Notes under the pieces: generated by a model
What the model was told of the DNA's origin: nothing
Database searches by the model: none
The model's input: only the letters and a program-made list of their open reading frames with translations
IMG/VR virus record: IMGVR_UViG_3300020202_000140
Location: 1-41,595 of that record
Length of the DNA: 41,595 nt
Source of the DNA: a virus
Strand: one strand, 5' to 3'
Translations under genes and position numbers: made by a program
Part shown: in pieces, positions 1-41,595 of the stretch
Layout of the letters: every line of letters begins with the position of its first letter
How positions within the stretch are numbered: the first letter of the stretch is position 1

Positions 1-450
1 ATCTACTTGGGTAACGTCCGCCGAATTACCGGAGGCCAAGGTGCTGTAGCTGGCCGCTTGTTGAAAGGTAAAATGAGTTCACTTGGTTATCAACTGGTCC
101 ACTTGCACAAGAAGAACAAGCCAGTTCACCGACTTGTAATGCTGGCGTTTGTTGGTCCCAGTGATCTGAGTGTCAACCACAAGAATGGTATAAAGACAGA
201 CAACCGACTGGTTAATTTGGAATATTGCACACATTCACAGAACCAGAAGCATGCATATGAAACTGGCCTACGCACGCATGCCTTCGGAAACCAGACCGGC
301 ATCCGTAACCGTCAAGCAAAACTGACTCCGACTCAGGTTCTAGCTATTCGCGAAGAGACCGGTTCTTGTCGAACATTGGCCAACAGGTTTGGAGTATCAC
401 CGCAACATATTAGCAGGATCAAGAACGGGTTACGGAGGGCACACGGATGA
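1..450 (+). CDS. HNH homing-type endonuclease (5' partial)
   Basis: The reading frame is open to the left edge, so the N-terminus is missing. The visible part opens with a NUMOD4-like segment (LGNVRRI, then GRLLK and SxGYQLVxLH). It continues into an HNH_3-type core with HRLVMLAF and VNHKNGIKTDNRLVNLE, the Asn-His core of the nuclease. The C-terminal 40 residues (LTPTQVLAIREE to HISRIKNG) resemble a helix-turn-helix DNA-recognition module. Such free-standing enzymes nick or cut DNA and spread at their insertion site. It ends in an ATGA overlap with the next gene. Family is clear; target unknown. Confidence 0.85.
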   Translation: MYLGNVRRITGGQGAVAGRLLKGKMSSLGYQLVHLHKKNKPVHRLVMLAFVGPSDLSVNHKNGIKTDNRLVNLEYCTHSQNQKHAYETGLRTHAFGNQTGIRNRQAKLTPTQVLAIREETGSCRTLANRFGVSPQHISRIKNGLRRAHG

Positions 451-1124
451 TAGATCAGAACGGGTATCCTGGTTGTAGATTGGAAAATGGTGAGTTTGAC
501 GGCGGCGATACAGCGGCCATCCTGGGCACACTGTGGTTCTTTCAAGAGTTATCTACTCATGGCTTGCCGTTCTCTATCGCGGGTATTCCGCTTCGCCACC
601 CAGACACGACTAAGTGGTATGGCCGGCCAGACAGGTTCTCGCGGGACCAACTCATAGCGGTACTGTGTGGTATGAATGAGTCTTACTTCCCGGAAGACCT
701 AGACCGGCTTTACATCGCACATAAGCGCCGATACTTCCTTACCGCTTGGAACACTCGCAAGAACGGGGTGATGGACGCGCCTAAGAAGATGCCGGATTTC
801 TGCGGACCCACCGTATGGGCACTCTGGTTAAGACTTCTGCAGCCACGCTGGGCGCGGCTCGTGCTCTGGGCGTTTGACCTGGAGCTACTGGCTTCGGCGA
901 TCCACTGGCGCTTCTGGCGCAAGGACAGAGTCAGTCGCAACCACATGCTCACAAGCCTTGCGGCGTACACGTACTCGCCCACCTGGGTGTCACGGCTGGT
1001 GTTTCGATTGAATGATTGGGACGACTTGATCGAGCGGTGGACCGACCACTGCGAAGCCGTGGGAGAGTATCAGACTGGACATTTGTTCAAGTCTGAGATT
1101 GAGAGGCTGAGACGGCAGGCTTGA
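447..1124 (+). CDS. Hypothetical phage protein, 225 aa
   Basis: I do not recognise this family. The protein is 225 residues, rich in Trp, Arg and Tyr, with no signal peptide and no clear membrane segment, though residues 120-160 hold a Trp- and Leu-rich stretch. The N-terminus has a DGGDTAAILGT motif that may be a conserved signature. The start codon overlaps the stop of the HNH gene (ATGA), which suggests translational coupling. Base composition is ordinary for this genome, unlike the AT-rich DNA that follows. Real coding is likely from length, coupling and codon pattern; function is unknown. Confidence 0.7.
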   Translation: MIDQNGYPGCRLENGEFDGGDTAAILGTLWFFQELSTHGLPFSIAGIPLRHPDTTKWYGRPDRFSRDQLIAVLCGMNESYFPEDLDRLYIAHKRRYFLTAWNTRKNGVMDAPKKMPDFCGPTVWALWLRLLQPRWARLVLWAFDLELLASAIHWRFWRKDRVSRNHMLTSLAAYTYSPTWVSRLVFRLNDWDDLIERWTDHCEAVGEYQTGHLFKSEIERLRRQA

Positions 1125-1136
1125 TACGGTGACTAG

Positions 1137-1153
1137 AAGTTTTGCGGAAAGTC
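1137..1153 (+). repeat. Imperfect direct repeat, left copy
   Basis: AAGTTTTGCG followed at once by GAAAGTC. The same two blocks occur at 2102-2120 with two extra bases (AC) between them. The two copies flank the small regulatory cassette 1200-1983. Confidence 0.5.
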
Positions 1154-1199
1154 TGAAATACTGGGTTTCCTCAATAGCGGGAGGTATGTATCAAAACCA

Positions 1200-1400
1200 T
1201 CAATCGTGTGAGTCGCCCCTAATCTCGGCGATGTAACTTTCAATAGCCTCGTCAATAAGAACAGACAGCGCAGCGCCGTGCTTATCCGCTTCCTTCTGAA
1301 GGTAGTCGATGTTTTCTATCTTCAGATAGAGCGAATATGCCTTGTGTGTTTTCTTACGGGACAACTCGGCGGGTGTACGAGGTTTTCTAAGCCGTTTCAT
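1200..1400 (-). CDS. Ribbon-helix-helix (CopG-like) DNA-binding protein
   Basis: A 66-residue basic protein. After an Arg/Lys-rich N-terminus the segment YSLYLKIENIDYLQKEADKHG followed by SVLIDEAIESYIAE has the beta-strand/helix/helix pattern of CopG/Arc/MetJ repressors. In that fold a dimer inserts the ribbon into the DNA major groove. It reads away from the 67-residue gene at 1529. The intergenic space holds an 8-of-9-base inverted repeat (1405-1413 / 1440-1448) that could be its operator. Likely a small transcriptional regulator or antitoxin-like protein; no toxin partner is evident. Confidence 0.65.
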   Translation of the reverse strand: MKRLRKPRTPAELSRKKTHKAYSLYLKIENIDYLQKEADKHGAALSVLIDEAIESYIAEIRGDSHD

Positions 1401-1404
1401 AATA

Positions 1405-1448
1405 CAAATGATACGGCGTAACTATCTTTAAGAATATATTATCGTTTG
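1405..1448. promoter_or_regulatory. Inverted repeat, candidate RHH operator
   Basis: CAAATGATA at 1405-1413 is mirrored by TATCGTTTG at 1440-1448, with 8 of 9 positions complementary and a 26-base spacer. It lies just upstream of the RHH gene start at 1400 and upstream of the + strand gene at 1529. That placement suits an autoregulatory operator between divergent promoters. The DNA is much more AT-rich than the surrounding genes. Confidence 0.4.
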
Positions 1449-1457
1449 TCCTATAAA
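1428..1457 (+). promoter_or_regulatory. Weak sigma-70-like promoter candidate
   Basis: TTAAGA at 1428-1433 (4 of 6 to the -35 consensus), 18 bases, then TATAAA at 1452-1457 (5 of 6 to the -10). It would drive the small gene starting at 1529 and lies inside the inverted-repeat region. Support is sequence match only. Confidence 0.3.
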
Positions 1458-1528
1458 GTATGCGAGAAATTGTGTCGATGGACTTTACAAGTCTAACGTC
1501 GCGGCACGTATCTGGAAGGAGACTTAGA

Positions 1529-1732
1529 GTGGAAACGGAGAAATGTCCGAAGTCAGTAGATAAGGTGGTATCAGAGGGTCTGAGACAGAACCTGAAATTC
1601 TACCCAGAGCCCTCGTCGTCTCGTTTTAAAGCGCTGAATGCAGAGCAACAGGCAGAAGCGATTGAGTACTTTGAACGCGAACAAGAACGAGTTGATCGAT
1701 TAATGCGCGAGTGGGAAGCCAGTAAGAAGTAA
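1529..1732 (+). CDS. Small hypothetical acidic/coiled protein, 67 aa
   Basis: The frame is open from 1460, but the strong Shine-Dalgarno GGAAGGAG lies 7 bases upstream of the GTG at 1529, so I place the start there. The protein is highly charged. Its last 30 residues (LNAEQQAEAIEYFEREQERVDRLMREW) should form one amphipathic helix. It sits between two ribbon-helix-helix genes on the opposite strand and is followed by a strong terminator hairpin. It could be a partner of one RHH protein, but that is inference. Confidence 0.5.
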   Translation: METEKCPKSVDKVVSEGLRQNLKFYPEPSSSRFKALNAEQQAEAIEYFEREQERVDRLMREWEASKK

Positions 1733-1749
1733 GAGAATCTCGTAGTGAG

Positions 1750-1983
1750 CTAGCCCGCCTTATCCTGGGCGGGCTTAATTATTCCTTGGGCTATGGCTTC
1801 CTTCGCCACCTGCTCGATGCACCACCGAACTGTCTTAGAACGATCATTGAAACCTTTGAGCTTCGCCAGTTCGTCGATGAACTCGGCCATGTCTTTTCTC
1901 ATGTGTACTGAAACTTTCTCCTGAACGTCTGAACTGAATAACTCCTTGATTGCAAAGTCGATAGCCACGGTTTCTTCCTCCAT
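1750..1983 (-). CDS. Ribbon-helix-helix DNA-binding protein
   Basis: A 77-residue protein. Residues 23-62, VSVHMRKDMAEFIDELAKLKG followed by DRSKTVRWCIEQVAKEA, form a well-defined ribbon-helix-helix motif: an alternating strand, helix A, a turn, then helix B beginning at the Ser-Lys. The ATG at 1983 is used here. A GTG at 1968 has a better Shine-Dalgarno (GGAGG 8 bases upstream) and would shorten the N-terminus by five residues. A promoter-like sequence lies just upstream (1999-2026). Probably a transcriptional regulator of the early region. Confidence 0.72.
   Translation of the reverse strand: MEEETVAIDFAIKELFSSDVQEKVSVHMRKDMAEFIDELAKLKGFNDRSKTVRWCIEQVAKEAIAQGIIKPAQDKAG
1752..1775 (+). terminator. 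Rho-independent terminator hairpin
   Basis: AGCCCGCC pairs perfectly with GGGCGGGCT across a 7-base loop, followed on the + strand by TAATTATT. It ends transcription of the 1529 gene and overlaps the last codons of the convergent gene 1750-1983. On the - strand it lacks a U-run. Confidence 0.65.
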
Positions 1984-1998
1984 TGGCCTGATGAATTC

Positions 1999-2026
1999 AT
2001 TCTATATATCAGATTATCGGATGCAA
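1999..2026 (-). promoter_or_regulatory. Candidate promoter for the RHH gene 1750-1983
   Basis: Read on the - strand: TTGCAT (2026-2021, 4 of 6 to the -35), 16 bases, TAGAAT (2004-1999, 5 of 6 to the -10). It lies 16-30 bases upstream of the two possible starts in an AT-rich stretch. Confidence 0.4.
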
Positions 2027-2045
2027 TCCTCCGTATCTAAATAAG

Positions 2046-2155
2046 GCGTACGTCCGACGTTCAGGAACTTTTCGTCGGATATTTTTCGCCAACTTCGCCT
2101 AAAGTTTTGCGACGAAAGTCCGAGAAGTAATGCATGAAAAACGCAGGACGTACGC
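2046..2155. ncRNA. Long nested inverted repeat, structured RNA or DNA element
   Basis: GCGTACGTCC (2046-2055) is perfectly complementary to GGACGTACGC (2146-2155). Inside, CGTT (2058-2061) pairs with AACG (2140-2143). Then GGA, CTTT and CGTCG (2064-2077, two single-base bulges) pair with CGACGAAAGTCC (2110-2121). AACTT (2091-2095) pairs with AAGTT (2102-2106) over a 6-base loop. About 31 pairs nest into one rod. The element sits in the divergent gap 1984-2295, which holds no convincing gene. It could be an RNA, a leader, or a protein-binding or replication site. Confidence 0.5.
2102..2120 (+). repeat. Imperfect direct repeat, right copy
   Basis: AAGTTTTGCG, then AC, then GAAAGTC; partner of 1137-1153. 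This copy forms part of the 3' arm of the 2046-2155 rod, while the left copy has no such structure around it. Confidence 0.5.
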
Positions 2156-2185
2156 TGACACCGATAAAGATCCAGATGCCAGTCT

Positions 2186-2213
2186 CGAAGCGGGCCGTTG
2201 ATGCCCTACTTCG
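2186..2213 (+). ncRNA. Second hairpin in the early leader
   Basis: CGAAG then GGGC (2186-2195, one bulged C) pairs with GCCC then CTTCG (2203-2213, bulged TA) over a 7-base loop: nine pairs. A further GCCGG/CCGGC pair (2215-2219 / 2248-2252) follows it. It would lie in the untranslated leader of the operon starting at 2296. Confidence 0.4.
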
Positions 2214-2295
2214 GGCCGGGTACCTGCCTATCCTGTCTAGCTCACGTCCGGCATTGAGAATCGTGAAGTAAAGAACACCAAACGGAGACATTGAA

Positions 2296-2547
2296 ATGGA
2301 CTATGTAGCGTTCGCGGTTGTCGCGCTCGTGATGCTCATCTTTTGGAGTGCGATCTTCGCAAATAAGAAGCGGGAAATGATTGAGGCGCCGGCTCCGGCC
2401 GTGACACTCGTCGATCCAACCCCGGCTATCTACGTCTACTACTGCGTTATGAGCGACGGTCGCGAGTTCATCTGTGAGTCGAAGTACTACGTTGAGGACC
2501 GCCAGTCAGAGCATTACAGCCGTGTTCTTCTCGGAACCTTGGATTGA
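2296..2547 (+). CDS. Small single-pass membrane protein
   Basis: An 83-residue protein. Residues 4-22 (VAFAVVALVMLIFWSAIFA) are a clear hydrophobic helix followed by NKKRE, so the C-terminal 60 residues are probably cytoplasmic by the positive-inside rule. The C-terminal part has alternating Tyr/Val segments and no motif I recognise. It has a Shine-Dalgarno (CGGAGA) 9 bases upstream of the start and is the first gene of the rightward early block. Function unknown. Confidence 0.65.
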   Translation: MDYVAFAVVALVMLIFWSAIFANKKREMIEAPAPAVTLVDPTPAIYVYYCVMSDGREFICESKYYVEDRQSEHYSRVLLGTLD

Positions 2548-2584
2548 TTTTGAATCACTAACAACCCTAACAAGGAGTACGTAT

Positions 2585-2809
2585 ATGGTTAGGTCAGGAA
2601 TTGTGAAGTCACTCGACAGAGCACAGAAGTGTGGAGTGATTGAGGACGCGAAGGGACGTGAGTTCTTCTTCACGGCCTTCGAATGCGACGGGCAGGAACT
2701 CCCGAAGCTACACACCGTGGTCACCTTCGTGAAGGACCCGGACTACAAGTCCACGGATGTGGCCATGCTGATCAAGCGCTCCGAAGTCTATGAACGGCTG
2801 ACGGGGTAA
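2585..2809 (+). CDS. Cold-shock-domain-like nucleic-acid-binding protein
   Basis: The frame is open further upstream, but the Shine-Dalgarno AAGGAG 7-9 bases before the ATG at 2585 sets the start; the product is 74 residues. It has the cold-shock layout: a SGIVKSLDRAQKCGVI strand pair (family form GxVKWF...GFGFI), an EFFFTAFECDG segment in place of the DVFVHxS RNP2 region, then a LPKLHTVVTFV strand and a final VAMLI strand. The aromatic RNA-binding positions are partly changed. Such proteins bind single-stranded RNA or DNA and can melt structures, notable beside the structured leaders here. A divergent relative. Confidence 0.6.
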   Translation: MVRSGIVKSLDRAQKCGVIEDAKGREFFFTAFECDGQELPKLHTVVTFVKDPDYKSTDVAMLIKRSEVYERLTG

Positions 2810-2814
2810 TCAAC

Positions 2815-3069
2815 ATGGAAGCAACAATCAGGGAGTGGGTGCGGTCGTTTATGACTGCCAAACGACAGCCCTTCAATATCCAGTACATTATCACCGGCAC
2901 TGAAGACGGTCGGTGGGTGTGTGAGGCCAGAGACAGGTATGAGAGGCCAATCGGTAACCGCGTGGTGGTGAGTACGCCGAGCGAAGCGTGGCGAATCCTT
3001 ATGTTACTCAACGGGTACGCTACGGAACCGACTCAGGAGATTAACGTCCCCTCGGAGTTGGCCGCGTGA
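2815..3069 (+). CDS. Hypothetical protein, 84 aa
   Basis: Five bases after the cold-shock-like gene, so co-transcribed. It has an N-terminal amphipathic helix (EATIREWVRSFMTAK), then beta-rich segments (FNIQYIITG, GRWVCEARD, NRVVVSTPSEAWRIL). The strand-strand-strand-helix order resembles a double-stranded-RNA-binding or other small alpha/beta fold, but no family is recognised. Its stop overlaps the next small gene (GTGA). Confidence 0.6.
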   Translation: MEATIREWVRSFMTAKRQPFNIQYIITGTEDGRWVCEARDRYERPIGNRVVVSTPSEAWRILMLLNGYATEPTQEINVPSELAA

Positions 3070-3146
3070 GACGCGACCTGGAAGCCACGGTTTACCTGGC
3101 CATTATCTACGCCGTGCTGGTCATGGTCTACCTCGTGGTTATGTGA
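3066..3146 (+). CDS. 26-aa single-span membrane peptide
   Basis: A GTG start overlaps the stop of the previous gene (GTGA). After RRDLEAT comes one uninterrupted hydrophobic helix, VYLAIIYAVLVMVYLVVM, ending at the stop. A charged N-terminus and terminal helix fit a small membrane peptide. The tight overlap on one side and the abutting ATG at 3147 on the other support translation. Function unknown. Confidence 0.45.
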   Translation: MRRDLEATVYLAIIYAVLVMVYLVVM

Positions 3147-3260
3147 ATGGAACAGGACATTCGAGAACTGAACGCTCGGCTCGATGAGCTAGAGCGGCTG
3201 ATAGGTCTATTGAACATCGTATGGAAGGAAGTGAGCAATGCGACACGAGCTATTCACTAG
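3147..3260 (+). CDS. 37-aa leucine-rich coiled-coil peptide
   Basis: The ATG directly follows the stop of the membrane peptide. The sequence MEQDIRELNARLDELERLIG continues as LLNIVWKEV and places Leu/Ile at heptad a/d positions, so a short coiled coil is expected. It overlaps the next gene by 23 bases in another frame. Support is coupling and heptad pattern only. Confidence 0.35.
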   Translation: MEQDIRELNARLDELERLIGLLNIVWKEVSNATRAIH

Positions 3261-3459
3261 CGGGATGCTAGTAGTTTGTATCGACGATGAGAACTTGGGC
3301 GGATTGATCGAGAAGAACCAGACCTACGTGGTTCACTCGGTATCCGAGCGTGGAGCGCTTCTAAATTTGGTGAACGTGCCACGCACACTGGCTTCGAGCC
3401 GATTCATGCCGGTCGCCAAGGCGCCGGCTCCACCTGCGGAGTTGGATTATGTTGGTTGA
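3238..3459 (+). CDS. Small SH3-like (KOW-type) barrel protein
   Basis: A 73-residue protein with a Shine-Dalgarno (AAGGAAG) before the ATG. The pattern FTSGMLVVCID, LIEKNQTYVVHSV, ALLNLV, ASSRFMPV matches a small beta-barrel. It is clearly related in layout to the N-terminal 55 residues of the dNTP diphosphohydrolase gene two places downstream (GDKVRCID, LKKDHVYQVEY, WGNDRFVYEP). The Pro/Ala-rich tail is probably disordered. Function unknown; a paralogous binding module is the best guess. Confidence 0.55.
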   Translation: MRHELFTSGMLVVCIDDENLGGLIEKNQTYVVHSVSERGALLNLVNVPRTLASSRFMPVAKAPAPPAELDYVG

Positions 3460-3814
3460 GAATGAACAGATTTATTGCTTCGATGTGGACGATACGCTGG
3501 TCCTTTGGAGCGACAAGTTCGCCAGTCCAGAGCCGGGAACGATACCGATAGTCGATCCGTACGACGGTCTGACTGTCTACCTGAAGCCACACGTTCGCCA
3601 TATCAAGCTTCTGAAGCAAATGGCAGGGCGAGACCGCTTCGTGGTGGTGTGGTCGGCGGCTGGCGCTCAGTGGGCACAGGCAGTGGTCAATGCCTTGGAA
3701 CTGAAGCCATACGTGAACTTGGTTATGACGAAGCCAGTGGGCTACTGCGACGACATTCCCGTGAGCGAGTGGATGAACAACCACATTTATATCAAGCCGG
3801 AGGATGCAGCGTGA
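3449..3814 (+). CDS. HAD-family phosphatase
   Basis: A 121-residue protein. CFDVDDTLVLW (residues 10-20) is HAD motif I, with Asp12 as nucleophile and Asp14 as acid/base. VVVWSAAG near residue 65 supplies the motif II Ser. Lys and the C-terminal DDIPVSEW region would complete motifs III/IV. The length suits a minimal capless HAD such as a polynucleotide or small-metabolite phosphatase. It overlaps its neighbours on both sides by 4-11 bases. Next to a dNTP diphosphohydrolase, a nucleotide-pool or DNA-end role is plausible but unproven. Confidence 0.75.
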   Translation: MLVENEQIYCFDVDDTLVLWSDKFASPEPGTIPIVDPYDGLTVYLKPHVRHIKLLKQMAGRDRFVVVWSAAGAQWAQAVVNALELKPYVNLVMTKPVGYCDDIPVSEWMNNHIYIKPEDAA

Positions 3815-4410
3815 AATTCAAGAAGGGTGACAAGGTTCGGTGTATAGACGCTGATGATTCTAGTAACTTCCTCAAAAAAGACCACGTATATCAGGTTGAG
3901 TATTGTGGCAATTATTCTATCAGGCTCAAGGAAACGGGCGCCATAACATGGGGTAATGATCGGTTCGTCTACGAGCCCACAATTAAGCCCTCGTCTGTAT
4001 CAGAGGTCCTGAAGCAGGATGCCCCCGGCCAAGGCGTGAAGGGCGACGCTGGTAAGCCCGACTTGAGCCTGCTGTCCACCATCTGGATATTCGGTGTGGC
4101 CGACGTGCTCACCTACGGCAAGGTCAAGCGCGGCGCCCACAACTGGCGCAAAGGGCTGGCCATCACTCGGCTCTGCGCTGGCTCGCTCAGACATATATTC
4201 CAGTTCCTCGGCGGTGAGGATATCGACCGCGACGACAACTGCGAAGGCTGTCAGAACTTCGACAAAACGGGCGAGCACTGCACGAAGCACTCCAACAAGC
4301 ACCACCTGGACTGTGCATCCTGCAATCTCATGTTCGCTCGCGAGCTACTCGTTACCCGACCTGATTTAGATGATCGCTACAAACCAAGTAAGGAGGCCTC
4401 TAATGGCTAA
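3811..4410 (+). CDS. MazZ-like dATP/dGTP diphosphohydrolase with N-terminal SH3-like domain
   Basis: The GTG at 3811 overlaps the HAD stop and has GGAGG 7 bases upstream; the product is 199 residues. Residues 1-58 are an SH3-like barrel. Residues 75-185 match the phage dATP/dGTP diphosphohydrolase N-terminal family (DUF5664): KGDAGKPDLSLL, YGKVKRGAHNWRKG, SLRHIFQFLGGEDID. The usual HLAHA helix is replaced by a Cys/His-rich insertion (Cys144, 147, 157, 168, 171 with several His) that looks metal-binding. MazZ enzymes remove pyrophosphate from dATP/dGTP, supplying the 2-aminoadenine pathway in some phages. No PurZ is seen here, so host nucleotide depletion is an alternative role. Confidence 0.72.
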   Translation: MKFKKGDKVRCIDADDSSNFLKKDHVYQVEYCGNYSIRLKETGAITWGNDRFVYEPTIKPSSVSEVLKQDAPGQGVKGDAGKPDLSLLSTIWIFGVADVLTYGKVKRGAHNWRKGLAITRLCAGSLRHIFQFLGGEDIDRDDNCEGCQNFDKTGEHCTKHSNKHHLDCASCNLMFARELLVTRPDLDDRYKPSKEASNG

Positions 4411-4738
4411 GGATAACAAAGGTAAGTGGTTCAATAACATCGCCCGACTGATCAAGAGGAAGGACGGCGGCTACTTCTTGAAATTCGAACGCGCCTCTAA
4501 GAAGAACGAGGCCGGTGAATACGTTCCGACCGGGGACAACCCCTACCCGCTCACTATCAATGAAGGGGATATCTTCCAGGCGCGCCTCAAGCGCGACGAT
4601 CTGGCCAAGCTGGTTGAGAACGGTAAGATGAGCAAGGAAACGGCTGACAGCATCTGTGAATCTGTGAAGTTTGAATTCAGCATTGCCCCAAAGGAAGGCA
4701 GCGCCGCGAAGGTCGATAAGGACGAGGTTGATTTCTAA
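4403..4738 (+). CDS. Putative single-stranded DNA-binding protein
   Basis: The start is the ATG at 4403 with GGAGG 8 bases upstream; 111 residues. A basic, aromatic N-terminal half (GKWFNNIARLIKRKDGGYFLKFER) suggests an OB-type beta barrel. The protein ends in DKDEVDF, an acidic stretch closed by Phe like the C-terminal tail of bacterial and phage SSBs. Gene order among replication genes fits. I cannot align it to a named SSB family by eye, so the call rests on the tail, size and context. Confidence 0.5.
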   Translation: MAKDNKGKWFNNIARLIKRKDGGYFLKFERASKKNEAGEYVPTGDNPYPLTINEGDIFQARLKRDDLAKLVENGKMSKETADSICESVKFEFSIAPKEGSAAKVDKDEVDF

Positions 4739-5214
4739 TGGAGCAGAAGTACCGAGCAGTTCACCGATTTACTCGCGCAGAACAATCGGCAGAAGGTAAT
4801 GCAATTAGGGAATTTAGAAAAGCTAAATTGAGAACGGAAGAAGAGATCAACTGTCAATTCCCCGTTGATTGGGCGGACCACGGAATTCTACTTGATCCAT
4901 TGTACGTCAAGAATGCTGAAGCCATTCTCGGCAGGAAGCTCCAGCAGGAAGAGTTGTCCAGTGAGCGTTTTTGGGCTGCCGTCGAAGGAGTTGGACACGA
5001 AGAATTTCGAATTTCCCGACTAAAGTTCCCGTGGGATCTGATGGTTTATCCACAAGAGATATTGGGGGCCATGAAAACGGCACCGAAAAACAAACTCGTA
5101 AAGATACCAGACATGGATCAATGGAAGATGCGCTTTCGTCCTCCTGAGTACTTGCGAATTTGGAAATGGGATCGCGATAACAACACCACCACCACCGCTA
5201 CAACAGGCACGTAA
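4738..5214 (+). CDS. Hypothetical protein, 158 aa
   Basis: The start overlaps the previous stop (TAATG). The protein is 158 residues, mostly helical in the N-terminal half (ARAEQSAEG-like charged helices), Trp/Pro-rich near the end, and finishes with a low-complexity Thr run (NNTTTTATTGT). No family is recognised. The gene is AT-rich compared with the genes before it and opens an AT-rich patch that runs to about 6000. Confidence 0.6.
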   Translation: MEQKYRAVHRFTRAEQSAEGNAIREFRKAKLRTEEEINCQFPVDWADHGILLDPLYVKNAEAILGRKLQQEELSSERFWAAVEGVGHEEFRISRLKFPWDLMVYPQEILGAMKTAPKNKLVKIPDMDQWKMRFRPPEYLRIWKWDRDNNTTTTATTGT

Positions 5215-5225
5215 AACACATTTTT

Positions 5226-5603
5226 ATGGCAAAGACATTTAATTATCGGGCACTCATTAGAAGCGCGGCCAGACGGATTTGGCTTTGGAGTCCTATGCGC
5301 AAGGAGGCTATTCGCAACGCAAGAGTCAGTAGAGGGTATGTGGCATGCCAGTTATGTGAAAGGTGGATGAAAGAACATTCCAAACCCAAACCATATGAAG
5401 TTGACCATACGATTCCGGCATCTGAGCCATCTGTTGCGATTCATAACTGGAATGATTTTTTTGAACGTCTATTCGTTCCGGCCGCTGGATTGAGTGTGCT
5501 CTGTAAGGAGTGTCACAAAGAAAAGACATCTAGGGAAAATCAGAAAAGAGCAATCACCCGAGCACGCAGAAAAGTAAGGAAGAATTGTAAGCGAAAAGTG
5601 TAA
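5226..5603 (+). CDS. HNH endonuclease
   Basis: A 125-residue basic protein. Zinc-knuckle Cys41/Cys44 and Cys93/Cys96 flank the EVDHTIP core (Asp60-His61). HNWNDFFERLF supplies the middle Asn region and CKECHKEKT the final His97, a beta-beta-alpha-metal arrangement. The C-terminal tail is very basic (KRAITRARRKVRKNCKRK). By hand count sampled lines of this gene are about 42% GC, well below the genes downstream, so it looks recently acquired. It lacks HTH/NUMOD modules, so it may be a structure-specific nuclease rather than a homing enzyme. Confidence 0.8.
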   Translation: MAKTFNYRALIRSAARRIWLWSPMRKEAIRNARVSRGYVACQLCERWMKEHSKPKPYEVDHTIPASEPSVAIHNWNDFFERLFVPAAGLSVLCKECHKEKTSRENQKRAITRARRKVRKNCKRKV

Positions 5604-5617
5604 CTAAGGAGGGGCAG

Positions 5618-6001
5618 ATGACTGCGGATAAGAAGTTCTATGAGACGCCGGAATTCAAGAAGCTTCAAACTAAATGGTACGCAAGAATCAAGAAAAAGGG
5701 ATTTGTCGACATAGAAGAGGGGCAGGATGAGAGGATTGTAGAACCTGAAGTCTTCAATACCGAAACAAATCAGTACCATCACGGCATCGAATATTATGAA
5801 CTTTGCCTGCGAATTCTCGCGGAAGGTAAATTTCGCAAAGAAATATATAAGTTGATATTTGAACTCCATACTGAAGGTAAGTCCGAACGAGAAATTGCCG
5901 GTGAACTTGAAAAGCTGGATGCAGGCCTAACTCCACAAGCCGTAAGTGAAATAATTAAGCGCATCAAGAAAAACTTCTTACGAGGTATCAAAGTAAAATG
6001 A
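5618..6001 (+). CDS. Helix-turn-helix protein (sigma-region-4-like)
   Basis: A 127-residue protein with GGAGG 9 bases upstream. The C-terminal half carries a long helix (YYELCLRILAEGKFRKEIYK), then ELHTEGKSEREIAGEL and TPQAVSEIIKRIKKN, a sigma-70 region-4-like HTH with the recognition helix at PQAVSEIIKRI. It is one of the most AT-rich genes in the window. The stop overlaps the start of a metallopeptidase gene (ATGA), so the two are translationally coupled. Likely a DNA-binding transcription regulator; the target is unknown. Confidence 0.62.
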   Translation: MTADKKFYETPEFKKLQTKWYARIKKKGFVDIEEGQDERIVEPEVFNTETNQYHHGIEYYELCLRILAEGKFRKEIYKLIFELHTEGKSEREIAGELEKLDAGLTPQAVSEIIKRIKKNFLRGIKVK

Positions 6002-6315
6002 GAATACCGAAGCGCTTCAACTTAAAAGGTAAGGCTTGGCAGGTCGTCGTTGAGACAGATCTGAAGCACGACGATGGCACCGAGTGCGACGGCCTGTGCG
6101 ACGTCGAGGGCAGAGTGATTTACCTGGACGCTCGCCTGCGCGGCAGGAAGAAGAAGTTCATATTCCTACATGAGTTGACCCACGCCTTGATTCATGAGGC
6201 GCACATTAACCCCGGTGTTCGGTTTAGTGAGGGCGTTGAAGAAGTTCTATGTGACGCCTTCGCGGACCTGATAACGAGCAGCTTTACCAATATCAAGTGG
6301 AAGAAACGCAAATGA
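5998..6315 (+). CDS. ImmA/IrrE-like zinc metallopeptidase
   Basis: A 105-residue protein. HELTH at residues 58-62 is the zinc-binding, catalytic HExxH motif. The downstream EEVLCDAFADLI supplies the third ligand Glu and the E-x-x-x-D-x-F-A signature of DUF955. The N-terminal part is a beta-hairpin region (AWQVVVETDL, GRVIYLDARLRG). ImmA and IrrE cleave HTH repressors to release stress or excision genes. Here the gene is coupled to an HTH gene, though that HTH differs from ImmR. It may cut a host or phage regulator, or process a virion protein; context cannot decide. Confidence 0.72.
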   Translation: MRIPKRFNLKGKAWQVVVETDLKHDDGTECDGLCDVEGRVIYLDARLRGRKKKFIFLHELTHALIHEAHINPGVRFSEGVEEVLCDAFADLITSSFTNIKWKKRK

Positions 6316-7028
6316 AACTGAATTCGTCCAAAGTATTCAAGTCGATTCTCATTCTGTCCGATATGCACCATCCCTACGGTCACCCGGACACGGTGCCCTT
6401 CCTTCGGGCGGTGAAGCAGAAGTACGCGCCCGATCTAGTCGTCTGCATCGGCGATGAAATCGACGCACACGATATGAGTTTCCACGACTCCGATCCGGAC
6501 CTGGATAGCGCCGGCCCGGAGCTACGCAAGGCTATCGAGCGATTGAAGCCCATCTACCGAATGTTCCCGGAGTGCACGGTGGTGGAGTCTAACCACGGCA
6601 GTATGGTTCTCCGGAAGGCCAAGGCGGGGAAGATCCCACGCAAGGCCATTAAGAGCTACAACGATATCCTTGACGCCCCTCCTGGGTGGAAGTGGGTGTT
6701 CGACTGTATCTACAACACTCCCCTTGGCCCGGTTTACTTCTGCCACGGTAAGAGTGCGGCGGCCGGCAGGCTCGCCTCTCAGTATGGAATGTCGTGCGTG
6801 CAGGGCCATTACCACGAGAAGGCGCAGATCACGTACATATCCACGCCCGAGCGCTTGATGTTCGACGCACACACCGGGTGTCTGGCCGACGACAAGTCGT
6901 TAGCCCTCGGTTACAACAAGGTCAACCCCAAGCGTCCCATAGTGAGTGTTCTCGTAATCGTAAATGGAATACCCGCCATTGTGCCCATGATCCTTCGCAA
7001 AGGCGGGCGCTGGACCGGTTCACTGTAG
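6312..7028 (+). CDS. Calcineurin-like metallophosphoesterase
   Basis: The ATG at 6312 overlaps the preceding stop; 238 residues. Metal-binding motifs appear in order: SDMHHPYG (D-x-H), CIGDEIDAHD (GDxxD), ESNHGSM (in place of GNHD/E), then CHGKS and GHYHEKA. This is a complete di-metal phosphoesterase set. Phage members of this group often act on DNA ends, 2'-3' cyclic phosphates or nucleotides. Next to nucleotide-metabolism and nuclease genes a nucleic-acid role is the simplest idea. Confidence 0.8.
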   Translation: MKLNSSKVFKSILILSDMHHPYGHPDTVPFLRAVKQKYAPDLVVCIGDEIDAHDMSFHDSDPDLDSAGPELRKAIERLKPIYRMFPECTVVESNHGSMVLRKAKAGKIPRKAIKSYNDILDAPPGWKWVFDCIYNTPLGPVYFCHGKSAAAGRLASQYGMSCVQGHYHEKAQITYISTPERLMFDAHTGCLADDKSLALGYNKVNPKRPIVSVLVIVNGIPAIVPMILRKGGRWTGSL

Positions 7029-7046
7029 CATATTTTATGGTATAAA
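7019..7046 (+). promoter_or_regulatory. Extended -10 promoter before the ParB/PAPS-reductase module
   Basis: TTCACT (7019-7024), 16 bases, then TGGTATAAA: a TG-n extended -10 with TATAAA at 7041-7046. It starts in the last codons of the phosphoesterase gene and sits in a 46-base AT-rich gap, 29 bases before the ATG at 7075. It is one of the best promoter matches I found in the + block. Confidence 0.55.
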
Positions 7047-7074
7047 TTGTCGTACAAACCAAAGGGGTAAGACA

Positions 7075-7815
7075 ATGAATCTTTCTAAGTATCCGATAGT
7101 AACGGTAGCTAAGGCGCTATTTGAACAACTCGCTGAACTCAGTTTGGCCGAGCGCATCGAAGCTATCAATGAAATCAAAACAGCTCTCCACGAAGTCAGC
7201 CCGTTCAAGGGCGAGCCCGTGGATTGCGTGATCTGGATACCGAAGGACCAAGTCCGCGCTAACGACTACAACCCGAACAGCGTGGCGCCGCCTGAAATGA
7301 AACTCCTGGAGACGTCCATCGAACAGGATGGCTACACTCAGCCCATCGTAAGCTGGACGACGGACGGCATGTACGAAGTGGTTGACGGCTTCCACCGTAA
7401 CCGCGTGGGTAAGGAGTGCCCTCAGATCACAGAGCGGGTGCACGGCTATCTACCCTTGACCATTATCAACCAAGACCGCACCGACCTGGGTGACCGGATG
7501 GCATCCACCATCCGCCACAACCGAGCGCGCGGTAAGCACTCCGTCGACTCTATGTCTGACATTGTGGTGGAACTCAAGCGCCGCAACCGGAGTGATGAGT
7601 GGATTGCTAAGAACCTGGGCATGGACCCGGACGAAGTACTGCGTTTGTCTCAAATCTCAGGCCTCACTGAAATGTTCGCCGACACTGAATTCTCACGTGC
7701 TTGGGATATTGAATATCAGGAAAACACTGACGCCGAGAATCTTATCTCAGGGGAAGGGGTAGAGGATGAAACGGATACAGCACCCATGGCATCTGTGGGA
7801 GGACTTTCGACATAA
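7075..7815 (+). CDS. ParB/Srx-fold protein, IbrB-like
   Basis: A 246-residue protein. Residues 52-150 form a ParB/sulfiredoxin nuclease-type domain: VIWIPKDQVRANDYNPNSV, SIEQDGYTQPIV and VDGFHR (residues 103-108, equivalent to the GERR/A motif of ParB). RMASTIRHNRARG (141-153) follows, then a helical HTH-like segment (WIAKNLGMDPDEVLRLSQI). This layout is that of IbrB, the partner of the PAPS-reductase-like IbrA. ParB/Srx folds use nucleotides as cofactors or for phosphotransfer; the activity of IbrB-type proteins is unsettled. First gene of a three-gene unit with its own promoter. Confidence 0.8.
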   Translation: MNLSKYPIVTVAKALFEQLAELSLAERIEAINEIKTALHEVSPFKGEPVDCVIWIPKDQVRANDYNPNSVAPPEMKLLETSIEQDGYTQPIVSWTTDGMYEVVDGFHRNRVGKECPQITERVHGYLPLTIINQDRTDLGDRMASTIRHNRARGKHSVDSMSDIVVELKRRNRSDEWIAKNLGMDPDEVLRLSQISGLTEMFADTEFSRAWDIEYQENTDAENLISGEGVEDETDTAPMASVGGLST

Positions 7816-8155
7816 CTTCTACGGCGGGCTGGAGGACGCACCCAATAAGGAGCAGTCCCTAGAGACCTACGCCGGCCTACTTAAAGACCTAGGCCGCTTC
7901 GAGGCGGCCCTTCAGCGAATAGTGAGTGAGTGGCCATACGCATGCGAGCACAACCTGACAAACAAGAACATGAACCGGATTGCTTACATGGGTCAGGCCG
8001 CGTGCGCTCTAGAGTACCGGATACCACACTATATATCGTGTTCTGGCTATAACCTGCTGACACCCGAGGAACAGGCGGCGGCGGATGCCATGGCTCAGAA
8101 GTACATCGATATATGGGAAGCCAGACACAAGGAGAGAATGAATGTCGCTTCTTAA
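7766..8155 (+). CDS. Conserved-looking partner in IbrB-IbrA module, 129 aa
   Basis: It overlaps the ParB-like gene by 50 bases and the PAPS-reductase-like gene by 14 bases, so the three are made together. The N-terminus KRIQHPWHLWEDFRHNFYG is Trp/His-rich. The rest is helical, with a pair of Cys in a polar stretch (CEHNL, ACALEY, SCSGYN). I recognise no enzyme motif. Its place between the two halves of a functional module suggests a subunit or adaptor. Confidence 0.65.
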   Translation: MKRIQHPWHLWEDFRHNFYGGLEDAPNKEQSLETYAGLLKDLGRFEAALQRIVSEWPYACEHNLTNKNMNRIAYMGQAACALEYRIPHYISCSGYNLLTPEEQAAADAMAQKYIDIWEARHKERMNVAS

Positions 8156-9383
8156 AAAATACAAGGACACTGACGTCCTAACCGAGGCTCGTCGCCGAAT
8201 CAGCGATACCTTCGACAGCTTCGAGAGAATCTATGTCAGCTTCAGTGCAGGCAAGGATTCAACCGTGATGCTTCACTTGGTAATGGAAGAAGCCATCAAG
8301 CGTAACCGCGTGGTGGGCGTGATGCTGGTGGACCTGGAAGCCCAGTATCAAATGACCATGCGCCACGCTCAGGAACTGATCGAGAAGTATAACGACAACC
8401 TGGAACTGTTCTGGGTGGCCCTGCCGATATCGCTCCGGAACGCCGTCTCCAACTTCGAGCCCAAGTGGCTCTGCTGGGACCCGGAAGCGAAGGACGTGTG
8501 GGTAAGACAGCCGCCGAAGTTCGCTATCACCGAGCAGGACTTCTTCCCCTTCTTCCAAGCCGGCATGGAGTTCGAGGAATTCGTACCCCTGTTCGGCGAG
8601 TGGTACGCGCAAGGTAAGACGTGCGCTTGCTTCGTGGGTATCCGCACCGACGAGAGTTTGAATCGGTTCCGTACCATAGCGTCCGATAAGAAGGTGACCT
8701 ACGAGGGCCGGCGCTACACCACGCAGGTTACCGAGAACGTCTACAACGTCTACCCGATTTACGACTGGGCCGTGTCGGATATCTGGAAGTATCACTACGC
8801 GTATCCGAGGAACACGTATAACCGCGTGTACGACTACATGTACAAGGCCGGGCTCACACCGCACCAGATGCGTATCTGTCAGCCCTACGGCGACGACCAG
8901 CGCCGCGGCCTGTGGCTCTACCATATCCTGGAACCGGAGACTTGGTACCGCGTGGTGAGCCGGGTGAACGGCGTCAACTCGGGCGCCCTGTACATCCAGG
9001 AGAACGGCAACGTCACTGGATACAATAAGATTACGAAGCCTGAGCATCACACCTGGAAGTCCTTCTGCGACCTGTTGCTTGCGTCGCTCCCCAAGAAGAC
9101 GCAGGAGCACTATATCGAGAAGTTCCAGACTTTCATCGGCTGGTGGAAGAAGAAGGGCTACCCCGAGGGTATCCCCGATGAAGCTCCCCTGTCCCTTGAG
9201 AATGCCAAGCTGGCCCCGTCCTACCGCCGCCTGTGCAAGGCGCTTCTGCGGAACGACTACTGGTGCAAGGGTCTCAGCTTTACCCAGCCGAAGTCAGAAG
9301 CGTACGGGAAGTATTTGAAGATTCGAGACCAGAAGAAGGCCGGCAAGTCAGCCGAGCCAGACGAGGTGGAAGCCGATGTTTAG
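8142..9383 (+). CDS. PAPS-reductase/ATP-pyrophosphatase-fold protein, IbrA-like (DUF3440)
   Basis: A 413-residue protein. SFSAGKDS (residues 33-40) is the PP-loop that binds and cleaves ATP in adenylyl-transfer enzymes. Further blocks typical of the DUF3440/IbrA group follow: VMLVDLEAQY, CFVGIRTDESLNRF, VYPIYDWAVSDIW and CQPYGDDQRRGLWLY. The C-terminal 130 residues are a helical extension. True PAPS reductases end in a redox Cys motif, not seen here, so sulfate reduction is unlikely. Activation of a base, tRNA or protein is more plausible. It pairs with the ParB-like protein upstream. Confidence 0.82.
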   Translation: MSLLKKYKDTDVLTEARRRISDTFDSFERIYVSFSAGKDSTVMLHLVMEEAIKRNRVVGVMLVDLEAQYQMTMRHAQELIEKYNDNLELFWVALPISLRNAVSNFEPKWLCWDPEAKDVWVRQPPKFAITEQDFFPFFQAGMEFEEFVPLFGEWYAQGKTCACFVGIRTDESLNRFRTIASDKKVTYEGRRYTTQVTENVYNVYPIYDWAVSDIWKYHYAYPRNTYNRVYDYMYKAGLTPHQMRICQPYGDDQRRGLWLYHILEPETWYRVVSRVNGVNSGALYIQENGNVTGYNKITKPEHHTWKSFCDLLLASLPKKTQEHYIEKFQTFIGWWKKKGYPEGIPDEAPLSLENAKLAPSYRRLCKALLRNDYWCKGLSFTQPKSEAYGKYLKIRDQKKAGKSAEPDEVEADV

Positions 9384-9516
9384 ACTTTACGTGTTCGCCC
9401 TACTATTCCTGTTTGGCCTCGGCGCCGGCTACAACGCCGGCCTAGGTAACTACGATCCAGCCGCTGCGTTGATTCTGTTCGCCCCTGTATTCGGTCGCGC
9501 ACTGGGGTACTTGTGA
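9376..9516 (+). CDS. 46-aa two-span membrane peptide
   Basis: The ATG lies within the end of the IbrA-like gene and the stop overlaps the next start (GTGA). Two hydrophobic segments (LYVFALLFLFGLGAGY and AAALILFAPVFGRALGYL) are linked by a short polar turn. Exact overlaps on both sides support translation. Function unknown. Confidence 0.5.
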   Translation: MFRLYVFALLFLFGLGAGYNAGLGNYDPAAALILFAPVFGRALGYL

Positions 9517-10235
9517 GCAACAGTCGCATTATATTCGGTAAAGAGTTGTACTTCGACGAAGCGAAGCACAAGTACTATTACGACGGCAATCCAGTGCCGG
9601 GTGTGACAACGATCCTACAGTGTGTTGCCAAGCCAGTGCTTGTCCCGTGGGCTGTCAAAATGACCAGCGAGTACTGGCTGGAAGCAATGAAGGCTGGGCG
9701 CACTGACTTCGACGATATCTATAAAGAAGGTAAGAGCGTTCACTACAAGAAGTCTGGTGCGGCGGCTGAGATTGGCACGAATGTCCACCAGTATGCTGAG
9801 GCCTTCTTTAGGAAGCAGGAGCTACCGGAACTCAAGACGGACGAAGCTAAGCGCGGTGCCGAAGCATTCCACAAGTGGGTTGATGCTCACAACATCGAGA
9901 TTATGGCCGTCGAGCGCCGTATCTACTCGAAGGAATACAACTATGCAGGGACCACCGACTTCGTGGCCAAGATTGGTGGAGTGCTGGGTATTGGAGACTA
10001 TAAGACTTCGTCCGGTATCTATCCAGAAATGAGGCTCCAGACTGCGGCCTATCAGCACGCGCTCCAGGAGGAGAAGGGTCTCAAGTTCGAAGTCCGTTGG
10101 ATTGTCCGTTTCGATAAGAAGACTGGAGAGTTTGAAGCCAAGCCCTTCTATGATTTTGAATCGGACTTCTCTGGGTTCAAAGGCGCGCTCGCCTTACATA
10201 ATTCATTGAAGGCTATGAATGGGGGTAAGAAATGA
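9513..10235 (+). CDS. PD-(D/E)XK (Cas4/RecB-like) exonuclease
   Basis: A GTG start is coupled to the preceding small gene; 240 residues. The N-terminus LYFDEAKHKYYYDGNPVPGVTTIL is typical of phage RecB-like nucleases. EIGTNVHQYAEAFF is the motif I helix with its His. VERRIYSKEYNYAGTTDFVAKI supplies the catalytic Asp, GIGDYKTSSG the D-x-K motif (E/D...DYK), and MRLQTAAYQHAL the motif IV QxxxY. These enzymes resect DNA ends. It lies two genes before the ERF annealing protein, making a recombination pair like exonuclease plus annealase in other phages. Confidence 0.82.
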   Translation: MSNSRIIFGKELYFDEAKHKYYYDGNPVPGVTTILQCVAKPVLVPWAVKMTSEYWLEAMKAGRTDFDDIYKEGKSVHYKKSGAAAEIGTNVHQYAEAFFRKQELPELKTDEAKRGAEAFHKWVDAHNIEIMAVERRIYSKEYNYAGTTDFVAKIGGVLGIGDYKTSSGIYPEMRLQTAAYQHALQEEKGLKFEVRWIVRFDKKTGEFEAKPFYDFESDFSGFKGALALHNSLKAMNGGKK

Positions 10236-10459
10236 AGATAGGTCGCGCGTTCTGGTATGTTCATAACCCGTCGGGGAAGGCACCGAGACACAAGCATTTC
10301 TCTGAGTTGCTTGCCCGACAGGAGGCCGAGCGATTAGCTCGTTCATTCCCTGGGTCTAAGTTCATCGTACTTCAGGCTGTGGCCCAGTACACCGTTGCTC
10401 CTGATCCTATCGAGGTTACCGAGCTAACAATGTGCAATTCAGAAGAACCGCCGTTCTAA
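10232..10459 (+). CDS. Small hypothetical protein, 75 aa
   Basis: It overlaps the exonuclease stop (ATGA). It is a basic N-terminus (GRAFWYVHNPSGKAPRHKHFSELLARQEAERLARSFPG) with a short strand FIVLQAVAQYTV and an acidic end SEEPPF. The first part resembles small phage proteins that carry an alpha/beta fold, but I cannot name a family. Placed between exonuclease and annealing protein, it may act with them. Confidence 0.55.
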   Translation: MKIGRAFWYVHNPSGKAPRHKHFSELLARQEAERLARSFPGSKFIVLQAVAQYTVAPDPIEVTELTMCNSEEPPF

Positions 10460-10473
10460 ACGGAGAGATTAAA

Positions 10474-10923
10474 ATGAAGACAAGTGAATCAATCAAGAAT
10501 CTGGCCACGGCCCTATCCGCCGCTCACGCTAAGATCACTCACGCATCCAAGGACAGTCAGAACCCGCATTTCCGTAACAACTATGCCAGCCTTGAGAGTG
10601 TGATCGACGCAACCAAGGCAGCGCTCCTTGAGAATAACATCGTGGTTCTCCAGGGCATGAGCGCAGACGGCTCCACGCTGACCACGCGGCTTCAGCATTC
10701 AACCGGTGAGTTCATTGAGACCGATTTGAAGCTGATGCTATCCAAACAAGACATGCAAGGGATGGGCTCAGCTATCACCTACGGCCGTCGCTATGCTCTG
10801 GCCGCGATTCTGAATATCTCACAAGCTGACGACGATGGGAACGCTGCGAGCGAGAAGCCTCGTAAGGCGGCTCCGCCCAAGAATGCTAAGCCGACCGTAA
10901 GTAGTTCTGTAGACGAATTCTAA
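10474..10923 (+). CDS. erf: ERF-family single-strand annealing protein
   Basis: The start is the ATG at 10474 with GGAGAG upstream; 149 residues. The ERF signature is visible: NPHFRNNYASLESVIDATKAAL, a middle strand segment TLTTRLQHSTGEFIET, and GMGSAITYGRRYALAAIL with the conserved SAxTYxRRYxL block. The tail is low-complexity (KPRKAAPPKNAKP), then ends SSSVDEF, acidic and closed by Phe. ERF proteins form rings on single-stranded DNA and anneal complementary strands. With the nearby exonuclease it should provide phage recombination. Confidence 0.9.
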   Translation: MKTSESIKNLATALSAAHAKITHASKDSQNPHFRNNYASLESVIDATKAALLENNIVVLQGMSADGSTLTTRLQHSTGEFIETDLKLMLSKQDMQGMGSAITYGRRYALAAILNISQADDDGNAASEKPRKAAPPKNAKPTVSSSVDEF

Positions 10924-10937
10924 TTTATTGTCTGGGC

Positions 10938-11136
10938 GGCGTGGGAAGCTGGGGTACTACCTAATAAGGTTAACTCCCCTGGAGACACGCCTTGACTCAT
11001 ACGAGGACCCGTTATTATCCGCGCGCCGTTCCTAGGTTAACGGCAGCGGCGGGATGAGTAGACCACGGTTGACACCGTGTACGTCACGGCGGTTGCAGAC
11101 GAGCGTGACGAAGCCTAAGCCGGATTAGCGCCCGGC
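10938..11136 (+). ncRNA. Dense multi-hairpin element, candidate structured RNA
   Basis: The 238-base gap after erf has no credible ORF but folds almost throughout. P1: GGCGTG/CACGCC (10938-10943 / 10986-10991), containing GGGG/CCCC and ACCT-AATA-AGGT. P2: ACTCAT, CCCG, CCGC, GCCGTT (10995-11030) pair with AACGGC-A-GCGG-CGGG-ATGAGT (11039-11059). There the 3' arm is contiguous and 20 of 21 bases pair. P3: CACGGT-TGAC-ACCGTG (11064-11079). P4: CGTCACG/CGTGACG (11082-11110). P5: GCCGG/CCGGC (11119-11136). It lies just upstream of the primase-helicase. It could be an RNA, a leader or a replication origin. Confidence 0.6.
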
Positions 11137-11161
11137 CCCAGACTTTTCTTTAAGGACATCA

Positions 11162-12706
11162 ATGCAAATCTCAATCTCTGATCCACCGAAGTTCGCATAC
11201 TTCAGGCGGGCCGAAGTGCACTCGCTTAAGGACATGGCCGAGCTATGCCTCAAGCACCACTTCTCCCCTGCCCTGTTCGCGAACGGTAAGCGCAACCTAG
11301 CTTCCTTCGAGGCGGCCTACTGTATCGGCCTGGACATTGATAACGACGGCAAGGCGGATACTCCGCTCATGTCGCTGGAAGACGCCAAGTGGGCGTTTAT
11401 GGATTATAGGCACCTGATTCTGCCGTCGCAGTCACACCAGAAGGAAAAGCACGGTAAGGTGGCCGACCGCTTCCGCGTCGTCCTGTTCTTCACTGAGCCC
11501 ATTACCGACCTGGACACATTCTACGCCACATGGTTCTGGTGTAAGGCCAAGTGGCCGGCTATCGACAGTCAGTGTAAGGACCCTAGCCGCGGCTTCTTTA
11601 AACACTCGGCCGTGGCTTCCATATGCGAGACTGGAGAATTAATAAAGCCGGTGCCGCCTGCTCCACGCGCACCTTTACCCGAAGTGTCGGTTAAAGACGT
11701 TTTACCCGGTGAGCGGGGTGAACTCGGTAAGGCTACCCTTAAGTTCCTTCTGAACGGAGCCACGCCGGGTGAGCGTAACGGCAGCGTATTCAAAGCGGCT
11801 AAAGACTTCCAGCAGAACCTGTTCACGATAGAAGAAGCCACTGGGCGTATCATGGAAGCCCTGGAGCGCACCGGGACACTGGCCCGCGACTTCACCGCCG
11901 CCGAAGTGGAGCAGACGATTCACTCTGCGTACAACGGTGTGGTCAAGCATGAGCCACGTCTTGAGCCGAAGCCGAAGAAGGCGTTCAACCTGCTACCCAT
12001 TGGCGAACTATATAAGACGAAGTCTGAGCTGGAGTGGGTGGTTGACCGGCTACTCTCAGTGGGCGGCGTTAGCATTATCTCGGCCGACCCAAAGGCCGGT
12101 AAGTCCACACTGGTCCGGCAGCTTATGCGAGACATACTTCGAGGCGGTACCTTCCTGGACAGGAAGTGCAAGCAAGGCCCGGTCCACTACTACGCGATTG
12201 AGGAACAGCTTGAGGTGGTCAATGTTGCGTTTCAGCGGCTCGGCGTAAACACGACTGATCCACTGCTGGTCCACGTGGGCGATCCACTGGGCGACAATAA
12301 AATGGAGGACTTCCGGGAGCTACTCCTGGATGGTCGGCCGGTACTCGCCGTAATCGACACGCTTTTCGACTTCGTGGATGTAGAGTCAGAGAACAACTAC
12401 AAGGAAGTGAAGCGGGAGTTACGTCGGATTCGTAAGATTGCACGCGATACGGGCACGCATATCCTGCTGGTGCATCACACGGGTAAGGGCCAGAAGGGCG
12501 ACAATCGCTACGGTAGCCAGAAGATTCTAGGCAGTACGGCCATCGCGGGCGGTGTGGACACCACTATCACCGTTGCAGTGTCGGGCCGCAAGCGACTCGT
12601 GAATACGACAGGTCGGGAGATACGGCCGTGGTCGAAACGGAACCTTGTATACGACTATGAGAAAGGGACCTATGCGCTAGGGCCCGAGGAAGATGAGTTC
12701 TTATGA
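11162..12706 (+). CDS. Bifunctional primase-helicase (AEP primase + RepA/RecA-type ATPase)
   Basis: A 514-residue protein with AAGGA before the ATG. The N-terminal domain has archaeo-eukaryotic primase features: GLDIDNDG (Asp58/Asp60), LPSQSHQKEKHGKVADRFRV and DPSRGFF. A linker rich in Pro (160-180) follows. A small helical domain at residues 180-265 is like the primase C-terminal domain. The RecA-like ATPase has Walker A SADPKAGKST (307-316), Walker B VLAVIDTLFDF (394-404) and ILLVHHTGKG sensor/loop (434-443). It unwinds and primes DNA for the split polymerase downstream. The C-terminus is acidic (GPEEDEFL). Confidence 0.85.
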   Translation: MQISISDPPKFAYFRRAEVHSLKDMAELCLKHHFSPALFANGKRNLASFEAAYCIGLDIDNDGKADTPLMSLEDAKWAFMDYRHLILPSQSHQKEKHGKVADRFRVVLFFTEPITDLDTFYATWFWCKAKWPAIDSQCKDPSRGFFKHSAVASICETGELIKPVPPAPRAPLPEVSVKDVLPGERGELGKATLKFLLNGATPGERNGSVFKAAKDFQQNLFTIEEATGRIMEALERTGTLARDFTAAEVEQTIHSAYNGVVKHEPRLEPKPKKAFNLLPIGELYKTKSELEWVVDRLLSVGGVSIISADPKAGKSTLVRQLMRDILRGGTFLDRKCKQGPVHYYAIEEQLEVVNVAFQRLGVNTTDPLLVHVGDPLGDNKMEDFRELLLDGRPVLAVIDTLFDFVDVESENNYKEVKRELRRIRKIARDTGTHILLVHHTGKGQKGDNRYGSQKILGSTAIAGGVDTTITVAVSGRKRLVNTTGREIRPWSKRNLVYDYEKGTYALGPEEDEFL

Positions 12707-13065
12707 AGCTGATAATCGCCGGCACTCGAACGATTGACCCGGACATAGCCTACGCTGAATGCTTAAAGTTTCGTATCCGGCGGCTATTCCCTCAGACCGA
12801 GGTAGTTAGCGGCTGTTGTCCCGGTGTGGATTTGGCTGGTGAAGCGTACGCTGCCTTCTACGATATACCCGTCAAACGGTTCCCTCCCGACTGGGTCAGG
12901 TATGGTCGCGCTGCCGGACCGATTCGGAACCGGGCTATGGCCGAATATGCCGACGCACTTCTGCTTATTTGGGACGGTAAGAGCCCAGGCTCCGCTAATA
13001 TGCGAGCCGAAATGCAGAGACTAGGTAAACCCGTTTATGAGGTACTTCTCAATGAGGCGAAGTGA
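12703..13065 (+). CDS. SLOG-fold nucleotide-binding protein (DUF2493, YspA-like)
   Basis: A 120-residue protein coupled to the primase stop (ATGA). KLIIAGTRTI starts the Rossmann-like fold; VVSGCCPGVDLAGEAYA is the SLOG glycine-rich ligand loop. FPPDWVRYGRAAGPIRNRAMAEYADALLLIWDG is the conserved second half with R-N-x-x-M. SLOG domains bind nucleotides or derivatives such as ADP-ribose or cytokinin-like phosphates. In phages these single-domain forms are common but uncharacterised. A role in sensing or processing a nucleotide signal is possible. Confidence 0.8.
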   Translation: MKLIIAGTRTIDPDIAYAECLKFRIRRLFPQTEVVSGCCPGVDLAGEAYAAFYDIPVKRFPPDWVRYGRAAGPIRNRAMAEYADALLLIWDGKSPGSANMRAEMQRLGKPVYEVLLNEAK

Positions 13066-13066
13066 A

Positions 13067-13261
13067 ATGCTAAGGGTGATCCAGGACGCCGTCTTCCTGG
13101 CGTCAGCGGCCGACTTAGTACTGGATAGCTTCGAAGCGGATGAAGTTCTTAGGCGAATAGAATCTGCGGGCATGCTTCCGCCGCCCTATTATCGTGGTGA
13201 ATCTGGAGACATATTTATTGACGGTGAGTTTCGTGCTGAATGGGAGCCCGAGAATGAGTAA
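13067..13261 (+). CDS. Small acidic hypothetical protein, 64 aa
   Basis: In-frame ATGs occur at 13037, 13052 and 13067. I prefer 13067 because it avoids overlap with the SLOG gene and has GAGGCGAAGTGA upstream. The protein is acidic and helical (VIQDAVFLASAADLVLDSFEADEVLRRIESAG), with an extended C-terminus (GDIFIDGEFRAEWEPE). It overlaps the polymerase start by eight bases. No family recognised; co-translation with PolB suggests a replication accessory. Confidence 0.5.
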   Translation: MLRVIQDAVFLASAADLVLDSFEADEVLRRIESAGMLPPPYYRGESGDIFIDGEFRAEWEPENE

Positions 13262-14798
13262 TGAGTTAATCTACGGGAAGAATCCCACCGAGCGTGTCGT
13301 CAGCATTGAACCCGGCTCCGGCAAGGCCGAGGTGTTTCGCGAGCTAGAGGACGGCAGCGTGGTTCGAGAAACTGTCCCCTGCTCGCACTACATCCTGTAT
13401 GCCGACGAAATGAGTCCGAAGTTCAAGCAACTCCGGGGTGACCAGTACTTCAAGTACATTATGGAGTACGACGATCTAGCCAAGTTTGAAGAAGTGCTGT
13501 CCGCCACGCGTGGGAAGCGCATCCCTCACCACGTTATTCGTGATCAGAAGGAAGCGCTCATGGTTAGGGAGGGATACACCTATTTCAAGAATATGAAGGT
13601 TGAGGACGTGTCAGTGCTCAGCTTCGACATTGAGACGACCGGCCTTACCCACGATAAGGATAGCAAGGTCCTGCTGATATCGAACACGTTCCGACGCAAG
13701 GGGAAGATTGAGCGCAAGCTGTTCGCTCTGGATGAGTACCCTAACTGTGGAATTATGATTCTGGAGTGGTGTAAATGGGTGGTGTTCAATGTGGACCCTT
13801 CCGTGATCGTGGGTCACAACTTGTATGGCTTTGACCTGCCCTATTTAGAGCATGTCCTAAAGCTTCACTCGGGTAACCGGTTGGCGTTAGGAAGGGACAG
13901 CTCGGCTCTGCGCTTCGCGAGATATCCTTCGCAGTTCCGTAAGGACGGTAGTCAGGCGTACGACTACACGAATGCGTACATCTACGGCCGGGAGATAGTG
14001 GATACCTTCTTCTTATCCATGAAGTACGACACAGCCGCCCGGCGTGAATACCCGTCATATGGACTGAAGGCCATTATCGAGCACGAGGGATTGGAGCGCA
14101 AAGGCCGGCAGCATTACGACGCAAGTAAGATCCGCGACCACTGGCACGATCCAGCTGAGCGCGCGAAGATCAAGGCGTACGCCATTGACGACGCAGACGA
14201 CGCGCTCAAGCTGTACGACTTGATGATACCGAGCCTGTTCTACTATACGCAGTCCATACCCCGAAGCTTCCAGTCGATTATCAACACGGCCACGGGTAGC
14301 CAGATCAATAGCCTCATGGTTCGGTCTTACCTACAGAACGGCCACAGTATCGCGGCGGCTTCCGAGAAGGAGGACTATGAGGGAGCCATCAGCTTCGGCG
14401 TGCCGGGCATCCATAAGAACGTGTTTAAGATCGACGTGGCCAGTCTGTACCCGAGTATCATCCTGTCGAAGAAGATCTACAACCGACAGAAGGACCCGCT
14501 CGGACTGTTCCTGCGGCTCGTGGAATACTTCACGGCTGAGCGTCTGAAGAATAAGCGGCTCGCAGAGGAGACAGGCGAGCGCTACTACAAGGACCTGAGC
14601 GACTCCCAGAAGATCGCTATCAACTCAATGTATGGCTTCCTGGGTACCGGCAAGCTGAATTACAACTCGCCCGCTGACGCGGCGAAGGTGACCGAGGTGG
14701 GCCGGGAGATTCTCAAGCAAGCAATTCTGTGGGCGTCCGGTAAGGAGTATGTACCGGCATTGGAAGGTGGAGACGATGAAGAAGACGACGCGGCTTAA
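13254..14798 (+). CDS. Family B DNA polymerase, N-terminal part (exonuclease, motifs A and B)
   Basis: The ATG at 13254 with GGGAG upstream starts a 514-residue protein. It has 3'-5' exonuclease motifs: Exo I SFDIETTG (Asp125, Glu127), Exo II VGHNLYGFDLPYL (Asn189, Asp194) and Exo III YAIDD (Tyr309, Asp313). Polymerase motif A DVASLYPSII (394-403) and motif B KIAINSMYGFLG (453-464) follow. It then stops after an acidic tail GGDDEEDDAA. The catalytic motif C (D-T-D) is absent and is in the gene at 14979. Alone it could degrade but not polymerise DNA; it must assemble with the C-terminal part. Confidence 0.92.
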   Translation: MSNELIYGKNPTERVVSIEPGSGKAEVFRELEDGSVVRETVPCSHYILYADEMSPKFKQLRGDQYFKYIMEYDDLAKFEEVLSATRGKRIPHHVIRDQKEALMVREGYTYFKNMKVEDVSVLSFDIETTGLTHDKDSKVLLISNTFRRKGKIERKLFALDEYPNCGIMILEWCKWVVFNVDPSVIVGHNLYGFDLPYLEHVLKLHSGNRLALGRDSSALRFARYPSQFRKDGSQAYDYTNAYIYGREIVDTFFLSMKYDTAARREYPSYGLKAIIEHEGLERKGRQHYDASKIRDHWHDPAERAKIKAYAIDDADDALKLYDLMIPSLFYYTQSIPRSFQSIINTATGSQINSLMVRSYLQNGHSIAAASEKEDYEGAISFGVPGIHKNVFKIDVASLYPSIILSKKIYNRQKDPLGLFLRLVEYFTAERLKNKRLAEETGERYYKDLSDSQKIAINSMYGFLGTGKLNYNSPADAAKVTEVGREILKQAILWASGKEYVPALEGGDDEEDDAA

Positions 14799-14982
14799 GG
14801 ATAACACGGTTTATATGTGCCGAGTGACTGGAGACTTGTGCGTCCTTCGAAGAACAGAAGGTACGTTTTACGGCCGCCCCGCGTGGACCCTCGATAAGTG
14901 GGCATGTACGATGCCGGAGGAGCTGAATCCTAGCTTCAAGGAAATTCTCGCCGAGGAATACATTTGTCTGGGTGACCTATGA
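14776..14982 (+). CDS. 68-aa protein encoded between the two polymerase halves
   Basis: The ATG at 14776 with GGTGGAG upstream lies in the last 23 bases of the PolB N-part; the stop overlaps the C-part start (ATGA). The alternative ATG at 14749 has no ribosome site. The protein begins KKTTRLKDNTVYMCRVTG and has a compact beta pattern (VYMCRV, LCVLRRTEGTFYG), then a charged helix (PSFKEILAEEYICLGDL). It is not an intein or homing endonuclease. Because all three genes are translationally coupled it may be a subunit that bridges the split polymerase; that is inference. Confidence 0.65.
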   Translation: MKKTTRLKDNTVYMCRVTGDLCVLRRTEGTFYGRPAWTLDKWACTMPEELNPSFKEILAEEYICLGDL

Positions 14983-15836
14983 AACACCACAACTTCATTA
15001 TCTGCAATGGTGACACGGATTCGATAGCATTCAAGAAGCCAGACGAGAAGCCTTTCACTCCCGAGGAACGGGCTGCCCTGCTGGCCGAGCTAAACGCGCT
15101 CATGCCTGAGAACATAGTGTGGGCCGACGACGACTTCTTCCGGCGCTTCATTGTCTGCGGTGCTAAGAACTACATCCTAGATAACGGCAAGAAGGTGAAG
15201 CTCAAAGGTAATTCGCTCAAGGCCACGAAGAAGGAGCCGGCTCTGCGCGAGTTCATCCGCGAAGTAGTCGACCTACTACTGAAGGATAAGAAGGAGCAGG
15301 TGATATTCGCTTACCTGCGCAAGGCCCAGGAGATAAGCCGGATCACCGATATCAGCCCGTGGTGTTTCAAGGCGACGGTAACCAAGAAGGTGCTGGAGCC
15401 GAGCACGGTGTTCAACCGGAAGATACGCGATGCTATCGGCGCCCGGCCTGTGGCCGAGGGCGACAAGGTCTACCTGTTCTATATGGAGGACGGGACGCTC
15501 TGCCTACGTGAGGACTTCAAGGGCGAGTTCGACCGCATGAAGCTACTGGGCAAACTACGGGACACTATTGAGACGTTTGGTAAGGTATTCGACGTAGAGC
15601 TATTCCCCGACCTGACTCTGTCCCGTAATAAGGAACTCCTGGCCGAACTGGGCTTATCCGCCAAGAATCCGCCAGTCGCAACCGTGGCGGTAAAGCCGCT
15701 GACTTCAGAAGAAAATATCGAAGCATGTGCGAAGGAAGTCACAACATGGCCCAAGTGGAAGGTCGAGGCCATCAAAGGCACCTTGTCTGAACCAACTATC
15801 AACCCGCCGACAGGCGTGAAACTCGTAAGGGTATAG
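14979..15836 (+). CDS. Family B DNA polymerase, C-terminal part (motif C and thumb)
   Basis: A 285-residue protein starting with ATGA overlap. HHNFIICNGDTDSIAFKK (residues 3-20) is the strand-turn-strand of polymerase motif C with catalytic Asp12 and Asp14 of DTD. KNYILDNGKKVKLKGNSLK corresponds to the KKRY/K-x-Y primer-binding motif, and the remaining helices form the thumb. Joined to the N-part, the order motif B then motif C leaves no obvious missing residues. The two proteins together make a complete exonuclease-polymerase of about 800 residues. No intein or intron motifs border the break. Confidence 0.9.
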   Translation: MKHHNFIICNGDTDSIAFKKPDEKPFTPEERAALLAELNALMPENIVWADDDFFRRFIVCGAKNYILDNGKKVKLKGNSLKATKKEPALREFIREVVDLLLKDKKEQVIFAYLRKAQEISRITDISPWCFKATVTKKVLEPSTVFNRKIRDAIGARPVAEGDKVYLFYMEDGTLCLREDFKGEFDRMKLLGKLRDTIETFGKVFDVELFPDLTLSRNKELLAELGLSAKNPPVATVAVKPLTSEENIEACAKEVTTWPKWKVEAIKGTLSEPTINPPTGVKLVRV

Positions 15837-15838
15837 CC

Positions 15839-16435
15839 ATGAAACACTTCATGCTCGATATCGAGACCATGGGTACAGACATGGAAGCGGACGATATTAT
15901 CCAGGTTGGTCTCCTGGAACTGACGCCCGGTCCGGATGGCTACAAGCCCGGCCGCTCCTACTCCAGAACTCTGTTCACGGCACAGAAGCCGAAGAACGAT
16001 TGGATCGCGAACACCCACCGCGACCTGCTGGAAGTATGTCGGCGTACCCCCATGGTTAGGGCGAACCAAGTGCGTAACGAGATACTAGAGTTCTTCGAGG
16101 ACTGCGGCGTCAATGAGCCAGCCATGCTGATGGGCCTGAACGCCACCACGTTCGATGTACCCTTCATGGTTCAGAAGGGGTTCCTCAAGCGGCCGTGGAA
16201 CGACGCGAATAATAAGCTTCAGGGCGACTACCACTATCGTATCTACGAGCTAAAGGGCGCGTTCAATCTGGCCCAGGACGTACTCGGGCTGGACAGCAAG
16301 GCGCTTTACAGCCGAGCCGAGGCACTGTGCCCTGAGGTGGAACTGCCTGAGGGGAAGAAGCACGAGGCGCTTTACGACTGCTATAGGCAGACGAAAGTGC
16401 TCAATGGAGTGATTCGTATGTTGAGGGGAGCCTAG
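15839..16435 (+). CDS. DEDDh 3'-5' exonuclease (Rv2179c-like)
   Basis: A 198-residue protein. MLDIETMG (Asp7, Glu9) is Exo I, MGLNATTFDVPFM is Exo II with the second Asp, and KKHEALYDCYRQ holds the Exo III His and Asp (H-x-x-x-x-D). The arrangement and DDIIQVGLLEL strand fit the Rv2179c-like/DUF5051 branch of the DnaQ fold found in phages. It lies two bases after the polymerase. Since the polymerase has its own proofreading domain, this enzyme may trim RNA or recombination ends instead. Confidence 0.83.
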   Translation: MKHFMLDIETMGTDMEADDIIQVGLLELTPGPDGYKPGRSYSRTLFTAQKPKNDWIANTHRDLLEVCRRTPMVRANQVRNEILEFFEDCGVNEPAMLMGLNATTFDVPFMVQKGFLKRPWNDANNKLQGDYHYRIYELKGAFNLAQDVLGLDSKALYSRAEALCPEVELPEGKKHEALYDCYRQTKVLNGVIRMLRGA

Positions 16436-16437
16436 CC

Positions 16438-16632
16438 ATGCCGGTGTTTGGATACAAGTGTGTCCAGTGTGACCACGAATTCGAAGTGCTTTACAAAACC
16501 CAGTCGGCCGTTGAGCGCGAAGAGCCGACTGAGAAGTGCCCCGAGTGTGGGAGCGAGAAGAAGGAACGCGACGAGGTACCGAAGCGGACTAGCTTCCAGT
16601 TGAAGGGTAAGTGGTTTAAGGAAGGGTATTAG
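16438..16632 (+). CDS. FmdB-type zinc ribbon protein
   Basis: A 64-residue protein with two Cys pairs: GYKCVQCDHEFEV near the N-terminus and KCPECGSEKKE in the middle. This is the FmdB/CxxC_CxxC_SSSS zinc-ribbon layout. The C-terminus is basic with KGKWFKEGY. Such small ribbons in phages may bind nucleic acid or regulate transcription. Two bases after the exonuclease stop, same operon. Confidence 0.78.
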   Translation: MPVFGYKCVQCDHEFEVLYKTQSAVEREEPTEKCPECGSEKKERDEVPKRTSFQLKGKWFKEGY

Positions 16633-16634
16633 GC

Positions 16635-16871
16635 GTGGACCCAACTAGCGCACTATTCCTATCCGTCGCGGCCCTATTCATCGCGAGCCCGGACGACACC
16701 GCCGACCGGGCGATACTCAACGCATACCTGAGACAGTCTGGCATCAACCGCTCGGTGAAGGAATTCGAGCGGCGGGAAGTGCCGGACGAGGCACGGGTGT
16801 ATCTCGGGCCAGCGGCTTACATAACCAAGACACTGATCGATAAACGTATTGTATTCACATTCAGATTTTAG
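16635..16871 (+). CDS. Hypothetical protein with hydrophobic N-terminus, 78 aa
   Basis: A GTG start two bases after the zinc ribbon. The first 20 residues (DPTSALFLSVAALFIASPDD) are hydrophobic with no positive charge, so a membrane segment or weak signal is possible but not typical. The rest is charged and helical (NAYLRQSGINRSVKEFERREV). No family recognised. The stop codon marks the 5' edge of the structured gap that follows. Confidence 0.5.
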   Translation: MDPTSALFLSVAALFIASPDDTADRAILNAYLRQSGINRSVKEFERREVPDEARVYLGPAAYITKTLIDKRIVFTFRF

Positions 16872-17000
16872 CGGTGGCCGGGACGATGGGTCCGAACGGC
16901 GAAGTAGTCAGTTACTTGACGAAAAGGTGACGACCGACGCGTGAGCATAGGCATGGCCCTATGTGGCCCTTGAAGCGACGGCCTCAACCCCGGCTACCGT
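16871..17000 (+). ncRNA. 130-base closed structured element
   Basis: GCGGTGGCCGGG (16871-16882) pairs continuously with CCCGGCTACCGT (16989-17000): 12 pairs, two of them G-U, closing nearly the whole gap. Internal hairpins are AAGTA/TACTT (16902-16906 / 16913-16917), CATAGG/CCTATG (16946-16951 / 16958-16963), GGCC/GGCC (16965-16968 / 16980-16983) and a short GGT/ACC. The G-U pairs would form only in RNA of this strand, which favours a transcript over a DNA site. It resembles a multibranched RNA. I recognise no known riboswitch or ribozyme core. Confidence 0.6.
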
Positions 17001-17007
17001 TTCCTTA

Positions 17008-17040
17008 TACCTAATCTAGGTACAACTTTCCCTAATAAAG
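17008..17040 (+). promoter_or_regulatory. Two small hairpins before the membrane-protein gene
   Basis: TACCTA-ATC-TAGGTA (17008-17022) is a perfect 6-pair hairpin. CTTT/AAAG (17026-17029 / 17037-17040) follows, touching the Shine-Dalgarno AAGGAAG of the gene at 17049. It may tune translation of that gene. Confidence 0.4.
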
Positions 17041-17048
17041 GAAGATCA

Positions 17049-17273
17049 ATGGAACTACTGAGCTATTTGGCCACAGCGCTGGTGCTGTCTGCCGTCTACT
17101 ACATTTCAAAGCCTAAGCTGCGCGGTCAGTATCTGATCGTCGCGGCCGATATCACGTGGCTCACCTACTCGCTTCTCACGCGCCAGTGGGCGCTGGCTAT
17201 CCAGTCGGTGATTCTGCTGACTATCGGGCTTAGCGCTATCCGGAACTGGAAGCGTCAAGGCATCGGGTTCTGA
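17049..17273 (+). CDS. Small integral membrane protein, PnuC/SemiSWEET-like size
   Basis: A 74-residue protein with AAGGAAG before the ATG. Three hydrophobic segments: LLSYLATALVLSAVYYI, YLIVAADITWLTYSLLT and ALAIQSVILLTIGLSAIRNW. A basic end WKRQGIGF follows. The W-x-x-Y-S-L and QS...AIRNWKRQG patterns recall small phage membrane proteins and the last helices of PnuC-type transporters, but it is too short to be a full transporter. It might act as a dimer. Confidence 0.6.
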   Translation: MELLSYLATALVLSAVYYISKPKLRGQYLIVAADITWLTYSLLTRQWALAIQSVILLTIGLSAIRNWKRQGIGF

Positions 17274-17274
17274 C

Positions 17275-17526
17275 ATGGTTCGCCCAGGACACATTATCAA
17301 GCATCCACGGTTCATGGACGTCGCCTTTGAAGTGACGAAGGTCCGCGGGCCGTATGGCCCTAACGGTCGAGTCAACGTGACCGGCCAGTGGGTCAATCAA
17401 GGCTACGTGCAGTCGTGGCCGCTCGGCATTCGGCAGACGCTGAAACTCACCGCCGCTCAACTGGCCGGGTGGCAGATCTGCCTAGACCCACAACTCCCCT
17501 GTCTGCGTAACGCCCGCTGGAAGTAA
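17275..17526 (+). CDS. Hypothetical SH3-like small protein, 83 aa
   Basis: It starts just after the membrane protein. The pattern MVRPGHIIKHPRFMDVAFEVTKV, GRVNVTGQWVNQGYVQSW is beta-rich, with a G-Q-W-V-N-Q-G turn, like a small beta-barrel binding module. The C-terminus is basic with two Cys. Related in style to other small barrel proteins in this early region; function unknown. Confidence 0.55.
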   Translation: MVRPGHIIKHPRFMDVAFEVTKVRGPYGPNGRVNVTGQWVNQGYVQSWPLGIRQTLKLTAAQLAGWQICLDPQLPCLRNARWK

Positions 17527-17530
17527 ACCC

Positions 17531-17782
17531 ATGTGCAAGCCATACCCGTACGATATTCACCTTTGTTATTTCGGCATGAACGAAGTCCTTAGAGCACGAG
17601 ACTTATTCGTGGACCCAGAGCGCCCGGATAATGTGATCTTCGTCGATCCGGGCTCCAATTGCTTGGGCGAGTACGTGGTTCGCCACGGCTTCGTTTACGA
17701 CACCTTCGACCAGACTTATCTACTCGGAAAAGTGATCTACCCTAACACGCCCCTTCTACCCCGGCGCACGTCCAGTACGTGA
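17531..17782 (+). CDS. Hypothetical protein, 83 aa
   Basis: An 83-residue protein beginning CKPYPYDIHLCYFGMNEVLRARDLF, with the phrase DPERPDNVIFVDPGSNCLGEYVV in the middle. No membrane segment. No family recognised. It follows the previous gene by five bases and is the last gene before the integrase leader. Confidence 0.5.
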   Translation: MCKPYPYDIHLCYFGMNEVLRARDLFVDPERPDNVIFVDPGSNCLGEYVVRHGFVYDTFDQTYLLGKVIYPNTPLLPRRTSST

Positions 17783-17940
17783 CTAAACCTGTCACCTATC
17801 AGTTCAGTTCTGAATTCGTTTCTATAGACATTCCAATAGGTTCTCTGATAACTTGCCGGTGTTAGTCCAGTCCTGGGGACCACAACAGCAGTATTCCCCA
17901 GAGATTCCAGTAATTTACGTATAAGGACACCAGCAGACGG

Positions 17941-17958
17941 GCTGGGGTTGCTGGGGTT
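17941..17958 (+). repeat. Tandem 9-base repeat GCTGGGGTT x2
   Basis: GCTGGGGTT occurs twice head to tail. Either copy can pair with CCAGC at 17930-17934, so two alternative hairpins are possible. It may be an arm-type binding site for the recombinase or part of a leader switch. Confidence 0.5.
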
Positions 17959-17972
17959 CAATTTGAGTCGGA

Positions 17973-17998
17973 CTGACACTTAACCGATAAGCTGTCAG
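17973..17998 (+). promoter_or_regulatory. Hairpin overlapping the integrase ribosome-binding site
   Basis: CTGACA-CTTA pairs with TAAG-(C)-TGTCAG: ten pairs, a 5-base loop and one bulge. The 3' arm ends at 17998 and overlaps the first two bases of the Shine-Dalgarno AGGAG (17997-18001). When folded it should hinder ribosome loading at the ATG at 18010. Confidence 0.5.
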
Positions 17999-18009
17999 GA
18001 GACCTATGC

Positions 18010-19116
18010 ATGGGATACCTAGTCCGGCCCACCTCTAAATCGTTCAGGGTGCTTGAAGAAACCTGGACGCCCGAGCGTAAAGTCGTGACCGTCCCGAAGA
18101 CGGCCTACAAAGCGCTGGGCTTCAGTCCAGACATGACCGTGGATGAGGCCAAGGCACGAGCCAAACAACTCAACGCACAGAACGACCTGGACAATAAGCG
18201 GTTCGCGAATACCGCCCGGCGGGTGGAACTCATGCAGACCGAGAAGTCTGCTTATCTCCCCGCCCGTGACGTGGCCCGCTTCGAAGCCGAGCTAGCCGAA
18301 ATGTACGGCGATAACCCTTACCGCCACGACGTAACCCTCAGATACTGGCGGGCCGCCCAGCTTGTAATCCTCGAACTAGCCGTAGACGTGAAGGATTTCA
18401 GGGCCAATAACCACAAGTTCATCAACTACTTCAAACGTAAGATGTGGAGCCACGACTATATCAAACGCATCACGCGCATTCTAAATATGTGGGGCGCGTG
18501 CGTGAGCCGGCACCGAGGCGCTCACTTTGACCCGCTACCGAAGCTTAGCTCCGTCCAGGTACAGACCATTAACGACAAGCGGGAGGATGCCGAGGGCGTG
18601 CGGATGCCCGCCGAGCCGCTGCCGTGGGTACGCATCAAGAACGCCCAGGATAAGTTCGAGAGCGAAGGCCTTCTACTTCAATGGAACTGGCTAAAGATAG
18701 CTGCGTGGTTCGGCCTTCGGCCGCTTGAAGTCGACAATCTGAAAAGGTCTAAAAATATGCGAGTGCGCCGCGATCCAGAACTAGGCGTCGACGTCCTGGA
18801 AGTCATGCAGACCAAGTTGGTCAATCTCCCGAAGGACGACCGCTGGAAGCCCATCCCCGTCTACTTCAAGGAGCAAAAGGAAGCCCTCGAATTGATCTAC
18901 AGTGGCGAATTCAAGCGCCCTCTAAACAAGACACTGCAACGCCTGTTCGGCGACGGCATCGAGACCTACAGCCCACGCAAGGCATTCGCCGACTTGATGC
19001 TGGAACGCGGCTTCGATCTAGAGGACGTGGCCACATTCATGGGGCACCGCTCAATTGAAATGACGTGGCGACACTACAAGAATCATCGGAAGTTCAAGCT
19101 GCCGAAAGTCGGCTAG
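18010..19116 (+). CDS. int: Tyrosine recombinase (phage integrase)
   Basis: A 368-residue protein. An N-terminal arm-binding region and SAM-like core-binding helices (95-180) precede the catalytic domain. Catalytic residues: Arg237 (AAWFGLRPLEVDNL), Lys269 (QTKLVNLP), Arg323 (SPRKAFADLM), His346 (FMGHRSIEMT) and nucleophile Tyr356 (RHYKN). In the H-x-x-R box the first position is Tyr320 rather than His, a tolerated but uncommon change. AGGAG sits 8 bases upstream of the ATG, partly buried in a hairpin. It would recombine phage attP with a host attB, or resolve genome multimers. Confidence 0.88.
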   Translation: MGYLVRPTSKSFRVLEETWTPERKVVTVPKTAYKALGFSPDMTVDEAKARAKQLNAQNDLDNKRFANTARRVELMQTEKSAYLPARDVARFEAELAEMYGDNPYRHDVTLRYWRAAQLVILELAVDVKDFRANNHKFINYFKRKMWSHDYIKRITRILNMWGACVSRHRGAHFDPLPKLSSVQVQTINDKREDAEGVRMPAEPLPWVRIKNAQDKFESEGLLLQWNWLKIAAWFGLRPLEVDNLKRSKNMRVRRDPELGVDVLEVMQTKLVNLPKDDRWKPIPVYFKEQKEALELIYSGEFKRPLNKTLQRLFGDGIETYSPRKAFADLMLERGFDLEDVATFMGHRSIEMTWRHYKNHRKFKLPKVG

Positions 19117-19137
19117 GCTGTCTCCATCCTAGACACA

Positions 19138-19190
19138 TTGTGAGCGTCTATTCGCATTATTTGCGGCGCAGGCCGCCGCTTGTCTCACAG
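19138..19190 (+). terminator. Nested hairpin after the integrase gene
   Basis: TTGTGAG (19138-19144) pairs with CTCACAG (19184-19190), enclosing GCGGCG/CGCCGC (19163-19168 / 19174-19179) over a 5-base loop. No U-run follows, so it is an unusual terminator or part of another structured RNA. It lies 22 bases after the integrase stop. Confidence 0.4.
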
Positions 19191-19211
19191 GTAAGAACAT
19201 ACGTTATTTAT

Positions 19212-19240
19212 ACGACAAAATATATGATAAATGATAGTAT
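19212..19240 (+). promoter_or_regulatory. Extended -10 promoter candidate
   Basis: ACGACA (19212-19217, 4 of 6), 17 bases, TGA then TAGTAT (19235-19240). It is in the most AT-rich patch of this area and is 22 bases before the ATG at 19262. It would drive the block 19262-21112. Confidence 0.45.
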
Positions 19241-19261
19241 AGATGCTGGAGGTGAAAAGAA

Positions 19262-19471
19262 ATGAAAAATAAAGCGTCTAATTTCTGGCAGAATCTTCCC
19301 GACATTCTTGTCGACCTACGAAGCAAGAGCGTTCATGCACAATATGCTGCCTATCGTGCAGTGTCCGATATGGCGGTCAAGGCCGACATGTTCGAGGCTT
19401 CGCAGAGCAACGGGCGTCCGCAGACAAAAAAGCGACGTGGTCGCCCTCCCGGATCAGGGAAGTCCAAGTGA
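19262..19471 (+). CDS. Small basic protein with AT-hook-like tail, 69 aa
   Basis: A 69-residue protein with GGAGGTG 8 bases upstream. The N-terminal 45 residues are helical (NFWQNLPDILVDLRSKSVHAQYAAYRAVSDMAVKADMFE). The C-terminus KKRRGRPPGSGKSK contains the RGRP core of AT-hook minor-groove binders. It overlaps the next start. It may be a DNA-binding accessory such as an excisionase-like factor or nucleoid protein; that is a guess from size and position after int. Confidence 0.55.
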   Translation: MKNKASNFWQNLPDILVDLRSKSVHAQYAAYRAVSDMAVKADMFEASQSNGRPQTKKRRGRPPGSGKSK

Positions 19472-19989
19472 AGATCAAGGTCTGGTACCTAGGCAAGCGC
19501 TTCATTAACGACAAACTATACCAGCGCTTCCAAACTGAAAAGGGAGAGGAATTCTCGTTCCAGGGTACAATCAAGGGTGTGTTCGCCGGCTACGGCTACG
19601 TCGCTGAGAAGAAGGGTGAGAATGTCAGCATTCGCACCCGCCCCGATCAGTTCGGCAATGATCCTCACCCCGACGCCCAGAAGTGGATGGTTCTAGAGCA
19701 CGCCGCGATTGAACAGTGGAAGGCCTTTCGGCTCAAGAAGCGGGCATCCCAGCTACCCGATCTTATGCGCGACCTAACGACGATAAAGAAGTTCTGTAAG
19801 GGCCTGCGCCACACCGAACGCCGTGCATTCATTGAGTGGATAGTCGATGAACTGGAGCGCGAAGAAAACGAGCGGTTCAACCGTGAAATGAATGAGCGCA
19901 TCAAGCGGATAGCGAGGTCGGCCCAACGTCAGATCAAACAAGCACAGAAGAAGTCTTCTAAGCCCGAGCCGAAGGCGGCCGGCGCATGA
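19468..19989 (+). CDS. Hypothetical protein with basic C-terminal coiled helix, 173 aa
   Basis: A GTG-type start in overlap with the previous stop. The N-terminal 60 residues are beta-rich with aromatic positions (VWYLGKRFINDKLYQRF, EEFSFQGTIKGVFAGYGYV). The C-terminal 90 residues are a long charged helix (LEREENERFNREMNERIKRIARSAQRQ) ending in a Lys/Pro/Ala tail. No family recognised. It overlaps the following gene by four bases. Confidence 0.6.
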   Translation: MKIKVWYLGKRFINDKLYQRFQTEKGEEFSFQGTIKGVFAGYGYVAEKKGENVSIRTRPDQFGNDPHPDAQKWMVLEHAAIEQWKAFRLKKRASQLPDLMRDLTTIKKFCKGLRHTERRAFIEWIVDELEREENERFNREMNERIKRIARSAQRQIKQAQKKSSKPEPKAAGA

Positions 19990-20264
19990 AGCCCGAGCAG
20001 TTAGCGCAGGCATGGGAGCAATTGGCTCGTGCCGCTCGGCAGGTCGCAGACGAGACCTGGGCTAAACTGGCTAACGGTGAACTACCTCAACACGACGGCA
20101 TTGTACTGGAGATCCACACGCTGAGTGAACGCGCCCGCGTCCTTCTGGAGTGCGCGGGACAACTCCGAGCAATCATCACACAAGGAGACAACACCTATGC
20201 TTCACCTGATGCAGGTAATGCGCCACATGCTGGTCACCGTGGGCCTGACCCACGCGGAGATTGA
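19986..20264 (+). CDS. Hypothetical helical protein, 92 aa
   Basis: ATGA overlap with the previous gene. Residues 3-65 are helical (EQLAQAWEQLARAARQVADETWAKL, LEIHTLSERARVLLECAGQLRAII). The last 25 residues are Gly/Pro/Asp-rich and lie in overlap with the next gene, so they may be of little importance. No family recognised. Confidence 0.55.
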   Translation: MKPEQLAQAWEQLARAARQVADETWAKLANGELPQHDGIVLEIHTLSERARVLLECAGQLRAIITQGDNTYASPDAGNAPHAGHRGPDPRGD

Positions 20265-20430
20265 ACGTGCGTTTCGACAGATCATTTGCGGGGAATTGCA
20301 GATTGAGGAACTTCTGGACAGTATCCAGCTGCGACTTAATCCCGGTGAAATGGATGAGGTACAGCGTCACCTTCCGGATTGGAAGCGAGCGCTCATTTTG
20401 ACTGAGGATAGCCTAGGTGGAGTGCACTAA
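20197..20430 (+). CDS. Hypothetical protein, 77 aa
   Basis: The start is the ATG at 20197, with AAGGAG 9 bases upstream; an upstream in-frame ATG at 20125 has no ribosome site. The protein is an all-helical 77-mer (LMQVMRHMLVTVGLTHAEIERAFRQIICGELQIEELLDSIQ). The middle THAEIERAFRQI could be an HTH-like turn, but it is not diagnostic. It overlaps the previous gene by 68 bases and touches the next (TAATG). Confidence 0.5.
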   Translation: MLHLMQVMRHMLVTVGLTHAEIERAFRQIICGELQIEELLDSIQLRLNPGEMDEVQRHLPDWKRALILTEDSLGGVH

Positions 20431-20648
20431 TGCAGGTTGAAACTAAGACAGGTAATGGGGCGATTGTGGACGGCCGTAAGCATCGGGCCATTGAAGAACT
20501 GCTCTGTAAAATGGACTGCCTGAATGAGGCGGTCTGTAAAGAAATAAACGTGATACCGGCCAACGTAGTCAACGCATTGCTTGACGTATTCGAGGCGGCA
20601 TCTAAACTGGAAGTATATAGAAAGGCAGGCGACACATGTCAGTGCTAG
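20430..20648 (+). CDS. Hypothetical helical protein, 72 aa
   Basis: TAATG overlap with the previous stop. It is mostly helical (KHRAIEELLCKMDCLNEAVCKEI, PANVVNALLDVFEAASKLEVYRKAG) with five Cys, ending CQC. It overlaps the lipoprotein start by 13 bases. Function unknown. Confidence 0.5.
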   Translation: MQVETKTGNGAIVDGRKHRAIEELLCKMDCLNEAVCKEINVIPANVVNALLDVFEAASKLEVYRKAGDTCQC

Positions 20649-21112
20649 CTAAATACCTGATGTTGATATTCACACTTACATTAATGGCCTGCAGTAACGA
20701 CGGGAATGATAATCCCCAAGCTGCGGCCGACACCGGTATACCCAGCGGTATCTCTCCCATGTGTAAGAACCTGTATGCCCGGTGGCAGTCGACAATGGAT
20801 GCCGAGGCATGGGACTTCACGAGCCTGTATGCGGGTCAGGTCAATCCTGACTACAGCTTCACGGCGTACGACGGTGCGACCTGCGGATACGATACCAATC
20901 CGAACCACGCGGTAACCGCACAAATCGTACCGGGCGCGAACGGCACGTGGCAGTTGAACCTTCACGCCTCACTCGCACTTACGGGACAATGCGCGTACTA
21001 CGCGGCTCCCGGCAGCGGGAATTACCAAGCCATCATTATCAAAATGCTTGGTTGTGGTGAGATTCAAATATGCCAGAACTACGGCGCCGGTAACTGCAAG
21101 ACATTCCGCTAG
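20636..21112 (+). CDS. Phage-encoded lipoprotein
   Basis: A 158-residue protein. The N-terminus KYLMLIFTLTLMACSN is a type II signal: basic residue, hydrophobic core and lipobox LMAC with Cys19 as the lipidated residue. Ser at +2 predicts outer-membrane sorting in Gram-negative hosts. The mature part has at least six more Cys (MCKNLY, TCGYDT, QCAYY, GCGEIQICQNYGAGNC), so a disulfide-stabilised periplasmic domain is likely. As the last gene of the early block it could be a superinfection-exclusion or lysogenic-conversion protein; an outer-membrane spanin subunit is less likely because it is large and lies on the other strand. Confidence 0.7.
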   Translation: MSVLAKYLMLIFTLTLMACSNDGNDNPQAAADTGIPSGISPMCKNLYARWQSTMDAEAWDFTSLYAGQVNPDYSFTAYDGATCGYDTNPNHAVTAQIVPGANGTWQLNLHASLALTGQCAYYAAPGSGNYQAIIIKMLGCGEIQICQNYGAGNCKTFR

Positions 21113-21561
21113 AACCCAATGCTCAACGTGAGGCCTGCCGTCTTGTCTGAACTGACGGCCGTGCCCACGTATATCTCCCCGATCAATCTTTTCTCCACGA
21201 TAACCGAGTAAGTAGATTCTTGATGCTCCGGCACGGGCGGCTCATACACCACGCCCAGGCGCCACGAAGGGCGGCTCTCAATCGACGTTGAGACGTCCTT
21301 CTGCGATGTTGCATCAGTCGCGCGTTCCACCTGAGTTGTAGTTTCCTTCTTCGTATGTCTTTCAATAACGACTGTGCCATCCGGCTGTCTAGTCTCCTTG
21401 ACTACCTCGTCCACGCTCTGGTCACGATTCTTCGTCTCGCGCTCGCGATACACGACGCGCTCAACTTCCATCGTCTCTACCCGCTTCGGGGCCGTGAGCC
21501 GGCCCGCGCCGAACGTTATAATCACGATGCCCATCGTCCAGAATATTCTTGTCAATTTCAT
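21109..21561 (-). CDS. Membrane-anchored lysis-cassette protein, spanin-like
   Basis: A 150-residue protein. Residues 5-23 (RIFWTMGIVIITFGAGRLT) are a transmembrane anchor. A long charged, probably coiled or extended periplasmic segment follows (VETMEVERVVYRERETKNRDQ..., KKETTTQVERA). The last 45 residues are beta-strand-like and end in LTLSIGF, an outer-membrane-like terminal Phe pattern. Position after holin, endolysin and a small gene is that expected for a spanin that links inner and outer membranes. Its stop overlaps the convergent lipoprotein stop. Confidence 0.55.
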   Translation of the reverse strand: MKLTRIFWTMGIVIITFGAGRLTAPKRVETMEVERVVYRERETKNRDQSVDEVVKETRQPDGTVVIERHTKKETTTQVERATDATSQKDVSTSIESRPSWRLGVVYEPPVPEHQESTYSVIVEKRLIGEIYVGTAVSSDKTAGLTLSIGF

Positions 21562-21715
21562 TTAGTTCGCCTCGGTGTTTCAAAATGCAGGTATGACAGC
21601 ACCAGAACTCTGGTTCGGCGCCTGTACGTTTGGAGAATATCTCAGCGGGAGCCCCGCACACCTTGCAGACCTGCCCCACGACGATATCGAGGACAGCCGG
21701 TATAGTCTGCCTCAT
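21461..21715 (-). CDS. Small zinc-finger protein in lysis cassette, 84 aa
   Basis: The start overlaps the endolysin stop (ATGA on the - strand). VCKVCGAPAEIFSK and CCHTCILKHRGEL supply a C-x2-C and C-x2-C/H treble-clef-like zinc site. The 3' third (GHRDYNVRRGPAHGPEAGRD) overlaps the spanin-like gene by 101 bases in another frame. Perfect coupling and the Cys spacing argue that it is real. Function unknown. Confidence 0.55.
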   Translation of the reverse strand: MRQTIPAVLDIVVGQVCKVCGAPAEIFSKRTGAEPEFWCCHTCILKHRGELNEIDKNILDDGHRDYNVRRGPAHGPEAGRDDGS

Positions 21716-22128
21716 GGCCGAAAGAACCGCGTCTTACCGGGCATCCAGGAGCCATACGGCTGGACCTGGAAGTGGACGCGGCGCTGATCGTCCTTTTCCT
21801 CTACCCACAGGCCGAGCGTCTCCAGCACACTTTCATTCGCCTTGCACCACGCGTGAAGCTTCCCGTCCGGGTCGTACACGTCCACGGCCGCACCGTTCAG
21901 GTGCTTACTCTGCATGGGTATACGAATCAGGTGTGTCTTGCGCTTGCGCGCCAGATCAGCATAGATCCGCTTGTGATCGTCCAGGGAGCGCACTCCGCTC
22001 GTGACCACCAGTGGGTGACCGACGTGGGCCTCGACGTGCACCATGGCCGAGTGAAGCCGTTCTTGATTGGCCTGCATTTCAGGCGTCAACGGTACCCGCT
22101 TGGGATTTAGATTCTCTAATGTGATCAT
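21712..22128 (-). CDS. Endolysin, peptidase M15 (L-alanyl-D-glutamate / D-Ala-D-Ala type)
   Basis: A 138-residue protein. VTSGVRSLDDHKRIY is the conserved substrate-groove block. SKHLNGAAVDVY (His76, Asp83) supplies two zinc ligands and RVHFQV (His119) the third, matching the M15A/VanY-type endopeptidase. Size suits a globular Gram-negative-phage endolysin with no cell-wall-binding domain and no signal peptide, so it needs the holin for release. Three bases downstream of the holin. Confidence 0.87.
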   Translation of the reverse strand: MITLENLNPKRVPLTPEMQANQERLHSAMVHVEAHVGHPLVVTSGVRSLDDHKRIYADLARKRKTHLIRIPMQSKHLNGAAVDVYDPDGKLHAWCKANESVLETLGLWVEEKDDQRRVHFQVQPYGSWMPGKTRFFRP

Positions 22129-22131
22129 GGC

Positions 22132-22590
22132 TTACTTCTTGGGCTCATCCGGCGGGTTGATGTTCGTGCCATGAACCTTATCCAGAACGGTCTTCCACAA
22201 GTCGACGCCAGTGATCACGTGCAGGTTCTCGAATATCGACTTTCCTTCGGTGAGCGCCACGACGGCCGCGATTGTCTTTACCGCCGGCACGCCTTCAACG
22301 AGAAACTCGATACCGAAGCCAGCTAAGATACCCAGCCAGTAGCCGAGTAACTTCGACGGCGTCCGGCGAAGCTTGAAGCTGGTAATGCGACTCCCCTTCT
22401 TTAGGGCCGCCCACACTCCGGTAATCATGTCTGTTATTACGAGCGCCAGCGTCGCAAGTAACACCGGGTGGATCGGGAGAGTCAGAACGAAAAGAACGCC
22501 AAGAAACTTCAGGATAGCTCCCGATACATCGATATTACTCATTGTGTACGCATTGCTAGAATTGATAGCCAGTTTGTTAAAGGGTTTCAT
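22132..22590 (-). CDS. Holin
   Basis: A 152-residue protein. Hydrophobic spans at about 25-52 (AILKFLGVLFVLTLPIHPVLLATLALVIT), 82-105 (LLGYWLGILAGFGIEFLV) and 107-117 (AVKTIAAVVAL), with TDMITGVWAALKKGSRITSFKLRRT between. This D-x-x-T-G-x-W-x-A-x-K-x-G block is the signature of phage holins of the phi-LC3/holin_4 style. Either the ATG at 22590 or the internal ATG at 22542 (MSNIDV) could start it; neither has a strong ribosome site, and two starts could give holin and antiholin forms. Confidence 0.75.
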   Translation of the reverse strand: MKPFNKLAINSSNAYTMSNIDVSGAILKFLGVLFVLTLPIHPVLLATLALVITDMITGVWAALKKGSRITSFKLRRTPSKLLGYWLGILAGFGIEFLVEGVPAVKTIAAVVALTEGKSIFENLHVITGVDLWKTVLDKVHGTNINPPDEPKK

Positions 22591-22602
22591 AAACAGACAG
22601 TT

Positions 22603-23370
22603 TTATAAGGAAGTGATCCAGTAGAACTTAACTACGCCGGGCGCTCCCGCGCCGCCTATGGCCCCGTTTGAAAAGCCAGCGTTGTCACCGCCTGAACCGC
22701 CGCCGCCGCCTGAACCATAGCCGCCGCCCGGGTCGCCAGGATCGGCGTTACCGCTACCACCGTTTCCACCATTACCGAAGCCGGCGCCACCTCCGCCGCC
22801 ACCGCCGGAGTTATTGTCCGTCCCCCCGGTGCCACCCGTTCCATAGAAGCTATTTGTACCCGGGCCGCCGTCGCCGGTTTCGCCGGCACCACCAGTACCG
22901 CCGCCCGTAAGAAACGATGACCCCATGAAGCCACCCGTTCCGCCCGCAACCGAAGGTGCTGTACCGGAGGCTGGAGAACCGCCACCAGTACCACCGCCAC
23001 CGCCTGCAACCTGGATGAGCGTAGTTCCCGAACGAGCAATGGACGACGTACCGCCCGTACCGCCAGGGCCACCAGCGCCGCCCGATCCACCAGCGCCTGC
23101 GCTGCCCGCCGCGCCTGCCGAGCCCACGGTAACGGTGAGTGCTTCAGCCGGAGTAACGTCTAGAGTGATCATTACCGGAATGGAACCAGCGCCGCCGCCG
23201 CCGCCACCACCATTACGACCGCTGGAGTGATATCCGGCCCCACCGCCGCCGCCGCCGCCACCGCCGACAACTACGGCTATCAGGTGTTTTACGCCAGTGG
23301 GAACCGTGAAGGTTCCGTTGCCAGTGAATGTCTGAGATTTGAACCGTGAAAAGGTAAATGAAGCATCCAT
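22603..23370 (-). CDS. Glycine-rich tail tip adhesin
   Basis: A 255-residue protein. The N-terminal 30 residues (FTFSRFKSQTFTGNGTFTVPTGVKHLIAVVV) are a strand-rich cap with the T-G-N-G-T-F-T-V-P-x-G-V signature of Gly-rich adhesins. Residues 31-240 are glycine-dominated blocks (GGTGG, GGGGGGG, GAGG) expected to form a polyglycine-II sandwich as in T-even gp38-like adhesins. The C-terminus PGVVKFYWITSL closes the sheet. Position at the distal end of the tail operon fits receptor recognition. The gene is extremely GC-rich, so it may vary by recombination. Confidence 0.75.
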   Translation of the reverse strand: MDASFTFSRFKSQTFTGNGTFTVPTGVKHLIAVVVGGGGGGGGGAGYHSSGRNGGGGGGGAGSIPVMITLDVTPAEALTVTVGSAGAAGSAGAGGSGGAGGPGGTGGTSSIARSGTTLIQVAGGGGGTGGGSPASGTAPSVAGGTGGFMGSSFLTGGGTGGAGETGDGGPGTNSFYGTGGTGGTDNNSGGGGGGGAGFGNGGNGGSGNADPGDPGGGYGSGGGGGSGGDNAGFSNGAIGGAGAPGVVKFYWITSL

Positions 23371-23376
23371 GGTTTA

Positions 23377-23871
23377 TTATCCTTTCGTGTAGTCGATACG
23401 GACTAGGAAGCTAACGCCGTCAGTCTGAGCCGAGGTAATATCGAGCCGGAGAATGTCTCCCGCCTGCAGTGCCTGCATAGTCGGGTTTAGAACCGCGTTC
23501 GTCGAGAGGGCGTCATTGCCAGCCCCAAATGCCACAGAGGGAAGCGTTGTAAAGATCGACGTCCATGCGCCACCACCCCGCTTGCGAAGGATATCAATCT
23601 GGGTAGTACCAGCCGAACCCGCCTTGTCGATCAATATCCGGACGCCGGTAAAACTCATGCTCATATTCGTCGTCGACTTAATCAGCCCGGTAAGGACGTC
23701 GTAATAGCCGTTCACGCGCCAGATAATCGGGATATTATTCGTGACGGACGATTCGAGTGTTTGAATACGCGACTCGTGATCGTCGAAGTTATTCTTGATC
23801 TTCGTCGTAACCGTAGACGCCACGGGCTGAGCCGAAGCGACTTCGCCCGAAGTGAGTGCTGTAAATGCCAT
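23377..23871 (-). CDS. Tail fibre / tip structural protein, 164 aa
   Basis: A 164-residue protein. Residues 1-45 (SGEVASAQPVASTVTTKIKNNFDDHESRIQTLES) look like a short trimeric coiled-coil neck. Residues 50-164 are a beta-rich head (WRVNGYYDV, STTNMSMSFTGVRILIDKAG, GDILRLDITSAQ). It lies between the large tail tip protein and the Gly-rich adhesin. It may be a fibre on which the adhesin docks; no named family is recognised. Confidence 0.6.
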   Translation of the reverse strand: MAFTALTSGEVASAQPVASTVTTKIKNNFDDHESRIQTLESSVTNNIPIIWRVNGYYDVLTGLIKSTTNMSMSFTGVRILIDKAGSAGTTQIDILRKRGGGAWTSIFTTLPSVAFGAGNDALSTNAVLNPTMQALQAGDILRLDITSAQTDGVSFLVRIDYTKG

Positions 23872-23884
23872 TGGTTAAAAACCC

Positions 23885-26443
23885 TTACCAGATAAGGTTG
23901 GTTTCGAAGCTAATTGGATCGTTATTAATCAGGCCGTACTGATCGGTAATGTACCCACCGTAGAGCCGCTCGTCTTCGCTCGCGCTAGTCCACGCAGTCG
24001 AGAAGGAGTTGATACAAGCCACGCGGTTAAACGTATTCCCTAAGTCGGTGGCTTCCACCTTGACGTCCGATCCGCTGCGCGCGACCGATTCGACCATGAG
24101 AAGCTTACGCTTACCCGTGCTGCCGAACCGCTCGAAGAACTTCCGGTGCTCAATCTCGATGATATCCCCGACTTCCAGCTTCATACCTTGAAGCTTAGTC
24201 GTGAACGTCAGCCGACCGACCGTACTCTGAAGCAGGAACGCCCATCGGTTAGCCATTATCTCCGCGTCAGTCTGATTCACTAGACACGTGGATATGGTCC
24301 TAGTGCGCTCCGTCTTGGCCACGTACGTGGATGTAGGGCTCGTCTTCTGAGAGGTCTGGATAGATTCCTTCTTCGTCTCGTAGTCGTGTTCCCTGTGGGA
24401 GTACTCAACCACTACTGTCTTAACCACGTTCTCAGCGGTCGCGTTCAAGGAGTAGGACAGGATATCCGACTCGGTAAATTTGGTAGCCGTCGCGGGTTTC
24501 CTGGGCTGGAGAACGTGATACGCTATTTCGAAGTCGCCCGTTTGAACCAGTGAGCCGAACACTGACTTGTTAATCTGGTTTAGCACGTCCCGGTAAGTCG
24601 GCGCTGCAGTGCTGGAGTAGGTCTCCGGCACCACCAGCCCAATCTCCTGATACGCAATTTCTTCGGCGTCCCCGAAGGTCGACGTGTCCAGGTCCGACAG
24701 TAGCTGCGAATCTTCGAGTAGCGCCCGGCTAATGGCCGGCGCCGTCCTAAGCAACGGTAGCGACGAGTTGTCGTCCTCTGGTCTACCCAGACAGTCGAGC
24801 GTCAGCACTGAGTTATCCGGATCCAGGATCAGGCTCTTATAGCGTCCAGCCGCCGTGCTCGTGTAAGTCGCCGCCGAGCGCAAGCTAATCTGGGTGTCAC
24901 TATCGACAGACAGAACTTCGAAGAAATCGGCCTGCCCTACCGCACCGATCATGTACCCCGGCTGTATTACACCCATGAAGCCAGAGCCCGTCACGGTACG
25001 GGAGGTATTGGTAAACGTGACGTTGGTTCCCAGCTGGTAGATCGGCCCGGCATTCGCTTCGGCCGTATCCGTCAAAGTTAAGGTAGCCGTGGTGGCATCA
25101 AGTGTGTAATCGCGGTAATAGACTAGTAAGGTGTCGTCGATTCGTACGTTCTGAACAGCCGGGCGCCTAATGGCAGTACCCGCTGCCGGCGGAGCGGCTA
25201 GCGATGTGGCCAGATAGATGTAGTTAGTCCCTATCACCTTATCAATAACCGCTAATTCGCCGGAGCCCAATGGGCCGATGTAGATGGTATCGCCGTCGTG
25301 AAAGTCTGTGGCATCGACCACGTACAGGACCAGAATGCTACTGCCTGCGGTCGTCGTAGTCGTGGGTTCCCGCAAGGGATGCCCGGCCACGTTCCACACC
25401 CGGTTCTGCCAACGTTTCGGCATGTCAGGCACCACGTAAGCCGTCGCACCGGACAAGTTCTGGTTACCCAGATACTCACTCGTCAGCGTTAACGACGTGT
25501 TACTGGCTACAGAAGCCACGGTGTATTCTTCACCGAGAAGTACAATCTGATCGTCGGGAGAGAGTTCGGCCAGGAAGGCCGTACCGGTACCCGTGACTGT
25601 CAGCGTGTTATAGTTTACCGCCACAGTGCCGGTGAGGGGGTACCCGTCAACCACTTGATCGATATTCGTCGGGACATGTCCACTCACTCGACCCAGGACC
25701 ATGCGCTGAAACGCCTTATTCAGATCCTCTGGCGTGCGGGCGGCCAGATCGCCGATTGTGGAGAGCGGGATAGGATCGCGCAGAACGGCGAACTTGTCCT
25801 TCAGTTGAAAGGTAATCGTTTCCTTTCCGTAGCTTTTCTTCTCCACATTGCCCTTATAGATCAGCTGGGCCTCAGAGTAGGAGTCAAGGTCACGGTGATA
25901 GGAATAGACGTAAACGGGCTGGTTCTCGAAGGATAGCTTGTCGAAGTTCTTCGGCCAGAAGTCGAAGTCGTTATTCAGCGTGAGGGAACCGGAGCCTTCA
26001 ATGGCCTCCGACGTTTGGTTAATCGTATCGATGCCAACACCGAACTCGGAAGTGGAGCGCAACATAGGCTCCCACATAACTTCGTACCCGCCGGTCAACG
26101 GGAAGTTGTACGGCAGAGTAATGGGCGCATCGGCGAAGAATAGGTTGAGTGTGGCCACAAGGAAGCGGCTGTTCGGATTGGAGCTATCGGACGCCTGAAG
26201 GTAAAGGGTCGTGTTGGCCTTATCGTAGTACCAGCGGCCGGCGATAACGGCACCCAGGCTCACCGACTCAGTGTAGGTCACACCAGAGTCTTGGATATGC
26301 TGGATGGCCGGATAGTCAAAACCTGTCAGCTTATAGATCGAACCGGAGTGAACGACCCACCCCATGAGCCGCCTTGCAGCGGCCATGGCTACTAGAGTGA
26401 TCTTCTCACTGCTGGGCTGATTCTGATAGTCGGTGTATAGCAT
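23885..26443 (-). CDS. Large tail tip / baseplate protein, 852 aa
   Basis: At 852 residues this is the longest gene in the window. It has no enzyme motif I recognise. The N-terminal 240 residues contain strand-rich modules (LTLNNDFDFWPKNFDKLSFENQPVYVYSY). Repeated modules of the style NYNTLTVTGTGTAFLAEL / NTSLTLTSEYLG and TFTNTSRTVTGSGFMGVIQPGYMI / DTQISLRS look like duplicated small beta domains. The C-terminal third has LEVGDIIEIEHRKFFERFG, typical of siphovirus hub proteins with beta-barrel domains. It lies downstream of the tape measure, as central tip proteins do. Confidence 0.65.
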   Translation of the reverse strand: MLYTDYQNQPSSEKITLVAMAAARRLMGWVVHSGSIYKLTGFDYPAIQHIQDSGVTYTESVSLGAVIAGRWYYDKANTTLYLQASDSSNPNSRFLVATLNLFFADAPITLPYNFPLTGGYEVMWEPMLRSTSEFGVGIDTINQTSEAIEGSGSLTLNNDFDFWPKNFDKLSFENQPVYVYSYHRDLDSYSEAQLIYKGNVEKKSYGKETITFQLKDKFAVLRDPIPLSTIGDLAARTPEDLNKAFQRMVLGRVSGHVPTNIDQVVDGYPLTGTVAVNYNTLTVTGTGTAFLAELSPDDQIVLLGEEYTVASVASNTSLTLTSEYLGNQNLSGATAYVVPDMPKRWQNRVWNVAGHPLREPTTTTTAGSSILVLYVVDATDFHDGDTIYIGPLGSGELAVIDKVIGTNYIYLATSLAAPPAAGTAIRRPAVQNVRIDDTLLVYYRDYTLDATTATLTLTDTAEANAGPIYQLGTNVTFTNTSRTVTGSGFMGVIQPGYMIGAVGQADFFEVLSVDSDTQISLRSAATYTSTAAGRYKSLILDPDNSVLTLDCLGRPEDDNSSLPLLRTAPAISRALLEDSQLLSDLDTSTFGDAEEIAYQEIGLVVPETYSSTAAPTYRDVLNQINKSVFGSLVQTGDFEIAYHVLQPRKPATATKFTESDILSYSLNATAENVVKTVVVEYSHREHDYETKKESIQTSQKTSPTSTYVAKTERTRTISTCLVNQTDAEIMANRWAFLLQSTVGRLTFTTKLQGMKLEVGDIIEIEHRKFFERFGSTGKRKLLMVESVARSGSDVKVEATDLGNTFNRVACINSFSTAWTSASEDERLYGGYITDQYGLINNDPISFETNLIW

Positions 26444-26458
26444 TTTAGTCGTGTCTCT

Positions 26459-27847
26459 TTAGAGTTCTGCGTCTGACGTAAAATTAATAATAGCGCCGTC
26501 ACCAGTGGACGACCCGGCGGGTGTCGTCCCGATAAAGCTTACGCCGTAAATTGTATTGGCGTTTACGGCAGTACCACTCCAATCCGTGGACCGAGTGTTG
26601 TTACGGATCTGAGCATTAGAGGCACTCGGGTTATAGGTCGTTACTGACGGCGTTGTACGCAAAGGCACCGCGTAACAGAACATACAAGTCTGGGCGTTCC
26701 CTGCAGAGGCGCCGAAGCCTTGGATACCGGCGTGGCCGGCCGTCCCGAAGTTTTGAACGGGAGCGGAGTCAATCGGAAAAGACTTGTAGTAAAACCGCTG
26801 ACATTCTCGCAAGTCCTGATCCGGAGTGAGGGCGATATGTGACCATGTGAACGCGGAGCTACCCTCGACTAGCTGAACCTGAGTGACGTAGAAGTCGTCG
26901 TTCTGTGCCTCAGTGTTCGGCGTCCAGATGAACAGCACCAAGTTATTGAAAGTCGTACCTAGTGTGGCCGTGATAGTGAACTGTGTCCACGTACTAGAAG
27001 TCGTAAGGCTGGAGGGCGTATTAACAAATGCCGAGCTAGCTATAAGGGTCGGCGTGGCCGCCCAAGACGAAACGATATCTGAGGTTACCGTATCAGCCGT
27101 GCCTGTCCACTCGACGATACCTGCTCTAAGGGCAGTGATTTCAGTCGTATCTGTGCGAGCGTAAAACGAAAGGGTGACCTGCTTACCGCGAAGGCCAATA
27201 CAACGGTCCGTCTCCAGTATTTGGGCGATACCGAACTGACGAGCGGTGGCGTCTGCCTGTCTAAATTGGCCCACATATCTCGTCGGCGAGTCAGTGATCA
27301 CTTCGGCTACACGGGCGCCCTGTACGTTGACAGCTCCGCCCGAGGTGAGCACGTACCAACGGTCGGCCGAATACTGGTCGTCCTGCCGGCTGGTAAGGGT
27401 AGCGGGAGCCTGACGTTGCCAGTACCGAAACTCCGCGTTCTGTGCGTAGTTGAATGCGTTAATCTGTCCAGGAACTCCCCACGAAGTCGTCGTCCCGTTA
27501 TTGGTTAGGAACTTACCGCTCTGACTGGCCATGGAGGGAACTAAGGCATCAAAGGCGGCCGCTGCCGTAGTCTGTCCCGTACCGCCCTTGGAGATACCTA
27601 GCGTTCCGCCCAAATTCCCGAGCGTCAGGTTCGACTCGGCGACGTCCACGGTCGGGTTACCAGACACGCCGTTGCCATTGGTTACCGTCAACTTAGATGA
27701 GCCCGCCGTAAGAGTTCTGGTCGTGGCTGTTCCACTCCCCGTGCGCGTAATGAGGCCCGTAGTAGACAGCGCGGCGAGCGCGCTCAAGTCAGTAATGCCG
27801 GGCGGGGTATTGCTTGAAAAGCCGTCCGAAAAGTCCAGGATTCTCAT
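26459..27847 (-). CDS. Tail fibre with C-terminal carbohydrate-binding-like domain
   Basis: A 462-residue protein. The N-terminal 130 residues carry tail-fibre repeats: [46 protein letters not shown] (the KGGTGQTT motif common to phage fibres). Residues 135-345 begin [17 protein letters not shown] and hold a jelly-roll module like those in many phage receptor-binding proteins ([43 protein letters not shown]). The C-terminal 100 residues are a Thr/Ser/Asn-rich beta domain. It should bind host surface glycans. ATGA overlap with the upstream gene. Confidence 0.75.
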
Positions 27848-28272
27848 TTTTCAGTGCGCTCCCATATCTCTAAATCAAGCGGCTGGTTAAACGACTCAGC
27901 TATTACCGTAGGTACCGGATACTTACCCAAGTCGAAGCCGCCGCACCAGCCGATGTAAGCTGACTCCGTGAACGTGTATCCGCCTTGCCCGATCAAACGA
28001 ATCGTGTAGGGCACGTTCTTCTGTAGGTACGCGTTGATGTAAAATCGGATATACCCGTGGAAGTAGCTGAGTGAGCCAATGTCGGAGATGTTAATCACTT
28101 CACTCTCGGCGACAAGGGCGTCTGCCGCCGTTCTAATCTGAAGCTTTAAGCTACCCGTCGGCATGTTGTGCCGGTACAGGTGTGGCCTAATGGCTTCCAC
28201 TATCGTATTCTTCTCTGGCGTCACTACCTGATCGATATTTGAGGCAGTGAGTTCGCTCACCATGAGTTTCAT
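27844..28272 (-). CDS. Tail structural protein, 142 aa
   Basis: A 142-residue beta-rich protein ([54 protein letters not shown]). It lies between a discoidin-like tail protein and the fibre and is translationally coupled to both (TAATG and ATGA). The jelly-roll-like strand pattern suggests a distal-tail accessory. No named family. Confidence 0.6.
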
Positions 28273-29051
28273 TATGATAGCTCCACGACTGTTATCCCGT
28301 CGGTGTTCAGGATATTGTACTTGACGTGCTTCAGTCCGAAGCCTGCCTTCATCTTACCGTAGATAAGGAAGTGATCCTTATCGAACACGTCGGCAGCGTT
28401 ATCCAGAGCCACGAGCACGGGCTTCCGTGTACCGTTCTCCCTGAACGCATTCTCAAGCGTCTGAAGCATACTGTAATCCAGATACTCGTAGGTGAACTCC
28501 ACGGTCGCCACGAGCGGGTACTCGTCCACGTATGTATGGCCGTAGTCCGTCATGGTAACCTTGGATCGGTCGACCAGCTCATACTTGAATCCGTTCTGAG
28601 CATTGTCGATGCTTAGCCCTTTGCCGAGCCACACCACGCCCAATTCCACGTACCCGTAGGCGTTGCCTGGGTCTGTGATAAGAACGCGCCAGTATCGATA
28701 GCTCTGGTCACTCGTGAAGAAGTGCGACGCGACCATGTAGGTATTGTCAATGGTCAACGTTTGATCCACTGCCGGGCTCGTCCACACGTTGGTGGCATTC
28801 GCCTGGATCTTAACCACGGCGCTAGCCGATAGCCGGATACCGTCTTCCTTCGGCCACAGGATCACCACCGAGTCGATGGCTTCAGTCGTAACCAAATCGA
28901 ACACCACGTTCTCACTGGTAGAGCCCGTGGAGCGCCACCGCTTGGAGCGGAAGGGATGCTTCAAGTTCGACGCAGGGAAGCTGGCGTTCGACGTGGACGC
29001 CGTTATTACTGTGGCGTCTTCGGTGCAGTAGTTCTGAGTCATGAATCTCAT
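28272..29051 (-). CDS. Distal tail-type protein with discoidin-like domain, 259 aa
   Basis: A 259-residue protein. Residues 15-150 (FPASNLKHPFRSKRWRSTG, NVVFDLVTTEAIDSVVILWP, YRYWRVLITDPGNAYGYVELG) match the layout of F5/8-type C (discoidin) beta-sandwiches used in tail proteins to bind sugars or other subunits. The C-terminal part (DEYPLVATVEFTYEYLDYSMLQTLENAF) is like the ring-forming half of distal tail proteins. It directly follows the tape measure (ATGA overlap). Confidence 0.65.
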   Translation of the reverse strand: MRFMTQNYCTEDATVITASTSNASFPASNLKHPFRSKRWRSTGSTSENVVFDLVTTEAIDSVVILWPKEDGIRLSASAVVKIQANATNVWTSPAVDQTLTIDNTYMVASHFFTSDQSYRYWRVLITDPGNAYGYVELGVVWLGKGLSIDNAQNGFKYELVDRSKVTMTDYGHTYVDEYPLVATVEFTYEYLDYSMLQTLENAFRENGTRKPVLVALDNAADVFDKDHFLIYGKMKAGFGLKHVKYNILNTDGITVVELS

Positions 29052-31270
29052 GCGAATGCCCTGCCACTAGTTAGCTGTCCACGGAGAACGTTGATCAGTT
29101 CCTTGCCATCGACATTAATCTGGGTGCCCTCAGATAGGACGCCATAGATCGCGCCGAGAAGCCTGTTATTCTGCTCAAGCTTGGCTTCCAGCCCAGAACC
29201 GCCCGAGCCGTTAGCCATCTTAAATAGCGTCGCCTGCTGCGAACGATTCAGAATCATTTCACCGGAGTTCACGTTTGCCGACACACGGTCGCCCGTGAAG
29301 CTAGAGCCCGGAACAATACCGCCGTCCTCGAATGAAGGCGCCTTCGTCGCAGCAATTCTAACCACGTTGGCCGTGGACAGAGCCGTGGCAGACACGATAG
29401 CCGGAATGTTGAACGGAGGCGGAGCGGAAGCTGCCGCCTTCTGGATAGACAGAATACCGGCGGTGATGGCTTCAGCTAAGTTGAACGCCTTCACAATTTC
29501 GAAGTTCTTCTTTCCGCCGGTCGCCGCGATTGTGGCCAGTGCGTTGAACACGTCAGCAGTGGCTTGAAGTTTAGCGTAGTGATATTCCTTTTCTAACTTC
29601 TCTCTGGCCTTCTTATTTGCAGCATCCCGCTTTAACTGATCCTGTTCCCGCTTGATCTGATTGGTTTGGAATTGGATGTTCAATTGCTCTTTAGCTGCAA
29701 TGTACTCGGCTTCGGTAATCTCCTTGGTCTTGAGGGCTGTGGCGAGTCGCTCATTGTCTTCGGAGAACTTGGTAAGTTCAGCGTCCCTACGGGCCGCATC
29801 GAATTCGGCGTCAATTGCATCACGTCTAGTCTGATAGTCGTAATAACTTATCAGATTGTTATCTAGCTGTTCCTGAAGGATGGCCTGTTCTGACTCTGAC
29901 TTTAAGCGGGCCGTTTCGATTGCCTTCTCGGCTTCGGACTTACCCGACTCGGCTTGCTTGACCAAGTCCAGAGCGAAGGAGCGAAGTCGATCATTTGAAC
30001 GCTTCGTTTCTTCCGAGAGGCCACGCACGGCGGCTGTAGTCTTATTGACCGGTTCGACCGTCTTAGCTGCGCCGGTAGACAGAGCCTCCATACCGCGATC
30101 AGAAGCTTCCTTTAGACGTAGCAAATCTTCCGACATTTTAGCCAGAACACCGTCGCCACTCTTACCTAAAGCTGTAAGGTTCTTCGTGGTGTCTTGACCG
30201 AATTTCTTAATCTGTTCATTCGCGGCCTGAAATCCGTCCGACAACACAGTAAGAGCGTAGGAAAGGGGCAATATGACGACGGATACAGCTTGAACGACTC
30301 CGTACACGGTCTGGAACACTCGGACCAGAACGTCAGCCATGGAGACCACGAAGGCGCTGATGCTTAGGAATGAACTAAGGCCGCCACCGACCAGTTGGGT
30401 AAAGGCGCCGGAAGATTGCTTGGTAACGTCCGTTAACTCTCGAAAGATGTTACTGACTTCATTGATAACTTGTATTACGGCCGGATTCTTGATGATTACG
30501 TTACCAATTTCTTCCGTCAGGTTCCCAAAGGCATGCGACGCCTGAGCCACGGCGCCGGAGTAGGTATTGACCTTGGAAGCGGCAGCACCACCGACACGTT
30601 CCTCGACCGCCTTAAGTGCATTCGCAAAGGTTTCCGCGTCAGTGTTCCCTTTTCGAATCTCGAAGCCCATCTTCTGGAGGGCAGTTGTATTACCATTAGC
30701 TGCCTTAGCTAGAGCCTCGGTGGCAGTGCTTAGGTCTTTATTGAGGCCGGCAGACAGGTCCAGAGCCGCAACAGTAGCCTTCTTAAGGCCGTCTTCGCTC
30801 AGTTGGGCCATGGACTGCAGAAGCGCAGCGTTCTTAATGATAATGTCGTCTTCGAATGTAGTTGTGGCTTGGAGTTGTTCGGCAAATTCAACGAAGTCCT
30901 GGCTGGTCTTCTTGGAGTAGATACCCGACTGGGCAAGCGCGACATTGAGAGAATTTAGAGCGTCTTGTGCGTCTTGAGCGGCCTTGACGCCGTCGACAAT
31001 GAAGGTGCTGAACAGAGAGGACGCAGCGGCGCTCATGGCATTGAACGAACCCACCACGACATTGGCCGCGAGATTGCCGGCGAAGATTTCGAATATTCCT
31101 ATACTCTTACCAATGCCGACCGTAATCTCATTGAAAGTACTTGTCCCGGAGTTCTTTAGCTTATCGAGAGACTTTCCGGCTTTGTCAGTACCGGAAACAA
31201 AATCGGAGAGCGCCTTCTGAGCCGCCTTATCGGCGAGTTCGAGGCTTATTTTGATGCTGGTTTCGGCCAT
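29048..31270 (-). CDS. Tail length tape measure protein
   Basis: A 740-residue protein. Long helical stretches at both ends flank central hydrophobic segments (FLSISAFVVSMADVLVRVFQTVYGVVQAVSVVILPLSYAL). Ala/Ser/Lys-rich coiled coil (EQLDNNLISYYDYQTRRDAIDAEFDAARRDAE) follows, and a Gly/Pro end (PGSSFTGDRVSANVNSGEMILNRSQQ) is typical of lambda-type tape measures. At about 1.5 angstrom per residue (lambda relation) a tail near 110 nm is expected. It starts within the end of the frameshift extension of the chaperone gene. Confidence 0.88.
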   Translation of the reverse strand: MAETSIKISLELADKAAQKALSDFVSGTDKAGKSLDKLKNSGTSTFNEITVGIGKSIGIFEIFAGNLAANVVVGSFNAMSAAASSLFSTFIVDGVKAAQDAQDALNSLNVALAQSGIYSKKTSQDFVEFAEQLQATTTFEDDIIIKNAALLQSMAQLSEDGLKKATVAALDLSAGLNKDLSTATEALAKAANGNTTALQKMGFEIRKGNTDAETFANALKAVEERVGGAAASKVNTYSGAVAQASHAFGNLTEEIGNVIIKNPAVIQVINEVSNIFRELTDVTKQSSGAFTQLVGGGLSSFLSISAFVVSMADVLVRVFQTVYGVVQAVSVVILPLSYALTVLSDGFQAANEQIKKFGQDTTKNLTALGKSGDGVLAKMSEDLLRLKEASDRGMEALSTGAAKTVEPVNKTTAAVRGLSEETKRSNDRLRSFALDLVKQAESGKSEAEKAIETARLKSESEQAILQEQLDNNLISYYDYQTRRDAIDAEFDAARRDAELTKFSEDNERLATALKTKEITEAEYIAAKEQLNIQFQTNQIKREQDQLKRDAANKKAREKLEKEYHYAKLQATADVFNALATIAATGGKKNFEIVKAFNLAEAITAGILSIQKAAASAPPPFNIPAIVSATALSTANVVRIAATKAPSFEDGGIVPGSSFTGDRVSANVNSGEMILNRSQQATLFKMANGSGGSGLEAKLEQNNRLLGAIYGVLSEGTQINVDGKELINVLRGQLTSGRAFA

Positions 31271-32113
31271 TGGGTTTCGTGTTCTCTCTGAGTTTAAGTT
31301 CGGACTCGTGCTTCAATTGACGAAGAACCGAAAGCACTTCCATTATCTGGGCCGGCTGTTCGCTAACCGCGCCTGGATACGGTAACAATCCCCGTTCGTA
31401 ATTCTCGGACAGGGTAAGAACATAGCTGATAGGCTCGAACTTTAGGTGGTCGAACGGCTTCGTAAACCTCAAACCGCAGGATTTGACTGGGCTGAATTTG
31501 TCGGAGATACGCGTTTTAGCCTGGGCCAATTGTTCCGGTGTGTACCCCCGGTTGAGTGCCGCACTAGATACGTCATTCCTCTCACCGTCCATTAGATCGT
31601 TGTAGGTAGCCACCAAACAGACGTAGTCGTAATCAGAGAGAGAAGATAGGTCCAGTATCTGACAATAGATCCAACGCCATACCGGAGGAATGTGGTCCAG
31701 GCTTAGCCGTTTTTTAAGTCGGTCGCCTTGGGCGGCTTAACCAACTCGACGCCGTCAATGTCTTTGAACTCAGTCGGCACACCCTTCGCGAAGCTAGAAC
31801 AAACCAACGCCAGCTTATCGAGAAGTTCCATATTCATCAGGTCGTCCACGCAAGCATCGGTAAGTTCGCCATCAGACATTTCAAGCTGATATGGGTTTCC
31901 GTCCGTATCCACTACGCCTTCGATTGTTTTAACGCTGTACTTAATGGCCAGCGCCACACCCCTCGTGGCTTCCCTCAAGTCGGACTTCGTATGTCCGAGT
32001 AGGAGGGCCTGCTGTACTTCAGACTTTTGAGCTAACGTCAGTGGTGCCAACTTCAGCGTGACGTCGTCGATCTTCACGACAATACGATCCGTACGCTTAT
32101 AGATTCGTGCCAT
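31227..32113 (-). CDS. Tail assembly chaperone GT fusion made by -1 frameshift
   Basis: Translation of the G frame slips back one base at A AAA AAC (31715-31709). I read the -1 frame codon by codon from there through RLSLDHIPPVWRWIYC and onward to 31616 with no stop. It then runs to the stop at 31227, giving about 295 residues (135 from G plus 160). Without frameshifting the T part would need a TTG start at 31616. Lambda-type GT binds the tape measure and loads the major tail protein. Coordinates cover both frames. Confidence 0.8.
31703..32113 (-). CDS. Tail assembly chaperone G-type protein
   Basis: A 136-residue protein with GGGAG 8 bases before the ATG. Beta-then-helix layout (RIVVKIDDVTLKLAPLTLAQKSEVQQALL, LVCSSFAKGVPTEFKDIDGVELVKPP) and position between major tail protein and tape measure are those of G. 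It ends ATDLKNG at the zero-frame stop, four residues past the start of the slippery site. The majority product in lambda-like systems. Confidence 0.78.
   Translation of the reverse strand: MARIYKRTDRIVVKIDDVTLKLAPLTLAQKSEVQQALLLGHTKSDLREATRGVALAIKYSVKTIEGVVDTDGNPYQLEMSDGELTDACVDDLMNMELLDKLALVCSSFAKGVPTEFKDIDGVELVKPPKATDLKNG
31709..31715 (-). promoter_or_regulatory. Programmed -1 slippery heptamer A AAA AAC
   Basis: Codons TTA AAA AAC are followed by GGC TAA. The canonical X XXY YYZ heptamer lies two codons before the G stop. The -1 frame is open on both sides of it. It is among the most efficient slippery sequences known in bacteria. Confidence 0.85.
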
Positions 32114-32222
32114 TATTATTCTCCCAGTTAGATAATAAGGTGGCCTGCCCGGCCGCGCTCACAACTTTGTACCTCGGCGATAGATACGCCGTTTCCGGGC
32201 ATGTGACGCCCACTGGGGAGGA

Positions 32223-33410
32223 TTAGATAAACGCGATGTAAATTTCGCTAGTCGAGCCGGCGGTGCCACGGTTCGCAGAGAACGTGATGCTGTCCTGAAG
32301 AAGTCCGTCTTGATCACCTTCACCCAGTTCAGTGATAATGCAGTTAGGCATGTAGATAGCCACCACATTTCCAAATTCACCGGCCGTGCTGGTGGGAACC
32401 TTCGCATAAGCAAATAGGCTGAATGCCGTGTTGTTCTTATACTTCGTGTAATTCGCGACGCTGTCGTCTGCCTTGTACGGGTTAAACGTGCCAGTGATGG
32501 TACGCTCGGTGGCGCGGCTCGAAACGCGGCCGTTCTCAGCGCTAATCGACGTCTTGAATCCGAGGGCGTTTTCCAGCTGGACACTTATCTCGTTCACTTC
32601 GATGGAAGTCCCGTCCATGTACAAACGACCATCCAGGACGATGGGCGGCAGAGCCGTGTCGTAGCTCGGGGTGTGAGGAATAGGAGTGAGAGACCTATCG
32701 AAGTTCAGGCCTTCAAACCCGAAGCTAAACGATGGGATTTGTCCAGTCGCGAAGTTCTCCAGAGCCATTGACGTGACCTTGCATCCCAGTGCCTTTTCCA
32801 GAACGGCGTTTTCAACGTACTTGGAAATAGACAGAGACGGGTGTCCCGAATCGGCCACGATATACGTGGTGGACTTAGAGACCACAACGCTGTTCGAAAA
32901 GCTGCCCGATGCTTTCGGGATAAGGAGCGTAATGGTAGCTGTTCCGGCGCCAGTGGACTTAGCCGAGATAGGGCTAACGTGGTATGCGCCGCTCTGCTTG
33001 ACCATGACGATATCGCCTACGTTGAACTTGGAGATATCGGCATCTTCAATCTGAAGAACGGAGCCAGTGTTGCCAGACGCCTTCGTGGTGGTCGTAGTTG
33101 TGATCTGACGACGGCTACCCAGAGCCGAGCGCATCAGAGCGTCGTATTCGGGAGCGGTACCTTCGGTCGAAAAGGCGCGGGCTTCCACGGGAATAGTCCC
33201 CTGGACCTGAAATTGTCCAGTTAGGGGCGACGTCTTTCCGATAGAAGACGTAAAGATATTACGCTCCAAGAGTTCCTTGGCGGGCGATAGCTCGAAGCCA
33301 TCGGCCAGCGTCTGTACGTATTTGGTAGCGGCGGACGGCGCAACGTACGTCCCTTCCGTAGATTCAATTTCGATACCTACGGCGGTGTTCTTTTTGACTG
33401 TGGTTCCCAT
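32223..33410 (-). CDS. Major tail tube protein
   Basis: A 395-residue protein. The N-terminus TTVKKNTAVGIEIESTEGTYVAPSA and QFQVQGTIPVEARAFSTEGTAPEYDALMRSALG are typical of phage tail-tube proteins. A central beta insert (SVLQIEDADISKFNVGDIVMVKQSG) could be a surface domain; the end has NEISVQLENALGFKTSISAENGRVSS and ITGTFNPYK. It lies between tail terminator and chaperone genes, the expected slot. It is longer than lambda gpV. Confidence 0.82.
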   Translation of the reverse strand: MGTTVKKNTAVGIEIESTEGTYVAPSAATKYVQTLADGFELSPAKELLERNIFTSSIGKTSPLTGQFQVQGTIPVEARAFSTEGTAPEYDALMRSALGSRRQITTTTTTKASGNTGSVLQIEDADISKFNVGDIVMVKQSGAYHVSPISAKSTGAGTATITLLIPKASGSFSNSVVVSKSTTYIVADSGHPSLSISKYVENAVLEKALGCKVTSMALENFATGQIPSFSFGFEGLNFDRSLTPIPHTPSYDTALPPIVLDGRLYMDGTSIEVNEISVQLENALGFKTSISAENGRVSSRATERTITGTFNPYKADDSVANYTKYKNNTAFSLFAYAKVPTSTAGEFGNVVAIYMPNCIITELGEGDQDGLLQDSITFSANRGTAGSTSEIYIAFI

Positions 33411-33418
33411 TAGGCTCC

Positions 33419-33832
33419 CTAAGCTATATACTTACATTCAAAGGTTAGAACACCGACGCCGATATCCTTCTCCCCATCGGATTCGACGCGTATCTCGGTG
33501 TTAGTTTGAACAGTTGAAAGAACCGTGGCAGTAATGCTGGGGTTGGCCACGATAATGGTTTCTATTTCAGCCAGAAGCGCATCCAATGTGTTATCGACGT
33601 TGGAAGTCGCTTCAACTCTGGCTTCAACGGTAAGCTGTAACGTCCGCACGTATCGAGTAGCTCTAAGCGACTCGGGCACGGTCGATTCTTCGTTTGAATA
33701 GATGAGGATAGCGGGTAACTCACTTTTCCACAGCGCTGTCTCTCTATGGGAGTAGACATTGGTTCCGGCTGTAGTCGCGCCGGACAGTATGGTCTTCAAT
33801 GCTGTACGGATCGCCGCACGATTGTTAGCCAT
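33419..33832 (-). CDS. Tail terminator protein (gpU-like)
   Basis: A 137-residue protein. The layout NRAAIRTALKTIL, LWKSELPAILIYSNEEST, RTLQLTVEARVEA, LLAEIETIIVANP, TEIRVESDGEKDIGVGVLTFECKY is the alternating helix/strand pattern of minor tail protein U, which caps the growing tail tube and joins it to the head. It is four bases from the next upstream gene and just before the major tail protein. Confidence 0.78.
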   Translation of the reverse strand: MANNRAAIRTALKTILSGATTAGTNVYSHRETALWKSELPAILIYSNEESTVPESLRATRYVRTLQLTVEARVEATSNVDNTLDALLAEIETIIVANPSITATVLSTVQTNTEIRVESDGEKDIGVGVLTFECKYIA

Positions 33833-33835
33833 ACG

Positions 33836-34135
33836 TTACGCCTTCTGTAGAATAAGAGTTGAGCCGCCGTATCCGTCCACGCGCGACTCCATTACCTTGT
33901 AAGTGGTGCCGCTTACAGTGACCTGATCGCCCTTAGCCGGGCTCGATACTAGGTCTGCAAGTTTAATACGAAGGGTAGGCTTGAGAGTAACAACGCCCTC
34001 GACGTCTACCCACGCGTTTTCGAATACTGCGTAGATAGTCGCCGGGGAGCCGACACTCGGGGTATAGGTGATTGACTCACCTATCACCCGATTAATAACT
34101 CCCATCGCGGCTTCGCCGAGGGCCTTGAAACTCAT
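33836..34135 (-). CDS. Head-tail joining protein
   Basis: A 99-residue beta-rich protein (ITYTPSVGSPATIYAVFENAWVDV, PTLRIKLADLVSSPAKGDQVTVSGTTYKVMES). The phrase DQVTVSGTTYKV is typical of phage head-tail stoppers (gpFII-like fold). It lies between the capsid cement gene and tail terminator. The family is clear in context rather than by sequence identity. Confidence 0.7.
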   Translation of the reverse strand: MSFKALGEAAMGVINRVIGESITYTPSVGSPATIYAVFENAWVDVEGVVTLKPTLRIKLADLVSSPAKGDQVTVSGTTYKVMESRVDGYGGSTLILQKA

Positions 34136-34145
34136 GGCTTACCTA

Positions 34146-34472
34146 TTAGGCCACGATGCCGAGACGAATGCGGCAGGTAGCGTCGCCCGAGGCTTGAGCC
34201 TGGGTGGCGCAACCGATCAGCGTGTTGCTCGTCGAAGTAGTGGTAACAACTTTGTTCGTGTTGTCCCAGTACATCTTCGCGCCTTCAGTCACCGAGCCGC
34301 TCGCCTTAGTCAGATCAAACACGCCTTTGGTGTAGAAGCTGCCTTTGGCACCGTTGGCAACGTCGGCGATTGCAACGCCGAAAAGAGAACCGACCAGCGC
34401 GCCTTCGCCGGCAGAGCGGGCGTAGGGAGCGGTGAGTTCCAGAATATCGCCTTCTTGAACTTTGTTTTTCAT
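34146..34472 (-). CDS. Capsid cement / decoration protein (DUF2190)
   Basis: A 108-residue protein. EGDILELTAPYARSAGEGALVGSLFGVAIADVANG and GVFDLTKASGSVTEGAKMYWDNT are hallmark segments of DUF2190, small beta proteins that decorate or stabilise capsids. It follows the capsid gene after a hairpin at 34515-34538. The short N-terminus and abundant small residues fit an external binder. Confidence 0.82.
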   Translation of the reverse strand: MKNKVQEGDILELTAPYARSAGEGALVGSLFGVAIADVANGAKGSFYTKGVFDLTKASGSVTEGAKMYWDNTNKVVTTTSTSNTLIGCATQAQASGDATCRIRLGIVA

Positions 34473-34514
34473 TGAGATAATTCTCCGATTTAAAAATTAG
34501 TTGGTTCGAAAACA

Positions 34515-34538
34515 AGGGATGCCTGTTACAGCATCCCT
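34515..34538 (-). terminator. Hairpin after the capsid gene
   Basis: AGGGATGC pairs perfectly with GCATCCCT over an 8-base loop; read on the - strand it is followed by TGTTTTC. It sits in the 85-base gap between the capsid and cement genes. Partial termination or RNA stabilisation would set the ratio of capsid to later products. Confidence 0.55.
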
Positions 34539-34557
34539 AAAGGTTCAACACTGATAA

Positions 34558-36420
34558 TTAGGCACCAGCGTTCTTGATCAGACCGCGCCAGTCCATGGGC
34601 TCAGCGGCCACGGTGTGGGCGACTTTCAGTTCCAGAGCGTCGGTGTCCCAGTTAATGCGGGATTCAACGCGCGGACCTTCTTGGCCTTCCAGGCGGAACA
34701 CGCTGACAGTGTCGATCAACTGAGGATCGGCGGCGAAGTAGTACTGGTTGCCGGTGATTTCAGCATCCACGACCAGTTCCACGCTGCCCGAAAAGATGTT
34801 CACGTTCGAAGTCTGAGTGGGCTGGATAGCCATCAAGAACTTGCGGGCTTCCGTCTCTTTATCCGGGCCACAGATCAGGAACTTCGGAGTCAGGTTCAAC
34901 GGATCCAGCCCGCCAACCGACTTCTGCTTGCGCATGAACTTGAAGGCTTCAGTGAAGGAAGCTTCACCGATAGCGGCAGCGGTACCGAGGTTACCGTGCG
35001 TAGCGTGATAGAGGGCAACGCTGTCCTTCATGGTCTTGTTCGTGGTCAGAGCGGCGTAGGCCTTCTTGTTTTCCAAGCGGGCGGTAGCAACGCCACTTTC
35101 CGAAGCGACCTTCATGATCATGGACAGGTCGTCGTTGACCAGCATCTTGTTCGTGAAGGCGTGCTTGATACCGTAGTCGGCCAGCTGCGCCACTTCGTAT
35201 TCTTCACCGAAGGAACCGTGCTGGTATTCGCCGTTCTCTTTACGCTCCAACAGAGACGAGAAGTCACCAGCGCGAAGCTGAGTGGCTTCCTTGTAGTTCC
35301 GCAGAGTAGCGGACTTCGTCCAGCGCTGGAAAGTACGGGGCTGGAGTTCATAGCGCTTCTGAGCAGACTTTTCGGCCACGTTAGCCAGAATCTGCGGCAG
35401 GTCCGAGGAGCCCATGGCACGCTTGGCCAGCTGAGCATCGGTTTCTCCGATCCGACGACCAACAACTTCTTCCAACATGCGAAGCAGGGACTTTCCGTAG
35501 AAAGGCTTGGAAGCTTCGGTCACCTGGAAATTAGAACCGTCCACGCGATGCAGGAGGGCCTGCTCCAGACCGTCACGCTTCTTGTCGGCATCGGTCTCGC
35601 CGATTTCAACGCGAGTAACGCTGGCCACGCGGGTGGCTTCCTGTTCCTTGGCATACTTAGCGAACAGGCTGATGTTCGTGCGGGCTTCCTCAGTGGAAGT
35701 GCCACGCTCGATATATTCATTGGCCATATCTTCGGGAAGGTTAGCTTCCTTCACGGCCTTGCGGATTTCGAGAACGCGGGCGCGCTCTGCGGCAGCGGCT
35801 TCCTGAGCCAACTGTTTCTTCTGTTCTTCCGTCATTTGCGGAATCTCCTCTATAGTAGGTTCTGCAGAACGGGTGCTGATAATCTCGACCTCGTTCTCGG
35901 TTAATTCGTCGTTTCTAACTTTGGCTTGGGCATCGAAGCCGATGGGCACGATGCTGAGTTCAGCGGGCGTCCAGCGCGTAGCCCGGAATGTCGGATATTC
36001 GTCGCCTTCCTGGCTAACGTCGGTGTATTCCTGAACCGAGTAGCCCACGCTGACGTTTCTAAGGATGCCGTCCTTTACCTTCTGGAATACGCGCTCGCTA
36101 ATTTCGTCCTTCGCGAACCGGACAGTGGCACCAGCCTTATCGCCTTCCAGCCATGCGCGCTCGACAACACCGATAACCGAGTCAAGGCTACGGTCGTCGT
36201 GGGCGGCTAGAAGCGGATGAGAGCCGTCGTTCAGCCGAGACAAGTCCACGTGCTCGGGAGCCAGCGACAACTCTTCGTAGTACCGCTCTCCCCAACCAGA
36301 ACGAAGCCCCTTGGCTCCGGTCGTCCAGGTCAGGTCAACGGTGCGCTTTTCTTCGTTTACCGAAGACTCACTCACCGCTCCCCTTATCTGGTGACTGGGG
36401 AGCATCTTCTTTATCTTCAT
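34558..36420 (-). CDS. Prohead protease fused to major capsid protein
   Basis: A 620-residue protein. Residues 1-175 are an S78-type prohead protease: LNDGSHPLLAAHDDRSLDSVIG carries the catalytic His, ILRNVSVGYSVQEY the Ser, and WTPAELSIVPIGFD the closing motif. Residues 195-290 are a highly charged helical scaffold-like delta domain (MTEEQKKQLAQEAAAAERARVLEIRKAV). Residues 330-620 are an HK97-fold capsid protein (HAFTNKMLVNDDL, YFAADPQLIDTV, WDTDALELKVAHTVAAEPMDWRG). One polypeptide supplies protease, scaffold and shell, to be cut at maturation. It overlaps the portal gene by 53 bases. Confidence 0.88.
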   Translation of the reverse strand: MKIKKMLPSHQIRGAVSESSVNEEKRTVDLTWTTGAKGLRSGWGERYYEELSLAPEHVDLSRLNDGSHPLLAAHDDRSLDSVIGVVERAWLEGDKAGATVRFAKDEISERVFQKVKDGILRNVSVGYSVQEYTDVSQEGDEYPTFRATRWTPAELSIVPIGFDAQAKVRNDELTENEVEIISTRSAEPTIEEIPQMTEEQKKQLAQEAAAAERARVLEIRKAVKEANLPEDMANEYIERGTSTEEARTNISLFAKYAKEQEATRVASVTRVEIGETDADKKRDGLEQALLHRVDGSNFQVTEASKPFYGKSLLRMLEEVVGRRIGETDAQLAKRAMGSSDLPQILANVAEKSAQKRYELQPRTFQRWTKSATLRNYKEATQLRAGDFSSLLERKENGEYQHGSFGEEYEVAQLADYGIKHAFTNKMLVNDDLSMIMKVASESGVATARLENKKAYAALTTNKTMKDSVALYHATHGNLGTAAAIGEASFTEAFKFMRKQKSVGGLDPLNLTPKFLICGPDKETEARKFLMAIQPTQTSNVNIFSGSVELVVDAEITGNQYYFAADPQLIDTVSVFRLEGQEGPRVESRINWDTDALELKVAHTVAAEPMDWRGLIKNAGA

Positions 36421-37855
36421 TGGTTGAGTTTCCTTCCGGCGTCTCGGCCGGTAATGAACTAGCTATGTCAGTGTCGAACTTGAGGCCTGCTTCCTGATCC
36501 TTTTCGCGTTCCTCGCGAATTTCTTCTCGAACAGTATCCGGGTCGTAACCCGACTCGCGAATCACCTGAGAACGCGACTTAAAACCGGCCTTAACCGCTT
36601 CCTTGTCGGCGCCTATCTCTTTGGCCGGGTCGATCATTACGTGCGCAGGAGGTACCCACTCGAAGTAAGCGCCCTCGACGTCGTACCCACGAAGCTTGGC
36701 CCACTCTAAGAACCACTTTGCATACGGATCGCAGAACTGCGGGATAAGCATATTCCAGCGCCAGCTGTCGATGTTGCGACGGAACTGAATGTGTCCCATC
36801 CGACCGCTGGAGAAGTTGACCTGGCTATAATCGCCAGTCATCGCTTCGTAGGAAATCCCGTAGCCAGCAGCGGTGGCGCGCATCGACTCGCGAATAAACT
36901 CCGCGTATCCGTCCACGCCCGGAGGGCTCGCATACTGGAACGACTCGCCTTCGTTTAAGTACCGAACAGTACCCGGTGACAGCTTCATTTCAGCTTCACG
37001 CAGGGCCTTTAACTCACTTGCAGTAAGCGAAATGCCCGAATTATTGGTGGTGATAAACCCACTAAAACAGGCGGCGATCTTACAGCGCACAAGCGTCGCA
37101 TACTGATAGTCGGCGAAGTCCTTAAGCGTCTCCATCACCGCGTGCGACCACGGTACGCCTCGAAGCTGGCCCGGCCTCTGTTGCCGATATACATGCGCCA
37201 GATTCTCAGCCGGAACGGCCATCGACTCCGTAGTGGAGATGGCGTCTCCGGGATGCTTCTTGTATATGTGATACTTGAGCCGGCGCCCTTCGGCGTCCAG
37301 TTCAATCCCCTGCACCTGGGTCTTACCGTCGTCCTTCGAGGACACGATAAAGTCCGATTCTAGTAGCTGAATCCTAGGCGCGTCTGGCGATACCAGCTTC
37401 TTCGCGATAACTTCGCCCGACTCCACAACAGAACGCATGGCCAACGCCTGAAGCCCGTAGAAGTTGTGTCGGCCTTCGGCATCACATGCCGATGTTTCCG
37501 CGACTTCCTTCCACAACCTAGCGAGTCGCTTTTCTTGGGTCGGGTTACGCCCCTTGATGTTAGCAACGATACCCGATCCAACCGTCTCCGCGACGATCAC
37601 GTCCAGAGCCCGAAGCGCATACGGGTTATTTCGAGCTAAATCGCGTGATTTTTGCTGTAAAACCGTCTGAGCCGAGGCAATTTCAGCATTTGCCGACGTT
37701 TTTTGAGCCGTTACCCAGTCACTGGAAGCGTATGTTTTAGCCGCTTCGTAGCCCCGCTTTAGCAGTAAGTCCTGGGCCATGCGCATTTGAATACGTCGAA
37801 GTCCACGGGCGGGACTGGCCCAGAGGACCAATTTATCCAAGAATGTGGGCTTCAT
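36368..37855 (-). CDS. Portal protein (lambda type)
   Basis: A 495-residue protein. ARNNPYALRALDVIVAETVGSGIVANIKG is the lambda-portal N-terminal block. LESDFIVSSKDDGKTQVQGIELDAEGRRLKYHIYKKHPGD and VPAENLAHVYRQQRPGQLRGVPWSHAVMETL follow, then YSQVNFSSGRMGHIQFRRNIDSW. These match the PF05136-type family. The C-terminal 60 residues are acidic and low-complexity and overlap the protease start. It forms the dodecameric entry ring for DNA. It follows the gpW-like gene directly. Confidence 0.9.
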   Translation of the reverse strand: MKPTFLDKLVLWASPARGLRRIQMRMAQDLLLKRGYEAAKTYASSDWVTAQKTSANAEIASAQTVLQQKSRDLARNNPYALRALDVIVAETVGSGIVANIKGRNPTQEKRLARLWKEVAETSACDAEGRHNFYGLQALAMRSVVESGEVIAKKLVSPDAPRIQLLESDFIVSSKDDGKTQVQGIELDAEGRRLKYHIYKKHPGDAISTTESMAVPAENLAHVYRQQRPGQLRGVPWSHAVMETLKDFADYQYATLVRCKIAACFSGFITTNNSGISLTASELKALREAEMKLSPGTVRYLNEGESFQYASPPGVDGYAEFIRESMRATAAGYGISYEAMTGDYSQVNFSSGRMGHIQFRRNIDSWRWNMLIPQFCDPYAKWFLEWAKLRGYDVEGAYFEWVPPAHVMIDPAKEIGADKEAVKAGFKSRSQVIRESGYDPDTVREEIREEREKDQEAGLKFDTDIASSLPAETPEGNSTNEDKEDAPQSPDKGSGE

Positions 37856-37857
37856 GG

Positions 37858-38076
37858 CTACTTCTCGCCCCGTGAGAACCCGGCTTGGATCATGCGTGGG
37901 TTATCAGTCGTACTATCCACGCCGTTCAGGTAGTCTTCGATCATGGCGATCAGTTCGAGAATCTCGTTCTGACTACGGTATTTCACGCGCCGGTCGCCGA
38001 TCTGGACTTCCATGGCACCGGAAGTAAGCGCGGCCTTAGCATTCGCCAGATCATCGGACGTGAATGTTAAAGCCAT
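37858..38076 (-). CDS. gpW-like head-tail joining protein
   Basis: A 72-residue protein. TSDDLANAKAALTSGAMEVQIGDRRVKYRSQNEILELIAMIEDYL is the alpha-beta-beta-alpha layout of lambda gpW. It lies between large terminase and portal, the lambda gene order A-W-B, and overlaps the end of the terminase gene by ten bases. Confidence 0.83.
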   Translation of the reverse strand: MALTFTSDDLANAKAALTSGAMEVQIGDRRVKYRSQNEILELIAMIEDYLNGVDSTTDNPRMIQAGFSRGEK

Positions 38077-39977
38077 GATTTACCCCTGCCCTTCTGTCTC
38101 GCCCAGAAGTCGCTGTTATGGTCACCGCCCTTCGCGGGTGGTGTTACTACTCTTTCGTCACGCTTCGGCTCGCCGGGCGACTTCGGTACTTCGAACTTCC
38201 CTTCCAACTCGTCCCAGTGAATGTCCTGGAAGCGGTCCATGCCGAACATGGCCGCCGCTGCGCGGGCGTAGATCCGACAGTCGAGTGGTTCGTTCCGCTC
38301 GTGGATCTTTATCCAGCGATAAACTGTCCGACCGTTCACCGTCTTCTTCACTAGCTGTTCCGAGCACAGGCGCTTGAAGTATTCTTCGTCGTATTGCGGA
38401 TAATGGCAGAATCCAGGAAGGAACTTCCCGTCGTCTCCCGCCCCGTCTAATCTCAATTGGTTGTAAAGTTCTGACTTAATGACGGACACTCCGACAGGCC
38501 ATACCTTCGATGCACGTCGGAGTCGGCCGCCTTCCCGAGCCAAGTCAAATTCCTTTGGCTGGCCGAAGGCCATCTGTAGGGAGTCGCTCCCCTTCACTGC
38601 CCGAACTCGCGTCGGGTCGTGCTTCCGTACCCAGTCGTAAACATGCTGGGTGTTGTATCCAGAATCCACGCAGAGCATGCGTAGCTGAATCTGGTTCCCG
38701 TGGGCCGTCGTCCAGGTCTCGCCTAAGACCTTGTCGAGTTCCTTCCAGGGCGTCTCCGTTGCCGTCTCGCCCATTATCACGCGGTAATCGACTGACCACG
38801 TTTGCTTATCGCGCCCCCACCCGACTATCTCTAATTCAAGTCGGTCCTTCTGTACGTCCACACCGCCGGTTAAAAACACGACACCGGGCTGAAGCGTATT
38901 CGGAGCCCAGGTCTCGCGCCGCTCGTACAGTCGCCTGTACTCGGGCACTTCGCCCTTCTCCACCCAGGTTTCTGCAAGCTGAGTGTTCACGAAGGTCTTT
39001 AACTTCTCGGGGCTCTCATTGGCTTCCAGCCACTTCTTGACCAGAACACCAACTTCCTGCCAAGGCGAAGCCAGCTTGTTGCAGTGAAAGCCCGCGTGCC
39101 CGTTGAAGGGCGCGGTGGCAATATACTCACCGCCCGCTATGGCCTTCAATCGGTCCTGTTCCGTCCACGGTGTGGCACACTGGCCACATACGTAGGCCGC
39201 CGTTTCTTCCGGCGCGGTCTCGTCCCACTTAACGTTTTCCCACCGGAGGTGGTCTAACTGTTTACAGTGTGGGCACAGTCCGTGGAAAACGCGCTTATCG
39301 CTGAGTTCAAATTCCTCGGCGATGCGGGAACGGCCTTCAATCGTAGGCGAACAAACTCTAACTTTGAGTGCGTTCCAGAAGGTGTCGGTACGTTCCTCAA
39401 TGAGTTTAACGGGATCGCCTTCTTTTCCCGCCGACTCCGGGTATTTATCGACTTCGTCACACAGAACCACGCGAACCGGACGCATAGCCAAGTCGCTAGG
39501 ACTATTAGCGCCGACCACAGTGATATGGCCGCCAGGAAACGACTTATGTAGAATCGTATTGTCGCTATCACGGCTCCGCTTGTCCTTTACTCGCCCGGCC
39601 AGTGCGGGCGTATCTCGCAGCATTTTATCGAGGCGGTCTTTCGACCATGCCTCAGCCATCTTACCCGTGGGCTGCATTACGATCATGGGTGCTGGGTCTT
39701 GGTGAATGAAGTAACCGACGATGTTGTTAATCAGTTCGGTCTTCAGTAACTGGGTCGGACCCATTACCGTGATCTTCTTCACCTTAGGGTCGGTCACGGC
39801 GAGCATCGGGCCGCGTGCGGCCTCAACCGTTGTCGTCTTCCACTTACCCGGCGTTGAGCTGGATTCAGACGAGAGATACCGATAGGTGTCAGCCCATTGA
39901 ACCAAGTTAAGTCTAGGGCTCGGCGCGAGTGTATCCTGACGACTGCGCTCCAGCCGCTTCTGCAGGGCTACACTCAT
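38067..39977 (-). CDS. Terminase large subunit (GpA family)
   Basis: The frame is open from 40055, but the ATG at 39977 starts after the lectin gene and begins with the usual MSVALQKRLERSRQ; 636 residues. Walker A VMGPTQLLKTE (71-81) and Walker B VVLCDEVDKYP (170-180) make the packaging ATPase. Zinc-like Cys pairs (LCPHCKQ, VCGQCATPW) follow. GGVDVQKDRLELEIVGWG begins the RNase-H-fold nuclease, with further acidic residues at LCVDSGYNTQHVYDW. This is the cos-cutting lambda type. It translocates DNA with the portal. Confidence 0.92.
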   Translation of the reverse strand: MSVALQKRLERSRQDTLAPSPRLNLVQWADTYRYLSSESSSTPGKWKTTTVEAARGPMLAVTDPKVKKITVMGPTQLLKTELINNIVGYFIHQDPAPMIVMQPTGKMAEAWSKDRLDKMLRDTPALAGRVKDKRSRDSDNTILHKSFPGGHITVVGANSPSDLAMRPVRVVLCDEVDKYPESAGKEGDPVKLIEERTDTFWNALKVRVCSPTIEGRSRIAEEFELSDKRVFHGLCPHCKQLDHLRWENVKWDETAPEETAAYVCGQCATPWTEQDRLKAIAGGEYIATAPFNGHAGFHCNKLASPWQEVGVLVKKWLEANESPEKLKTFVNTQLAETWVEKGEVPEYRRLYERRETWAPNTLQPGVVFLTGGVDVQKDRLELEIVGWGRDKQTWSVDYRVIMGETATETPWKELDKVLGETWTTAHGNQIQLRMLCVDSGYNTQHVYDWVRKHDPTRVRAVKGSDSLQMAFGQPKEFDLAREGGRLRRASKVWPVGVSVIKSELYNQLRLDGAGDDGKFLPGFCHYPQYDEEYFKRLCSEQLVKKTVNGRTVYRWIKIHERNEPLDCRIYARAAAAMFGMDRFQDIHWDELEGKFEVPKSPGEPKRDERVVTPPAKGGDHNSDFWARQKGRGKSWL

Positions 39978-39991
39978 GGAATATTTCTCGC

Positions 39992-40708
39992 TTATAAACC
40001 TGCTAAGTAAGTATCGATGTTCGTGAGCAAGGTGGCATCGGCCGTGGCCTTCCATAAGATGCCGGCTTTAATTTGCCCGGCGTTAAGCGAACCTGCTCCC
40101 GAGTCACCTGCACCAAGCTTAAACGTACCGGTGTTGTCACAGTTGACCGCGCCGCTGGCTCCGCCAAGCATGCCGGTTTGGCTTACACCGTCAATTTTGA
40201 GTTCGAAAGCACCGCCTACTCGGTACATTATGTACCTGCGAGCCACACCGTCATTAAGACCGCTGATATCGTAAAGCCTGTGCGCCCCGCTGGATGCGCG
40301 AATGGCCGCGCGCATGGTGCCGTTTAAGTTGTGGAAAAAGTAGCCAGACGAACCGGCGTCCTTGCCCATGATGCCTTGGGCGGTGTTGCCGGTGAATTTG
40401 AATATGGCGGCGTAGATGAAATCCCCGGTGCCTACATCCAAATCATTATGGTCAGCAGTTTCCAAGGTCCTGCTGCCACCTGTGAAGTCAATGAAACCGG
40501 AACCAAAGGTTGGTGCGGTTGCAATCGGCGTACACGCATGACTCAATCCAGAGAGGTCTCCCGATGAAGTCACGTTAGAGCCGGAGGTTTGTACACTTGA
40601 GGGTTCAAAATGAAAGACGAGGCCGGGCTGACTAGCCGGGGTCCACGGGCCGGATGCGCCAGAGCCCGGTGGGCGTCTGCCCATAAGTTGACCAATACGG
40701 CAGATCAT
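39992..40708 (-). CDS. LamG/concanavalin-like lectin virion protein
   Basis: The ATG at 40708 (AGGA 8 bases upstream) is preferred over the upstream ATG at 40756; 238 residues. After a Pro/Gly-rich N-terminus (MGRRPPGSGASGPWTP) residues 28-238 form a LamG-like sandwich: GLVFHFEPSS, GFIDFTGGSRTLETADHNDLDVGTGDFIYAAIFKF, KDAGSSGYFFHN, RRYIMYRVGGAFELKIDGVSQTG and AGQIKAGILWKA. It lies between the two terminase genes, an odd place for a lectin. Head decoration for carbohydrate binding is likely. Confidence 0.7.
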   Translation of the reverse strand: MICRIGQLMGRRPPGSGASGPWTPASQPGLVFHFEPSSVQTSGSNVTSSGDLSGLSHACTPIATAPTFGSGFIDFTGGSRTLETADHNDLDVGTGDFIYAAIFKFTGNTAQGIMGKDAGSSGYFFHNLNGTMRAAIRASSGAHRLYDISGLNDGVARRYIMYRVGGAFELKIDGVSQTGMLGGASGAVNCDNTGTFKLGAGDSGAGSLNAGQIKAGILWKATADATLLTNIDTYLAGL

Positions 40709-40718
40709 AGCTTTAATC

Positions 40719-41033
40719 CTACTTAGCAGCGCAGATAGAAATGTTGCCACTTGCACTCACTTGAAGGTACGCGACCTTCTCACCGGGCTCGATCCCATAG
40801 CCGACCTCGGCGCCACCGCGCACGATTTTGCTAGCCGTTGTAGCCGTGGGATTAGTTCCAATTGCAATGTATGTGTCCTTCTCGGGAGAAATGATGACCA
40901 GGCTGCATCCGTCGGGCATAGCGAAGGACTGAGCGCTTGCAGCGCCCGTTGTATAGTTCGTATTCGAACCCAGGTACGGCGCCTGGAAGCCGTCGTTAAG
41001 TCCCTTCTGGGTCGGTGGCATCTTCGATGGCAT
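40719..41033 (-). CDS. Small beta-rich structural protein, 104 aa
   Basis: The ATG at 41033 has AAGGA 7 bases upstream; the longer frame to 41108 lies inside the small terminase gene. The N-terminus is Pro/Gly-rich. ASAQSFAMPDGCSLVIISPEKDTYIAIGTNPTATTASKIV and YGIEPGEKVAYLQVSASGNISICAAK are strand pairs like those in small phage head or neck proteins. It overlaps the small terminase by 38 bases. Probably virion-associated; it may anchor the lectin made by the next gene. Confidence 0.6.
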   Translation of the reverse strand: MPSKMPPTQKGLNDGFQAPYLGSNTNYTTGAASAQSFAMPDGCSLVIISPEKDTYIAIGTNPTATTASKIVRGGAEVGYGIEPGEKVAYLQVSASGNISICAAK

Positions 41034-41529
41034 TAGTGGTTCCTTCGGCCCGAGGGGCCGTATCCAATTCGGTAGTTTTCTCGGCGACCTGCTTTGCGTA
41101 CGTCGCATCCGCGGTTAGCTCGGTCAGGCATTCGTCCACGGCTTCACTGATGGCCGCGTGAACTTCGTGTGGATCCGTAACCATGCTGAGTGGCTTGGCC
41201 AGCTTGCTTGGAAGCTGACGTATGTGAGCGCGCACGAAGGAGTATTCCTTCTCGACCGTCTTAGCGACGTCTTCAATCGCGACCACTTCGCCCTTGATCT
41301 TCGCTATCTCTATCTCCAGCTTTTCCTGCTGGAGCACAGTCAGCTTAGCCCGCTCAGTAGACAGGTCGCCGACGTCCGCGTAGATCAGTGCGAGCGCTTG
41401 AGCGGAGTCGTATAACTTCGCGCCCTTAGGGCCCGGTGTCGGCGCGAGCGTCTCCAGCTTCTTCTTAATCGTCTTGTCGCTTTTGCGAGTGATATCGATT
41501 AGATCGCGGATGCTGAACAGACGTGACAT
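40996..41529 (-). CDS. Terminase small subunit (Nu1-like)
   Basis: The ATG at 41529 follows GGAAGGGG by six bases; 177 residues. The N-terminal RLFSIRDLIDITRKSDKTIKKKLETLAP is a winged-HTH DNA-binding domain as in Nu1. A long helical oligomerisation part follows (LTVLQQEKLEIEIAKIKGEVVAIEDVAKTVEKEYSFVRAHIRQLPSKLAKPL), the conserved Nu1-type block ending in Leu-Pro. The acidic C-terminus contacts the large subunit. It should recognise the cos region, expected just upstream, at or beyond the right edge. Confidence 0.85.
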   Translation of the reverse strand: MSRLFSIRDLIDITRKSDKTIKKKLETLAPTPGPKGAKLYDSAQALALIYADVGDLSTERAKLTVLQQEKLEIEIAKIKGEVVAIEDVAKTVEKEYSFVRAHIRQLPSKLAKPLSMVTDPHEVHAAISEAVDECLTELTADATYAKQVAEKTTELDTAPRAEGTTNAIEDATDPEGT

Positions 41530-41572
41530 GAACACCCCTTCCAGCGTCGGCCTAAGTATTTGATTTCTCTAG

Positions 41573-41584
41573 CGCGATTTCGCG
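41573..41584. promoter_or_regulatory. Dyad CGCGA-TT-TCGCG upstream of the small terminase
   Basis: CGCGA and TCGCG are perfect complements around TT, 44-55 bases upstream of the small terminase start and 11 bases from the window edge. In cos phages the cut site and terminase-binding sites lie in this place. It may be a part of cos, but one dyad is weak evidence. Confidence 0.3.
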
Positions 41585-41595
41585 AGGCTCCCGCC

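What the first reader, a model, noticed from the sequence alone, without database searches (positions are those of the whole stretch)
13254..15836. Family B DNA polymerase split between motif B and motif C, with a third gene between the halves
The N-part holds all exonuclease motifs and polymerase motifs A and B. The C-part starts ten residues before the catalytic DTD. The join loses no expected residues, and the three genes overlap by 23 and 4 bases. No intein, intron or homing endonuclease is at the break. Split PolB is known in some T4-like phages and in Methanothermobacter, but a translationally coupled 68-aa protein exactly in the gap suggests a fixed three-subunit polymerase rather than a fresh breakage.
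Basis: partly seen in the sequence, partly recalled or inferred. Interest (0 to 1): 0.85.

Follow-up and report, generated by a model that had tools for sequence, protein, structure and literature searches.

The report
Phage DNA polymerase, repeatedly split gene
The gene for this phage's DNA-copying enzyme really is broken in two in the middle of its active site, and a large uncultured phage family shows the same break at the same spot many times over, linked to selfish DNA-cutting genes; the small gene lying in the gap looks like a passenger, not a third enzyme part.

Summary
PolB is split into 514 aa (exonuclease, motifs A and B) and 285 aa (motif C), with a 68-aa ORF between, overlapping by 23 and 4 bases. 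N+C (799 aa) equals an intact relative (801 aa). The three-subunit reading fails: the 68-aa gene has no relative anywhere searched. Among 69 distinct relatives, 24 (window included) are split at the same point, 25 are intact, and 15 are intact with a 26-44-aa in-frame loop exactly there. The gaps hold nothing (10), homing endonucleases (8: four GIY-YIG, four HNH/NUMOD-like), unrelated small genes (5, window included) or a doubtful 46-aa ORF (1). Split and intact states have switched at least nine times on starred branches. The split follows the phylogeny of the active-site segment, not of the rest of the gene. Two pairs of close relatives show that segment replaced as a tract. Best explanation: a flexible loop before motif C is a recurrent fission and homing-endonuclease hotspot; the split, with flanking catalytic sequence, spreads by recombination; the halves reassemble; the 68-aa gene is later cargo. 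The known T4-like split (phage 44RR) lies elsewhere, between motifs A and B. Not 'fresh breakage', not a three-subunit enzyme.

The parts
13254..14798 (+). PolB N-part: 3'-5' exonuclease domain, polymerase motifs A and B; ends ILWASGKEYVPALEGGDDEEDDAA*
   Evidence: Pfam DNA_pol_B_exo1 and DNA_pol_B over cut-off
14730..14798 (+). N-part tail (WASGKEY + acidic stretch), first half of the junction loop; shared in kind with other split members (nearest: L064 WASSKDYVPSKSIETEDEEDA*)
14776..14982 (+). 68-aa orphan ORF in the gap, with a Shine-Dalgarno-like AGGTGGAG upstream; coding-like GC3; no homologue found; judged to be cargo
14979..15836 (+). PolB C-part: starts 11 residues before catalytic DTD (motif C), KNY motif, thumb; plus a C-terminal extension of about 55 aa not seen in the relatives aligned
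14979..15020 (+). C-part head MKHHNFIICNGDTD, second half of the junction loop (consensus M..[HY][DN]F.[IL].N.DTDS in split members)
15839..16435 (+). adjacent RNase T-like 3'-5' exonuclease gene (neighbour, not part of the split)

Best explanation
The window encodes a two-chain family B DNA polymerase. The break lies in a flexible surface loop between the helix after motif B and the strand that carries motif C, so the catalytic Asp of motif A and the Asp pair of motif C sit on different chains that must reassemble (inferred). In this uncultured phage family the loop is a recurrent fission site: it is absent, present in frame, or broken by a stop and an overlapping start. Homing endonucleases of at least three kinds (one GIY-YIG, two HNH-like) occupy the gap in some members. 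Recombination, most likely co-conversion during homing, carries the split with flanking active-site sequence into other polymerase genes, including previously intact ones. When the endonuclease is lost, the two genes remain overlapped, or other small genes settle in the gap. In the window that passenger is the 68-aa orphan, translated from its own start and coupled to the C-part by an ATGA overlap. Shown by sequence: the split, its recurrence, the loop, gap contents, segment-specific phylogeny, two replacement tracts. Inferred: homing as the driver, reassembly and activity, cargo status of the 68-aa gene.
For: (1) 24 splits at one point among 69 distinct loci, with recurrent N-tails (WA[TS]GK..., often acidic) and C-heads. 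(2) Split state needs 9 changes in the careful tree of 54 rows (5 forced by starred branches, no bootstrap tree with one origin) and 14 in the quick tree of 70 (9 forced); intact/split sister pairs L014/L038, L156/L170, L145/L153. (3) Three kinds of endonuclease, each found at this site in two or more distant polymerases and 33-47% identical within kind. (4) Trees by segment: split needs 17 changes on the distal N tree and 18 on the C-terminal tree (random about 20), 12 on the active-site segment tree (0 of 500 shuffles); sliding windows dip to 10-11 changes with 0 of 200 shuffles only across the junction. (5) Replacement tracts: L033 (GIY-YIG) and L046 (113-aa gene) are 93-97% identical in DNA over several kb, with aa identity 80-100% over most of the rest of PolB, but 20-60% around the gap; split L023 matches intact L034/L030 outside but is 40-56% inside, where the control pair L034/L039 is mostly 88-100% upstream of the junction. 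(6) AlphaFold2 of loop-bearing L168 (pLDDT 90) puts the loop as a low-confidence coil (494-519) between a helix and the motif C strand. (7) Motif C and KNY residues invariant in 13 split C-parts. (8) 43A+43B of Aeromonas phage 25 co-purify and are active (PMC2988022).
Against: Ten of 24 splits hold no gene, and the window shows no detectable endonuclease remnant, so homing as the cause of every split is not shown. L014/L038 differ by a small insertion without a replaced tract, so simple indel fission also happens. The local phylogenetic signal could in part be residues near the loop co-varying with it. All sequences are metagenomic; none of these polymerases has been assayed.
Confidence: 0.75

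Rival explanations
1. One ancient fission in the ancestor of the group, followed by repeated re-fusion. The in-frame loops of 26-44 aa would be scars of re-fused genes, and loop-less intact forms would come from recombination with intact relatives.
For: Loop-bearing intact genes resemble N-tail plus C-head joined (e.g. L047 WASGLNYNDW...EKEEDRV...YQHDFIIGPSDTDS), and deep ingroup branches are split or looped.
Against: The outgroups are intact and loop-less. Several loops are conserved in length across divergent members, as expected of a structural loop that came first. Loop-less intact L014 is sister to split L038 with no replaced tract.
Confidence: 0.2
2. Fixed three-subunit polymerase: the 68-aa protein is a translationally coupled subunit that bridges the two halves.
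For: Tight overlaps, own Shine-Dalgarno-like site and coding-like base composition.
Against: No homologue in any split relative; ten splits have no gene in the gap; gap genes elsewhere are endonucleases or unrelated to it. The coupled three-gene layout is also seen in L013 with a GIY-YIG endonuclease in the middle.
Confidence: 0.05
3. Trans-splicing: a split intein or a group I intron rejoins the halves.
For: Split inteins in split phage PolB genes are known (MIJ3, PMC6892783), and relative L189 has an intein elsewhere in its PolB.
Against: N-tail and C-head are only about 22 and 10 residues, with no intein blocks; Pfam finds no intein in the window proteins; Rfam finds no intron in the window or in 13 split loci.
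Confidence: 0.03
4. Decayed or artefactual locus (pseudogene, frameshift, chimera).
For: Single metagenomic contig.
Against: Long open frames with catalytic residues kept on both sides; the same break in 23 other distinct contigs; more silent than replacement change per site (pN/pS about 0.2-0.3) in L033/L046 outside the tract.
Confidence: 0.02

Closest known systems
Split gp43 of Aeromonas T4-like phages 25 and 44RR (43A/43B, with seg endonuclease or IC-UTS)
   Same: Phage PolB in two adjacent genes, endonuclease in the gap in one relative but not the other; halves of phage 25 co-purify and are active (PMC2988022)
   Different: Break is between motifs A and B in 44RR (43A ends in the fingers; 43B holds motifs B and C). 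Here it is between B and C, in a different PolB family, and recurs many times
Methanothermobacter split PolB (Kelman et al. 1999, listed as a reference in PMC3984812)
   Same: Naturally two-chain family B polymerase; from memory the small chain also carries motif C
   Different: Archaeal, and to my knowledge not linked to endonucleases; break position not checked here
Aeh1 nrdA split by mobE; other split phage genes
   Same: Free-standing homing endonuclease splits an essential enzyme whose parts reassemble (PMC2988022, PMC3653736)
   Different: Different enzyme; no reported repeated switching at one site with a travelling active-site tract in the papers read
MIJ3 split PolB with split intein and HNH endonuclease (PMC6892783)
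   Same: PolB in two genes with an endonuclease gene between
   Different: Joined by an intein; none here
Salinibacter phage M8CRM-1 PolB (nearest cultured relatives)
   Same: Homologous PolB, about 31% identity to the N-part
   Different: Intact, no loop, no middle gene

Membership tests
[quoted passage not shown]
   Motifs read in the sequence; Pfam for the N-part; alignment to intact relatives; family profile hits archaeal PolB structures at 1e-49 and Foldseek top hits are 9N/KOD/Pfu PolB
Split PolB of T4-like Aeromonas phages | Break between motifs A and B, in the fingers | tested here: not met
   44RR 43A/43B read directly; the window breaks between B and C
Gene split by a free-standing homing endonuclease (window itself) | Endonuclease gene in the gap | tested here: not met
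   The 68-aa ORF has no endonuclease similarity and no remnant was found
Gene split by a free-standing homing endonuclease (relatives) | Endonuclease gene in the same gap of homologous splits | tested here: met
   L013, L033, L065, L167 GIY-YIG over cut-off; L055 NUMOD over cut-off; L139, L057, L162 HNH/NUMOD-like below cut-off but related in pairs L055/L139 and L057/L162 at 41-47% identity
Gene split by a free-standing homing endonuclease (relatives) | Endonuclease cuts the intact allele and homes | not testable with these tools
   Needs a cleavage assay; only the tract signature is seen
Split intein PolB | Intein halves on the facing ends | tested here: not met
   Tails of about 22 and 10 residues; no Pfam intein hit in the window
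Group I intron-interrupted polymerase gene | Intron covariance match at the break | tested here: not met
Methanothermobacter-type split PolB | Break between motifs B and C | not tested
   Record not available here; recalled from memory only

The most novel reading that the evidence does not exclude
The split is itself mobile: a cassette of roughly 150 codons holding motif B, the broken loop, gap genes and motif C moves between phage polymerases by homing-type recombination, so that replicative polymerases are repeatedly turned from one-chain into two-chain enzymes, and perhaps back, while exchanging their active-site core.
Probability: 0.45. Interest if true: 0.78.

Novelty: new variant of a known kind. 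Interest (0 to 1): 0.64.

Why it matters
Natural fission of an essential polymerase inside its catalytic palm is rare in the literature I could read. Here one family offers some two dozen splits, loop-bearing intermediates, intact sister genes and differing gap contents, so the order of events in endonuclease-driven gene fission, and the fate of the halves, can be tested directly. It also suggests that the motif B to C core of a replicative polymerase can be exchanged as a tract between phages, and it gives natural split points for engineered two-chain polymerases.

Tried and rejected
Group I intron or other structured RNA at the break: none. Intein halves: none. GIY-YIG or HNH remnant in the window gap: none. 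Homologues of the 68-aa protein: none; AlphaFold2 on the single sequence is uninformative (pLDDT 51). Fixed three-subunit polymerase: rejected on gap contents. Two apparent splits (L141, L183) lie elsewhere and look like frameshifts; excluded. Single origin of the split by tree: not found in any of 200 bootstrap trees. A scan with the GIY-YIG alignment showed that this endonuclease kind is very widespread; of the 80 best loci only L189 lies in this PolB, and there at a second break point. Petrov 2010, Kelman 1999 and Dassa 2009 were not held, so they are cited only through other papers or from memory.

Full report
The window is a 41.6-kb virus record from IMG/VR of a siphovirus-like phage: large terminase, portal, head protein fused to protease, tape measure. 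The replication block 10.4-19.1 kb holds ERF, an AAA primase-helicase-like protein, the split PolB, an RNase T-like exonuclease and a tyrosine recombinase.

N-part 13254-14798, middle ORF 14776-14982 and C-part 14979-15836 overlap by 23 and 4 bases. N plus C equals in length the intact PolB of Salinibacter phage M8CRM-1 (799 against 801 aa) and aligns with it from end to end. The break falls after motif B and 11 residues before the catalytic DTD. The nearest cultured relatives are only about 31% identical and intact.

Relatives were gathered from IMG/VR with three successive alignments and from GTDB genomes. Of 69 distinct loci, 26 were flagged as split; two of these (L141, L183) are frameshifts elsewhere and were dropped. 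That leaves 24 splits at one point, 25 intact genes without insert, 15 intact genes with an in-frame insert of 26-44 aa at the same point, and three outgroups. In split genes the N-part usually ends I.WA[TS]GK... followed by a short, often acidic tail, and the C-part begins M..[HY][DN]F.[IL].N.DTDS. In most looped genes similar motifs flank the insert. AlphaFold2 of looped L168 (mean pLDDT 90) shows helix 464-486, a low-confidence coil 494-519, then the strand that leads into DTD 526-528; the fold matches archaeal PolB.

Gap contents: GIY-YIG endonucleases in L013, L033, L065 and L167; HNH/NUMOD-like proteins in L055, L139, L057 and L162, three of them below Pfam cut-offs but related in pairs; unrelated small genes in the window, L042, L046, L151 and L166; a doubtful 46-aa ORF in L043; nothing in L021, L023, L035, L038, L048, L054, L064, L153, L156 and L165, all but L035 with N and C overlapping by 4-14 bases. 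Each endonuclease kind occurs at this site in distant polymerases. The 68-aa protein resembles none of them, nor anything else searched. The junction of L064, in a Bacteroidia MAG, looks like that of the window without the middle gene (WASSKDYVP...DEEDA* / MHDF), which suggests a gene added to an existing split.

Phylogeny: the split state needs 9 changes on the careful tree of 54 rows and 14 on the quick tree of 70 rows, 9 of them forced by starred branches. Trees by segment show that the split follows the active-site segment (12 changes, 0 of 500 shuffles) and hardly at all the exonuclease part (17) or the thumb part (18; random about 20). A sliding-window test with the loop columns left out gives its minimum exactly across the junction.

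Direct tracts: L033 and L046 are 93-97% identical in DNA over several kb, but the gap and the coding sequence on both sides differ, with amino-acid identity 20-60% inside and 80-100% over most of the rest. One carries a GIY-YIG gene, the other an unrelated gene. L023 is split, yet outside the segment it is the sister of intact L034/L039/L030; inside, identity falls to 40-56%, where L034/L039 is mostly 88-100% upstream of the junction. So a split-bearing active-site segment was apparently brought into a lineage that is otherwise intact. L014/L038 shows no such tract, so small indels can also break or join the gene.

Interpretation: a flexible loop next to motif C is a recurrent point of gene fission and a homing-endonuclease hotspot in this family; split segments spread by recombination that looks like co-conversion; passengers may replace the endonuclease. 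Homing, reassembly of the halves and the cargo status of the 68-aa protein are inferences. Precedent for reassembly exists for the split gp43 of Aeromonas phage 25 (PMC2988022), but that type of split, read in 44RR, lies between motifs A and B. No paper found in ten searches describes the pattern seen here; subscription papers were not readable, so priority is not certain.

Limits: metagenomic contigs only; deep branches weakly resolved; most segment trees are quick trees; direction of change (fission or fusion) is open.

Noticed in passing
L189 2-4948 (IMGVR_UViG_3300019458_000004): PolB in three pieces with an intein: N-part with a LAGLIDADG intein in the exonuclease domain, the common junction with three cargo genes, a piece of about 100 aa with motif C, a GIY-YIG gene at a second break in the thumb region, and a last piece fused to DUF4326 and uracil-DNA glycosylase domains.
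   Followed up: partly
L042 6433-6669 and L189 1827-2066: Homologous zinc-finger-like small genes (about 42% identical, E 8e-12) sit in the same PolB gap of two phages, so cargo as well as endonucleases recur there.
   Followed up: no
window 15660-15836: The C-part carries a C-terminal extension of about 55 aa not seen in the aligned relatives, with VTTWPKWKVE; a 62-aa ORF in an otherwise unrelated contig (L006 7974-8162) has the same motif (42% identity). Function unknown; no match in phage records.
   Followed up: partly
window 15839-16435: A separate RNase T-like 3'-5' exonuclease gene directly follows a polymerase that has its own exonuclease domain.
   Followed up: no
Genome-contig loci L066-L135: Intact relatives of this PolB are found in many Armatimonadota, Chlorobiota and Ignavibacteriota genome contigs, some on contigs over 100 kb; prophage or cellular status not checked.
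   Followed up: no
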